The notes below the pieces were generated by a model. That model saw only the letters and a program-made list of their open reading frames with translations, had not been told where the DNA came from and ran no database searches. A DNA stretch of 47,489 nucleotides from a virus. Of this stretch, positions 1 through 47,489 are shown piece by piece; within the stretch, counting starts at the first letter, position 1, and each line of letters opens with the position of its first letter. The stretch covers positions 1-47,489 of the IMG/VR virus record IMGVR_UViG_3300047585_000169; one strand, given 5' to 3'. The translations under genes were made by a program, and so were the position numbers.

Positions 1-84
1 CGCCGACGACGCCGCCGCCGACGCCGCCGCCGAAGCGGGATTCATAATTCCAATCGTCATAATTCCAATCGTCAATTATCATCG

Positions 85-378
85 TTAACTCCATCTGGCG
101 CCGCCGACGTCGCCGCCGCCGACGCCGCCGCCGACGGCGCCGCCGCCGCCGGCGACGCCGCCGCCGCCGACGACGACGCCGCCGCCGCCGCCGACGCCGC
201 CGACGTCGACGCCGCCGACGTCGCCGCCGCCGACGCCGCCGCCGACGCCGCCGCCGACGACGACGCCGCCGCCGACGACGACGCCGCCGCCGACGACGAT
301 GCCGCCGCCGCCGACGCCGCCGCCGCCGAAGCGGGATTCATAATTCCAATCGTCATAATTCCAATCGTCAATTATCAT
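85..378 (-). CDS. Array mini-ORF U3, Gly/Val/Asp-rich (97 aa)
   Basis: The longest unit. The usual upstream ATG is mutated to ATT, so the first ATG is at 378 (MIIDDWNY, DDWNY doubled), two bases beyond the U2 stop. A long GGG(V/D) run follows, ending GGARWS. Its TAA overlaps the ATG of U4 at position 94. If coding, it could be translated by reinitiation after U2. Confidence 0.33.
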   Translation of the reverse strand: MIIDDWNYDDWNYESRFGGGGVGGGGIVVGGGVVVGGGVVVGGGVGGGVGGGDVGGVDVGGVGGGGGVVVGGGGVAGGGGAVGGGVGGGDVGGARWS

Positions 379-380
379 CG

Positions 381-614
381 TTAACTCAATCTGGCGCTGC
401 CGACGCCGGCGCCGCCGCCGCCGACGGCGCCGCCGCCGCCGCTGCCGCCGCTGCCGCCGCCGACGACGCCGCCGCCGACGACACCGCCGCTGCCGCCGAC
501 GCCGCCGACGTCGACGCCGCCGACGACGCCGCCGCCGACGCCGCCGCCGCCGAAGCGGGATTCATAATTCCAATCGTCATAATTCCAATCGTCAATTATC
601 ATCGTTAACTCCAT
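381..614 (-). CDS. Array mini-ORF U2, Gly/Val/Asp-rich (77 aa)
   Basis: Starts MELTMIIDDWNY with the DDWNY motif doubled, then a Gly/Val run, and ends GSARLS. The start overlaps the U1 stop by 10 bases. At its own 3' end the junction reads ATTGAGTTAA, so the next unit has ATT where other units have ATG; the same base change turns the usual W of ARWS into L. Function unknown; coding status is unproven. Confidence 0.35.
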   Translation of the reverse strand: MELTMIIDDWNYDDWNYESRFGGGGVGGGVVGGVDVGGVGGSGGVVGGGVVGGGSGGSGGGGAVGGGGAGVGSARLS

Positions 615-841
615 CTGGCGCCGCCGACGTCGCCGCCGCCGACGCCGACGACGCCGCCGCCGACGCCGGCGACGCCGCCGCCGACGACACCGCCGCCGCC
701 GCCGACGCCGCCGCCGTCGACGCCGCCGACGTCGCCGACGTCGACGCCGCCGCCGCCGACGCCGCCGACGTCGACGCCGCCGACGCCGCCGCCGAAGCGG
801 GATTCATAATTCCAATCGTCAATTATCATCGTTAACTCCAT
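605..841 (-). CDS. Array mini-ORF U1, Gly/Val/Asp-rich (78 aa)
   Basis: Begins MELTMIIDDWNYESRF, continues as a GGGV/GGVDV low-complexity run and ends GGARWS. It has a single DDWNY motif. Its ATG overlaps the U0 stop and its TAA overlaps the U2 start, both by the 10 bases ATGGAGTTAA. No Shine-Dalgarno is visible, so translation would depend on coupling. No family is recognised. It may be a by-product of triplet expansion rather than a gene. Confidence 0.35.
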   Translation of the reverse strand: MELTMIIDDWNYESRFGGGVGGVDVGGVGGGGVDVGDVGGVDGGGVGGGGGVVGGGVAGVGGGVVGVGGGDVGGARWS

Positions 842-885
842 CTGGCGCTGCCGCCGACGACGCCGCCGACGTAGAAATTGGTCAT
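832..885 (-). CDS. Array mini-ORF U0 (17 aa, truncated unit)
   Basis: The start ATG (885-883) overlaps the TGA stop of the gene at 882-1151 in an ATGA arrangement. The product reads MTNFYVGGVVGGSARWS. It has the Gly/Val run and the SARWS end shared by the longer array units but lacks their MIIDDWNY beginning, so it is a 3' half unit at the array edge. Its TAA overlaps the ATG of the next unit in ATGGAGTTAA. Expression is inferred only from this overlap pattern. Confidence 0.35.
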   Translation of the reverse strand: MTNFYVGGVVGGSARWS

Positions 886-1151
886 TTTTTTAGCCAGCTC
901 TTAGGGAGCGGATGCCCCCATTCCAAAGCATTAATCACGTTGCAACACGGCATGTTGGGCATCAGGTCGAACCTGTCTTTACTGTCGATGCCTTGCTTGA
1001 AAAATTCCGTCCACGATTTGCTGCTTGAATGCACCTGCACCACATTGGTTAACGACACGAGCCGGTCGGAGATAATTTTTTCCACGGTGCCAATATAGTG
1101 AAAATAAGCGTGCGAAATCACGTAGTAGGTCTTGCCGATCTCCATGGTCAT
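882..1151 (-). CDS. Small early phage protein, unknown function (89 aa)
   Basis: The product starts MTMEIGKTYYVISHAYFHYIG and contains SWTEFF and MPNMPCCN segments. It looks like an ordinary folded small phage protein, but I do not recognise its family. The start is fixed by GGAGG four bases upstream of ATG at 1151; an upstream in-frame extension has no ribosome site. It is the last normal gene before the repeat array and its stop overlaps the first array ORF in ATGA, so it could feed ribosomes into the array chain. Confidence 0.75.
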   Translation of the reverse strand: MTMEIGKTYYVISHAYFHYIGTVEKIISDRLVSLTNVVQVHSSSKSWTEFFKQGIDSKDRFDLMPNMPCCNVINALEWGHPLPKSWLKK

Positions 1152-1183
1152 AGTTCCTCCAAAAGTTTGTCCTGGTAAAGATG

Positions 1184-2323
1184 TTATAGCACCACCGTCC
1201 GGCCAAATGGGGCCTGTCCAGATTCCGTGATCCACAGCGTGGGCAGCTCGCACATTTCTGGGTATGTGCCCATAAGGTCAGTGAGATACACCACCCCGGC
1301 GATCTGCTCGCCCTTCTCCTGGAGCTGGGCGGCCCGCTCAAATATTGGCCGAAAGTCTGTCCCGCCGCCGCCATCAGCCCGCAATGGGCACTCTTCCCCA
1401 GGCGCCAAATGTACCTCGGCTTTAATCTGAGCATCACAGTCGAGGACAATTCCGGCGCAGCCCACATCGGCGAGTATGGCCGTAACCACGGCCGAATACT
1501 GAGCCGCCACGGCATCCGTGATGGAGCCCGAGGTGTCCCTGGCAAAGATCACCGTTGCCAACTGGTCCCGCCTCTTGCGGGGATAGATCACGGGCTGTGT
1601 GGCGCTGCGCCGGTTTGGCCGGCTCCAGTCGTTGCGTGTGCCGACCGTGTTCCGAACGAAGTCAGCCAGTTCCTGACGCCAGTCGGCCTTCTGGGCTTTG
1701 AGTTTATCGAGCTGGCGCTGCATGTCGGCCGGTATGGAGCCCTGGCCACTACTCTGGGCAGCCATGCCTGCCTGAATCATGCGCTCTTGCCATTCTGTTT
1801 CCAGGGAGTCAGTGCCATTCCCCGGGTTCTGGCTTTGCGCAGGAGCCTCAAAGTCGCCCATGCCAGGCTTATGGCCCCTGGAACCGCCCGGAACGCGTCC
1901 TTGGCCCTGTTCTGTGCCTTCCTGGGGAGGTTTCTTCTTCAGGCGCCCGTAAATCTCCTCTTCGGCCATGCCCTTGTACTCTGGAGGGCACATGGCGCCC
2001 ACTTTGGGCAGTTTGCAGCCCTCAATCTGGGCCACGATTTCGTTGACCACGTAGTCACAGGCCAGGTTGCTCTCGTTGTCGATGGGCAGGCGCCACAGAT
2101 GCCCGTGCCCGCAGTGCAAGGTTTCGTGGATCAAGACGGCCCGCACTTCCTCCTCGCTGAGTGTGGAGAGGAAGTCTGGGTCCCACTTGATGCGGCGCCC
2201 ATCTGTGCATGCTGTTCCCACGGGGCCGAATTCGTCGGCCAGGCCACAAGCCAGGTTGCCGTAGAAGGGCTGGTTTTCCATCAGCCACCAGCGGGCCCGG
2301 TTGAGCGAGCGTTGCAGGTTCAC
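1184..2323 (-). CDS. vWA domain / HExxH metallopeptidase-like protein (DUF2201 type)
   Basis: 379 aa. The N-terminal part has HETLH at residues 66-70, a zinc-metallopeptidase HExxH signature. A charged Gly/Pro/Gln linker follows (about 130-240). The C-terminal part is a von Willebrand A-like domain with a MIDAS-type DTSGS at 263-267, GGGTDF near 320 and TDL near 348. This layout fits the DUF2201 family, which is usually encoded beside a MoxR ATPase, as here (2898-3920). Such pairs are thought to act as chaperone-like remodelling machines; the substrate is unknown. The start is taken as GTG at 2323 because AGGAG lies seven bases upstream and the leader CTGACAGGAG matches neighbouring genes; a longer ATG form lacks a ribosome site. 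Confidence 0.85.
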   Translation of the reverse strand: MNLQRSLNRARWWLMENQPFYGNLACGLADEFGPVGTACTDGRRIKWDPDFLSTLSEEEVRAVLIHETLHCGHGHLWRLPIDNESNLACDYVVNEIVAQIEGCKLPKVGAMCPPEYKGMAEEEIYGRLKKKPPQEGTEQGQGRVPGGSRGHKPGMGDFEAPAQSQNPGNGTDSLETEWQERMIQAGMAAQSSGQGSIPADMQRQLDKLKAQKADWRQELADFVRNTVGTRNDWSRPNRRSATQPVIYPRKRRDQLATVIFARDTSGSITDAVAAQYSAVVTAILADVGCAGIVLDCDAQIKAEVHLAPGEECPLRADGGGGTDFRPIFERAAQLQEKGEQIAGVVYLTDLMGTYPEMCELPTLWITESGQAPFGRTVVL

Positions 2324-2378
2324 ATTTGCTCCTGTCAGAGAATTTGTCAAACCGGCATCAGACCGTCCGATGCCCACA

Positions 2379-2402
2379 CATGCCCTGACACTTCAGGGCA
2401 TG
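2379..2402. promoter_or_regulatory. Perfect intercistronic hairpin
   Basis: Ten-base stem CATGCCCTGA / TCAGGGCATG with a CACT loop, between the 89-aa gene ending at 2423 and the vWA gene starting at 2323. It has no T run, so it is more likely an RNA processing, stability or translation-control element than a simple terminator. Confidence 0.6.
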
Positions 2403-2422
2403 CCTGGTGGGAACCGCAACGT

Positions 2423-2692
2423 TTACAGGCCCAATTCGCGGGCAATTCCACGCACGGCAGCCATGCCGTCCTTGATGGCGATCTGTCGCCATGCGTGGAA
2501 ATCAGGCCCCTCGATCTGGAACATGGCCAGGTTCACGCGCTGGAGAATTTCATCCTCATCGTCGGTGAGGATTGCTTCATCCGGCCCCATGAGGTCGGCC
2601 CCCCAGCAGAGGGCTATGGCAGCCATCAGCCGGCGCTTCAGGGCCACGCGGTCACGTTCGGCCTTGGTTTGTGTGTAGCGTATCTTGCTCAT
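2423..2692 (-). CDS. Hypothetical protein (89 aa)
   Basis: Starts MSKIRYTQTKAERDRVALKR, with a basic N-terminal helix, then an acidic stretch (DDEDEILQRV) and a C-terminal IARELGL. No family recognised. Its ATG overlaps the stop of the 25-aa ORF at 2689-2766 in ATGA, so the two are probably translated together. It lies between the MoxR ATPase and the vWA protein and may belong to the same complex; that is inference from position. Confidence 0.7.
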   Translation of the reverse strand: MSKIRYTQTKAERDRVALKRRLMAAIALCWGADLMGPDEAILTDDEDEILQRVNLAMFQIEGPDFHAWRQIAIKDGMAAVRGIARELGL

Positions 2693-2766
2693 CGCAAGCC
2701 TCCTTCCCCAAACATGCCCAGCGTGGCCAGCTTGACGCGGCTGGCGATAGCTTGAACGATGGACAT
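2689..2766 (-). CDS. Mini-protein (25 aa)
   Basis: Product MSIVQAIASRVKLATLGMFG followed by EGGLR; an amphipathic helix is likely. It has a strong ribosome site in the repeated leader (CTGACAGGAGTTACG, then CAATG) and a 4-base overlap with the next gene. The good initiation signal suggests either a real mini-protein or a leader peptide that couples translation of the 89-aa gene. Confidence 0.55.
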   Translation of the reverse strand: MSIVQAIASRVKLATLGMFGEGGLR

Positions 2767-2776
2767 TGCGTAACTC

Positions 2777-2895
2777 CTGTCAGGGACACTGTGAAACGTT
2801 CAGCCCTGCGTGGGCTGACAACGACCCCGATGTAACGCCTCGGGGGCACAGCGTGCATGGTGCTTTTGCCCTGGCATGCAACCAGGGCTGACAGG
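2777..2895. promoter_or_regulatory. Three hairpins inside an inverted CCTGTCAG/CTGACAGG pair
   Basis: Between the MoxR stop (2898) and the mini-ORF start (2766) lie three hairpins: CAGCCC/GGGCTG at 2801-2817, CCCCGA/TCGGGG at 2825-2845 with a TGTAACGCC loop, and GCCCTGG/CCAGGGC at 2868-2888. CCTGTCAG (2777-2784) and CTGACAGG (2888-2895) bracket them as an inverted pair. The CCCCGATGTA stem motif recurs in other spacers of this operon. Confidence 0.5.
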
Positions 2896-2897
2896 AC

Positions 2898-3920
2898 CTA
2901 AACGAATAGGTACTGGTGAGCTGTGAACCAGGCACTCCACTCTGGCGTGCCGCTGAGCCCCGCGCCAAGCCGGCGGTACATGTCCCGCCCCATGAGGGCA
3001 GCGTACACGTCTGGCAGCCGTTGCAGGTACTTCGTGAAGGGCCGGGCATCCTGGGGCCGTGCTGCGCAGGCCAGCATGGTGGCGATCAAGAACAGCCCGG
3101 CCGGCGCCTTGGGGACCACAGCGCCCATGGGGTCCATAAGCACCTGGTCGGGCGTGGGGAGTTGCTGGGCAAGCCGGGCGAAGGCCAGGTATTCAGCCGC
3201 GGCAGGTCGGCCAATGGCTCCGGCCAGAATGGGCAGGTTATCGCCCAGACCGGCCTTGCACAGGTTCATCACCGTGTGCCAGGAGCGGTAATCTGGCATC
3301 CGCATGGCGGGGTCAGCATGGGGCTTCCACTGGTAGAGCTTCGTGCCGCCGGTGGAACGGTGCCAGGCGATCACGGCCGGTTCGCCCTCCTGGTCGAGCG
3401 CCCAGTTGACCCAGCCGTTCAGTTCGTCCTGCCACTCGGCCAGGTACTGGAGGTTAGGGGCATCTTCCGGCAAGCCGCCAGGAGTGGGCAGGGCAAACGC
3501 ACAGTGAAACCGGCTTCTCAGGGGCTCGCACAGAGCCGTTACACCGGCCTTGTCGCCAGGGCGATTTGTTGCGCCCCAGATGACCACGTTGTCAGGCAGG
3601 GCCCCGGAGTCAAACAGGCCCATCAGGGCAGCTTGCGTGTCCAGGGGGGCCTGGCCGAGGTCATCGAGGAACAGGAGGGTGGGTTTGGTGCTGCGCTTGA
3701 GCTGGTGCAGCCATTCCAGGGGGAGGGCCCTTGTGACGCCTCCTTTGACGTCGGGGACCAAAGCCCCGCCAAAGTCGATACGTTCGGCCAGGCCGGCCCT
3801 GATGATGACCGGATCATGGGCCAATTCGTGGGCAGCGGCCAGGATGCGGGCGGTTTTACCGATCCCGGGCGGGCCGACCAGCAGCACGCGCTGCTGGGCG
3901 GCGAGAAGTTGAGTGAGCAT
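2898..3920 (-). CDS. MoxR-type AAA+ ATPase
   Basis: 340 aa. Walker A GPPGIGKT at residues 16-23, Walker B LLFLDD at 82-87, sensor-1 ATN at 117-119 and a likely arginine finger in LRSRF (134-138). The C-terminal part is a helical lid. It has the compact form of MoxR/CobS-like ATPases. With the vWA/HExxH protein two genes downstream it makes a MoxR-vWA pair, known in cells as a remodelling or metal-insertion chaperone and found in some phages. ATG at 3920 has AGGAG in the shared leader. Role in infection unknown. Confidence 0.85.
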   Translation of the reverse strand: MLTQLLAAQQRVLLVGPPGIGKTARILAAAHELAHDPVIIRAGLAERIDFGGALVPDVKGGVTRALPLEWLHQLKRSTKPTLLFLDDLGQAPLDTQAALMGLFDSGALPDNVVIWGATNRPGDKAGVTALCEPLRSRFHCAFALPTPGGLPEDAPNLQYLAEWQDELNGWVNWALDQEGEPAVIAWHRSTGGTKLYQWKPHADPAMRMPDYRSWHTVMNLCKAGLGDNLPILAGAIGRPAAAEYLAFARLAQQLPTPDQVLMDPMGAVVPKAPAGLFLIATMLACAARPQDARPFTKYLQRLPDVYAALMGRDMYRRLGAGLSGTPEWSAWFTAHQYLFV

Positions 3921-3937
3921 CGTAACTCCTGTCAGGG
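3921..3937 (-). promoter_or_regulatory. Recurrent leader CTGACAGGAGTTACG (MoxR gene)
   Basis: Reads CCCTGACAGGAGTTACG directly before ATG on the minus strand. The same leader precedes the genes starting at 4394 (positions 4395-4410) and 2766 (2767-2785, with CA inserted before ATG). Shorter forms precede 2323 (CTGACAGGAG, 2329-2338) and 5427 (CCTGATAGGAG, 5437-5447). It includes the Shine-Dalgarno but is conserved well beyond it, so a regulator of translation may recognise it. Confidence 0.6.
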
Positions 3938-3946
3938 TACTGATTC

Positions 3947-3994
3947 AGGGCCAACGCTGGCCCTCACTATCGCCCCAGATGTCAACCTGGGGCG
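3947..3994. promoter_or_regulatory. Two intercistronic hairpins
   Basis: AGGGCCA/TGGCCCT with an ACGC loop at 3947-3964, and CGCCCCAG/CTGGGGCG with an ATGTCAAC loop at 3971-3994. Both stems are perfect. They fill the spacer between the 129-aa gene and the MoxR gene. The second carries the GATGT loop motif seen in the neighbouring spacers. Confidence 0.55.
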
Positions 3995-4004
3995 TTGGTG
4001 AAGG

Positions 4005-4394
4005 TCACACACTGGCAAAATCGCCCTGCTGCTTCCAGTTTGGGTCAGCGTAGCTCGAATAACCGCACCCCCAGCAGACATCGGCCGAGAAGTTAGGGCT
4101 GAGCAGCGGTCGTAATTTGGCCACGCTCTCGCGAGCAAAGGCAGCTCGCGCTTCGTCGCCCTGACCTCGAGCAATCGCAGCTTGCCGTCCATTGCCGATC
4201 AGCCGCCGCACGTAACCGGCAATCGGCTCACTCAGTTCGGCAGGGCACTTCGGTCCCAGGTCCGAGTGCCCGTATTCGCTACCGCCGAGGTAAGCGGCAT
4301 AGTCTCGGCACCACTGAGCAAACGCATGACTGGTTTGGTTCAACATTGCACGTACTCCAATACAAGGCAATCTGGCCTCATCAGTGCTGAGCAT
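4005..4394 (-). CDS. Hypothetical early protein (129 aa)
   Basis: Begins MLSTDEARLPCIGVRAML and ends with a CWGCGYSSYADPNWKQQ-like tail, including a CxxC pair that might bind metal. No family recognised. The start at 4394 is chosen because it follows the full repeated leader CCTGACAGGAGTTACG; an in-frame upstream extension would read through that leader. It is co-transcribed with the MoxR gene. Confidence 0.7.
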   Translation of the reverse strand: MLSTDEARLPCIGVRAMLNQTSHAFAQWCRDYAAYLGGSEYGHSDLGPKCPAELSEPIAGYVRRLIGNGRQAAIARGQGDEARAAFARESVAKLRPLLSPNFSADVCWGCGYSSYADPNWKQQGDFASV

Positions 4395-4496
4395 CGTAAC
4401 TCCTGTCAGGTTCCATAGCTCCGATGGTACGCCCACCGGCAGCGCCCCCGATGTATCCTGGAAACCTGCTCGGGAGAACACAGGCCACCTGACAGG
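4395..4496. promoter_or_regulatory. Leader repeat plus inverted CCTGACAGG and weak hairpin
   Basis: Positions 4395-4410 hold the leader repeat for the gene at 4394. A CCTGACAGG in the opposite orientation sits at 4488-4496, forming an inverted pair across the spacer, as at 2777/2888. CCCGA (4447-4451) and TCGGG (4470-4474) can pair and include the recurring CCCCGATGTA motif. Confidence 0.45.
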
Positions 4497-4501
4497 GTGA
4501 A

Positions 4502-4591
4502 TCAGTCATCGTCCCACAGGACCATCTTCACGAAGTCCACGGCCAGCACCAGGCCGCCGACCAGCGACACAAAACCCAGGAATACGCTCAT
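4502..4591 (-). CDS. Mini membrane protein (29 aa)
   Basis: Reads MSVFLGFVSLVGGLVLAVDF and then VKMVLWDDD: one hydrophobic helix and an acidic end. ATG at 4591 has GGAGGTG upstream and overlaps the previous mini-ORF stop in ATGA. Likely an inner-membrane single-span peptide; role unknown. Confidence 0.55.
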   Translation of the reverse strand: MSVFLGFVSLVGGLVLAVDFVKMVLWDDD

Positions 4592-4674
4592 CGCATCACC
4601 TCCACCACCAGTTCGAGGAAAGCCACGCCCACGAGCACCAAGCCCATGAGCCCGCAGCAATCACCTCGCGTCAT
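4588..4674 (-). CDS. Mini membrane protein (28 aa)
   Basis: MTRGDCCGLMGLVLVGVAFL followed by ELVVEVMR, with a central hydrophobic helix. GGAGGT sits five bases before ATG at 4674. It overlaps the next mini-ORF by ATGA and is itself overlapped by the 41-aa ORF upstream. It belongs to a chain of three tiny genes at the start of the leftward operon. Confidence 0.55.
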   Translation of the reverse strand: MTRGDCCGLMGLVLVGVAFLELVVEVMR

Positions 4675-4786
4675 CACGCACCTCCAGAAAAAGCACGCCC
4701 CCGCCAAGGTTGCACACCAGCAAATCACGGTGGCTCAATAGGGCCTCTAGCTGACTCCATGGGGTCGTGTCGCTCGTCCACTTCAC
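4661..4786 (-). CDS. Hypothetical mini-protein (41 aa, GTG start)
   Basis: From GTG at 4786 the product begins MKWTSDTTPWSQLEALLSHR and ends LFLEVRDDAR, a composition that looks protein-like. AAGGA lies seven bases before GTG. Its 3' end overlaps the next mini-ORF in another frame. The start is less secure than those of its neighbours. Confidence 0.4.
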   Translation of the reverse strand: MKWTSDTTPWSQLEALLSHRDLLVCNLGGGVLFLEVRDDAR

Positions 4787-4932
4787 CCGTCTGTCCTTGC
4801 CTCTGCCCGCTCATCTATTGCCGGGGCTGCCCCTGGGATAGGCCGTGCCGCCCTCTTAACCGTGCAACCTGCTGCATGCCAAGTGTCCGCACACCTGAGC
4901 GGTTTCCTTGGCGGGGACTCGGTGTACGCAAA

Positions 4933-5427
4933 TTACAGAGCCTCTCGCACCTTGTCCTCGTCGGCGTCCCAATTATCAACGGCGAACTCAACAGCCTCGT
5001 CCTCGTCCATGTCCCACGACTCGACACTCGATCCATCAGTGACGATCAGCTTGCCGCCGTGCCGGTAGATGGCATCGTAATGGTCGCTACGAAAAACACG
5101 ATCAAGCACGCTGCGTACAATGTCGCACTCACTCGGCCCGTTCTCAGCCATAGCTTCGATGGCCTCTTGGGTGGTCATGTCCCAGCGATCCGTGAGGCGA
5201 GCGAACACCTTATCATCGTCCACCTCGTCAGCGCCAATTCGCCAGGTCACGATATCGCCAGCAGAGCACCTCTTGACTCTGACGTAGCAATCAGTTTCGC
5301 CGATGCGGTCAAACCCGTCCTCCTCGGCATCCTCTGGGCTGCCGACAACAATCATGGCTTCGATGGCCGCATCGATCTCTTCGGACACAAACGTCTTCTC
5401 CCAGCACTGAGTCTTGTAAGTCGCCAT
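4933..5427 (-). CDS. Acidic hypothetical protein (164 aa), first gene of leftward operon
   Basis: Starts MATYKTQCWEKTFVSEEID and ends in a strongly acidic stretch (SWDMDEDEAVEFAVDNWDAD). The overall Asp/Glu content resembles small DNA-mimic or host-takeover proteins, but no family is recognised. It is the promoter-proximal gene: a sigma70-like promoter lies at 5501-5528, giving a leader of about 67 nt with AGGAGA eight bases before ATG. An early role is likely from position. Confidence 0.7.
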   Translation of the reverse strand: MATYKTQCWEKTFVSEEIDAAIEAMIVVGSPEDAEEDGFDRIGETDCYVRVKRCSAGDIVTWRIGADEVDDDKVFARLTDRWDMTTQEAIEAMAENGPSECDIVRSVLDRVFRSDHYDAIYRHGGKLIVTDGSSVESWDMDEDEAVEFAVDNWDADEDKVREAL

Positions 5428-5721
5428 GGTTCATTCTCCTATCAGGGTTTGCAGACCGTCCGGCCCAAAGCGAGCTGAATTTTTCGGCCTTGCGGAGTGA
5501 ATCTTAACCCCAAAAAAATCAGTGTCAAGTATTTTTCTGGGATTTTTCCGGGCATACTTTCGCAAGTGCCATATTTTGCACTGACTTACGACCGAAAAAA
5601 CTTTTTGAAAAAACACTCTATTGAGCCAATTTTCGCCCACTTTTCGCCCGGCTCAGATTTGACCTTCGTCCGAACCCCGAGTAGACTGCCCATATCGCCC
5701 CAACCAGTGCCCAGGCTATCC
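5428..5721. other. AT-rich divergent spacer between the two arms
   Basis: About 290 bp separating the leftward and rightward operons, with many A and T runs against the high-GC background. It holds the leftward promoter at 5501-5528. I see no equally good rightward promoter here. A reading frame that runs rightward through it (from about 5497) has no ribosome site and looks non-coding upstream of 5722. Confidence 0.6.
5501..5528 (-). promoter_or_regulatory. Sigma70-like promoter for leftward operon
   Basis: On the minus strand TTGACA (5528-5523), a 16-base spacer, then TAAGAT (5506-5501). The -35 is perfect and the -10 matches four of six. Predicted RNA start near 5494, before the 164-aa gene. 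It is the best leftward promoter I found in the window. Confidence 0.65.
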
Positions 5722-6051
5722 ATGGTGCACAACCCTAACCCTAACCCCACGAACCATATGCCCTCAAAACCCAGGCCAGGAGTCCAAAGGTTCGAAGTCG
5801 CCCTCACCCCACAGGCCCACAAGCTCCTCACATCCTACAGACGCAGATACCGTATCTCCGCCACCCAGGTCGTCAACGCCCTCGTCATCCTCCACTGTCG
5901 CCCTGACTCTGATCCCATCGACTTCACCAGGGCCCTCGCTCTGTCTGTCTCTCCCACGTCTCCACCCACGTCTCTCACCCTGGGTCCCACGGGTCCCACG
6001 TCTCTCACCCTGGCTGAAGACACCGCAACTTCAGCCCCTGCCACAGTTTGA
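5722..6051 (+). CDS. Putative ribbon-helix-helix-like small protein
   Basis: 109 aa from ATG 5722; a second ATG at 5758 gives 97 aa and is equally possible, since neither has a clear ribosome site. The core RFEVALTPQAHKLLTSYRRR and following residues to VVNALVIL resemble a beta strand plus two helices of Arc/CopG-type DNA-binding proteins. The C-terminal third is Pro/Thr/Ser-rich with repeated SLTL/GPT motifs. As the first gene of the rightward arm it may be a regulator. Moderate certainty. Confidence 0.5.
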   Translation: MVHNPNPNPTNHMPSKPRPGVQRFEVALTPQAHKLLTSYRRRYRISATQVVNALVILHCRPDSDPIDFTRALALSVSPTSPPTSLTLGPTGPTSLTLAEDTATSAPATV

Positions 6052-6087
6052 GCCAGCCCCTGCCACAGTTTGACCACAGTTTGAGCC
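6032..6087 (+). repeat. Short tandem repeat spanning a stop codon
   Basis: CAGCCCCTGCCACAGTTTGA occurs at 6032-6051 and again at 6054-6073, followed by a third partial copy, CCACAGTTTGAGCC, at 6074-6087. The first copy encodes the end of the 5722 gene and its stop; the others are duplicated 3' tails. Confidence 0.85.
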
Positions 6088-6212
6088 ACCCAGGGGGGGC
6101 CTGTGCGGGGGTCGTTGTGGTGGGGCTACGCGACCGGCGGGGCGAGAGGCTGGAAACGGGAACATTGAATACGAGAAGCGAGGAGAATTGAGCCGCTGTG
6201 GGGACGGAATTT

Positions 6213-6343
6213 TTGTACGCACAATGTTATTGACAACCAGAATGCATTGTACGTACAATAAAGACATGAGCACAAGAACAAAAGGCCGTTTGTACGTACG
6301 ATGCACTTTTGAGGAAAAGGAAAAGTGGGAATTGTACGCACAA
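6213..6343 (+). promoter_or_regulatory. Four TTGTACGYACAA operator-like sites
   Basis: Sites at 6213-6224, 6247-6258 (inside the perfect 14-base palindrome ATTGTACGTACAAT, 6246-6259), 6290-6301 (one mismatch, TTGTACGTACGA) and 6332-6343. Start-to-start spacings are 34, 43 and 42 bases, near whole helical turns for the last two. Site 2 covers the -10 of the promoter; sites 3 and 4 lie inside the following gene. This is a classic layout for autorepression by the ribbon-helix-helix protein encoded here. Confidence 0.75.
6230..6259 (+). promoter_or_regulatory. Sigma70-like promoter for rightward regulator gene
   Basis: TTGACA (6230-6235), an 18-base spacer, TACAAT (6254-6259). The -10 is part of the palindromic operator. 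Predicted RNA start is about 6266, which is the A of the gene's ATG, so a leaderless mRNA is likely. Confidence 0.7.
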
Positions 6344-6634
6344 AGAGCCGGTTTAACTTTGTCCGAGTGGATCAGGGACAAACTTGGAGGAGTTCGGCGG
6401 GATAATGCGAAGGTGGAAAGTTTACCAGGAGGCGGCGATGCGGAATCCAAAGATCAAGAAGCCATCGTGCCTGGCGTTCTGGGCGTTGGAGTTTTGCCTG
6501 TTGAAATTGACAAGCCCGTGATTCGGGGGCTTCCTCCAGAAATGCCGGATGACAGGCATTGCGGTCGCTGCAAAAGAATTAAAAAAGCGGCCGGTTGCCC
6601 CGCTTGTCCAATGAACAACAAACCGGGTGCATAA
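6266..6634 (+). CDS. Ribbon-helix-helix regulator with C-terminal Cys cluster
   Basis: 122 aa from ATG 6266. The N-terminal part (TKGRLYVRCTFEEKEKWELY and on to LTLSEWIRDKL) fits a ribbon-helix-helix DNA-binding domain like those of CopG/Arc or MobC-type proteins. The C-terminal part has CGRCKRIKKAAGCPAC, a possible zinc site. Four TTGTACGYACAA sites cover its promoter and first codons, so it probably represses itself. There is no Shine-Dalgarno before this ATG, consistent with a leaderless message. Its TAA overlaps the next ATG (TAATG). Confidence 0.75.
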   Translation: MSTRTKGRLYVRCTFEEKEKWELYAQRAGLTLSEWIRDKLGGVRRDNAKVESLPGGGDAESKDQEAIVPGVLGVGVLPVEIDKPVIRGLPPEMPDDRHCGRCKRIKKAAGCPACPMNNKPGA

Positions 6635-7062
6635 TGGTCAAGAAGGTCCTGCGGCGGCAGTTCATGTTCGAAAAGCCCGTCTTTACTAGGGTGGGCATGT
6701 ACAAGTTCGAGAAAGAGCTTATTATGAGGGCGGCTGCCGCGGAGGGGTTGAGCATGGGGGCCTTCATGGTAAGGGCGGCGAAGGAGCGGGCGCAGAATAC
6801 AAAGGACAATTGTGATGTGCGAACAAGAAGAGGAGTTGGTGCGAGCCCTGGAATATCTGCACAAAGCGGTCGAGGGCCATCAGCAACTTCTGGTGATCAT
6901 GGACAAGAAGCTCAAACTCATAAGTGCGCTAATCGGTATTTTATTAATAATAATAACGGGGTTGTTGATACTCTGATAGATTCGCGGTGCCAGGAGTGCA
7001 AGCGCGACAGCAAGCAATTCTGCGGCAAGTGCATGAGGGAGGTGTTGTGTGCCCAAACCTGA
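6634..7062 (+). CDS. Second ribbon-helix-helix-like protein with Cys-rich tail
   Basis: 142 aa. MVKKVLRRQFMFEKPVFTRV and the following FEKELIMRAAAAEGLSMGAF match a ribbon-helix-helix fold. The end has CQECKRDSKQFCGKC, similar in spacing to the Cys cluster of the preceding protein. The middle (about residues 65-115) is low in structure and is overlapped in another frame by a convincing membrane mini-gene (6815-6976). The tail may be real, or the gene may be shorter in practice. TAATG coupling to the upstream gene. Confidence 0.6.
   Translation: MVKKVLRRQFMFEKPVFTRVGMYKFEKELIMRAAAAEGLSMGAFMVRAAKERAQNTKDNCDVRTRRGVGASPGISAQSGRGPSATSGDHGQEAQTHKCANRYFINNNNGVVDTLIDSRCQECKRDSKQFCGKCMREVLCAQT
6815..6976 (+). 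CDS. Nested mini membrane protein (53 aa)
   Basis: Starts MCEQEEELVRALEYLHKAVE, then a charged segment and a C-terminal hydrophobic helix ending LLIIITGLLIL. AAGGA lies eight bases before ATG. The amphipathic helix plus membrane span is strongly protein-like although it lies wholly inside the 6634-7062 frame. It could be holin- or antiholin-like, or a membrane anchor; no family recognised. Confidence 0.6.
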   Translation: MCEQEEELVRALEYLHKAVEGHQQLLVIMDKKLKLISALIGILLIIITGLLIL

Positions 7063-7348
7063 ACCTTCTCCCGAGTACGTCGACATGATGCGGGCCCGCG
7101 ATACCGAGGCTTCCTTCGATGACTCTCCAGGCGTGAAACTTGCGAGAGTGATGCTCAAGAAGGACGTCAAGGCTTTCTGGAACTTGCTGCAAGAGCACGC
7201 AAAGAGATATGAGGAGCGCTGCGATAAGTGGGCTTTGGAAGAACGTAAACTCCTGGGCAAACGCGGGCCTGAGGTCAAGGATGAGGGCACGGCTCAGGCG
7301 GTCAAGACGTTGGACGAATGGCTCAAGGAGCAACGAAAGCGCACATGA
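7049..7348 (+). CDS. Hypothetical protein upstream of terminase, possible small subunit
   Basis: 99 aa, GTG start with GGAGGT upstream. Begins MPKPEPSPEYVDMMRARDTE; mostly helical and highly charged, ending LKEQRKRT. Its stop overlaps the terminase ATG in ATGA. Position directly before the large subunit suggests a terminase small subunit, but I see no clear helix-turn-helix, so the function is only positional inference. Confidence 0.65.
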   Translation: MPKPEPSPEYVDMMRARDTEASFDDSPGVKLARVMLKKDVKAFWNLLQEHAKRYEERCDKWALEERKLLGKRGPEVKDEGTAQAVKTLDEWLKEQRKRT

Positions 7349-9258
7349 ACCTTTCCTGTTCGCATCGCTGGTTTCACATCCTGCCCAAAGATCCCCTGGA
7401 GAATGCCGAATTCAGGCTCTCCGTCCTCAAGGCCGCCGAGCACGACAAACTCCGTCAGCGGCAGCTCGTCAAGGCATGCTCGGAGGACATTCTCTTCTGG
7501 ATCGGCCTTTTTGTCCTCCAGTACAACCCTCTCAAGAAGGGCCACGAAGCCGGTCCCATGATCCCCTGGGCTTTCCAGGAAAGGCTCATCTACAAGGAAC
7601 CAGGCATCCACTGGCCCGGTGAAGATCCTCAGTTTGAGGGTGACGCCGGCGTTCTGTGGGCGATCGAGAACGACCAATCCTTGTGCATTTCGAAATCTCG
7701 GGACATGGGCGCCTCCTGGTGGCTCTTGCTCGTATCGGACTGGCTCTCAAGCTTCCATGCCAATCAGCAGGTGCTATGGATCTCCCGTTCGGCCGAGGCC
7801 GTCGACGACAAGTCCAGGGATTCCCTGTTCGCCAAGCTCGACTTCATCCACAACCGCCTGCCCGACTGGCTCAACGCCTGCACAGATCGAACCAGGATGC
7901 ACTTCGAATTTGCCAACGGCTCCCAGATCACCGGCGAAGCCTCCACTTCCCTGGCCGGCGTCGGCGGCCGGGCAACAGTGATGTTCATCGACGAGTACGC
8001 CAAGATCCGTGAGGACGCCGCGGTCCGGATCTTCTCCGCCAACACCACCAACACCCGCATCTTCAACTCGACTCACGAGGGCCTCGATACTGAGTTCTAC
8101 CGAATGTCGCTGCCCGACTCAGGAATTTTCAAGCACCACATCCACTGGACCAACCACCCCGACAAGACCAAGGGTCTTTATGAATCTGGCAACCCAATCA
8201 AGGTGCTCGACAGGAGCTACGTTTTTCCTCCGGCATTCAAGTTTGTGCAGGACGGCAAACCCGACGGCGGCCCCAGGCCTGGCCTGAGGAGCCCATGGTA
8301 CGATTTCAAATGCGTCCAGATCGGCAGCCCGCGCGGCGTGGCCATGGACCTTGACATGAACCCAGAGGGCTCGAGCTCTCAGTTCTTCGACGTCAGTCTC
8401 ATTTCTCATCTGGAAAGGAAGTGCGTTCGTGACCCCATCTGGCGAGGCAGCATCGAATTTGACCGGGACACAGCGGCGCCAACGCGATTTGCCGCTGATC
8501 CACGCGGTCGAATCCTTTTATGGCTCCCTCTCGACGCTTACGGCCGGCCTCCGCTCGCTCCTTACGCTGCCGGGGGAGACCTTGCCACTGGCAGCGGAGC
8601 ATCAAACTCTTGTCTCTCAATATGCCGCGCTGATACAGGGGAAAAGATTCTCGATTTCTCCGACCCTACTCTCTCAGTCGAAGAAGCTGCTGTGATCTTT
8701 AGGGCGACTCTGATGATGTTCCTCGACGAGCAGGGCCGGCCCCCTTTCTTCGCCTGGGAGCTTCAGGGCCCCGGCGTCGTCTTCGGCAAGCGCCTCCTGG
8801 AGAAATACAGCTACCCCCGCCCCTACGTCTCCATGACCGACACCAAGCCCTATTGGCGGGGCAACTACACGGAGACGCCTGACGCGAAATACGGCTGGGT
8901 CAACAACCACAGCACCTTGAGGGTTCTCCTCGACGAATATCAGGTCGACCTCAAAAAGAGCGAGTACGTCAACCCCTGCGTCATGTCCCTCAAGGAGTGC
9001 CGGGCCTGGCGCTTCGGCGTGGGCGGCAACCCTGAATTCGGCGGCGGGCTTTCTGACGATCCCTCAGGAGCACGCGCCAATCACGGCGACCGGGTAATTG
9101 CCGACGCCCTCTCCAACAGGTGCCGCAGAATGCTGGCCGTGCCCCAAAAAGCCGAACTGATCAAGCCGGACGGGCCAGAGCCCTGGTCGGCACAGTGGCG
9201 CTTCGAGTATTCTGAAAGGCAACGTGGCGGGGGCGAGGATTATAACTTTGAGGAGTGA
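7345..9258 (+). CDS. terL: Terminase large subunit
   Basis: 637 aa. Packages DNA into the prohead: N-terminal ATPase and C-terminal nuclease. A Walker A-like SKSRDMGASW lies at 116-125 and Walker B VMFIDE at 212-217. A coupling-like NSTHEGLD follows near 241. The nuclease domain has GGDLATGSGAS with Asp412 and a late NHGDRVIADAL motif typical of this family. ATG 7345 overlaps the previous stop; a longer in-frame start at 7318 lies inside the previous gene and is not preferred. Its last nine codons are duplicated just downstream. Confidence 0.93.
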   Translation: MNLSCSHRWFHILPKDPLENAEFRLSVLKAAEHDKLRQRQLVKACSEDILFWIGLFVLQYNPLKKGHEAGPMIPWAFQERLIYKEPGIHWPGEDPQFEGDAGVLWAIENDQSLCISKSRDMGASWWLLLVSDWLSSFHANQQVLWISRSAEAVDDKSRDSLFAKLDFIHNRLPDWLNACTDRTRMHFEFANGSQITGEASTSLAGVGGRATVMFIDEYAKIREDAAVRIFSANTTNTRIFNSTHEGLDTEFYRMSLPDSGIFKHHIHWTNHPDKTKGLYESGNPIKVLDRSYVFPPAFKFVQDGKPDGGPRPGLRSPWYDFKCVQIGSPRGVAMDLDMNPEGSSSQFFDVSLISHLERKCVRDPIWRGSIEFDRDTAAPTRFAADPRGRILLWLPLDAYGRPPLAPYAAGGDLATGSGASNSCLSICRADTGEKILDFSDPTLSVEEAAVIFRATLMMFLDEQGRPPFFAWELQGPGVVFGKRLLEKYSYPRPYVSMTDTKPYWRGNYTETPDAKYGWVNNHSTLRVLLDEYQVDLKKSEYVNPCVMSLKECRAWRFGVGGNPEFGGGLSDDPSGARANHGDRVIADALSNRCRRMLAVPQKAELIKPDGPEPWSAQWRFEYSERQRGGGEDYNFEE

Positions 9259-9289
9259 GCTAGGTGAGGATTACAATTTCGAGGAGTGA
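9232..9289 (+). repeat. Duplicated terminase 3' tail (GEDYNFEE-stop)
   Basis: GGCGAGGATTATAACTTTGA and following bases (9232-9258) and a second copy at 9263-9289 both encode GEDYNFEE and a TGA stop. The two 27-base copies differ at four positions, all third-codon synonymous changes. The second copy now supplies the ribosome site for the next gene. Confidence 0.9.
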
Positions 9290-9292
9290 ATG

Positions 9293-9688
9293 ATGAGTAT
9301 TTCCTTTATGCCTGAACCGGAACTCCTTGAGGGAGCATGGGACTGGCATACTGATTGGCGTCAGATTCCTGCTGGTAACGGCTTCCCGATGTACGTACTG
9401 GAAGTGACCGGCAAAACAATGCTTAAAGGTACACTCAAAACAGGCCGACACCTGAAAAAATTCAACAAATCCGAGTTAGACGATCAATACGATACTGGTA
9501 ACCTGGCAAAATTCCTCTTTGAGCATGTTGCTGATTCGCAGAGAACAGTTCGTATATTCCTTGAATCTCCGCAAAATGTTCAATATCATGTGCTCGATTT
9601 TTCTGAAGTTCCAAGGCCAGACCTTGACAGTGCGGCATCCAAAGAGATGCCCAAGCCCGACATTGAAGGAACCGCCCCCGCAGAGTAA
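9293..9688 (+). CDS. Hypothetical protein between terminase and portal (131 aa)
   Basis: Starts MSISFMPEPELLEGAWDWHT; ATG 9290 is one codon upstream, but GAGGAG is better spaced for 9293. Lower GC and more A/T-ending codons than terminase and portal around it. No family recognised. It lies where many phages carry accessory genes, so it may be a recent insertion. Confidence 0.65.
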   Translation: MSISFMPEPELLEGAWDWHTDWRQIPAGNGFPMYVLEVTGKTMLKGTLKTGRHLKKFNKSELDDQYDTGNLAKFLFEHVADSQRTVRIFLESPQNVQYHVLDFSEVPRPDLDSAASKEMPKPDIEGTAPAE

Positions 9689-9718
9689 GATGCACACCGG
9701 CCAGAGACCGGACCATCC

Positions 9719-11521
9719 GTGGAGCTTCAGAGCGACTTCATCTCCCGACTCTCCGACTCGGTAAGAGCGTCAAGGCTCGCCCTGCGCTACCCACGCGAGT
9801 GCCGCCTGGACATGGTTCGCCAGTATGTCGGCCGCTACTACTCCATCGAAGGCTCGATGAAGCCCGTCCCCGTCAATCTTCTCGCGCTTTACGTGCGCAT
9901 CGTCGGTCAAAAGCTCATCTCACAAAACCCACGCTTCGCCCTCAACACCTGGGACCAAGGCGGCCGGGCCGTCATCGCCACGATGGAGCGATGGGTCAAT
10001 AAAGAAGTAACCAGGATGCGCCTGGGCAACACGATCGGCCGTAGTGTTATTGATTCTCTTTTCGCTTTCGGCATTGTCAAAGTCGCTCTGGCCACTCCCG
10101 CCGATTCAGCGATCTCCGGCTGGCGTCAGCCCGCGGGCAAAGTGGGCGCCTGGGTGGTCGACTTCGACGACTTCGTTTTCGACGTGCACGCCAAGGACTT
10201 CTCCTCCTGCGGCTACATGGGCCACAGGTTCCGCGTGCCCCTGAGAGTGATCAAGGACAGCAAACTTTACTCCAAGGACCGCAAAAATCTAGGCCCCATG
10301 CCTGATCGCCTCTTCAATTTAGAAGGGGACGAAAGAATCAACATGATCGGCCGCACCACTTTAGGCGGCGATAAAGAGGAGTTTGAAGACTTCGTCGATC
10401 TCTGGGAAATCTACCTGCCCAAGCACGGGCTCATCCTCACGTTGCTCGATGACGAAATGTCCGGCATGATCGCCGGCTCCACGGGAAAAGCCCTGCGCAT
10501 TCAGAAGTGGATTGGCCCTGACTCCGGCCCCTACCATATTCTTGGCCTCGACATTGTCCCAGGCAACGTCAGGCCCAAGAGTCCGCTGCACGACCTCTTC
10601 GATCTGCACATGATCATCAACAACATGGCCCGCAAGCTAATGAGGCAAGGGCAAAGAATGAAGGAAATCATGCTCACCGGCGGCGGCCCGGCCGCCAACC
10701 AGGAGGACGCCGAGAAGATCACCAAGATGAGCGACGGGGACGCTGGCTACGTCTCAAATCCCGATGCCTGCCAGGTCAAGCAGTACGGCGTGCCCAACCC
10801 CCAGCTCTACCAATTATTCACAGCTTTCAAGGAATTATTCTCCTGGCTCGCCGGCAACCTCGAAGTCATGGGCGGCCTGGCTCCCCAGGGCAAAACAGCC
10901 TCGCAAGACCAGCTCATGAATCAGAACTCCTCGGCCACGATCTCTTCCATGCAGGGTCGCGTACTCGATCACGTAGCGGACATCGGCAGAAGCATGTGCT
11001 GGTACTGGCATCACGACCCGCTTAAGGTTATGCGCTCCTCATGGAATATTCCAGGCTCAAAGCAGTCGATTCCCACCTACTCTTATCCCGGCGCCGCTGG
11101 CCGCCCGGATCAGCAGCGGCACAGGATTCCCTTCGAAGACATGGACATCATCGTTGACCCCTATTCGCTCCAGTACCAAACGCCGCAACAGCGTCTTCAA
11201 GCTGTGAACTCAGTTGTCACGGGCGTCTTCCAACCTTTGGCGCAGCTCTGCCAGCAGCAGGGAATCGCCCTCGACATGAACGCCTACTTCAACTTAGCCG
11301 CGAAATACCTGGATCAGCCTGACATCCCGCACATCTTGACCACGGTCAACGCGCCTCCTCAAGAGACCCAGAGCCCCGGCGACAGCGGCCCGGCCGAGAC
11401 CACGCGCAATTACGAACGACGCTCGACGGGCGGCCAGACTCCGCAGGGGACCATGCAGGAGATCGGCAACCAGATGAGCAAGGCCGCGGCCTCAAGAAAC
11501 GGAGATTTGCAAACAGCATGA
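9719..11521 (+). CDS. Portal protein
   Basis: 600 aa, GTG start (MELQSDFISRLSDSVRASRL). The portal forms the dodecameric ring through which DNA enters and leaves the head. Sequence style and position between terminase and scaffold/capsid fit podovirus-type portals. Visible blocks include KWIGPDSGPYHILGLDIVPG, a PKSPLHDLFDLHMIINNMAR helix and a central SMQGRVLDHVADIGRSM helix. The C-terminal 70 residues are Gln/Thr/Gly-rich. The start has only a weak ribosome site. Its TGA overlaps the next ATG. Confidence 0.85.
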   Translation: MELQSDFISRLSDSVRASRLALRYPRECRLDMVRQYVGRYYSIEGSMKPVPVNLLALYVRIVGQKLISQNPRFALNTWDQGGRAVIATMERWVNKEVTRMRLGNTIGRSVIDSLFAFGIVKVALATPADSAISGWRQPAGKVGAWVVDFDDFVFDVHAKDFSSCGYMGHRFRVPLRVIKDSKLYSKDRKNLGPMPDRLFNLEGDERINMIGRTTLGGDKEEFEDFVDLWEIYLPKHGLILTLLDDEMSGMIAGSTGKALRIQKWIGPDSGPYHILGLDIVPGNVRPKSPLHDLFDLHMIINNMARKLMRQGQRMKEIMLTGGGPAANQEDAEKITKMSDGDAGYVSNPDACQVKQYGVPNPQLYQLFTAFKELFSWLAGNLEVMGGLAPQGKTASQDQLMNQNSSATISSMQGRVLDHVADIGRSMCWYWHHDPLKVMRSSWNIPGSKQSIPTYSYPGAAGRPDQQRHRIPFEDMDIIVDPYSLQYQTPQQRLQAVNSVVTGVFQPLAQLCQQQGIALDMNAYFNLAAKYLDQPDIPHILTTVNAPPQETQSPGDSGPAETTRNYERRSTGGQTPQGTMQEIGNQMSKAAASRNGDLQTA

Positions 11522-11868
11522 GAACCCGCATCATCTACGGCCGCCGCCCTGGCGACGAACGCTACTTCATCGAAGACCGTCAAGTCGCGAAGGCGGAATT
11601 CGACAAAGTCACGCGCAGCAAGCTCAAGGACGTCCTTGGCAAAGCTCCGGCCACGCAGAACTTCTCCCGCCCCCTCGAGCTCGACGCCCTGGGCGTTCAT
11701 CCCGAACAGGTCGAAGCGGCCATGGCCAGGGACCGTAGACACGGTTTGGCAATCGAGTACACTAAGGACGGAACCCCGCTCGTTCGAAGCGAGCAGGAAA
11801 AACGCGATTACATGCGGGTGGTCTCAGGCGACGGCCCGCGCATCTTTGACAAGGACGCTTTTCTATGA
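11518..11868 (+). CDS. Hypothetical protein (116 aa)
   Basis: MRTRIIYGRRPGDERYFIED onward, basic with many charged residues. ATGA overlap with the portal stop. No family recognised; location in the head module suggests a virion assembly or minor structural role. Confidence 0.7.
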   Translation: MRTRIIYGRRPGDERYFIEDRQVAKAEFDKVTRSKLKDVLGKAPATQNFSRPLELDALGVHPEQVEAAMARDRRHGLAIEYTKDGTPLVRSEQEKRDYMRVVSGDGPRIFDKDAFL

Positions 11869-12200
11869 GCCCCGACATGCGGAAACGACTTGAGGACGAT
11901 CCTGAATTCCAGCCGGCCGCAGGCTTGCCCATCATCAAGGTCATCTGGGACGAAGCCTCGAAACGGGCTCTGGCCGTGTTCGATCCGGCGCAGTTCCCCA
12001 ACCTGGAGTTTGTGGGCGTGGCTTTGAAAATGTTAGTGAATCAGATCGACGCCGACATAAAGCGCCAGGGCGATTTTCAGTTCCAGCAGAATACTCTGAA
12101 GGCCATGCACGACGCCCAGCTCAAGGCCGGCATCATGGCCGACAAGACGGCCGAAAACGCCCAGGCCATCAACAATCGCCTCAAGAACATGCGCGGTTAA
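11865..12200 (+). CDS. Hypothetical protein (111 aa)
   Basis: MSPDMRKRLEDDPEFQPAAG onward; predicted mainly helical, with a C-terminal helix rich in Gln/Lys/Asn. Overlaps the previous gene by 4 bases. No family recognised. It belongs to the head assembly operon. Confidence 0.7.
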   Translation: MSPDMRKRLEDDPEFQPAAGLPIIKVIWDEASKRALAVFDPAQFPNLEFVGVALKMLVNQIDADIKRQGDFQFQQNTLKAMHDAQLKAGIMADKTAENAQAINNRLKNMRG

Positions 12201-12212
12201 CGGAGGTGCGTT

Positions 12213-12590
12213 ATCGCTAACGAAATTACCGTCTCTGCTTCCCTGGCTGTGAACAAGCAGGGTACGACCAACGGCTCTGAAGGCATGTCGGTCACGGGCG
12301 TCAGCCTGACCATGACCGGCACCGTCATTGCCTCGGGTACTTTCCAGGTTTCCACGGGCGGCACGGCGCTCCCTTTGGGGGCCGTCTCCTCTCCAGGCAT
12401 GTGCTTCCTGCTCAACCTCGATTCGACCAACTATGTGCAGCTTTTTGCCAGTTCTTCAGATACCTTAAATCCTCTCGGGCGTTTGCTTGCGGGCAGCCCG
12501 GCGCTTATCCCGTTTGACCCCGCCGCAGTGCCTTATCTCATGGCCAACACAGCCGCCGTGAACGTCTCATTTTTCCTGCTTTCACAATGA
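12213..12590 (+). CDS. Small structural protein with apparent ATC start
   Basis: 125 aa reading (M/I)ANEITVSASLAVNKQGTT onward, beta-rich and Thr/Ser/Gly-rich, a beginning typical of small phage virion proteins. GGAGGT (12202-12207) is five bases before ATC 12213, exactly where a start should be, and there is no ATG, GTG or TTG in frame between the ribosome site and codon 13 (GTG 12249). Either ATC is used as start or the base is an error or mutation from ATG. A decoration or minor capsid role is plausible. Confidence 0.65.
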   Translation: MANEITVSASLAVNKQGTTNGSEGMSVTGVSLTMTGTVIASGTFQVSTGGTALPLGAVSSPGMCFLLNLDSTNYVQLFASSSDTLNPLGRLLAGSPALIPFDPAAVPYLMANTAAVNVSFFLLSQ

Positions 12591-12661
12591 GCCCTTGCCA
12601 AACTTTCTCGGCCAGCACATAATCATCACCAGTTCTCCTTGGCCAGGAAGAGTCGGCAAGC

Positions 12662-13651
12662 ATGTCCGAAGAATTGCCGCGTAACCCCGATGGGACGTTT
12701 CGCGCGGTCGACGCTGCTCCTCCTGAGCCCCCCCAGATCGACACCTTCCGGCTTCAGCTTCTTCGTCAGGCAGAAGAACTGGGCCTCACCTTCGATGAGG
12801 TCAAGGCCTTCGACAACGGCACGCTCAACGCGATGCTCAACACGCTGATGCGCCAGAAGATCGCGCACCAGAAAGAAATCATGACCCAGCGAACGCTGGA
12901 GCAGCATGAGGTCAAGGCGCCGCCGCCCCCGCTCGATTTCGGCATCAACCCTGACACGGGCCGGCCCTTCACCGAGGCCGACTTTGCCCCGTCCATCGTC
13001 AACGCTTTCCGGGCGCAGAACGCCCAGATAACCAGCCTCAAGCAGCGTCTTGAGCAACAAGACCAGGCCGCGCAGCAGCGAGCCTTCATCGACGCCACCG
13101 CGCTGCTCGACGACATCTTTGACGACCTGCCCCCCGAACTCAAGCGCTACGTGGGCGGCAATGCCACCATGCAGCAGTTGCACGAAGCGCGTTCACCGGC
13201 CGCCCAGATCCGCTTGAGCGCCATGGCTCGGGCCAATGTGACCGTGCAGTCGATCAACCAGAGCAATTTCCGCCGCTCCAGAAACGCCATTATGCAGGCC
13301 GTCCGAGAGATTGCTCAGGCATTCAATCCGCAACAAGCCAATCAGCCGCCCAATCCTTACGATCAGCCGGCGACTGCACCCCAAAATTATCCGCCGCGCC
13401 AACCGCAAGGCAACGGTGCGTTCCCCCAGGCTCCCATCCCTCAGGAACAATGGGACGAAGCATCTCTGGCCGCGCCGACTTACCGGCCCAGCCCGCAGAT
13501 GCCCCAGGGAGACGCGCGGGCCATCGAGAACATCGAGAGAAAGCAACGCGCTGAGCGCGGCGCTGTTGGCCGCCTCACTGACGATCAAATCTTGGCCACG
13601 TTACTGCCACAACAACAACCACAAAACGGCCAGCCGCCGCGCCGGGGGTAA
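12662..13651 (+). CDS. Putative scaffolding protein
   Basis: 329 aa. MSEELPRNPDGTFRAVDAAP start, then long helical segments with charged and Gln residues (RQAEELGLTFDEVKAF; RAQNAQITSLKQRLEQQDQA) and a Pro/Gln/Asn-rich C-terminal third. This composition and the position directly before the capsid gene fit an internal scaffold that guides prohead assembly and is then removed. ATG 12662 with an AGGAAGAG ribosome site. Confidence 0.75.
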   Translation: MSEELPRNPDGTFRAVDAAPPEPPQIDTFRLQLLRQAEELGLTFDEVKAFDNGTLNAMLNTLMRQKIAHQKEIMTQRTLEQHEVKAPPPPLDFGINPDTGRPFTEADFAPSIVNAFRAQNAQITSLKQRLEQQDQAAQQRAFIDATALLDDIFDDLPPELKRYVGGNATMQQLHEARSPAAQIRLSAMARANVTVQSINQSNFRRSRNAIMQAVREIAQAFNPQQANQPPNPYDQPATAPQNYPPRQPQGNGAFPQAPIPQEQWDEASLAAPTYRPSPQMPQGDARAIENIERKQRAERGAVGRLTDDQILATLLPQQQPQNGQPPRRG

Positions 13652-13657
13652 CCAAAC

Positions 13658-14701
13658 GTGCCGACAATTCAACCTGAAAACGTCACGGACTTCATCAACG
13701 ACACTTTGCAGGACCTCGGCAAGCCGATGTTCACGGACATCAGCTCGAACCTGCAAAACCACTACGCGATGAGCAATTTGCTCACCCAGAACCGCGTGGT
13801 GCTGGAGTCAGGCTCCGGCATCCGTTTCAACGTGCTGGTGAGCCAGTCCAACTCGGCCAGGAACGTCAGCCTGGGCCAGTCCGACAAGACCAACTCCGTC
13901 AACGGCATGATCATTGGTTCGGCCAACTGGCGCGGCTCCTTGACCAGTTACATGATCTTCGCCGAGCTGGTTTCGATGAATGGCGAGCCCAGCCAGATCG
14001 TCGATTACATCAAGCAGCAGCGCATCATGGCCATGATCTCCCTCGCCGAGCTCATGGAAAACAACTGGTGGAGCGCTCCTTCCGCCACGGACAACTTGAC
14101 CCCCCTGGGCTTGCCCTACTGGGTTACCAAAAATGCCACGGCCGGGCTCAACGGCGGTACGCTCAGCGGCTTTGCCAACGTGGCCGGGATCTTGCCGGCC
14201 TCCTACCCCAACTGGCAGAACTACACCTTCCCATTCACCAACATTACCCGCGACGACTTCATTCGCGGCGTGCGCCAGGCTTGCACCAAGAGCCAGTGGA
14301 TGCCAGTTGTCAGCGGCATCCCTGCCCCCAACACAGGCGACGTCTGGGGCTTTTACTGCAATTACGCCACGCGCCAGCCACTCGAAGAAGCCCTGGAATC
14401 TCAGAACCAAAACCTGGGCATGGACATTGCCTCCATGGACGGCAAGGTGCTGCTGCGCAACACTCCCGTGAATTACGTGAGCTGGCTCGACCGCGACACG
14501 ACCAACCCCTTTTACGGCATCAACTGGGGCTGGTTCAAGACATACATCCTGCGCGACTGGTGGCTCCGCGAGACGAACATTCCGTTTACACCGGGCCAAC
14601 ATACTGTTGCATCCCACTTCATCGATCTTCGCTATCAATTTGTGTGCAAGAATAGGCGTATGTGTTTCGTCGGTTCGAACGGCACAACTTACCCCTCCTA
14701 A
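13658..14701 (+). CDS. Major capsid protein
   Basis: 347 aa, GTG start (MPTIQPENVTDFINDTLQDL). Builds the head shell. The order portal-scaffold-capsid, the length and the internal features (RVVLESGSGIRFNVLVSQ, WRGSLTSYMIFAELVSMNGE, a C-terminal Trp-rich INWGWFKTYILRDWWLRE block) support a capsid protein of the HK97-like fold. Ends NGTTYPS and overlaps by four bases the end of a converging endonuclease gene. Confidence 0.85.
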   Translation: MPTIQPENVTDFINDTLQDLGKPMFTDISSNLQNHYAMSNLLTQNRVVLESGSGIRFNVLVSQSNSARNVSLGQSDKTNSVNGMIIGSANWRGSLTSYMIFAELVSMNGEPSQIVDYIKQQRIMAMISLAELMENNWWSAPSATDNLTPLGLPYWVTKNATAGLNGGTLSGFANVAGILPASYPNWQNYTFPFTNITRDDFIRGVRQACTKSQWMPVVSGIPAPNTGDVWGFYCNYATRQPLEEALESQNQNLGMDIASMDGKVLLRNTPVNYVSWLDRDTTNPFYGINWGWFKTYILRDWWLRETNIPFTPGQHTVASHFIDLRYQFVCKNRRMCFVGSNGTTYPS

Positions 14702-15333
14702 AGGAGTTGCGAAGTTTTCTCAAGATAGGCGATGACGCATTTTATAGACTGAATATCATCGCCAAGCATCGCAATAGCACGGTTGCATTTGCTGCAAAGC
14801 AGACCACGAATCTTGCCACTTTTGTGGCAGTGATCGATAGAAAGACGACGAGGCCCTTTTGTAAGGCGAGCAGGATGATCTTCGGGTTTCCGACAAATGG
14901 CACACAAACCGTCCTGGGCGACCAGGAGGGCGTCATATTCGGCTTCGGTCAGGCCACGTTTCTTCAATTCGTATCGGCGTGTGTACTCGCGCTGCTTCTC
15001 GGCTTCCACAGGACTCTTGGCGTAGCCGGCTCTAGCCTTGTTGCCGCATGGAATGCAGTACGGCTGGGCGTAATATTTGCCGTTCTTGGTGCTCTTGGTG
15101 AAGTACCAATGCTCGTTCGTGAGTGGAAGCATTTGTTCGCACAGGCGGCAGAGCTTGTGCGTCTTGGGCGACTTCGGCCCCACGCGCGGTTTTGCCCGAC
15201 AAGAACGGCAGGACCAGCGATAACCCGTGGTCATGCCGGAATCGAGATGGTTGTTGAAAGTCGGGAAGCTGCTGAGACGTTTGTTCTTCTTGCAGGACTT
15301 GCACTGACGAATTTTCGTAGAATTGCCTCGCAT
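14698..15333 (-). CDS. Endonuclease VII-type HNH nuclease, inserted antisense
   Basis: 211 aa. N-terminal Cys pairs (CKSCKKNKR, CRSCR, CRLCE, CIPC) suggest zinc sites. The C-terminal part has YDALLVAQDGLCAIC, LSIDHCHKSGKIRG and LLCSKCNRAIAMLGD, the recombination endonuclease VII signature. Encoded against the flanking late genes with its own ribosome site (AGGAGG, ATG 15333). It may be a free-standing homing endonuclease or a resolvase. Placement right behind the capsid gene suggests insertion. Confidence 0.88.
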   Translation of the reverse strand: MRGNSTKIRQCKSCKKNKRLSSFPTFNNHLDSGMTTGYRWSCRSCRAKPRVGPKSPKTHKLCRLCEQMLPLTNEHWYFTKSTKNGKYYAQPYCIPCGNKARAGYAKSPVEAEKQREYTRRYELKKRGLTEAEYDALLVAQDGLCAICRKPEDHPARLTKGPRRLSIDHCHKSGKIRGLLCSKCNRAIAMLGDDIQSIKCVIAYLEKTSQLL

Positions 15334-15421
15334 CTGACCTCCTGGATAGGTTGGGTGCCGGGGCGTGGCCTTTACCAGAGGCGCACGCCCATTTCGTTGA
15401 CCTTAACACAAGAACTTTGAA

Positions 15422-15988
15422 ATGGCAACCGCGTATGCACAGCCTGGCGCATCAAATGCTTCGGTGGACGACATTGCCGCTCTCCACCGCAAGCAGCTGG
15501 GGCCACCGGCGCCCGAGCCGGCGCAGGAGAAGCCTGGCGGGGTGCAGAATCACTGCCCTTTCCTGTGCAACATCGAGAAGCTCGACGAGTTGGGCTACTG
15601 CAAGCACCTCATGGGCTTCACGACCAACGGCCAGACTTTTGAGCCCCTGAAACTCAGGATGCGGCAGGTATTCGACATCTATACCGGCAAGCCCATGCGC
15701 GACGAACAAACGGGCAAGCCGATTCTCGAAACGGACAATACCTACTACGTCGACGGCCGGGTCGAATCACTCCAGCTTGTGCAGAAAAGCGACGTGGTGA
15801 AGTTCGTTACCCAGGACGGCAAGCCCGCAGTTTCCGGGCGTGTCTACCGTGGGCAGCCAGGTGATCCAGCACCTGTCAAGAACCGGCCGCTGCGAGACCT
15901 GGAAACAACAGAGCTGATCGAAACCATCGAAATGCTGCGTGCGCGACTGTTGGCCCAGGGCGACAAATCATTATTGGAAACGGAGTAA
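15422..15988 (+). CDS. Hypothetical virion-module protein (188 aa)
   Basis: MATAYAQPGASNASVDDIAA start; a Cys segment HCPFLCNIEKLDELGYC, then a beta-rich centre and a C-terminal helix LETTELIETIEMLRARLLAQ. No family recognised. First late gene after the endonuclease; the ribosome site is weak. Confidence 0.65.
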   Translation: MATAYAQPGASNASVDDIAALHRKQLGPPAPEPAQEKPGGVQNHCPFLCNIEKLDELGYCKHLMGFTTNGQTFEPLKLRMRQVFDIYTGKPMRDEQTGKPILETDNTYYVDGRVESLQLVQKSDVVKFVTQDGKPAVSGRVYRGQPGDPAPVKNRPLRDLETTELIETIEMLRARLLAQGDKSLLETE

Positions 15989-15992
15989 CCTC

Positions 15993-17027
15993 ATGACCAT
16001 TTCTATTGTTTTGCTGGTTGCCTGCGTTGCCCTGCTCTGGCGCTGCAGCGCCGTGGCCGATTCCACGGAGTACAACGTCAACGTGCAGGATGTCACGCGC
16101 GGCCCGTCCAATTCGATCTGGGCGCAGGTGCAGAACCCCACGGTCATCGCCCAGATCCAGCAGACGCCCAACATGGGCATGGAATTCTTTGACGATTTCA
16201 CCAGTGCCGGACTCAGCATTGCCAGCAACGTTGGCATTATCTGGGGCAACAGGCCATGGCAGGCTTACATGGGCACCAATGGCGTGCTCGGCACGGACCC
16301 CAATCTAGAGGGCGGCGTCATTCTCTTGAGTGATGGGGGCAACTCCACCGTCGATATGGAAATGACTCAGGCCGCGGGCTGGGCAGGTTTCATCAGCCCG
16401 GCCACAGGCAACGCCTACAAACAGCAGATCTACTTCGAGGCCCGCGTGGCCGTGGGTTCGATCACGACGGCAAAGCGAGATGCGTTTATCGGTCTGGCCA
16501 GTGTGGCCACGCCGCCGACCGCAAACATGATCATCAATTCGACCACGAACACGCTGAGCACGACGCCCGGCCTGTTCGGCTTCCACTTCCGCAGCACCAC
16601 CAACCCCACCGATGTGGGCGTTGCATACAACGTCGCGGGCGGCACGGTCCAGTACCCGGCGAATTTGCAAACGCTGTCGAACACGGTCGCCGGCGCGGCC
16701 CTGACGGCATATTCGGCAACCAACGGCGTGGCCACGGGCTTCATCAAGCTCGGCTTCATATTCGATCCGACTTCGGCCAACCCACCGGCCCTGGTGACGT
16801 CGGCCACGGGTTCAGGCCAGACGGTGGGCCAGGTCAAGAAGCCGGTGATTCAGTTCTTCGTCAACGGCCAGGTGGCCCCGGCATTCTTTGATTCGAGCAT
16901 GGTCCAATCGGCCTTGTTCCCCAGCAACTTCCTGGCTCCGGTCATCGCCTACGAAAGTCGCTCGGGCACCAGCGCGGGCGGCCTGTATGTAGACTGGGTG
17001 CGGTGCATCAGCATTGCCAACTCATAA
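15993..17027 (+). CDS. Putative head decoration or fibre protein with lectin-like fold
   Basis: 344 aa from ATG 15993 (GGAG upstream). A hydrophobic N-terminus (MTISIVLLVACVALLWRC) precedes a long beta-rich, Thr/Gly/Asn-rich body. FFDDFT, DMEMTQAAGW, YFEARVAVGS and DAFIGLA blocks resemble a concanavalin/LamG-like jelly roll. A hydrophobic start is odd for a virion protein; 29811-30518 shows the same MTI-plus-hydrophobic pattern. A surface-exposed head or tail component is the best guess. Confidence 0.6.
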   Translation: MTISIVLLVACVALLWRCSAVADSTEYNVNVQDVTRGPSNSIWAQVQNPTVIAQIQQTPNMGMEFFDDFTSAGLSIASNVGIIWGNRPWQAYMGTNGVLGTDPNLEGGVILLSDGGNSTVDMEMTQAAGWAGFISPATGNAYKQQIYFEARVAVGSITTAKRDAFIGLASVATPPTANMIINSTTNTLSTTPGLFGFHFRSTTNPTDVGVAYNVAGGTVQYPANLQTLSNTVAGAALTAYSATNGVATGFIKLGFIFDPTSANPPALVTSATGSGQTVGQVKKPVIQFFVNGQVAPAFFDSSMVQSALFPSNFLAPVIAYESRSGTSAGGLYVDWVRCISIANS

Positions 17028-17037
17028 GGAGGCGCCC

Positions 17038-17211
17038 ATGCCCATTGGAATTTTGTTTTGGATTCTAATGATTCTGTGGCTCCTGTTCGGCCTGTACTGG
17101 AACAGCGGCGAATTCAAGACGGGCAACTACGGTGTCTTCGGCGGCAACTTGCTGCTGTTCATTCTTCTGGGCCTGCTGGGCTGGCGAGTGTTTGGCCCGG
17201 TCCTTCAGTAA
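17038..17211 (+). CDS. Small membrane protein (57 aa), holin candidate
   Basis: MPIGILFWILMILWLLFGLY begins a first span; a second lies at LLLFILLGLLGWRVF. Two spans in 57 residues are compatible with a small holin, but similar tiny membrane proteins in late operons often have unknown roles. AAGGAGG is well placed before ATG 17038. Confidence 0.65.
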   Translation: MPIGILFWILMILWLLFGLYWNSGEFKTGNYGVFGGNLLLFILLGLLGWRVFGPVLQ

Positions 17212-17219
17212 GGTGCATC

Positions 17220-17375
17220 ATGCCGGCGAAATCGCAAGCTCAGCGGGCGCTGCTCAACGCCAAATTCGGGCACGCCTGGGTCAAAAGGCACCACTTTGAC
17301 AACAAGGGCCCGCTGCCCAAACATGTGAAGGACAATAAACACGTATCCGATTACTACCACAAGAAAGGTGGGTGA
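17220..17375 (+). CDS. Small basic protein (51 aa)
   Basis: MPAKSQAQRALLNAKFGHAW onward with many Lys and His, ending YYHKKGG. AAGGTG before ATG 17220. Likely nucleic-acid binding or virion-associated by charge; family not named. Confidence 0.65.
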   Translation: MPAKSQAQRALLNAKFGHAWVKRHHFDNKGPLPKHVKDNKHVSDYYHKKGG

Positions 17376-17380
17376 TCAGC

Positions 17381-17635
17381 ATGGCGGACAAATACGCTCA
17401 TCCGAGCCACAACGAACACAACAGCGAGCACGGCATGGAAAGCTGCTTTGAGCCCGGCGCTCACTACGAGATGCCCAGCAAGCACCAAGAGGGGGGCGGC
17501 GGCATGCAGCACAACTATGAATACGAGGGCTCCGAAGGCGGCAAGAAGGGTTTCGGCGGCGGCCAGTTCGAAGGCAAAGGCGGTAAACCCTACGATCCCA
17601 AGACCGAGGGCCGGGGCGGCAAACCGTATCAATGA
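17381..17635 (+). CDS. Gly/His/Lys-rich small protein (84 aa)
   Basis: MADKYAHPSHNEHNSEHGME start, His-rich, then Gly/Lys-rich with a KGGKPYDPKTEGRGGKPYQ repeat-like end. AAAGGTGG upstream; a GTG nine bases earlier is a possible alternative start. Low-complexity, likely flexible. Function unknown. Confidence 0.6.
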   Translation: MADKYAHPSHNEHNSEHGMESCFEPGAHYEMPSKHQEGGGGMQHNYEYEGSEGGKKGFGGGQFEGKGGKPYDPKTEGRGGKPYQ

Positions 17636-17643
17636 GGTGAGGC

Positions 17644-17832
17644 ATGGTCAGTTCTGACGACGCCTGTTCTATGTGCGGGCATCCTTGGAGCACGCACATT
17701 CAATCCCCAGAAACCGGAGAATGGCGCTGCGTCGAAGAAATATTGGGGCCTGGAGGGCATTGGAGAATGTGCGGCTGCACAAATGAGCCGCCACCTGAGA
17801 AGACGCGAGGTGAGACATGGAATCGACCTTGA
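17644..17832 (+). CDS. Small Cys-rich protein (62 aa)
   Basis: MVSSDDACSMCGHPWSTHIQ with CxxCxxxW, then WRCVEE and MCGC: a possible small zinc ribbon. GAGGTGAGGC precedes ATG. Overlaps the next gene by 16 bases. One of several tiny Cys-pair proteins in this genome. Confidence 0.6.
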   Translation: MVSSDDACSMCGHPWSTHIQSPETGEWRCVEEILGPGGHWRMCGCTNEPPPEKTRGETWNRP

Positions 17833-18623
17833 TGCTGTCGCTCCCGGCCCTGCAAATAGCCGTGGGCGTCTTCGCAGGCTGGGGGTCGAATCCTTCAAGT
17901 TGGTCGGCGACTGAAACGGCCATCATCCTGGACTGCGTGCAATCGGGGCTCAGCCGCTTTTATTTCCCCGAGCCGCAGTTCCAGAACGGCGTTACTTACG
18001 AATGGTCTTTCCTGAAGCCCCTGGGCACGGCGGATTTCCCGGCTGGGGCAACTGTGGCCAACCTGCCTGACGATTACAACTCAATCGAAGGTCCGGTAAC
18101 GATCAAGCCCCAGGGCGTGGTCAGTCAGCCCTACAAGATCTGGATGTGCAACCCTGGGATCATTGAGGAGAAGTACAGCGTTTATGCGATCCAGACCGGC
18201 CCACCGATGTTCTGTGCCATTTTGCCGATCAAGGGAACGAGCCCGGACAAGAGCCAGCGCATGCAGCTCTACCTGTTTCCTCAGGCTGACCAGGATTATC
18301 AGTTGCAGTTCCAGTATTCGATCAACCCCAACATGCTGACCGTGGACGCCCCCTTCGCTTATGGAGGCGCCCAGCATGCGGAGACAATCAAGGAGAGCTG
18401 CCTGGCAGTGTTCGAAGAGAGATACGACGATACGCCGGGCGGCCCGCACAGCATGGCGTTCTCAAAGCGCATGCTGGCCTCGATAGGCATGGATCGGCGG
18501 AACAAGAGTCCCAGGGCCGGCTACAACCGCGATCAGTCTGACGACAGAGGGTATGGGTTTCCTGGGCCATGGTGGCATTTGAGCAGTCCGGCAGCGACCT
18601 ATTGTGGACAAAGTCTTTGTTGA
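17817..18623 (+). CDS. Putative head-tail adaptor (tail tubular A-like)
   Basis: 268 aa, ATG 17817 with GAGGTG. SWSATETAIILDCVQSGLSR, then FYFPEPQF, YEWSFLKP and a NLPDDYNSIEG segment followed by a beta-rich part. This resembles podovirus adaptor or tail tubular A proteins, which bind the portal and start the tail. The assignment is from motif style and context; moderate certainty. Confidence 0.65.
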   Translation: MESTLMLSLPALQIAVGVFAGWGSNPSSWSATETAIILDCVQSGLSRFYFPEPQFQNGVTYEWSFLKPLGTADFPAGATVANLPDDYNSIEGPVTIKPQGVVSQPYKIWMCNPGIIEEKYSVYAIQTGPPMFCAILPIKGTSPDKSQRMQLYLFPQADQDYQLQFQYSINPNMLTVDAPFAYGGAQHAETIKESCLAVFEERYDDTPGGPHSMAFSKRMLASIGMDRRNKSPRAGYNRDQSDDRGYGFPGPWWHLSSPAATYCGQSLC

Positions 18624-18631
18624 GGTGAATC

Positions 18632-20071
18632 ATGAGCGCTCCATGGTACAAACAATCTGCCGATCCCCAGGTGCTGGTCGAGCGCGAAGGCATCGGCTGC
18701 ATGTTAGGCTGGGGTACGCTGGCCCAGCTCCCGGCCAACGGATCGGCAGGCTGGGCCATCGGTGCCCTCTTCAACGCCCGCGACCAGGTCACGGGGCAGA
18801 ACTGGTACATCAACACGGGCAGCTTCGCGTCCGCCCTGTTCGTGCTCACCAACTTTGGCACGTCGTTTTCCAACAACATAGTCATCACGGCCAACACGGG
18901 CCCCAACGACTTCTACTTCACCGACAACACCACGAAGTACCTGTCGTTTGACGCGCGCAACACCGTCACGGGCGTGGTCAACGTGCTTGTCACGGGCAAC
19001 TCCCCCACTATTGCCAGCGCGGCGGGCGACACCTATTCTGCGATGGCGATCAATCCAGCCACGATCACGCTGACCGGCACCACGCTTGTCACGGCCATGG
19101 ACGGCGTTGGCCTCAACGTTGAAGCGGCCACGATCACCGACAGCTCTGCGGTGACAATCACCGAGGCATCCAATCTGTACGTGGGCGCGATCACCGCGGG
19201 CGGCTCGGTCACGATCACCAACAACTTCGCCGCTCACTTTGGCGGCGCGGTCCGCATCGACGGCAATATCAGCACGGCGGCCCAGGCCACCAGTGAAATT
19301 ATCATCGCCAACACGGCAGCCGCGTTAGTGGTCACGGACGGTACAACGGCCATGCAGACCGTCGACACGCGCACCACGGTGGGCACGGCCGGAGCCGGGG
19401 GCACGACCTTCAAGGGCCAGCCCAGCGTGCTCGCTTCAGCGGCGTCCGCCTTCAACACGGCCACGATCTACGCCGCCCCTCGCACCAACACGCTGACGGG
19501 CACCACGACCACCACAAGCTGGCTGGGCTCAGCCCTGTATCTCGACCAGCAGACTTGGACCGATTCCAGTGCCTGCACCTTGACCACAGTCTCAAGCATG
19601 CACATCACGGCTAACGCCGCGGCAGGCGGGTCGCTGACGGTCACGAATTCCTACATGATTTCCACGTCCGTGGCGGGCTGCTTCTTGACCAATGCCGGCG
19701 TGTTCACGAGCACGTCGACAGCGGCTCACAAGGAAGAGATCGAGGACGCCGAAGCCCGAGACATCTTTCACGTGCTCGATCAGGTCAAGGCCAGAGCGTA
19801 CCGCTGGAAGTCGGAGTTTGACAATGAAGTGCTTGACCGGGACGGCAAGCTCCTGCGCACGGAGAAAATCCCCATGGATGATCGAGGGCGGCGGCGTTAC
19901 GGCCTCATCGCCGAAGAACTGCCTGACGCCCTGCGCATTCCGGGCAGCGACGCCACGAACGGCCTCCCAGACGGCGTGGTAGCAGCTTTCGCCGTGGCGG
20001 CCTGTAAAGCCCTGCGTGAAGAGAACAAGGTCCTCCTGGCCCGGCTGGAAGCTCTGGAAGCGAAACTGTAG
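18632..20071 (+). CDS. Tail fibre/spike with C-terminal S74 intramolecular chaperone
   Basis: 479 aa. The N-terminal region is beta-rich with repeated Thr/Gly/Ala strands (TITLTGTTLVTAMDGVGLNV and similar), as in trimeric beta-helical fibres. From about residue 363, TAAHKEEIEDAEARDIFHVL, then RYGLIAEELPDALR and a final coiled coil LREENKVLLARLEALEAKL, form a peptidase S74 (endosialidase chaperone) domain, which drives trimerisation and then cleaves itself off. Likely the receptor-binding protein. A structured hairpin follows the stop. Confidence 0.88.
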   Translation: MSAPWYKQSADPQVLVEREGIGCMLGWGTLAQLPANGSAGWAIGALFNARDQVTGQNWYINTGSFASALFVLTNFGTSFSNNIVITANTGPNDFYFTDNTTKYLSFDARNTVTGVVNVLVTGNSPTIASAAGDTYSAMAINPATITLTGTTLVTAMDGVGLNVEAATITDSSAVTITEASNLYVGAITAGGSVTITNNFAAHFGGAVRIDGNISTAAQATSEIIIANTAAALVVTDGTTAMQTVDTRTTVGTAGAGGTTFKGQPSVLASAASAFNTATIYAAPRTNTLTGTTTTTSWLGSALYLDQQTWTDSSACTLTTVSSMHITANAAAGGSLTVTNSYMISTSVAGCFLTNAGVFTSTSTAAHKEEIEDAEARDIFHVLDQVKARAYRWKSEFDNEVLDRDGKLLRTEKIPMDDRGRRRYGLIAEELPDALRIPGSDATNGLPDGVVAAFAVAACKALREENKVLLARLEALEAKL

Positions 20072-20077
20072 CGTCAA

Positions 20078-20171
20078 CGCCATGGGCCCGACTGGGCGTT
20101 AACGAACTCCGTTAAGCCCTTACCTCCTAACTGGCCAAGTACGGAATAGGGCCCATGGCGCTTTTCTTGTT
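20078..20171 (+). terminator. Nested stem-loop with T-rich tail after tail fibre gene
   Basis: The outer stem is a perfect 12 bp: CGCCATGGGCCC (20078-20089) with GGGCCCATGGCG (20149-20160), followed by CTTTTCTTGTT. Inside is a second stem, GGGC-(G)-TTAACG with CGTTAA-GCCC (20094-20119), loop AACTC. The loop also contains CCTCC, able to pair with a ribosome site. It may be a terminator, an attenuator or a small structured RNA. Confidence 0.6.
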
Positions 20172-20179
20172 GGTGGACG

Positions 20180-20800
20180 ATGGATTACCTTTACTGCCTG
20201 TCAGGAATGGACTGGAAGGCAACCAATCCCGGCGGGAACTACTCGACCAACGGGTATCCCACCAGGGGTTCGACTTTCACGTCTCCTGCCTTGGTAACGT
20301 CTGGCGTGGTCGCTCAGGGCGACGGCGTTATCGCGGTGGGCGAGTCGCCCGGCGCTCCTGGCGAAACTCCGCCTGGCATTATCGCGGCCAAACATCTTGT
20401 GCTCGTGCCGTATGGGATCGGCTCGCAATCCAACACATTCGGCATGCAGGTGCTGGGCTGGCGCAAGACCAAGTTGGGCGGCGGCACGGAACTTTGGATT
20501 CCCGTCGCCCTTGCCACCTATTCAGTAACCCTGGGCACGAATGTCGAAGGTCTGGCCAACGGCAGCCTCAACGCCACGACCTTGTTCGCCACGGCCATCG
20601 CCATGACGGGCGGCCCCCTTGGCGTGACCAGCGCCTTTGTGCCCACCTCGGAAGATTTCTTCACAATCGCTCCCACGAGCACGATTGGGGCAGCCTGGAT
20701 CAAGATCCCCACTTTCGGCTTTCGTTTTGTCGAGGTAGTCTTCACCACGGGCGGGAGCGCCACGAGCTGCAACTGTCTGTGGGAAAAAGGCTCATTCTAA
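20180..20800 (+). CDS. Hypothetical virion protein (206 aa)
   Basis: MDYLYCLSGMDWKATNPGGN start, beta-rich with Thr/Gly/Ser, ending NCLWEKGSF. Looks like a structural beta-sandwich protein of the tail or head surface; no family recognised. It starts just after the structured element. Confidence 0.6.
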   Translation: MDYLYCLSGMDWKATNPGGNYSTNGYPTRGSTFTSPALVTSGVVAQGDGVIAVGESPGAPGETPPGIIAAKHLVLVPYGIGSQSNTFGMQVLGWRKTKLGGGTELWIPVALATYSVTLGTNVEGLANGSLNATTLFATAIAMTGGPLGVTSAFVPTSEDFFTIAPTSTIGAAWIKIPTFGFRFVEVVFTTGGSATSCNCLWEKGSF

Positions 20801-20811
20801 GGTGCCATTCC

Positions 20812-20964
20812 ATGGAAGACGTTGTTTGCGAAACCTGTGAGGGCACAGGCTGCGTCACCAGCGGTTTTGTCCGTCAGTGGCCGGAGCCCAAGGAAGTCGT
20901 CTTGCAGGACTGCCCGGATTGCGGGGGCCTGCCTTATTTGCTGGTACACGCGGAGGAGCCATGA
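20812..20964 (+). CDS. Small zinc-finger-like protein (50 aa)
   Basis: MEDVVCETCEGTGCVTSGFV has CETCEGTGC, and CPDCGG comes later: the CxxCxGxG/CxxCGG arrangement of DnaJ-type zinc fingers. Its TGA overlaps the next ATG. It could bind protein or nucleic acid; role unknown. Confidence 0.6.
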   Translation: MEDVVCETCEGTGCVTSGFVRQWPEPKEVVLQDCPDCGGLPYLLVHAEEP

Positions 20965-21269
20965 TTTTTGCCGACACGACCATCGATGAATGGATCAAGA
21001 TACTCACGGCGATTGGTACCTTGGTAGGCATAATTGTCTCGGCAATCGCCGCATTCTTGGCGCAGCTCGCCAAGATCAAGGGCCAGGAGAACGCGGCCAG
21101 CCTGCAAACGTTGGCCCAGAAGCACGAGGCCACCGATGTCAACGTGCAAAAGATCGAGCTTGCAACCAATTCCATGAAGGATGCCCTGGTGAAGGCCACG
21201 GGGGACGCCTCATTCGCCCAGGGGCTTGCTCAGGGTAAGGTTGAGGGCCCAAACTCGGTGAAGCCATGA
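20961..21269 (+). CDS. Membrane-anchored coiled-coil protein (102 aa)
   Basis: MIFADTTIDEWIKILTAIGT continues into a single membrane span (LVGIIVSAIAAFLAQLA), followed by a long helical part with Lys/Gln/Asn. One span plus coiled coil is seen in some holin or spanin-like proteins. ATGA overlaps at both ends put it in a tight cluster with the next two genes. Confidence 0.6.
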   Translation: MIFADTTIDEWIKILTAIGTLVGIIVSAIAAFLAQLAKIKGQENAASLQTLAQKHEATDVNVQKIELATNSMKDALVKATGDASFAQGLAQGKVEGPNSVKP

Positions 21270-21775
21270 CGCCTTTGGAAGAATGGCAAGTTGCTTGCGC
21301 CGGCCCCATTGCCGATCTAACCATGCTGGCCGACAAGCGCCGTCGGGCCATGGCGGATTTGATCAAGATGCAACACACGGGTGTGGATCTAGAGAAGTTG
21401 CTAGATGAAGCGACCAGCGGCCAGACCGACTATCAACTTGCAACCGATCCAAACACGCCCTACCCAAATGACCCTACTCACTATCTGACAAGCACGCAAA
21501 GGTTTCTTGATCTGACTAACCAGCTCTGCACAGAGGCTGGCGTTCTGGCAATCGTGCCGCAGATACAGACCTGCCTTGACGGCATCAAGAATCTGCAAAT
21601 GATGGACGCGGCCTTCGTTGGAGATGACCACTTCGTGCCCGTGCTGCCCGACGACAGCGGCAAGCCACAGAATAGCGACCGAGCCGGGGCCTGGTCGTAT
21701 CTTCACAATAACGTCGAGCCATACTTGTACAATGAGCGCGTGAACGATGAAGCTATGGCCCGAGCCGGCTACTAA
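21266..21775 (+). CDS. Hypothetical protein (169 aa)
   Basis: MTPLEEWQVACAGPIADLTM onward; mainly helical with a DPNTPYPNDPTHYLTSTQRF segment. Overlaps the previous gene by 4 bases. No family recognised. Confidence 0.65.
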   Translation: MTPLEEWQVACAGPIADLTMLADKRRRAMADLIKMQHTGVDLEKLLDEATSGQTDYQLATDPNTPYPNDPTHYLTSTQRFLDLTNQLCTEAGVLAIVPQIQTCLDGIKNLQMMDAAFVGDDHFVPVLPDDSGKPQNSDRAGAWSYLHNNVEPYLYNERVNDEAMARAGY

Positions 21776-21791
21776 CAGAAAGAGCGGCAGC

Positions 21792-22106
21792 ATGGACGCA
21801 GTACAGATCTTCCAGAGTGTCATTCAAGGGGGCTGTTTCTCCCTTATTGCCTGGTGGATGATCTGGGGGCGCCCGGCCGAGATGAAGGAGTCCAGGGAAG
21901 AGCGCGAGCACAGGGACGAACGCTTCGAGCGCATTATCAACGACGCCTACTCGCAATTCAACGGCCGAACCGATAAGGTAATCCAGGCCATCGAGCAGCA
22001 GAGCAAGGACCTCGAAGCCTGTTTCCGTGAGGGCTCTGAGGAAGTTACTCGGGCCGTGGAAAGAAGCTGCAAAGCCTCCAATCCCATTTTCGGAGCCAAA
22101 CCATGA
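21792..22106 (+). CDS. Small membrane protein with charged helix (104 aa)
   Basis: MDAVQIFQSVIQGGCFSLIA then WWMIWGRP: a short N-terminal span, followed by a very charged helix (REEREHRDERFERIIND) and a C-terminal helix. ATG 21792 is preferred over an in-frame upstream start inside the previous gene. Stop overlaps the protease start. Topology resembles holin- or spanin-like accessory proteins; not proven. Confidence 0.58.
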   Translation: MDAVQIFQSVIQGGCFSLIAWWMIWGRPAEMKESREEREHRDERFERIINDAYSQFNGRTDKVIQAIEQQSKDLEACFREGSEEVTRAVERSCKASNPIFGAKP

Positions 22107-23323
22107 AGCTGTTCAAGAGCATCGTCTTTTTCAACGCGATGATCGTGACCCTTGCGACCATCGCCCTCATTCCTCAGTGGGGCACCTCTCAGCCCGACCC
22201 CAAAACCAAGCCGCCCGACCGCATCAAGAAGCATCCGCGCGGCTACATTCAGCCAAAACCGCAGGTTATCAAGGAGAGAATCCGCGTTAGCAACAACCTG
22301 CATGCCGACAAGCTCAAAGCCCTCCCCGTCATCACGGCGCCCACCTGGGACATCGTGGCCAACGGTTACGGGCCAGCTATCAACGACCAGGGCCAGTGTG
22401 GCGACTGCTACATCAACTCCGGCTGTAACGCGGCCGCTTCCGGGCTCATGGTGGCCGGCGTCGTGCCCAAGGGCTCGGGCTTCCAATGCTCCTTCCAGTA
22501 TTTCCTCGACTGTCAGAACGTGGGCGGCTGCGGGGGCGGCGACGAATATCAAGTCGCTCAGATAATTTCTCAGAGCGGCTGTCCTTCGGCCGCCCAGTAC
22601 GCCGGTCAGGGACAGAGTCCGGGCAACTGCCAGAGCACCGCGGCCATGACCTTGTACGGCGTGGGCGGCCAGCTCGTCTACTGCGACTCCTCGGGCAACT
22701 CAGGGGTGGCCTCGACCCAGTCGATCAAGAATGCGATTGCCGCTTACGGCTACGTATCCGTGGCCGTGGCTGCCAACGACGACTGGGACAACTATGCCGG
22801 CGGCACCGCAATCTTGGCCGGTCCGGCCGATCCTAACGGCATCAACCATGCTATCGGCCTGATGGGCTGGCGGACCCAGGGAACGACCACGATCTGGAAG
22901 GCCCAGAATAGCTGGGGCACAAGCTGGGGCAACGCTGGTTACTGCTGGGTGCAGGAGGGAGCTTACTCCATCGGCACCGAAGCATTCAGCTTCGTTGTGG
23001 CGGCTCAGCCTATCCCGCCGACGCCCCCCGTTCCACCAACGCCCCCAATTCCCCCAGGCCCCATTCCGCCAGTCCCAGGCACCACGACTATCTCCATCAC
23101 CAGCCCGCTTGTTACGGGCGGGTCCTTGACCTTGGAAGGGCTGCCCGTGGGCACGACAGCATGGCTGGCGGCGGCGCCCCAGGTCACTGCCAAGGGGGCG
23201 CTTTTGCCCTCGACGCCGATTACGACACCGGATAGAATGACCGCCCTTGAGGCGAACCAGCGCGAGATGATGACCGTCATCCTCGATTTGCAGAAGCAAC
23301 TGAAGGCATCGACCAAACCATAA
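22103..23323 (+). CDS. Papain-like (C1A) cysteine protease, exported
   Basis: 406 aa. The N-terminal hydrophobic segment (MKLFKSIVFFNAMIVTLATI) is a signal or anchor. Catalytic set complete: oxyanion Gln96 and nucleophile Cys102 in DQGQCGDCYINSG (papain has CGSCW), His249 in GINHAIGLMGW, Asn269 in AQNSWGTSWGNAGY. Extra Cys pairs suggest disulfides. A Pro-rich hinge (about 303-325) leads to a small beta domain and a C-terminal helix. Protein-degrading exported enzymes are rare in phages; this one may attack a proteinaceous cell surface or act in release. It overlaps the preceding membrane-protein gene. Confidence 0.88.
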   Translation: MKLFKSIVFFNAMIVTLATIALIPQWGTSQPDPKTKPPDRIKKHPRGYIQPKPQVIKERIRVSNNLHADKLKALPVITAPTWDIVANGYGPAINDQGQCGDCYINSGCNAAASGLMVAGVVPKGSGFQCSFQYFLDCQNVGGCGGGDEYQVAQIISQSGCPSAAQYAGQGQSPGNCQSTAAMTLYGVGGQLVYCDSSGNSGVASTQSIKNAIAAYGYVSVAVAANDDWDNYAGGTAILAGPADPNGINHAIGLMGWRTQGTTTIWKAQNSWGTSWGNAGYCWVQEGAYSIGTEAFSFVVAAQPIPPTPPVPPTPPIPPGPIPPVPGTTTISITSPLVTGGSLTLEGLPVGTTAWLAAAPQVTAKGALLPSTPITTPDRMTALEANQREMMTVILDLQKQLKASTKP

Positions 23324-23339
23324 CCAAAGGAGTGCTCGA

Positions 23340-23774
23340 ATGATCCGCAAGCTCATGTGCGCGGCCGTGCTGCTCGTATGCTCGGCACCCGCTTACGCCC
23401 AGGACAAAACCATCATGGACCTCATCAACGAGGCCAAGGCCAACAACGCGGCCTTGTCCCTCAAGGTCGACGCCACCTCGGCCAAGGTGGATGCTCTGGG
23501 CGCGGCCTTCAACGTCCAGGCCCAGCAGATGGCGGCCATGCAAGCCAAGCTGGACAAGATCCACGTGGCCATCGTGCAGAACCCGCAGTTGCTTGTGCCG
23601 GCACCCATGTCCTCGGTGACTGTGCCGCTGCCCCCGCCCGTGATGGTCCAACCGGCGTTCAGGATGACCATGTCCACAGGGGCTTGTGCCGGTTCTTGCG
23701 GCAGCATGGCGACGCGCGGGCAGGAGAGACGGGCCGACCGGCAGTCCCGGCGCATGGCAGGCGGATGTCAGTAA
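23340..23774 (+). CDS. Exported protein with signal peptide (144 aa)
   Basis: A clear Sec signal peptide ends in SAPAYAQ (about residues 1-21). The mature part has a helical coiled-coil segment (AKVDALGAAFNVQAQQMAAM), then a Pro/Val segment and a basic, Cys-containing end. AAAGGAGTG precedes ATG 23340. Function unknown; it follows the protease and may act with it outside the cytoplasm. Confidence 0.65.
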   Translation: MIRKLMCAAVLLVCSAPAYAQDKTIMDLINEAKANNAALSLKVDATSAKVDALGAAFNVQAQQMAAMQAKLDKIHVAIVQNPQLLVPAPMSSVTVPLPPPVMVQPAFRMTMSTGACAGSCGSMATRGQERRADRQSRRMAGGCQ

Positions 23775-23819
23775 TGCGACGATTGAGATACTACCTCATC
23801 TCTAGATGGAGTTTGCAAG

Positions 23820-24719
23820 ATGAGACGCACGATTTTGACAGCCATGTTTCTCCTGTCGGTTCCCTTGGTGAACTCGGTTCTCGGGCAGGCCCCTTGGCTG
23901 CCCGAGACCGAGCAGGAGAAGATGCGGAAGATGCTTCCCGAGGGCGTACCCTTCTCCAAGGAGGCCAAGTTCTACAAACTCCGTCAAGTCTTTCAGGCCA
24001 TCTACGGGCTCGACTCGGGCCAGGGAGTTCGGCCGCAGCGCGACATCTCTCCTGTGGACGACAACAAGGCCGAACATCCCTGGAAGGTCTCAGGCGGCAT
24101 GCACTTCGTGGACTCCAAGGAATGGCGCAACGCCACCGCTCTTGACCTGGGAGAGGGCAAGATCGAGACGTGGCTTCAGGAGGTGGATGCCGGTGCCCAC
24201 GTACTCGTGCCTAAACGCTTCTGGCGCTTCCCTCAGGGCACTCTGGCTTACGATGTGCTGATCCGCAAATGGCCCCTGGGTGAGGAAAAGGTCTTTGAGG
24301 TGCGCGTGCATGAACGGCTAAAGGACGGCTGGGGCAACGCCAAGACCTTCAGGCCCGACGTGGAGGCTAAAGGCGAGGCAAAACACTGGCAATGGCAGTT
24401 CAATCCAACCTTGGTTTTCGCCAATCTGACCGAAAGCCGAGTTAACATAAAGGCCGAGGTCAACGTGATTCACGTGCCCCCGATCCTGGGGGACGTGAAG
24501 TTTGTGGACAGGAGGGAAGTGCTCAATGATAGCTACCTTATCCCGAAAGATTATGCGGGCGCTGGCACGTCTTGCACGAGCTGTCACTCGAAAAATCTTG
24601 CCGGGCAACGCACCGGCTATGGTACGGCGGTCCGTGGAGGGGACGGTCGCTTTACGTGGCACCCCTGGGACGAACAAGGCAACCTAGATCAGCGCTGGCC
24701 GCTGGTCGCAAAAAAGTAG
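23820..24719 (+). CDS. Exported CxxCH (cytochrome c-like) protein
   Basis: 299 aa with a signal peptide ending near SVLGQ. Central region rich in Trp and charged residues (KEWRNATALDLGEGKIETWL; HVLVPKRFWRFPQGTLAYDV). Near the end CTSCH at residues 252-256 is the covalent heme c motif, followed by many aromatic residues. I do not recognise a phage family for it. It may be a host-derived gene for a periplasmic redox or receptor function; a chance CxxCH is possible. Confidence 0.65.
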   Translation: MRRTILTAMFLLSVPLVNSVLGQAPWLPETEQEKMRKMLPEGVPFSKEAKFYKLRQVFQAIYGLDSGQGVRPQRDISPVDDNKAEHPWKVSGGMHFVDSKEWRNATALDLGEGKIETWLQEVDAGAHVLVPKRFWRFPQGTLAYDVLIRKWPLGEEKVFEVRVHERLKDGWGNAKTFRPDVEAKGEAKHWQWQFNPTLVFANLTESRVNIKAEVNVIHVPPILGDVKFVDRREVLNDSYLIPKDYAGAGTSCTSCHSKNLAGQRTGYGTAVRGGDGRFTWHPWDEQGNLDQRWPLVAKK

Positions 24720-24724
24720 GACGT

Positions 24725-25108
24725 ATGCTCAATGCACTGCAACAAGGCATGAAACGCCGGGCCATCCGTAAGTTCCTGGACGATCCCGGCCTCGTTTCGA
24801 TTTTGGCTGGCCCGCTCGATCGGCAGACCAACAAGCTCATGGCCCAGCTCCAGGCCGCCGACTTGACGCCGGCCATGCTGGCCAGCTCCACGGAGCCCAC
24901 CGACTACACGGCGCCGGCGACCACGCTGTGCACGCTCATCGCCACCAATGAGCCGACCGTTCCCGCCGCCACAGTCGGCACAAGTCCCTTTGCGGCCTTG
25001 ATCGCTCAGCTCGTGGCGCTGCTCGGGCCGCTCCTCGTGTCTTGCATCCCGGCCGTGGCGGCGGGCTCTGTGCCTACCGCGGCCCAGGTTCTCGCAGAAG
25101 TTCAATAG
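24725..25108 (+). CDS. Hypothetical protein with C-terminal hydrophobic segment (127 aa)
   Basis: MLNALQQGMKRRAIRKFLDD, then a Thr/Ala/Pro-rich middle and a membrane-like LIAQLVALLGPLLVSCIPAV. ATG 24725 lies just after the CxxCH gene stop. No family recognised; possibly membrane-associated. Confidence 0.6.
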   Translation: MLNALQQGMKRRAIRKFLDDPGLVSILAGPLDRQTNKLMAQLQAADLTPAMLASSTEPTDYTAPATTLCTLIATNEPTVPAATVGTSPFAALIAQLVALLGPLLVSCIPAVAAGSVPTAAQVLAEVQ

Positions 25109-25206
25109 GCCGTCATGGAACTGGCGGGGGACCTGCTGGCTGTCTTCCCGGACCAGTAGCGGGCTCCTCAGGGAAGCCGCCCTGTGACCTGTGAGGACGT
25201 CAACTC

Positions 25207-25290
25207 ATGGCAACACCAGGGCGCGTTTCCCGCGACTTGAACCATTGCTTGTTGCAGTGGACGTTTCACAACAGGCCCAGGGCGGTTTAA
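25207..25290 (+). CDS. Possible mini-protein (27 aa)
   Basis: MATPGRVSRDLNHCLLQWTF then HNRPRAV. Basic, with its stop codon inside the loop of the following terminator. The ribosome site is weak. Coding status uncertain. Confidence 0.3.
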   Translation: MATPGRVSRDLNHCLLQWTFHNRPRAV

Positions 25291-25310
25291 TCTCCCGCCC
25301 TGGGTTTTTT
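25276..25310 (+). terminator. Rho-independent terminator
   Basis: Perfect 10-bp stem CCCAGGGCGG (25276-25285) with CCGCCCTGGG (25295-25304), a nine-base loop, then six T (25305-25310). The best intrinsic terminator in the window. It closes the exported-protein cluster; a new promoter downstream is not obvious, so read-through may be partial. Confidence 0.9.
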
Positions 25311-25323
25311 CACGGACTGAGCC

Positions 25324-26349
25324 ATGCCCCAACAGGTCAAACAACAGATCGTTGACCAGTTCTTCCCCATCTCGGGCGTCGACGTCTCCGTTGCCCTGGA
25401 AAGCCAAACGCCCGACACGACCAGCGTGGGCACGAACGTCAGGGCATTTGAGCCCGTGACCCAACGGGCCCGCGGCGGCTCCAGGGCCGGCATCTCCCGC
25501 TATATCAACGCGACGGTGCCGAACTGGTCGGCCTATGCGCCGATTCAACTCCTGGGCGTGGTCATCGATCCCCAGGCCGACGCTTTGGGCGTGAGTTACC
25601 CACCGGGCGGGGGCGGATTTCCGCCGCTGATCCTGACAAGTCCTGGGGCGGTCATCTTTCCGTATGGCTCAGGCTTTGCGCCGTCAATTCCGCCGAACAC
25701 GCTCATCATCTCAGCGAAATCACAAACCAAACTTCACGGCCTCACCTTCACCTTCATGGGCACCGAATTCACATCGAATGGCCTCCAGTCTGGGGATACG
25801 ATCAACTCGTGCAGCTTTCAGTGCCAGGGAGCAAAGGCCTCAGCTCCCAACGGCACGTATCCGATCAGCGTAGGCAATGCGCAGATCAGTTATGGAAACG
25901 GCCACACGGGAGGGCCTTACTACATCCTCTACGTGCCCAACACCATGACGGTCAGCAACACGCCCACCAAGGTAACGCTCACTTTTCCAGACAGCAGCCA
26001 GGTACAATTGAACATTGGCGGTGATGGCTCGTGGTTTGGTGACGGCAACTTTGACGTTGGAGAATTCACGGGGTCTAACGCTCTGTTCTGGGATGCCAGC
26101 GGCAATGTGCTGGGCACCAATCCGAGCGAGGGAAGCCTGCTGGTCACTGGACCAGGCTTTAACGGTGGTGGAGCGCCGCCTTATGTATACTTTTCTCCCA
26201 ATAACGGCTCGCTGGTCACAAACTACGGTGTTACCGCCGCATCGATCTCAACAACGGCGTATTTGAATGCTGGCACCGGCGACTCTGTTGGCGCTGCTGT
26301 CCAGGGCGCGATTCAAGGCGAGGCGGGATTTTCCATTGCTTTTTCCTGA
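25324..26349 (+). CDS. Hypothetical virion protein sharing a module with 26357 gene (341 aa)
   Basis: MPQQVKQQIVDQFFPISGVD start. Residues about 34-80 contain SVGTNVRAFEPVTQRARGGS and RAGISRY, repeated in the next gene. The rest is beta-rich with Gly/Asn/Thr, as in tail or fibre proteins. No named family. It is the first gene after the strong terminator. Confidence 0.65.
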   Translation: MPQQVKQQIVDQFFPISGVDVSVALESQTPDTTSVGTNVRAFEPVTQRARGGSRAGISRYINATVPNWSAYAPIQLLGVVIDPQADALGVSYPPGGGGFPPLILTSPGAVIFPYGSGFAPSIPPNTLIISAKSQTKLHGLTFTFMGTEFTSNGLQSGDTINSCSFQCQGAKASAPNGTYPISVGNAQISYGNGHTGGPYYILYVPNTMTVSNTPTKVTLTFPDSSQVQLNIGGDGSWFGDGNFDVGEFTGSNALFWDASGNVLGTNPSEGSLLVTGPGFNGGGAPPYVYFSPNNGSLVTNYGVTAASISTTAYLNAGTGDSVGAAVQGAIQGEAGFSIAFS

Positions 26350-26356
26350 GGCCATC

Positions 26357-26704
26357 ATGCCCGACGCAAACACCAAAACGATCTCCTACCCAGCGGCAGG
26401 AATCGCGGTCAACGCGGCCTTCTGCCGGCAGCAGCCCCGGCAGATCGCCGGCCAGCCCGGCGGCATCCAGACCAATCCCGTCAGCCAGCAGCCCATGCTT
26501 GGCGGCTACGATCTCCAGGCCCAGCCCGACCCCAACGTGTGGGCCAACACGACGCCCGTGGGCGTGAACGTCCGGGGCTACGAGCCACTCAGCCAGCGGC
26601 GGCGCGGCGGCTCTCGGGCCGGCCTCAGTCAGTACATCCCCCAGCAGATGAACGGGCAATACCTCGTTCAGTGCCTGGGGCAATTCGTCACGGAGCAGTC
26701 ATGA
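26357..26704 (+). CDS. Small paralogue of the 25324 N-terminal module (115 aa)
   Basis: MPDANTKTISYPAAGIAVNA start, Gln/Pro-rich, then PVGVNVRGYEPLSQRRRGGS and RAGLSQYI, matching the block in the preceding protein. The shared module ends near a QxLG motif in both. It may be a virion subunit that arose by duplication. ATGA overlap to the next gene. Confidence 0.62.
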   Translation: MPDANTKTISYPAAGIAVNAAFCRQQPRQIAGQPGGIQTNPVSQQPMLGGYDLQAQPDPNVWANTTPVGVNVRGYEPLSQRRRGGSRAGLSQYIPQQMNGQYLVQCLGQFVTEQS

Positions 26705-26916
26705 ACAGCGTCAGGGTTATCGACGATGTCAGCACGCCGATCATTGTCCAAACGATCAAGGAGGGGCAGTTTGGCTTCTTTGAGCCGACAAAACACATGG
26801 ACAGAAGACGTGCCATGATCATCGGCCTCCAGGATGGACACCTAAATGTCACGATCGGCCATGTTCGGCTGCTCCGAAAGCTCTATCGCAAATGGACAGG
26901 CTCGCCGCTAGAATGA
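26701..26916 (+). CDS. Hypothetical protein (71 aa)
   Basis: MNSVRVIDDVSTPIIVQTIK onward, small basic protein between the paralogous pair and the nozzle protein. Overlaps both neighbours in ATGA form, so translation is coupled. No family recognised. Confidence 0.62.
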   Translation: MNSVRVIDDVSTPIIVQTIKEGQFGFFEPTKHMDRRRAMIIGLQDGHLNVTIGHVRLLRKLYRKWTGSPLE

Positions 26917-28394
26917 CGGCGGCCAGAGGACTGAGACCGCCGGTGCCCCAACAATCTTCTTCAGGACGGGTAGTCACTCTTTACGGGGTGTGCGCCGGTG
27001 ACGTCTTCTGGGCCAACGCCGGCGACACTTCCTGGTCGACTCCTGCCAACGATACGGGCGACAGCCCGCCTCTCAACCAGTCAGGCGTCATTTTCTCGGC
27101 TGTCAATCAGCAGATCGTCTATTTCGCGGACGGCGCTCACTGGGTCTTCTTCACTCCCCTGGGCGGCACGATCAACCCCAGCTTGCCCAGTTACGGCGCC
27201 AACACGCTCAACACCTGGACGCCGGCGACAACGGATCTGCTGGGCAACTCGATCGCGTCCGTCTTCCCGATTGACGCCGATGGCAACTTGCCCAGGCTTA
27301 TCTGCAACTGGCGCCAGCGCATTTGCCTGGCTGGGCTCTTGCTCTCCCCGCAAGACGTGTTCATGTCGGCCCAGTCCGATCCCACCAACTTTGATTACTC
27401 ACCAACGTTTACCTCGCAGACGCAGGCCGTGGCCCTCAATGCGCAGAGCTCGTCCGGCCAGGTCGGCGACGTGGTCACGGCCTTGATCCCGTACACCAAC
27501 GACCAACTGGTCATCGGCTGCGATCACTCCATCTTCTTGATGGACGGCGACCCCATGGCTGGCGGCCAACTCGTCAATGTCAGCAACAATATCGGCATCG
27601 CCTACGGAGCAGCCTGGACGGTGGACCCCTACGGCAACATCTATTTCTTCTCCAACCACTGCGGCATCTACACGCTCGTGCCGGGGCAGGCCCCGACGCG
27701 CATCAGCCAGCAGATCGAGCAGTTGTTAGCTAACATCGACACCGGCCAAAACACGATTACGCTGCTCTGGAACGACAGGTTCCAGGGCCTGCACGTTTTC
27801 ATCAGCCCCACGGCCACGAATTCGCAGTACGCGGTCAAGGATGCCGGTGTGGCCCAGTCGCCCGTCACGCACCTCTTTTACGAACAGCGCACAGGTGCGT
27901 GGTGGCAAGACCAGTTCGCCAACCAGAACCACAACCCGCTGACCGCGGTTATCTTCGATGGAAACACACCTGACGACAGGGTGCCAATTATCGGGAGCTG
28001 GGACGGCTACGCCCGCGCCATCGACCCTTTTGCCACGACGGACGATTCCTGGCCAATCAATTCGGAAGTGCTCCTGGGCCCGATCTTGACCCAGGATTTC
28101 GATGACATGATGTGCCAAGAAGTTCAGGGAATTATGGGTGAAGAAAGTGGCGATGTGACAATTAGTTTATACATCGGCTCGACTGCCGAAAAGGCTTTGT
28201 CGAGCCAACCAACATTCACCGGGACATTGACAGCCGGCCGCAATTACACGAAAGGACTCAGGGGCGAGAGATGTTCAGGTCATGCGATATATATCGGCAT
28301 CAGTTCATCAAACGCCTGGCAAATGGAGGGGATAAGGTGCCGAATCGAAGCAAGAGGTCTAGGCAAAGTGCGAAGGCGCGCTGGACCTTATTAG
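26913..28394 (+). CDS. Putative tail nozzle / DNA stabilisation protein
   Basis: 493 aa from ATG 26913, chosen for its ATGA overlap; ATG 26892 is the alternative. Beta-propeller-like sequence: WANAGDTSWSTPANDTGDSP, ALIPYTNDQLVIGCDHSIFL, GGQLVNVSNNIGIAYGAAWT, VDPYGNIYFFSN and later strands resemble podovirus nozzle proteins (T7 gp12- or P22 gp10-type). These close the tail and hold DNA in. Context between adaptor-type and ejection proteins agrees. Confidence 0.72.
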   Translation: MTAARGLRPPVPQQSSSGRVVTLYGVCAGDVFWANAGDTSWSTPANDTGDSPPLNQSGVIFSAVNQQIVYFADGAHWVFFTPLGGTINPSLPSYGANTLNTWTPATTDLLGNSIASVFPIDADGNLPRLICNWRQRICLAGLLLSPQDVFMSAQSDPTNFDYSPTFTSQTQAVALNAQSSSGQVGDVVTALIPYTNDQLVIGCDHSIFLMDGDPMAGGQLVNVSNNIGIAYGAAWTVDPYGNIYFFSNHCGIYTLVPGQAPTRISQQIEQLLANIDTGQNTITLLWNDRFQGLHVFISPTATNSQYAVKDAGVAQSPVTHLFYEQRTGAWWQDQFANQNHNPLTAVIFDGNTPDDRVPIIGSWDGYARAIDPFATTDDSWPINSEVLLGPILTQDFDDMMCQEVQGIMGEESGDVTISLYIGSTAEKALSSQPTFTGTLTAGRNYTKGLRGERCSGHAIYIGISSSNAWQMEGIRCRIEARGLGKVRRRAGPY

Positions 28395-28502
28395 AGCACA
28401 TGGCGGTGCCGACCATGTATCCTGGGAAATCTTTGACTGAGGCATAGCGAATTGTAGAATCATATCAGGCATGACTTGCTCCTCAAAAGCAGGTTATGTT
28501 CA

Positions 28503-28535
28503 GGACGGACGCGGGCTTGGGCACCCGCTCCGTCC
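28503..28535 (+). promoter_or_regulatory. Long hairpin before ejection-protein gene
   Basis: GGACGGA-(C)-GCGGG pairs with CCCGC-TCCGTCC around a CTTGGGCA loop; one bulged base. It sits in the 162-bp gap 28395-28556, which otherwise shows nothing I can support. No T run, so a processing site or attenuator is as likely as a terminator. Confidence 0.5.
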
Positions 28536-28556
28536 ATTATATGAAAGGCGGCCCGC

Positions 28557-29390
28557 ATGCCGTGTTCACCCTTTGCAGTCGGATCGACAATCGGCGGCCA
28601 GCTTGGCGGCTCGATTGGTGGCAGCGCGCCTAGCCCGTTCACCGCCTTTAACACCTACTACAACAACGCGATGACCAGTTACAACAACACCATCGCCGGC
28701 TATAACAGCCTCGCGCAGCAGCAGGCCGGGGCCATCGCGCCGATCACTCAGGGCTACAGCAACCTCTACAATCAAGTGCTCGGCACGATCTGCGGCATCC
28801 AGCAATCCCAGCTTCAGGCCGTGCAATGCCAGTTCACCAAAGCTTCCGCTCAATCCCAGCAGCAGCTCATCGGTGCCGGGCTTGGCAATTCGACAGTGCT
28901 GCAATCGGCGCAGAGGGGCAACGTCGCGCAGGAAGCGCAGGCCCAGACACAGGTGCAAGACCAGTTCGCCCAGCTCAAGGCCGCTTACCAAAGTCAGCTT
29001 GGTTTAGCTGGACTCAACTGGCAGCAGCAGGCCCTTGCGCAGCAGACAGCCCTGGGCGTGCAGCAGCTCAAGTGCATGATGATCCCGCTGCCCAACCCGG
29101 CCGGGTTCGCCAATCAGTACGCGGCCATGACGGCCAACAGGCCGACGTCGAGCACGGGGCCCATGGGCGGCGGCGCAGGCGGAGTGCAAGGGCTTGGTTC
29201 GGGCGGGTTTCGGGGACGCAGCGGCGGCGCCTGTCTTTCCTGCCTTGGAGGCGGCGGGGGCGGCGCGATGTACAGCGGATATTGCTCGCCGTATTCAGGG
29301 AGAGGCGGGCAGCAACAATGCAACGGCTTCTTGAGCCAGCTTTATCAGCAGGCTCCGGGCTTGTCGGCTTACGGATCGAGCACTTGCTGA
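28557..29390 (+). CDS. Putative internal virion protein, Gln/Ala-rich (277 aa)
   Basis: MPCSPFAVGSTIGGQLGGSI start, then Tyr/Asn-rich and long Gln/Ala helices (QQSQLQAVQCQFTKASAQSQ; QTQVQDQFAQLKAAYQSQLG), ending in a Gly/Cys-rich tail. Composition is like short ejection proteins of podoviruses, which form the channel into the cell. Coupled to the next gene by TGATG. Confidence 0.65.
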   Translation: MPCSPFAVGSTIGGQLGGSIGGSAPSPFTAFNTYYNNAMTSYNNTIAGYNSLAQQQAGAIAPITQGYSNLYNQVLGTICGIQQSQLQAVQCQFTKASAQSQQQLIGAGLGNSTVLQSAQRGNVAQEAQAQTQVQDQFAQLKAAYQSQLGLAGLNWQQQALAQQTALGVQQLKCMMIPLPNPAGFANQYAAMTANRPTSSTGPMGGGAGGVQGLGSGGFRGRSGGACLSCLGGGGGGAMYSGYCSPYSGRGGQQQCNGFLSQLYQQAPGLSAYGSSTC

Positions 29391-29581
29391 TGTATGCTTA
29401 CGGCGAAAATCCTGAAGAGCTGCACGCCCACAGGTGCGAGGGCTGCGGCTGGATCTGGGAGCACAAGGGCTGGAACCGCGCGGATGAGAAAGCACATACC
29501 TGTCCCAATTGTGGGCGCCTTCAGTTCAGGAGAATCGGCGAGCCTGATCCGAACCAGTTCATCAACCCCTATGGATCATGA
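29390..29581 (+). CDS. Small zinc-ribbon protein (63 aa)
   Basis: MYAYGENPEELHAHRCEGCG, then WIWEHKGW and CPNCGRLQF: a two-knuckle zinc ribbon (CEGCG...CPNCG). ATG overlaps the previous stop and its own stop overlaps the next start. Function unknown. Confidence 0.65.
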   Translation: MYAYGENPEELHAHRCEGCGWIWEHKGWNRADEKAHTCPNCGRLQFRRIGEPDPNQFINPYGS

Positions 29582-29814
29582 GAAAGTTCTATCAGACATG
29601 CAGGGTGTATTACGAGAGGGGCACGGGCAACTTCGTGGTTGACTCGGGGCCGATGACGGAACGAGTTGAGGTCAAGACGCTGACCATGTCGGGCACGTTC
29701 CACACGGAGCATACTGAGCCTGGGCCGCCCAAAGCGTGGCTGGCGGGCGGCAAGTGCGTTCTACAGACGTTCGAAAACACAGGATACCTTTCTTCCTTGG
29801 AGACATTTACATGA
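29578..29814 (+). CDS. Hypothetical protein (78 aa)
   Basis: MRKFYQTCRVYYERGTGNFV onward, beta-rich, ending TGYLSSLETFT. ATGA overlaps on both sides. No family recognised. Confidence 0.58.
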   Translation: MRKFYQTCRVYYERGTGNFVVDSGPMTERVEVKTLTMSGTFHTEHTEPGPPKAWLAGGKCVLQTFENTGYLSSLETFT

Positions 29815-30518
29815 CCATCCCAGCTTTCATCGCTGTCGCCATTTTCGTTATTTGGTTCGTGTCCCACCAGTGGAACGTCGGCCCCATCCTGGGCGCGGAC
29901 GGCAGCACGGCTCCCGTGAGTGCCGGCGGTCGCCAGGGCAAGACCGGTGAGGCCGTGGTCACGTCCGTCTACGGCCAGTATTACGAGGCCAGCTCGCGCG
30001 GTATCATGTTTGCTTCGTGCGATCAGGGCGCGGGCGTGGTGGTGCAAACCTCGATCACGACCACGGCCGCCTATGCTCTCTACAACCCCTTGAACTCAGG
30101 CAAGCGCCTGCATCTTTCGTATCTCTCGATAGCCTACTTCTCCGGCACGCTCGGAGCCGGCTGCTTCTACCACGGCGTTCTGCCGCCAGGCAGTACGTTG
30201 CCAACAGGAGGAACGGCGCCGGCGATTACGTGCCTGGACGTGGGCAATCAATCGGGCGTGGCCGGCGTGGGCGTCTTCCGCACGGGGGCCACAGTCGTTG
30301 CCGCGCTGGCCACGGAAGCGATTCTGTCCACCTTCCCTGAACTGGCCACCACGGCCAACGGCTTTCAGCCGGCCAAGATCCCCATCGACGGCGCCATTGT
30401 GCTCGAGCCTGGCGCCCAGTACCAGCTCCTGGGCGTGTTCGGGGCGGGCGGCTCCAGTCCGAAGATTACAGGCGGAATGGCCTGGCTCGAAATTCCCATC
30501 GTTGCTTCCAACGGTTAA
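29811..30518 (+). CDS. Virion surface protein with hydrophobic N-terminus (235 aa)
   Basis: MTIPAFIAVAIFVIWFVSHQ begins with a membrane-like segment, then a beta-rich Gly/Thr body (QTSITTTAAYALYNPLNSGK, GGMAWLEIPIV). The start is fixed by ATGA overlap with the previous gene; a longer in-frame form lies inside it. Similar N-terminal layout to the gene at 15993. Possibly a fibre or decoration subunit. Confidence 0.6.
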   Translation: MTIPAFIAVAIFVIWFVSHQWNVGPILGADGSTAPVSAGGRQGKTGEAVVTSVYGQYYEASSRGIMFASCDQGAGVVVQTSITTTAAYALYNPLNSGKRLHLSYLSIAYFSGTLGAGCFYHGVLPPGSTLPTGGTAPAITCLDVGNQSGVAGVGVFRTGATVVAALATEAILSTFPELATTANGFQPAKIPIDGAIVLEPGAQYQLLGVFGAGGSSPKITGGMAWLEIPIVASNG

Positions 30519-30521
30519 GCA

Positions 30522-31817
30522 ATGACCCTTCCCACGCGACTCTCGGCGCAGATCGTGCGCACCCCGATAACAAGCGGGGTGAACTCTGTGCGGAGGGTGC
30601 GCTGGAACTTCAACATCCTGGCGGAGATGATAAACGCCTTGATGGAGAACGGCTTCATCTACCAGAATGCGGTGGGCGTTTGGTCTATCGCGGCCAGCTC
30701 AATTATCCCAGGCCCCATCAATCCAGAAGGAACCATTCCCAAGGAAGGAGTGGGCGGCAGCGGAGTTTCAGAGAGTTTTTCTTCGCCGCCCGCTTTCCTT
30801 CACGGCAGCGCCGAACCGGCGATTGGTCTGGGCAAGCCGGGCGACATGTATTTCCAAACGTCAGGCATCATCTGGACCAAGGTGCAACATTCATTCGGCA
30901 TCCCGCCTTACTGGTATCAAATCATCAACCTGGCAGAATTCGCTCCCGCTGGGTTCATCTGGCCTCTGGGGACAGAGCCGCCTACAGCCGTGCCAATTCC
31001 TGGACCACAAGGGCTTCCAGGAACGCCTGGCGCACTGGGAGCGCAGGGGGGCATTGGTCCAGCGGGCGCAACTGGCCCGACCGGGCCAGTTGGCAGCAGC
31101 GGCGGCACGATCGTGGTAGCAGCCCCGTCCCCGGCAGCGTTTCTCTACGGCAGCGCCGATCCGGACATGAGCCTGGGCAAGCCGGGCGACATGTATTTCC
31201 AAACGTCAGGCATCATTTGGGCCAAGGTGCAGCTCTCCTTCGGCATTCCGCCTTATTGGCATCAGGTCATCAACCTGGCTCAATTCGCCCCGGCTGGGTT
31301 CATCTGGCCACTGGGAGAGCAGCCGCCGAACGCTGTGCCAATACCAGGACCGCAAGGGCCGATGGGCCCCACTGGACCGCATGGCCCTCAAGGATCGGCG
31401 GCGCCGGGAGCTGTCGGTCCGGCGGCAAACTACACATCCTCGGACACTGTGCCCAACAACACGACCTGGGCGGTTAACTGGACCACGGTCTCAGATCCTT
31501 CCGGCTTCCTGGCCAACAATACGCAACTGGTAGCTCCGGCAGCCGGTTATTATCTGCTGTCGTGCTATCTGCACTGGGCGTCCAACGCCTCAGGGTTCCG
31601 CATCACGGAGTGGCGCATCAACGGTTCGAATTACCAAAACGGCCTGGGCCTCGGAGCCGGTGCCGCCAACACGGACGACGTGCGCAACAACGTGCAGGCC
31701 GTGCTCTACTTGCAGGCTGGCGACTATGTGGAGATGGCGGTCTTTCAGGATTCGGGCGGATCGTTAGGCTTTATCTTGGCCACGGCTGCCATCGTGCAGC
31801 TCAAGGCAGGAGTGTAA
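30522..31817 (+). CDS. Collagen-like tail fibre with duplicated module
   Basis: 431 aa. Two copies of a roughly 75-residue module (about 90-166 and 203-279) with KPGDMYFQTSGIIW, FGIPPYW and FAPAGFIWPLG, each followed by Gly-X-Y collagen triplets (GPQGLPGTPGALG; GPQGPMGPTGPHG). The C-terminal 120 residues look like a C1q/TNF-type jelly roll. Trimeric fibres of this kind bind the host surface. The repeat DNA is nearly identical between copies, so the duplication is recent or homogenised. Confidence 0.8.
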   Translation: MTLPTRLSAQIVRTPITSGVNSVRRVRWNFNILAEMINALMENGFIYQNAVGVWSIAASSIIPGPINPEGTIPKEGVGGSGVSESFSSPPAFLHGSAEPAIGLGKPGDMYFQTSGIIWTKVQHSFGIPPYWYQIINLAEFAPAGFIWPLGTEPPTAVPIPGPQGLPGTPGALGAQGGIGPAGATGPTGPVGSSGGTIVVAAPSPAAFLYGSADPDMSLGKPGDMYFQTSGIIWAKVQLSFGIPPYWHQVINLAQFAPAGFIWPLGEQPPNAVPIPGPQGPMGPTGPHGPQGSAAPGAVGPAANYTSSDTVPNNTTWAVNWTTVSDPSGFLANNTQLVAPAAGYYLLSCYLHWASNASGFRITEWRINGSNYQNGLGLGAGAANTDDVRNNVQAVLYLQAGDYVEMAVFQDSGGSLGFILATAAIVQLKAGV

Positions 31818-31820
31818 CCC

Positions 31821-33554
31821 ATGCAAATACCAAGCGGCGCCAGGTGGTCGTACGGCACGGCAATCCCCATGCCCAACATGGGTGAGCCAGGTGATTACTA
31901 TTTCCAGAGCAACGGCACGATCTGGCTCAAGGAAGGCGCCGTCTGGCAGCCGGTCCAGTACGCCAACATCGGCCAGCCTGGCCCGTCTGGACCTCCTGGG
32001 CCTCCTGGCGTTCCAGGGCCAGGCGGCACCGGGCCGGCGGGCGCGACGGGGCCAACCGGGCCATCTGGATCGCCCGGCAGCGCAGGCTCTCAGGGAATGT
32101 CTGGGTCTGGCCTTCAAGGGCCGGCCGGCCCGCGCGGCGCATTCTGGTTTACCGGCGCCAGCCCGCAGGTTTCTCAGGGACAGCCGGGCGACATGTTCCT
32201 TGACGCCAAGGGAAACGTGTGGCAGAAGCAGGCGGGCGGCTTCGGCATCCCGTCTTTCTGGCAGCAAGCCTTTTCGATTGTGGGGCCACCCGGTACCAAG
32301 GGGACGCCTGGCGCCATCGCGCTTGGCGCCACCAGCGTTGCGTTGGGCGTTCAATCCGCCCCGGTAATGCTGGGTTTCATCTACGGGCTGCAATTGAGTT
32401 ACGCAACCTCAACGGCAATCACCGTGGGGCAGGCGATTGGCATGAACTTAAATGGCGTCTGCGGAGTCGCCACCGATAGCACCGGCGTGGAGTTAATGAC
32501 CTTGGCCCAGCCAGCCACAGTCACGGTCGATGGACATTACGGCACCGGCCCTGGCCTCACCCCCAACACCGGCGACGGTTTCACCGGACCAGGAACCGTC
32601 AGTACGAGCGGCACTTCGGTCACGGGCACATCGACAACGTTCCTTACATCGTTCGGTACGCGGGTTTTAACCGGAACGTGCAGCAGTTCGATCACGGTTG
32701 TCACAGGGACCGGCACTTTATTCCTGACTCAAATAGCGGTGGGCGATCTGATCGGCAATCCTACGGCCGGATACGCTCGGGTCGTATCGATCCAAAGCAA
32801 CACGACATTGTTCCTCAGCGCTGCTCCGCCCAACGCGGCTTTTTCGACCAGCGCCGTCAATTGCATTGAAGCCCCCATGTTCTACACCAGCGTTGCGGGC
32901 AGCTCTGCGGTGGACAGCATATCGAGCAACACGGCTCTTGGCGTTGTGGCGTCACAGGGCACACAGTCCGGCGTGGCTTACGCTATTGGTTGCTGGTTGA
33001 CGCCAGCCAACTCCGGCCAGCAGCCATTCATCTATATCTGGCTCGGTACAGGCGTCAACGGAATTACAGTTTTCGCCTCAACTCAATACACGACGCCCTT
33101 TGGCATCCCCGGCCACAACAGCTATTTCCGTCGCATTGGCACCATTCTTCTCTACAACGGCGCCGTGCAGTATTTCACGCAAACAGGCCTCGATAATGAA
33201 CGGCGCATGGATCTCTGGCTGGCCGAGGTCAACTCCGCTCCTGCCACCCGGCTTCTTTCTGGCGGCGCGGCCACGACCTGGACAACAATCCAATGCAACA
33301 CGCTGGCCCCGCGCAGCGCTCAGTTCCTTCAGTTCACGGCAGTCACGAGCGCCAGCTTGCAATTATTCTTGCGGGCCACGGGCGGCGCCGGATCGGTTGC
33401 CGCGACCTCGAACCTTTACGGCTATTCGAGCGCGGGCGGGGTGAGCACGCCCACAAGCTGCCCGTGCAACGGCGCCCAGCAGATTGACTACGTTCTCAAT
33501 GCGGCCGATCCGGACGCCTACCTTGATTTCCAGGGGTTCATTGAATTCGTTTGA
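31821..33554 (+). CDS. Second collagen-like tail fibre protein (577 aa)
   Basis: MQIPSGARWSYGTAIPMPNM start, then the GEPGDYYFQSNGTIW module, a long Gly-Pro-X collagen stretch (about residues 52-105), another GQPGDMFLDAKGNVW module with FGIPSFW, and a long beta-rich Thr/Ser/Gly C-terminal part. Shares its module with the preceding gene, so the two fibres probably evolved together. GGAGTG before ATG 31821. Confidence 0.78.
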   Translation: MQIPSGARWSYGTAIPMPNMGEPGDYYFQSNGTIWLKEGAVWQPVQYANIGQPGPSGPPGPPGVPGPGGTGPAGATGPTGPSGSPGSAGSQGMSGSGLQGPAGPRGAFWFTGASPQVSQGQPGDMFLDAKGNVWQKQAGGFGIPSFWQQAFSIVGPPGTKGTPGAIALGATSVALGVQSAPVMLGFIYGLQLSYATSTAITVGQAIGMNLNGVCGVATDSTGVELMTLAQPATVTVDGHYGTGPGLTPNTGDGFTGPGTVSTSGTSVTGTSTTFLTSFGTRVLTGTCSSSITVVTGTGTLFLTQIAVGDLIGNPTAGYARVVSIQSNTTLFLSAAPPNAAFSTSAVNCIEAPMFYTSVAGSSAVDSISSNTALGVVASQGTQSGVAYAIGCWLTPANSGQQPFIYIWLGTGVNGITVFASTQYTTPFGIPGHNSYFRRIGTILLYNGAVQYFTQTGLDNERRMDLWLAEVNSAPATRLLSGGAATTWTTIQCNTLAPRSAQFLQFTAVTSASLQLFLRATGGAGSVAATSNLYGYSSAGGVSTPTSCPCNGAQQIDYVLNAADPDAYLDFQGFIEFV

Positions 33555-33565
33555 GGTAACAACTC

Positions 33566-35047
33566 ATGCCACTGACAATCGCTTCGGGCCCGTGCATCAA
33601 CGTCCACGACACCAATGCCTCCCAGGCGGCGATCTACAGCGCCTCCATGCAGGCCCAGGCCCACCAGCACGACGCGGACGCGCGGGAACGGGAAGCTCAA
33701 GGCCGCCTTGGACTCGAAGCTGCGCGGCTTGGCCAGCAACAATCGCAATGGGCGCAGGAGCCCGAGCGCCAGGTGGCCACATCGCTGGCGATCAACAAGG
33801 GCCGGCTCACGCAGCAGGAGGAGATGGACAACCTGCGCCAGCAGAACCAGATTGGGGCGATCAGGTCGGCCATCAACGACGGTACCATTTCCGAGCAGGA
33901 TGGGGCCCGGCACATTTTGAAGCTGCAAGGCGGCGTCGACTATTACGCGACCAGGCAGGCCAACCAGCAAGCGGCGCTGCAGCAGCAGCAGATTCAGCAT
34001 GCGAGCATGCAGAATCAGATGATGACGGGCATGCAGATCCAGGCCAATCAGGCAAAGTCGGGCGGTTTGGAATCCCTGACCAGGTACGATTACGATCCAA
34101 GGATGCGCGAGCAAATTCAGAACGACGTTCGCAACACTCGGGGGCATCTCTCCGCAGCCGAGCAGGAGATGGAGGTCAAGCGCCGCTTGCACGACGCCCC
34201 TGGGGGCGTCCTGGGCAGATGGATCGCGGAGCAAAATCAAAATGGCGGCATCACCATGAGTTATCAGGGCGGCCACGGTCGCGGCGCTGGAGGCGCTGGA
34301 GGCGAATCGGGAGCCGCCTCTGATCGTCAGCTTCAAGGACAACTGGCCACGGAAGCGACCCGCCTGCACACAGAATGGAGGAAGCATTTTGACGATGCTC
34401 AAACCAGCGGCCAGGCCCGTAAGGACGCCATGGCCCTGGCCGGCATCAGGGACAAAAAATGGGAAGATCTAACGCCCGAAGAGCGCGAGCGAGCTGAGGG
34501 GTTGCATCACACAAGCTACCTCAATCGCGGTCTGTCAGGAATTCGAAACGCTATTGGCATAGCTGGAGGCAACCAGGGACGCCCTGGCGCTCAAGGCGGG
34601 GGCATGAACCAGGGCGGCATGAACCAGGCTGAAGGGGACAACCCAACGCCTCGAGAGGCCATGCAAACCTGGAGCCGAGACATCGCCGAGCACGGCCTCA
34701 TGAATCGCCCCGTGCCCATTCAGGGGCCGAACGGGCCAGCAACTGTGCCGCTCGGGCTGTACGTACAAGGCGCCCAGCAACGCGTGCAGAATCTCCTGTC
34801 ACAGTCGCGCGTCACAGACAGAGACCGCGACGAAGCGCGGGACATCCTGCTGTCAGTTACGCGGGTTGTGAATCAGCATGTGCCCGAACACATCCGCAAC
34901 GCCCGCACCAATCCTCCGACGCCTCCGGCCCGGCCGGTACAACAGCCGCTTGGAATCGGGGGCCACATCCTTGATGTCGGGCACCACATCGGAAGGGGAT
35001 TCGGCATATGGAAAGATAAGATCGAAGAAGCGTTCCCCATCGATTAA
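33566..35047 (+). CDS. Putative internal virion protein (493 aa)
   Basis: MPLTIASGPCINVHDTNASQ start, then very long Gln/Ala/Arg helices (AREREAQGRLGLEAARLGQQ and on), a Gly-rich linker near 235-250, and a charged C-terminal region ending EEAFPID. Composition and position before the 1565-aa protein fit a podovirus ejection (core) protein. No enzymatic motif seen. Confidence 0.65.
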   Translation: MPLTIASGPCINVHDTNASQAAIYSASMQAQAHQHDADAREREAQGRLGLEAARLGQQQSQWAQEPERQVATSLAINKGRLTQQEEMDNLRQQNQIGAIRSAINDGTISEQDGARHILKLQGGVDYYATRQANQQAALQQQQIQHASMQNQMMTGMQIQANQAKSGGLESLTRYDYDPRMREQIQNDVRNTRGHLSAAEQEMEVKRRLHDAPGGVLGRWIAEQNQNGGITMSYQGGHGRGAGGAGGESGAASDRQLQGQLATEATRLHTEWRKHFDDAQTSGQARKDAMALAGIRDKKWEDLTPEERERAEGLHHTSYLNRGLSGIRNAIGIAGGNQGRPGAQGGGMNQGGMNQAEGDNPTPREAMQTWSRDIAEHGLMNRPVPIQGPNGPATVPLGLYVQGAQQRVQNLLSQSRVTDRDRDEARDILLSVTRVVNQHVPEHIRNARTNPPTPPARPVQQPLGIGGHILDVGHHIGRGFGIWKDKIEEAFPID

Positions 35048-35059
35048 CAAGGACAACCA

Positions 35060-38000
35060 ATGCCTGACAATCAAGTTCTCGACCCGATGGAACTGCAAAG
35101 CGTCGTTAACAGGCCCGCGGCGCCCAGCGACCTCGAAGAGCGCATATCACTGTCGTTTCCCCAACCGGAGCGCTCCGAGTGGGGAATGACGCCTGAAGAG
35201 CGCATCCGGTCCAGGCTGGAACGGCACGCCGACGCCGGCATTGACTACGAAGAAGCACGGCGCAACATGAGGGGCCATGGAGTCGATTTGGCGCCGGGGG
35301 CGTACCAGCAATTCAGCGAGCAAAGACAACGCGAGCGAACCGAACGCCAGGCCCGTGAAGATCCCGAGATGGCCGCGGCTCGCCAGCGCTACTCCGGCGC
35401 CGAAGAAACATGGTCCCATCGTTGGGGGCGAACAGGTCTGGGGGCCCTGTCCACGATGGAACGAGCGAAAGAAGAACGAGCCCGCATGATCGCTCAGCAG
35501 AACATCCAGCAAGGGCGAGGCACGCGGGAAGACTACGACGCCGTGGCCGGCCATGAACGGATGCAGCAGCTTCTGGGCCAGCGCAGCTTTGGCGAGCAAG
35601 CCTTTGACGCCGTCCTGGGCTTGCCTGCCGGCATCGTGGAATTCCTGGGCCCAGGGGCAGTCCTCAAACGGGCTGCGGCGATAGGCGGGGCCAGCTCGGC
35701 AATAGGCCGGTTCATGAACGCCCCAGGCATTGGCGCCGCGGTCAACCGCAACGTCGCCACCACGGCCATGGCCCCCTCCCTGTGGATGAACCATATGGTC
35801 GATATGAATGTCCGGGCCGGCCGCGATCCTGGCGACATCACCGGCCTGCCCGTTGGCTTCGGTTTGGCGATGGCGAACATGGCCACCTATAACGCCGCGG
35901 GCAGGCTGGGCGGCGCGATCGGCGGCCGCCTCGGCAACATAGGCGGCGTTCTCGGTGGCGCGGCGGCCGGCACGGGCACGGGCATGCTCGGGCAACAGGC
36001 CGTGGACATTGTCGACAGCGCCTTCAAGCGCGACTCCATCAACGAAACCGGCTACGGTCTCCTGGGCGACGTGATCAGGGGCCAGGGGGGCGAGTTTTTC
36101 AAGCACGCCGCGATTCAAGCCTTGACCTTCTCAGTGTTTGCCGGCCTGCACGCCGTGGACGCCGCGCCCATCAAGCAGAAGTTCACCGACGCCACCAAGG
36201 AAATGGCCAGGGCTGGCCTCACGCCGGAAGAATCAGCCCGTATGCTCGTTGCTTCCACAATGCATTCCGAAAGGCAACCATGGCTCAACTTGCCCGAACC
36301 TGCCAGAAGGGCCGTGGAGAACTACCGAAACACCATCGGCGCGGTCATGGACGCGGCCGAGAAAGCCTCTGGCAAGCCGGGCCAAACGCCCCCTCAGGAG
36401 GGCATCCCTATCGCCTCGATGGGAACGCCCAGGGAACAGGCCAATAGCTTCAACGAAATGGTGGATAAGACATTCAAGGGCAAATCGGTGCCCGAGGGGG
36501 CCGTGAACGGGCCTATGGCCAGGCACATTGACCTTGAGCATCATACGGTGTCCATGCGGCTTGATCCGGCGGCACGGACCGTAAAAATAGACTACAGTCG
36601 CAAGGGGGAAGGTGCGTACAGATACGGCAACGAGCTGCAGCACGGTTCGCGCGAGGTCTGGAAGGGAGTCAAGGATGTCACGCGCTGGGCGGTCGAAAAT
36701 GGCTACGGCGTTGAGGCGGTGCCGGGCGGCCCAGAACAAGCAAGTGCCTATGCTGAACGACTCACGAAAGCCGGGCTTGTGGAAGAGCCGGGCCACGTGT
36801 GGCGGGAGCCGCCGCCCCAGGCAGCTTCGGAAGCTGCTCTCGGCGAGCATGGGATTGATGCCCAGCGGGCGGCCGAATTGGCTGAGCAGTTGAAGGCGAA
36901 CCCCGAACTTGCCAGGGAAGTCGATTTGCCCGCTGAAGAACGTGAGGAACTTGAGCACCTAACAAAGAGGGCTAAAAATGAGCCAGAATCAGTTGCCGAA
37001 CGTCTCTCCCGACTCACGGCATCCCTTCAGTCCCGAGCTGGCGCCGGCGTATCAGCACAGTCTGAGGCTAATGCGGTTCCTGCTGCGGACCAAGGAGGCG
37101 CACGGGTTCCGGGCGCTGAAGCGGCCCAAGGGGAGCGCCCCGTACCTGGTGCAGCCCCAGCCAACGTCCAAGCCAATGCATCTGCCGGAGCCGCACCTGA
37201 ACCCGCCGCCCACGAGCTGAGCATGCCGGGCCCGGAGCCAACGCCTCACGAACTGAAAGCCGCCGAGGCCGGCGTGTGGACGCCAGAGTCCCGGCGTGAA
37301 CCTGGCGACGGCAACCCGGCCTGGGAAGCTGCCAAGAAGGCTGTAATGGATTTCGTTCGTGAGGAGGGCGGCTTCCTTGATCCGCAGAAGATCAAGGAAT
37401 ACGCCGCCCAGAAGTACGGGGAAATGCGCAGGTTCTTCGATGCCGTTGGCAATGGTTCGGCCAAACTGGCTGGCGTGATCTTCCGCAAAGTTCGGCTCAA
37501 ATCCAACGAAGCAAGCGAGTACATGGGCCGGTACATTGGCCGTCACGATTATGTGCGTGATTACGTCGAGGGCATGCAAGAGAAGGTGCTGGGCCATGAG
37601 ACGATGAACAATGAAGAGAAGCGCAACGAGCTTGGCAGTGCGGCCACCGAATGGCGCATCCGGCACGAAAAGGGGAGGATTCAGGCCGCCATGACCGAAG
37701 CCCTCCAGGATTCCCAAGATCCAGCCCTTTCCCGCAAAGAACGCAACGACGCCGCCAAAAAATACAACGAACTGAGCGAGAGTTTGGCCAACCAGGGGAC
37801 CCTGGTCGGCAACCAGTTCATGCCGGACGAAGCCGCCTACCAGCGAATTCAGCAATCGCCGGAGTGGCAAAGGCTGGTCAAGGAATGGGGCGGCCCTGAA
37901 GTGGGCGGCACAGGCGAGTACAGCCCCAAAATGGATCAATGGTTCAGAGAATCCAAGGGGCTTGACCCTGCCGATCCACTCCAGGCCAACAGCCAGATAC

Positions 38001-39757
38001 CGGGTTTCGTCTTTCACCTTTCGAAAGCTGGACAAGAGGCGCCCGAGCCAGGCAGTTCGGCCGGCAACCTCACGTCCTACAAGCATGGTGAAGCAGGCTT
38101 CGCCAAAAAAGCGACCTTTGCCCATGAATACGAGACCGACATTGCCAAGATCCTAGAGAACACAATCCGTGGCCACTACAACTTCCGCAGCAAGGCCATG
38201 ATGATGCGGGCCATGGAGGAAGGCGGCATTGCCAAATGGGAGAAGCCTGGCCTCGAGGAAGGCTATCGTGAGTTTTCCGATGCCAAGCCGCCCAAAGGCA
38301 GCGCCGCCGAGAAAGAGGGGCGAACGTCCTGGAAGGTCGTCAAAGACCTGGCCGATGATTACCAGGACGCTCTTGGCACCGACCGCTCTCACGCCATTGA
38401 AGAAGCCAAGAAGGTAACTGGCTTCCTCAATTGGTCCACTCTTCAGAGCATCGTGGAGCCCTTGACGCACGTCAAGAATCAGATCAGGAGCATGTTCGAA
38501 GAAGGTGTTTTCATCAACTTTATCAAGCAAGCACCGGCCCGGCTTGCTGGCGACCAGAGCCTCAAGGATAGGTTGATCGATTTGACTGGTCTGGGCGTTT
38601 CCAGGCCAGAACGTCAGGCGCTGTCAAAGTACAACCCGATGGAGTACGTCAGCCGCGGCATCCACTGGCTCAGAGACGGCATCCTCCTGGCCGGCGACAA
38701 GGCATTCACCGACATAACCGACCCGGCCAACAAGACGTGGAAGGGTCAGATTGCCAGCATGTTCGGCATCGACCTGGCCAAGGGAATCGAGAACACGGAG
38801 ACGAACAGGCGCGATTTCCTCAATCAGATGGCCGGCCAGTATAACACCAAGGCCCAGCCTCGTTGGGTCAAGTTCCTTAGAGAACTTGGCCTGTCGCCAT
38901 TTATCACCCAGGGCTTCATCCAGGAAGCCCAGGGGGCCAAGGCGCTGATAGGCCAGCCCAACATCCGCACTACAAGCTGGGGGGCCGATGCCGTGCTCAG
39001 GTCCTGGAAGATGACCAAGATGGCGGCGGTGGCCGGCTTCACGGCGGCCCTGTCGAAGATCATGTGGGGAAACGTATTCGGCGACGACAAAACACCTATC
39101 GGCAATCTCAAAGTCGGCGTCGACTCCCAGGGCAACACGATCTCCATTCCCATGCTCCAGTTTACCGGCCTTGACCGTGGCATGCGCGAGTTTGGGTTGA
39201 TGGCCCTGGCGGAAGGGGTTCGGCACAACGAGCCCGGCTCAGCCATTTCCAAGCAAGCTCTGCTGGACGGCTTTCACTCGATGATGCACCCCCTGGAAGG
39301 ACCTCCAGTAAGCTTTGTGAGCACGCTCATCACCGGCGAGGACGCCATGGGGCACCGCCTCATCCCCAGGCACTCGGAAACACCGGTCAGGGATAGGGTG
39401 CTGGCCGCTCTGGGGAACATGAACCCGCTGGCGGCTAACGCTTTTGGTTGGAACCGTGCATCAGATGCGCCGCCCCAGGAATGGAGCGATAAGGCTGCGG
39501 GCTTCCTTGGATCAGTGGGACCAAGGTTCAAGGGCGATTACTCAGCCTGGGAACGGCGGATTCACGAGCTGGGCAACGACAGGATGGCCGCCCAGGCCCG
39601 GCAGGAAGTCTATTCGCGTGAGGCAGAGTATCGGCGGCTCAGCTCGATCTCCAACGTTATGATCCGACTTCAGAAGGAGGCCTTGACGGCGAGCCCGGAG
39701 CGGCGCCGGGAGATTCAGCGGCTTCAGAATGAGGTTGCCGGGCGGGTGATGCAGTGA
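35060..39757 (+). CDS. Giant internal virion / ejection protein (1565 aa)
   Basis: The largest gene. N-terminal charged region, then at about 185-325 a Gly/Ala-rich, membrane-like part (LPAGIVEFLGPGAVLKRAAA; GGAIGGRLGNIGGVLGGAAA). A Pro/Ala/Glu linker lies near 640-750, followed by a long alpha-helical remainder. The size, last place in the late operon and membrane-like part suggest an ejected core protein like T7 gp16, but I see no lysozyme signature. It ends two bases from the converging GroES gene. Confidence 0.72.
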   Translation: MPDNQVLDPMELQSVVNRPAAPSDLEERISLSFPQPERSEWGMTPEERIRSRLERHADAGIDYEEARRNMRGHGVDLAPGAYQQFSEQRQRERTERQAREDPEMAAARQRYSGAEETWSHRWGRTGLGALSTMERAKEERARMIAQQNIQQGRGTREDYDAVAGHERMQQLLGQRSFGEQAFDAVLGLPAGIVEFLGPGAVLKRAAAIGGASSAIGRFMNAPGIGAAVNRNVATTAMAPSLWMNHMVDMNVRAGRDPGDITGLPVGFGLAMANMATYNAAGRLGGAIGGRLGNIGGVLGGAAAGTGTGMLGQQAVDIVDSAFKRDSINETGYGLLGDVIRGQGGEFFKHAAIQALTFSVFAGLHAVDAAPIKQKFTDATKEMARAGLTPEESARMLVASTMHSERQPWLNLPEPARRAVENYRNTIGAVMDAAEKASGKPGQTPPQEGIPIASMGTPREQANSFNEMVDKTFKGKSVPEGAVNGPMARHIDLEHHTVSMRLDPAARTVKIDYSRKGEGAYRYGNELQHGSREVWKGVKDVTRWAVENGYGVEAVPGGPEQASAYAERLTKAGLVEEPGHVWREPPPQAASEAALGEHGIDAQRAAELAEQLKANPELAREVDLPAEEREELEHLTKRAKNEPESVAERLSRLTASLQSRAGAGVSAQSEANAVPAADQGGARVPGAEAAQGERPVPGAAPANVQANASAGAAPEPAAHELSMPGPEPTPHELKAAEAGVWTPESRREPGDGNPAWEAAKKAVMDFVREEGGFLDPQKIKEYAAQKYGEMRRFFDAVGNGSAKLAGVIFRKVRLKSNEASEYMGRYIGRHDYVRDYVEGMQEKVLGHETMNNEEKRNELGSAATEWRIRHEKGRIQAAMTEALQDSQDPALSRKERNDAAKKYNELSESLANQGTLVGNQFMPDEAAYQRIQQSPEWQRLVKEWGGPEVGGTGEYSPKMDQWFRESKGLDPADPLQANSQIPGFVFHLSKAGQEAPEPGSSAGNLTSYKHGEAGFAKKATFAHEYETDIAKILENTIRGHYNFRSKAMMMRAMEEGGIAKWEKPGLEEGYREFSDAKPPKGSAAEKEGRTSWKVVKDLADDYQDALGTDRSHAIEEAKKVTGFLNWSTLQSIVEPLTHVKNQIRSMFEEGVFINFIKQAPARLAGDQSLKDRLIDLTGLGVSRPERQALSKYNPMEYVSRGIHWLRDGILLAGDKAFTDITDPANKTWKGQIASMFGIDLAKGIENTETNRRDFLNQMAGQYNTKAQPRWVKFLRELGLSPFITQGFIQEAQGAKALIGQPNIRTTSWGADAVLRSWKMTKMAAVAGFTAALSKIMWGNVFGDDKTPIGNLKVGVDSQGNTISIPMLQFTGLDRGMREFGLMALAEGVRHNEPGSAISKQALLDGFHSMMHPLEGPPVSFVSTLITGEDAMGHRLIPRHSETPVRDRVLAALGNMNPLAANAFGWNRASDAPPQEWSDKAAGFLGSVGPRFKGDYSAWERRIHELGNDRMAAQARQEVYSREAEYRRLSSISNVMIRLQKEALTASPERRREIQRLQNEVAGRVMQ

Positions 39758-39759
39758 GG

Positions 39760-40077
39760 TCACTTCTCCAGTACAGCCAGCACGTCCTCTTCCTTCAGCA
39801 CCACGTACTCCGTGCCCTTGAGGGCCGTGTCCCAGCCGGTGTACTTGCCGAACAGCACAAGTTGACCGTATCGTATGCCGTCTGGTGATCTTTGAAGATC
39901 TTCGGCTTTGAGTTGTTGGCCGACTTCCACCACCTCTCCGACCAGTAATTTCCGGTCAGAGTCCTTCATGTTGTCGGGCAGTTCGATCATGCTTGATTGA
40001 GGTATTTCAAGTTGGGCCACCTCCTTCTTCGAGAGGCGCCGCACAATCACCTTGTCGTTGCGGGGGATAAGTTTCAT
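39760..40077 (-). CDS. GroES-type co-chaperonin
   Basis: 105 aa. MKLIPRNDKVIVRRLSKKEV start, GEVVEVGQQ middle and YGQLVLFGKYTGWDTALKG with a final VLKEEDVLAVLEK match the Hsp10 fold. The residues between about 25 and 50 include IPQSSMIELPDNMK, the position of the mobile loop that binds GroEL. No GroEL gene is present, so it must work with the host chaperonin, as T4 gp31 does. AAGGAG precedes ATG 40077. Confidence 0.9.
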   Translation of the reverse strand: MKLIPRNDKVIVRRLSKKEVAQLEIPQSSMIELPDNMKDSDRKLLVGEVVEVGQQLKAEDLQRSPDGIRYGQLVLFGKYTGWDTALKGTEYVVLKEEDVLAVLEK

Positions 40078-40207
40078 GTTGCTCCTTGGGCACAAAGCCG
40101 GGGAAGTGCAGTTTGAGACACGACGGGCAAATACCATGAGACGTGTGGCCAGGATGTTCAACCGTGGCCCCTATTTCAGAGCCGCACCAGGCGCAGATGA
40201 TAAGCAT
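40007..40207 (-). CDS. Small zinc-ribbon protein (66 aa)
   Basis: MLIICAWCGSEIGATVEHPG then GICPSCLKLHF: CxxC pairs 20 residues apart. GGAG is seven bases before ATG 40207, which overlaps the previous stop as TAATG. Its 3' part overlaps the start of the GroES gene by about 70 bases in another frame. Confidence 0.6.
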   Translation of the reverse strand: MLIICAWCGSEIGATVEHPGHTSHGICPSCLKLHFPGFVPKEQHETYPPQRQGDCAAPLEEGGGPT

Positions 40208-40395
40208 TAAACACTCCCGTAGTGGCAGGGCACGCTCTTGATGGCGTTGATGACTTCTTCATCGCCAATTTCATCTTCGCCCGGTTGCCAGCCCGTGGTG
40301 AGCGGGTCCATGCGCATCGGTTTGCCCTCGACATTGTCGTTGAGGGCTTTCTTGAGCTTCTGGGCTTCAGCTTCGTTCAATTTTCGGAATTCCAC
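40207..40395 (-). CDS. Hypothetical protein (62 aa)
   Basis: GTG start, MEFRKLNEAEAQKLKKALND onward, acidic second half. AGGAGG lies six bases before GTG. Overlaps neighbours on both sides. No family recognised. Confidence 0.6.
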   Translation of the reverse strand: MEFRKLNEAEAQKLKKALNDNVEGKPMRMDPLTTGWQPGEDEIGDEEVINAIKSVPCHYGSV

Positions 40396-40919
40396 GGCAC
40401 ATCCTCCTGGTCGTTTGAGTTGTCAACACACTTGTCGTTTTCAAGATTAAAGCCGCCTTCTGAAGTGAATTGTATTCGGCCGCCGAGACCTGAGAGCTTC
40501 TCGGCCAGGGCGTCGTCAAGTTCTTTTTGCTTGGCTCGTGACTCGGCCCACCGCAACTTCTCCAGATTTTCACGCTCTTTTTTGTTCTGCTTGAGCTTGG
40601 CCAACTCAGCTTGCTCCTCAAGGCTCAAGCCCTTCTCTTGAGCTGTGACGCCTCCAAGATGGGCCACGGCCTGCTCCTTGGTAAGCTGCTTGAGCACGGC
40701 GCCCTGAATGAGCACAAAGCTCCTTTCGCCCTTCTCGCAGCATTCGTGCACGCCGTCCTTAAGGCAATAGTTCAATTTGCCATATGCCGCTGGAGGTGGA
40801 CGTCCCTCGATTGAGCCGACAAACTCGCGCTCCAGCCCCCACTTGCCGCCAAGAGCGGTGATGCGAGCCAGCCAGGTCTTTTGGCCGGGGGCAAATTCAA
40901 GACTGAGAAGTGCGGGCAC
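40377..40919 (-). CDS. Hypothetical early protein with coiled coil (180 aa)
   Basis: Start taken at GTG 40919 (MPALLSLEFAPGQKTWLARI) with AAGGAG upstream; a longer form has no ribosome site. A compact N-terminal domain (GSIEGRPPPAAYGKLNYCLK, CCEKGERSFVLI) is followed by a charged coiled coil (EEQAELAKLKQNKKERENLE) and an Asp/Asn end. No family recognised. Confidence 0.65.
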   Translation of the reverse strand: MPALLSLEFAPGQKTWLARITALGGKWGLEREFVGSIEGRPPPAAYGKLNYCLKDGVHECCEKGERSFVLIQGAVLKQLTKEQAVAHLGGVTAQEKGLSLEEQAELAKLKQNKKERENLEKLRWAESRAKQKELDDALAEKLSGLGGRIQFTSEGGFNLENDKCVDNSNDQEDVPWNSEN

Positions 40920-41082
40920 GATAATCTCCTTGCTGTATCTGCCGCATGTTGTTGGCAACCACGCGGGTTTGCTTGTCGTTCAAGCATCGCCGGCAGAACT
41001 GACCTCTGTTCATAGTCGGACGCTGGCAGCCGCGGCATGGGGGAACCTTGACGCCTAATCTGCTGAAGTCGGGCACGTTCAT
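40897..41082 (-). CDS. Small zinc-finger protein (61 aa)
   Basis: MNVPDFSRLGVKVPPCRGCQ then FCRRCLND: CRGC...CRRC, a probable zinc knuckle, with a basic end. ATG overlaps the stop of the nuclease gene upstream; its 3' end overlaps the next gene. Confidence 0.6.
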   Translation of the reverse strand: MNVPDFSRLGVKVPPCRGCQRPTMNRGQFCRRCLNDKQTRVVANNMRQIQQGDYRARTSQS

Positions 41083-41492
41083 TCTCCACTCTGTAAAGCC
41101 CTGGCAATCACGGCGAACGCCTCGCCGCTGTCGAATTGCTGGGGCGTGAACTCAAGTACCACGTAACCAGAAATTTGGGCCTCATTCCTTTTGGCCATGT
41201 CATCAATCTGGTCCTTGCCGCGGCTATGGTGTCCGCGTATCCACACGCCGCCTACCTTTTCCACGGCGAGCCAGCCGCAAAACAGGAAATCAAATGCCCA
41301 TTTTCGCCCTTCCTTGAACTGATACTCAAAAACAGGCTCAGGAAGACCGTGCGCCTGGCAAGCGGTCAGCATCATGACCTGACTGGCCCGAACGCCTCCT
41401 TGGGCCATTTTTGTCGAATGGCGGCCCTGTTTGGGCGAATTCGAGATCAATCCGAGATGTTTGGCTTGCTCGCGGGTGAGTTTTATGGCCAT
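41079..41492 (-). CDS. PD-(D/E)XK-type nuclease
   Basis: 137 aa. The C-terminal half has EGRKWAFDFLFCGWLAVEKV with GGVW, then RGHHSRGKDQIDDMAKRNEA and GYVVLEFTPQQF. The FDF...AVEK arrangement with a following helix is the DUF559/Vsr-like restriction-fold pattern (Asp, Glu-x-Lys). Many phages encode such small nucleases near replication genes, often for recombination intermediates. Exact substrate unknown. Confidence 0.72.
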   Translation of the reverse strand: MAIKLTREQAKHLGLISNSPKQGRHSTKMAQGGVRASQVMMLTACQAHGLPEPVFEYQFKEGRKWAFDFLFCGWLAVEKVGGVWIRGHHSRGKDQIDDMAKRNEAQISGYVVLEFTPQQFDSGEAFAVIARALQSGE

Positions 41493-41499
41493 TAGCCTT

Positions 41500-41931
41500 C
41501 TACTCCTTCGTCAAGGAACCAAAACTCCCAATACCACCGCGCACCCATTGGAGCAATCCTTTCTCTTCGAGTTGTTCGAGCGTTGTGTCCTTAGTGCAGT
41601 TTGACAGATCACACAGGGCCTCCAGAATTTCAAAGGGCAGCGCTCCTTCTCGGGCTGCTACAAGGTCAATCAACTGTCTTTTCTTTTTCCCTGGCGACGT
41701 TCTGGCGTCTGAGTGAATAAACGTGTGGCACGGGCACTCCAGTTCAGCCCCCACGGCGATCAGGTTGATCCGTGCATCACCAGGCGGCCGGTTGCCGCCC
41801 ATGCCCTTGGCGAAGATGTGGTGCGGCACCGTGATGCAGTGTTTGCCGCACCATGAGCACCGTCCTGGGCCACGGAACATCTTTAGGTTCTCAGGGATGT
41901 TCCACCAGCGCTGGCGTTTTGGCTTTCTCAC
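41500..41931 (-). CDS. HNH-like nuclease
   Basis: 143 aa, GTG start overlapping the previous stop (GTGA) with GGAGG upstream. CSWCGK, then VPHHIFAKGMGGNR, DARINLIAVG, and CPCHTFIHS give a zinc-linked His-His...Asn...His layout of the HNH/NinG-type proteins. May process recombination or replication intermediates. Confidence 0.75.
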   Translation of the reverse strand: MRKPKRQRWWNIPENLKMFRGPGRCSWCGKHCITVPHHIFAKGMGGNRPPGDARINLIAVGAELECPCHTFIHSDARTSPGKKKRQLIDLVAAREGALPFEILEALCDLSNCTKDTTLEQLEEKGLLQWVRGGIGSFGSLTKE

Positions 41932-42389
41932 ACCATCACCTCCATGGGCAACGGGATCGGCGCTGGCATAGGCTGTTCTTCGGCGGCGGCCAGCTTTTCA
42001 AAGCTGACGCCGCCAAATTCCTGATATTCTTTCCGCACGTCTTCCTTCTCAGCAAGCCATTTCTCCAGAATCGGCTTGCGTTCGGCTTCCGTTTGCGGTC
42101 GCCACAGGTGCAAGCAGAACTTATGGACATTCTTGTACTTTGACTCGGCAGGGTGAAGCTGCATCACCACCTCCTCTGGCTTGAAAAACAGGCGCTTGAT
42201 GCGGCACATTTCGTCCCAGTAAGGGCACCGGTCCGGCAGCGACACAGATACATGATCCCATCCGCCACCACTGGACACGATCACGCGCAAGTGATCGACC
42301 TGGAAAGCGCCGTTGTTGCAGTTTGTGATGCCGAGGCTAGCCTTAGCGTTCCGGTAGCGTTCAGCTTCGTGGTTCGGCTCAGTCTTCAT
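41928..42389 (-). CDS. DUF7694-like phage protein (153 aa)
   Basis: Start MKTEPNHEAERYRNAKASLG at 42389 with GGAGG upstream. The block GGWDHVSVSLPDRCPYWDEM followed by CRIKRLFF, QLHPAES and CLHLWRP is a conserved phage domain of unknown function. Role not known; it sits with replication and recombination genes. Confidence 0.7.
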   Translation of the reverse strand: MKTEPNHEAERYRNAKASLGITNCNNGAFQVDHLRVIVSSGGGWDHVSVSLPDRCPYWDEMCRIKRLFFKPEEVVMQLHPAESKYKNVHKFCLHLWRPQTEAERKPILEKWLAEKEDVRKEYQEFGGVSFEKLAAAEEQPMPAPIPLPMEVMV

Positions 42390-42831
42390 CGGCAGCCTCC
42401 TTTTCCCCCGAAGCCGCCTTCTTGCGGTCGACCTCGGGAATCTCAGACACCTCATTGACGATCAGTCGGCCCTGCTTCTTGGCGAACTTGGCCAGCAGCC
42501 CCACGTCGAGCGAGCCGAGGGCCCCGGTTAGACCAAAGGAAATTTCATCTGAGCTAAACCTGATGCTTTTCACGTCAAACACGGCCTCCAGTTCGACATC
42601 ATCCACGATGCCGCCGAGCGAACCCTGCTCGGGACTGGCGCCGTCCTCGGCCATGACCAGACAGCAGGCCAGTCTCTTTTCGCAGAACTGTTTTTCAGCC
42701 TTGGGAACAGAGAGCTTGTCCCGGCTGATGGTGACGCCGATCCGGGCCGACTTGTCGCCGGCGTTCATGTTGCCGAACTGGACGATCAAGTCGAGGACGT
42801 CGCCGTTGGGTGCGGGTTTCTTTTTGGACAT
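42379..42831 (-). CDS. Hypothetical early protein (150 aa)
   Basis: Start at MSKKKPAPNGDVLDLIVQFG (ATG 42831, AAAGGA upstream). Beta-rich, with GVTISRDKLSV and SLDVGLLAKFAKKQG segments; Glu/Ala/Lys-rich end. No family recognised. It may bind DNA or protein in the replication module, by position only. Confidence 0.62.
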   Translation of the reverse strand: MSKKKPAPNGDVLDLIVQFGNMNAGDKSARIGVTISRDKLSVPKAEKQFCEKRLACCLVMAEDGASPEQGSLGGIVDDVELEAVFDVKSIRFSSDEISFGLTGALGSLDVGLLAKFAKKQGRLIVNEVSEIPEVDRKKAASGEKEAADED

Positions 42832-42848
42832 GTGGATTTCCTTTGTGG

Positions 42849-43496
42849 TTAGGGCATCTTGCCGATTTTTTTTAGTGACTCCCGCCACTCCATGGCACGG
42901 GCCGTTTCCTCGTGGGGAACGAGTTTCTTGCGCTCAGCGACTTGAAATTCCCAGAACGGATTGCACTGCTCGTAACTCTTCATGGTTCGGCGGCCGATCT
43001 GCACATTTTCTTTGAGGGACATGCTCATGGGGTCGCTGCGTTTTCCTTGAGCGATCAAGTCAGCATGGGAATCGCGATAGAGTCGCTGCTTATTGAGCAG
43101 CGACGATCCCTTGGCACAAGAGCATAACACTGTGGTTTCTGGGTATGGCGCTTGCCAAACTCCATCGATCACATATTTGACGTGCGGCACACGAGCCCAG
43201 CCGGTGTTATCGCACAAAGGGCAGGTCTTGCCTTCGATCTCGTTCGCCTTGTCGTCGGCCTCCTGGGCGGCTAGTTTCGCCTCTGTGATCGCCCGACGAA
43301 GAGCCCCAAGTTGCTGAGCCCGAAACGGCAGAGGGACCAGTTTGACGATCTTGTTGCTGGCTTCCTTCAGTTCCAGAAACAAATAATCGCAGAGCATTGG
43401 AAACCAGGCGTCAAACATGGCGGCGTCTTCTGGGGTCCGCAGATTAAACAGGGCGGCATGGTGCTCTTTCCAGGTCAGGTACTCCAGGTCGCTCAT
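42849..43496 (-). CDS. Zinc-finger protein, possible helicase-loader partner (215 aa)
   Basis: Helical N-terminal half, central TCPLCDNTGWARVPHVKYVI and later VLCSCAKG (CxxC...CxC), and a basic C-terminal part. It follows the initiator-like gene with an ATGA overlap, as lambda P follows O, so a loader role is suggested by place. No Walker motif is seen, so it is not a DnaC-type ATPase. Confidence 0.55.
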   Translation of the reverse strand: MSDLEYLTWKEHHAALFNLRTPEDAAMFDAWFPMLCDYLFLELKEASNKIVKLVPLPFRAQQLGALRRAITEAKLAAQEADDKANEIEGKTCPLCDNTGWARVPHVKYVIDGVWQAPYPETTVLCSCAKGSSLLNKQRLYRDSHADLIAQGKRSDPMSMSLKENVQIGRRTMKSYEQCNPFWEFQVAERKKLVPHEETARAMEWRESLKKIGKMP

Positions 43497-44035
43497 TTTG
43501 CCTCCCGTAGTTTTTTCAACCTTGCCAGTTCATCTTCCAGGTTGGCCGCTGGCGCTGGATGTTTGCCGTTTTCCTTATCCTCAAAAATCCCATCCCACCC
43601 ATTCGCCATGCTGTACTCGATGGCAGCCGCCGCCCTTTCTGGGCCCCATTTTGTCAGCCGTGAAATCAGCTTTTGCACACCGAGTTTTTTGAATTTCCGC
43701 CCTTTTTCTTTACGGTATTCTAAGTACTCCGTAAGCGCGCGCCTGAATGAGTCACAGTCCATTTCAGGAGACAACTCACAACCTTCAAAAGAAGAAGAAT
43801 TAGACGGAAAAAGAGAAACATTAGGAATAGCTCCCCTACCCCTCATCGAAGGTTTCGGCGCGTTACGTTTGAGTTCTTCGTTTTCCGCAAGTGCTTTATT
43901 TAATTGCTCTTGCAGTTTTTCAATCGTAACGCGCTCTTCGTTACGGTTGGCGTTACGATTGGCGTTACGATTGCGGTTGCGATACGCTTTCTGCCTCTCG
44001 GCGGCGGAGGCGTATTTCCTTGGCATTGCAGCCAT
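43493..44035 (-). CDS. Replication initiator-like protein with internal iterons
   Basis: 180 aa. The N-terminus (RKYASAAERQKAYRNRNRNA) is basic; the RNRN/NANRN stretch is encoded by the DNA repeats themselves. A coiled coil follows (KLQEQLNKALAENEELK), then an AT-rich coded linker, then LTKWGPERAAAAIEYSMANG and WDGIF, a C-terminal motif common in phage replication proteins. The lambda O gene has the same arrangement of iterons and AT-rich DNA within the gene. AGGAG precedes ATG 44035. Confidence 0.68.
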   Translation of the reverse strand: MAAMPRKYASAAERQKAYRNRNRNANRNANRNEERVTIEKLQEQLNKALAENEELKRNAPKPSMRGRGAIPNVSLFPSNSSSFEGCELSPEMDCDSFRRALTEYLEYRKEKGRKFKKLGVQKLISRLTKWGPERAAAAIEYSMANGWDGIFEDKENGKHPAPAANLEDELARLKKLREAK

Positions 44036-44138
44036 TAAGACAATCTCCTTCCGTCGTCAATCGTAACGCGTTACGATTCAATCGTAACGCGCTCCGCGCG
44101 TTACGATTCAATCGTAACGCGCTCCGCGCGTTACGATT
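43771..44138. other. Candidate replication origin: iterons plus AT-rich region
   Basis: Three inverted repeats upstream of the initiator-like gene: palindrome AATCGTAACGCGTTACGATT (44059-44078) and two hairpins AATCGTAACGCG-CTCCG-CGCGTTACGATT (44080-44108, 44110-44138), on a 30-base period. Inside the gene lie AATCGTAACGCG (43922-43933) and CGTTACGATT at 43951-43960 and 43963-43972. An AT-rich stretch follows at 43771-43830. Iterons plus an AT-rich melting region within an initiator gene is a known origin design. Confidence 0.65.
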
Positions 44139-44412
44139 GGAGTCCCCAGGCAGCACGGAAAAATTGCTGTATTGTGAGCCCAGATCTTTCCGCTTTAACT
44201 AAAACAGATCGCCATTCAGAGGCGGTGAAAATCACTTCGTAGAGCGTTTTGCCATTTTGGCCAACGATGGTCACAATACGCGCAGGTTCTTCGCAGAACA
44301 TTTTGTTCTCCGATTGGTGACGACTTGATTCTTCGGCGAAGTGCTGTAGAATGCTGTCGTCATGTTTATTCGAAGCCTGGGTCACTTTGGTCGGCGGCCC
44401 AGGCTTCGTCAT
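44131..44412 (-). CDS. Small ribbon-helix-helix-like protein (93 aa)
   Basis: MTKPGPPTKVTQASNKHDDS, then a C-terminal TASEWRSVLVKAERSGLTIQ and FFRAAW that fits the two-helix part of an Arc-type DNA-binding fold. Its stop codon lies within the iteron array, eight bases into the third hairpin. A hairpin covers its first codons. It may regulate the replication operon. Confidence 0.58.
   Translation of the reverse strand: MTKPGPPTKVTQASNKHDDSILQHFAEESSRHQSENKMFCEEPARIVTIVGQNGKTLYEVIFTASEWRSVLVKAERSGLTIQQFFRAAWGLQS
44371..44408 (-). promoter_or_regulatory. Hairpin in the first codons of the 44412 gene
   Basis: Perfect 11-bp stem CGAAGCCTGGG (44371-44381) with CCCAGGCTTCG (44398-44408), loop 16 bases, starting one codon after ATG. 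It could slow initiation or bind a regulator. Confidence 0.55.
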
Positions 44413-44417
44413 TTCTA

Positions 44418-44771
44418 CTACGCATCCCGCTGAGCGTCAAGACAATTTTTCACGGCTTCAATTGCCATGGCCGTTGTCGTCACTAGGCCGTGCGATACGC
44501 CAACGAAAAAATCACAGTCGCCGTTTTCCTGGCGTTCCTTGGCCGGCCTATGGTTCGAGAAGCGAACCTTGAACGATTTCCAGTTTTTTGAAACCGTGAT
44601 GTATTTACTGAACGTCGTGCGGGCTTCATACAGGTGAAGGTCATAGCCCAAATCGAGCATAGCTTCACAGAACTCGATCCATTTGTATTTTGGATAGCCC
44701 TGGCGCTCGGCTTTTGCTGTGCGCTGGGCCAGGAATTGCCGCGTTACTCGCATGTTGGTGGCTTTGCTCAT
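44418..44771 (-). CDS. Hypothetical early protein (117 aa)
   Basis: MSKATNMRVTRQFLAQRTAK start, then SKYITVSKNWKSFKVRFSNH, a beta-rich core, and a C-terminal helix. ATG overlaps the previous stop. Conserved-looking small phage protein whose family I cannot name. Confidence 0.65.
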   Translation of the reverse strand: MSKATNMRVTRQFLAQRTAKAERQGYPKYKWIEFCEAMLDLGYDLHLYEARTTFSKYITVSKNWKSFKVRFSNHRPAKERQENGDCDFFVGVSHGLVTTTAMAIEAVKNCLDAQRDA

Positions 44772-45118
44772 TCAGGAATTCCCCTCGAAATAGAATTATC
44801 CACTATCTCTTCGGGCTGAATGGGCTTCCCGTCAGGGTGAAGGCCCACAAGTTTCACGCACTTGAGCCCGTAAATCCAGGCATTGTCAACCACGTGCCCC
44901 ACGCGCTGGCTCAAGGTTTCGCCCAGCACCGTTGCAGGCAATTCAAAGGCGATCGTCCACAGAACCTCGTCGCCCGCGACTTCCTGGTTCTTGAGGTGGT
45001 GCTGGCGCAGGGCGTTCTTGAGCAGTGAGCGGATTCGGTTGGCCATGGGCACAGCGATGTCACTGGCCGGATCGGCTGCCAGAGTCACCAGCCAGCGTTC
45101 CATTTTTTGCTTTGGCAT
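44768..45118 (-). CDS. Hypothetical early protein (116 aa)
   Basis: MPKQKMERWLVTLAADPASD onward; contains GDEVLWTIAFELPATVLG. AAGGAG upstream of ATG 45118. Coupled to the next gene by ATGA. No family recognised. Confidence 0.65.
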   Translation of the reverse strand: MPKQKMERWLVTLAADPASDIAVPMANRIRSLLKNALRQHHLKNQEVAGDEVLWTIAFELPATVLGETLSQRVGHVVDNAWIYGLKCVKLVGLHPDGKPIQPEEIVDNSISRGIPE

Positions 45119-45284
45119 TTTCGGTCTCCTTGGCTGCGGTCAAGCAAATTCCACGCCACCAGGCCCGCAATTCCTCTTCATTCTGTCGTCGGCACATTCC
45201 ACAGCAGCAATCAGGTTCATGCGGCACTTGCGGGCGACGGATCGTAACGCTGCCCAGTTTGCCCCGATACTGCGTATTTTTCAT
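45060..45284 (-). CDS. Small Cys-rich protein (74 aa)
   Basis: MKNTQYRGKLGSVTIRRPQV then CCCGMCRRQNEEE, a possible metal site, and a Lys/Glu end. GGAGGTGG precedes ATG 45284. Overlaps the next gene by 59 bases and the preceding one by 68. Confidence 0.52.
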   Translation of the reverse strand: MKNTQYRGKLGSVTIRRPQVPHEPDCCCGMCRRQNEEELRAWWRGICLTAAKETENAKAKNGTLAGDSGSRSGQ

Positions 45285-45432
45285 AAACCACCTCCGGCCT
45301 GGGCGCATCGAAGTAATTGCCGCACTCGTTGCATTCCCAGCACGCGACAACCCCAGGCTCATCGTCGCGGGCAGGTTCCGCCGGCAGGTAAACGCAATCC
45401 TCGGATTTACAAACTGGACAGGTCATTTTCAT
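45217..45432 (-). CDS. Small double zinc-ribbon protein (71 aa)
   Basis: MKMTCPVCKSEDCVYLPAEP, then ACWECNECGNYF: CPVC...CNECG, a compact zinc ribbon. ATG at 45432 overlaps the exonuclease stop (ATGA). Function unknown. Confidence 0.6.
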   Translation of the reverse strand: MKMTCPVCKSEDCVYLPAEPARDDEPGVVACWECNECGNYFDAPRPEVVYEKYAVSGQTGQRYDPSPASAA

Positions 45433-46130
45433 TCTTCTCCCTTCACATGTTTGATGCGGAATTTGGCTGGCGGCTCCACGTTGCCCAGCACATATCTCAC
45501 CCACCAGCGTTTGAGCGCCAGCAGCATGTCGCGCTCGGCAACCTTGTCGCGCACGATTCGCTTCTCGAAGATCCTGCCGGGGCCGATAAAACAAAAATAA
45601 TCCGCCCATTGCCGGTCCGTGCACGCCAGTTGCACGCGCATCTGGCACTCATGATACGCTGGCGCATCGTCTGGCAAGGTCTGCGGACATTTTATCTCCA
45701 GCAACCCATGTGGCCCTACAAGGCCGTCAGGGCTGCTTCCAAGCCACGGCAATTGTCGATGCACCACAAACCCAGCTTCCTGCACCTTAACGCCGTGGCG
45801 GACCTCGTAGAGCTTCCTGGCGGGTTCTTCCAGGCGATTGCCCCTGGCAATGTGCTCGTTTGAGCCCTCGACTTCAACGCCCTTGATGATTCGCCATGCT
45901 TTTTTCGCTGAGCAATACTTATTCAGCCCCAGAATAGCCCCGGCAATCGAGGCCGTGATACGCCCCCGCCTGGCCTCATGCCAGGCGGGGGTGTGCTGTT
46001 TGATGCCGGGGCCGGTCAGAAAGGAATTTCGTCCTCGCTCATCGCCGTCCCAGGAGGATCGAGCGGCACCGGCGGCAGACACTGAAAGTTGTCCTTGACG
46101 AACTCGTTCCACTGCGCTTCGTTCGGCCAC
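45429..46130 (-). CDS. YqaJ/lambda exonuclease-family recombinase
   Basis: The conserved domain begins at QHTPAWHEARRGRITASIAG and includes RGNRLEEPAR, WLGSSPDGLV, LLEIKCP (Asp and Glu-x-Lys active site) and QMRVQLACTDRQWADYF. It degrades one strand for annealing-based recombination, working with a single-strand binding or annealing partner. The true start is uncertain: the longest form uses GTG 46130 inside the SSB gene, and a GTG near 46079 or a start close to the SSB stop are alternatives. Confidence 0.85.
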   Translation of the reverse strand: MAERSAVERVRQGQLSVSAAGAARSSWDGDERGRNSFLTGPGIKQHTPAWHEARRGRITASIAGAILGLNKYCSAKKAWRIIKGVEVEGSNEHIARGNRLEEPARKLYEVRHGVKVQEAGFVVHRQLPWLGSSPDGLVGPHGLLEIKCPQTLPDDAPAYHECQMRVQLACTDRQWADYFCFIGPGRIFEKRIVRDKVAERDMLLALKRWWVRYVLGNVEPPAKFRIKHVKGEE

Positions 46131-46822
46131 TTCGGATCATACGCCTGCCCGAAATAGCTCTCGAAAGCCTGTTTCCATGCCTGGGCGATCTGCGGTCCCT
46201 GCATGCCCAAGACCCTCTTCTGCTCGGCGAACTTGCCCCACGCCCGCGTACCGGGCTCAAGCGACCGATCCTGGGGCACAGGCTGCTGAACTGGAGGCCC
46301 TTGGTTCACCGGCGCCGCCTGGTGGAAGTGCGGGCACGCCTGCCAGCCCTTCAGTTCGAAAACTGGAGAGTAGTTCGTGTCCTTCTTGCCCTTGACTGGC
46401 GCCACCCTCACGCACTGGCAGACCATCGCCTGACCTGGGTGCTGGGCGCGTTCGGCCTCGTAGCGGTTGTACATTTCGCAGATTGGCCCGATCACGGCTG
46501 CCGCGCAAGAACTGAACTCCCTCACCCCTGTTTGGGCCGACCACACCGTGACCCAGAATCCACGTTTGTAGGCCAGGCCCCCGGCAGGTTTATCGGCGGC
46601 CACACCTGGGCCAGGATCAGGGACCTTTATCGGGGCCGAGCCGGCGGCATAGAAGATCCAGCCGGTTTGAATGTTGTCCATGTCGAAGTGGAATGTAGGT
46701 GCCACAATCTCAAGCTCCTCGGGCCGGTCCTCATTTTTGAAGAACCACCGACCGGCTTTCGCGTTGTACTTGACGTAGGGAGTGAATTCCTCACTGCCAG
46801 ATGGTTTCAGATTGAACGCCAT
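46016..46822 (-). CDS. Phage single-strand DNA-binding-like protein
   Basis: 268 aa. N-terminal MAFNLKPSGSEEFTPYVKYN, AGRWFFKNED and MDNIQTGWIFYAAG blocks match phage SSB-like proteins of replication modules. The C-terminus is a Gln/Pro-rich linker, then an acidic tip MSEDEIPF, like the DDDIPF tip bacterial SSB uses to recruit partners. It precedes and overlaps the exonuclease, which suits an exonuclease/SSB recombination pair. AAAGGAT before ATG 46822. Confidence 0.8.
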   Translation of the reverse strand: MAFNLKPSGSEEFTPYVKYNAKAGRWFFKNEDRPEELEIVAPTFHFDMDNIQTGWIFYAAGSAPIKVPDPGPGVAADKPAGGLAYKRGFWVTVWSAQTGVREFSSCAAAVIGPICEMYNRYEAERAQHPGQAMVCQCVRVAPVKGKKDTNYSPVFELKGWQACPHFHQAAPVNQGPPVQQPVPQDRSLEPGTRAWGKFAEQKRVLGMQGPQIAQAWKQAFESYFGQAYDPKWPNEAQWNEFVKDNFQCLPPVPLDPPGTAMSEDEIPF

Positions 46823-46885
46823 TGAACAGATCCTTTCGAAAAAACAGTTACACGCTTCGCCCGAAGTTAGGCTGAAGACGGCGGC

Positions 46886-46906
46886 GCCCTGACGAAGTCA
46901 CAGGGC
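46886..46906. promoter_or_regulatory. Hairpin between array and SSB gene
   Basis: GCCCTG (46886-46891) pairs with CAGGGC (46901-46906) around a nine-base loop, in the 106-bp leader of the SSB gene. No good promoter was found in this leader, so transcription may come through the array. Confidence 0.45.
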
Positions 46907-46928
46907 AGCACCGTGCTCAGACACAATG

Positions 46929-46991
46929 TCAACCGCCGACGCCGCCGCCGACGACGTAGCGGGATTCATAATTCCAATCGTCAATTATCAT
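46929..46991 (-). CDS. Array mini-ORF U6 (20 aa, truncated unit)
   Basis: Reads MIIDDWNYESRYVVGGGVGG and then stops at TGA. It keeps the conserved beginning but not the ARWS end, so it is the 5' half unit closing the array. Together with U0 it suggests an original unit that was amplified between two half copies. Confidence 0.28.
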   Translation of the reverse strand: MIIDDWNYESRYVVGGGVGG

Positions 46992-46993
46992 CG

Positions 46994-47475
<482 letters not shown>

Positions 47476-47489
47476 CTGGCGCCGCCGAC

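Follow-up and report, generated by a model that had tools for sequence, protein, structure and literature searches.

The window analysed here is the whole virus record of 47,489 bases, and both of its ends fall inside one repeat array composed of seven AT-rich cores (51, 63 or 66 bp) with six GNC triplet tracts. Two minus-strand early genes flank the array, and a RecE/YqaJ-type exonuclease gene comes next. The features of the locus are the following:

882-1151, minus strand: gene upstream of the array, likely start at 1151 after GGAGGAACT, no family
796-846, minus strand: core 1, 51 bp, one DDWNY copy, has GGAGTTAACGATG
620-795: GNC triplet tract
554-619, minus strand: core 2, 66 bp, 15-bp duplication
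396-553: GNC triplet tract
330-395, minus strand: core 3, 66 bp, ATT variant, weakened Shine-Dalgarno sequence
100-329: GNC triplet tract, the sole tract whose RNA fold is better than its triplet permutations
34-99, minus strand: core 4, 66 bp
1-33, remainder at 47481-47489: GNC tract split by the contig ends
47415-47480, minus strand: core 5, 66 bp
47233-47414: GNC triplet tract
47170-47232, minus strand: core 6, 63 bp, 3-bp deletion
47009-47169: GNC triplet tract
46958-47008, minus strand: core 7, 51 bp, ATT variant, weakened Shine-Dalgarno sequence
46016-46822, minus strand: gene downstream of the array, no family, one weak phage homologue
45429-46130, minus strand: RecE/YqaJ-type exonuclease
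43493-44035: O-like replication gene, with its own repeats, CGCGTTACGATT

Structure prediction for the product of gene 46016-46822 was of low confidence. Elsewhere in the window, 1184-2377 and 2898-3920 correspond to a DUF2201 metallopeptidase/VWA-like protein and an AAA ATPase, respectively; relatives of the former are labelled HNH endonuclease by PHROG 1314 and several phage records, a label with which its Pfam domains disagree. A papain-family (C1) cysteine protease is found among the late genes at 22103-23323.

The array has the organization of a composite tandem repeat, in that seven near-identical cores stand head to tail and are separated by tracts of 35 to 230 bases. Core matches numbered seven in the window against 0.00 in shuffled sequence, and GNC tract matches 293 against 0.11, both far beyond chance, and no copy of the core occurs elsewhere in the window. 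The GNC pattern holds for 301 of 310 tract triplets, the nine off-pattern triplets being, on the minus strand, six AGC, two GGT and one ATC. All unit spacings leave a remainder of 2 on division by 3, and two distant units have in common both the ATT core variant and the tract end (GGC GCC... GTC GGC AGC). The contig ends overlap by 7 bases only (CGCCGAC), and we infer that they join and that the genome is circular. It might be supposed that the unit number, the order or this end joining is wrong and the array partly an artefact of assembly, given that both contig ends lie inside it, that their overlap is merely 7 bases, and that in IMG/VR such tracts (runs of at least 26 GNC triplets, present at 58 loci) lie no more than 150 bases from a contig end at 18 of the 58 loci, where about 0.6 would be expected. 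However, the sequence and length of the tract vary from unit to unit, and on either side the outer half unit runs into unique flanking sequence, so that an assembly error is a very improbable account of the array. GNC tracts nevertheless seem to be a common break point of phage assemblies, which is probably why the window starts and stops within the array, and because they break assemblies the seven cores counted may differ from the true copy number. Another contig, IMGVR_UViG_3300037068_000153, likewise starts and ends in a GNC tract (loci L035 and L048).

The first-pass annotation had described the array, on the strand of the flanking early genes, as a chain of seven overlapping mini-ORFs, suggested to encode a translationally coupled set of repeat proteins. 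All seven ORFs are present on that strand:

832-885, minus strand: outer half unit, ORF MTNFYVGGVVGGSARWS, ATGA overlap with the upstream gene
605-841, minus strand: mini-ORF, likely start at 829
381-614, minus strand: mini-ORF, likely start at 602
85-378, minus strand: mini-ORF
47218-47475, minus strand: mini-ORF, likely start at 47463
46994-47227, minus strand: mini-ORF, likely start at 47215
46929-46991, minus strand: outer half unit, ORF MIIDDWNYESRYVVGGGVGG

As had been claimed, the upstream gene's stop and the first mini-ORF (MTNFYVGGVVGGSARWS followed by its stop) share the ATGA at 882-885. The list of seven is incomplete in that it omits an eighth ORF spanning the contig ends (94 to 1, then 47489 to 47466), which at 118 nt end to end is out of frame and at 111 nt, with the 7-base end overlap taken into account, is in frame. 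The 10-base overlap ATGGAGTTAA, proposed as the usual junction, exists in the ATG cores but is doubtful as a true junction, as its upstream ATG is probably not a start. Five of the seven cores read ATGGAGTTAACGATGATAATT, which contains GGAGTTAACGATG and presents GGAG, six bases (TTAACG) and ATG, and in every core the TAA of the previous ORF stands two bases before this ATG (TAA-CG-ATG). Judged from this arrangement, the real start is probably the ATG 12 bases downstream, leaving a 2-base gap instead of a 10-base overlap. The downstream ATGs lie at 829, 602, 378, 82, 47463, 47215 and 46991, with GGAG-N6 ahead of them in five copies and a G of GGAG lost in the other two; in the ATT cores (ORF starts 378 and 46991) the neighbouring ORFs are themselves 2 bases apart.

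The start signal of the cores resembles the phage's own early-gene signal, GGAGTTACGATG, which is present at two early gene starts. On the minus strand outside the array, GGAGTTA occurs at three places only (2777, 3929 and 4403), all in the early region, and at 3929 and 4403 it is part of a 23-mer, CCTGACAGGAGTTACGATGCTCA, that is identical at both places and lies where the ORFs of 3920 and 4394 start. The score of the core against the early-gene signal was reached by 48 of 20000 of its own shuffles and by 5 of 1285 minus-strand stretches elsewhere. If pairing energy is the only measure, the core site is unexceptional, as 14% of the other ATGs in the window have an equally good one. Three occurrences of a start signal, CCTGACAGGAGTTACG, are found at 2762-2784, 3914-3936 and 4388-4410, and the identical 23-mer at the latter two positions spans two different early ORF starts, as if ribosome sites had been copied. 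Within the array, the start signals probably all derive from a single real signal that was captured and then multiplied along with the core, and together they thus amount to one observation. Reinitiation requires overlaps or very short distances (PMC10666635), which the 2-base gap of the cores fits, and the chain shows what would be looked for in a coupled series, namely stops and next starts that overlap or lie within a few bases (ATGA at 882-885, TAA-CG-ATG in the cores) and a ribosome-binding site of the phage's own kind (GGAGTTAACGATG in five of seven cores). The known coupled gene pairs (PMC10666635) are similar to the array in having stop and start within 2 bases and a Shine-Dalgarno sequence inside the end of the upstream ORF; however, they encode different, conserved proteins and mostly overlap by 4 bases or 1 base, whereas the units of the array are all copies, with low-complexity bodies, and give no evidence of conservation. 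Translation of the units is therefore plausible on the strength of their start signals, but remains putative and does not imply products under selection.

It is possible to go further and propose that the units encode small repeat proteins that serve the phage, translationally coupled, with a MIIDDWNY head, a Gly/Val/Asp tail, an ARWS or ARLS end and a restart at TAA-CG-ATG. The early-like Shine-Dalgarno sequence and ATG of the core, the 2-base gap suited to reinitiation (PMC10666635), and the position of the array on the strand of its neighbours, in a same-strand early gene block, are all in keeping with such proteins. However, the unbroken ORF chain is a consequence of the three-base period and is uninformative on the importance of the proteins. 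There is no stop among the GNC, NCG and CGN codons, and a tract reads as GNC on both strands; frame survival is automatic, since the tracts are stop-free in any frame and change length in threes. In simulations that placed GNC tracts of random sequence and length between the real cores, the claimed chain was kept in 2000 of 2000 arrays and an NCG chain likewise in 2000 of 2000, giving two minus-strand frames, and the real array does contain a second, NCG-frame chain (ORFs 592-822, 386-595, 72-371, 47205-47456 and 46999-47208). The ORF chain thus adds little to the evidence from the cores and tracts. It had also been argued that the core indels (15 and 3 bases) keep the frame; both are indeed multiples of three, but the evidence is weak, as one is a tandem duplication and two such events are at best a one-in-nine surprise.

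Most tract substitutions change the putative protein. In the claimed frame the variable base N occupies codon position 2 and the third base is nearly always C, so that tract variation changes residues, which is the reverse of the trace of purifying selection on a protein. Although the off-pattern triplets are few (n = 9) and mutually non-independent, seven of them (AGC, ATC) are non-synonymous in the claimed frame, and these same seven are synonymous in the minus-strand NCG frame (GCG to GCA) and in the plus-strand GNC frame (GCC to GCT, GAC to GAT). No sign of selection on the claimed protein was found in the tract substitutions of the array, nor was there conservation of frame or residues beyond the level enforced by the repeat, as a protein-coding repeat family would display. 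On both strands the units give positive codon scores, which were rejected as a strand test because they do not discriminate. AlphaFold2 without an alignment gave the longest mini-ORF product a mean pLDDT of 50 and no structure, a result that is weak evidence in the case of a low-complexity orphan. Further, the Shine-Dalgarno sequence is weakened in two of the seven cores, no homologue was found, and every long tract would form very stable hairpins in the mRNA. The units may be translated, as had been suggested, but a selected set of repeat proteins is not borne out, and proteins that serve the phage appear unlikely.

The minus-strand RNA of the five long tracts has a fold energy of about -120 to -210 kcal/mol, as GUC pairs with GGC through U-G. 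Such stability would suit a nucleic-acid element, in which the cores would bind proteins or the transcribed tracts would form long hairpins, with a role in replication, packaging or RNA processing; the core also contains an imperfect dyad (TGATAATT-GACGATTGG-AATTATGA, read directly) and has CCAATCGT in common with the repeats at the O-like replication gene, and the fold of tract 100-329 beats every permutation. However, in comparisons with permutations that preserve either the triplets or their neighbours, the remaining tracts did not fold better than their own triplets in random order, and selected RNA structure was rejected as a general rule, with tract 100-329 alone clearly exceptional. Searches for Rfam families and tRNAs found none. 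Direct and inverted copies of CGCGTTACGATT, with two perfect 30-bp repeats, are located at 43909-44143, in and just upstream of the O-like gene, and these are likelier than the array cores to mark the replication origin. Iteron-type phage origins have AT-rich direct repeats in the early region, and the array is like them in both respects; it is unlike them in lying about 3 kb from the O-like gene, whose repeats differ, rather than beside or inside an initiator gene. With a likely origin at 43.9-44.1 kb that has different repeats of its own, and with the core absent outside the array, a nucleic-acid element seems a still less probable reading than selected repeat proteins.

The core was also considered as a host or mobile element, and this was rejected, as its long pattern had no match in 84,980 species genomes; the 18-mer TGACGATTGGAATTATGA gave 13 scattered matches, at loci where the longest GNC run is at most 4 triplets. 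Plasmids gave no match to the core, and phages gave weak partial matches only (E about 0.5). The peptide IDDWNY(D/E) had matches in 10 viral contigs, mostly inside unrelated proteins and none of them near a GNC tract. Two contigs in IMG/VR matched a pattern of tract, AT-rich core and tract, both spuriously, and as far as these comparisons extend the structure is apparently unique to the present phage. No close viral relatives were found via two early genes and the terminase, while a capsid search returned nine relatives (53-67% identical), with the terminase in seven of the nine and the exonuclease in five of seven tested. Several of these nine records are short and possibly fragmentary. None of the nine contained a run of eight GNC triplets, and no match to the early genes 46016-46822, 1184-2377 and 882-1151 was detected in them; gene 2898-3920 had no match in seven of the nine. 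The relatives thus share structural genes, without the early genes beside the array, and no homologues of the repeat proteins were found. A search of the literature on GNC arrays and coupled repeats found nothing relevant.

At the 58 IMG/VR loci the tracts comprise 26 to 93 uninterrupted triplets, and in the majority GCC and GAC occur together on the same strand. Long Ala/Asp-rich ORFs with intervening Tyr codons contain many of these tracts, and at 36 of 52 scorable loci the GCC/GAC-sense ORF has more non-tract sequence than the opposite-sense ORF. At L017, L053, L029, L044, L049 and others, GCC/GAC/TAC tracts form Ala/Asp/Tyr-rich ORFs, present as two successive copies at L017 and L053; three tested loci were without a Pfam family. 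The array has the same triplet grammar, base make-up and frequent contig-end position as these tracts, but they usually lie within one long Ala/Asp ORF with non-repeat sequence on both sides, whereas the present tract is interrupted by AT-rich cores that bring in stops and starts, and the frame claimed for it (Gly/Val) is on the opposite strand. No AT-rich cores between tracts were found at the other loci. The array is also not an Ala/Asp ORF of this type, as its plus-strand GNC frame stops in every core (read directly) and offers no ATG, GTG or TTG start in the units.

Taken as a whole, the evidence makes it reasonably probable that slippage in the GNC tracts, and unequal exchange from tract to tract, multiplied a gene-start cassette, and that the chain of ORFs, although possibly translated, is a by-product. 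An ancestral short cassette with one translation start (Shine-Dalgarno sequence and ATG) would have lain between GNC tracts in the early gene block, where slippage would lengthen the tracts and unequal exchange or strand annealing between them would duplicate cassette and tract. With the exchange point inside a stop-free three-base repeat, each duplicate would be a short ORF, in frame, that ends within the following cassette; initiation by ribosomes at the cassettes is possible, and selected Gly/Val-rich products would not be required. Both the duplication route and the slight or absent importance of the products are what we infer. Copying of cassette and tract together would be expected to leave distant units with a common ATT variant and tract end, as is the case. 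Minisatellites and other composite tandem repeats have near-identical units, vary in unit length and show variants common to distant units. The array is like them in all three respects, and unlike them in that its unit joins a triplet microsatellite to a start-codon cassette and lies in the early gene block of a phage. RecE-like recombination encoded by the phage itself may perhaps aid the exchange, its exonuclease gene being near the array, although no annealing protein was identified beside it. It is established that the annealing recombinases of phages exchange homologies that are short or diverged (e.g., PMC3945230). The analysis found no sister phage with a smaller or larger number of units in which the duplication route could be seen, and the TAA-CG-ATG junction with its early-gene-like start would also fit genes kept by selection.

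A more speculative and distinctly improbable extension is that the start cassette is self-amplifying, in that the triplet tract makes of every duplication another in-frame coupled mini-gene, and that copy number tunes protein dose or ribosome traffic through the early operon while the frame is never broken. If the units are translated, the array would represent a simple means of small-gene multiplication, as a start cassette within a triplet tract is always copied in frame when tracts exchange. If they are not translated, the array would caution plainly against taking a chain of open frames in GNC repeats as a sign of coding, and would also be a reminder that the GNC tracts of phages are easily misassembled.
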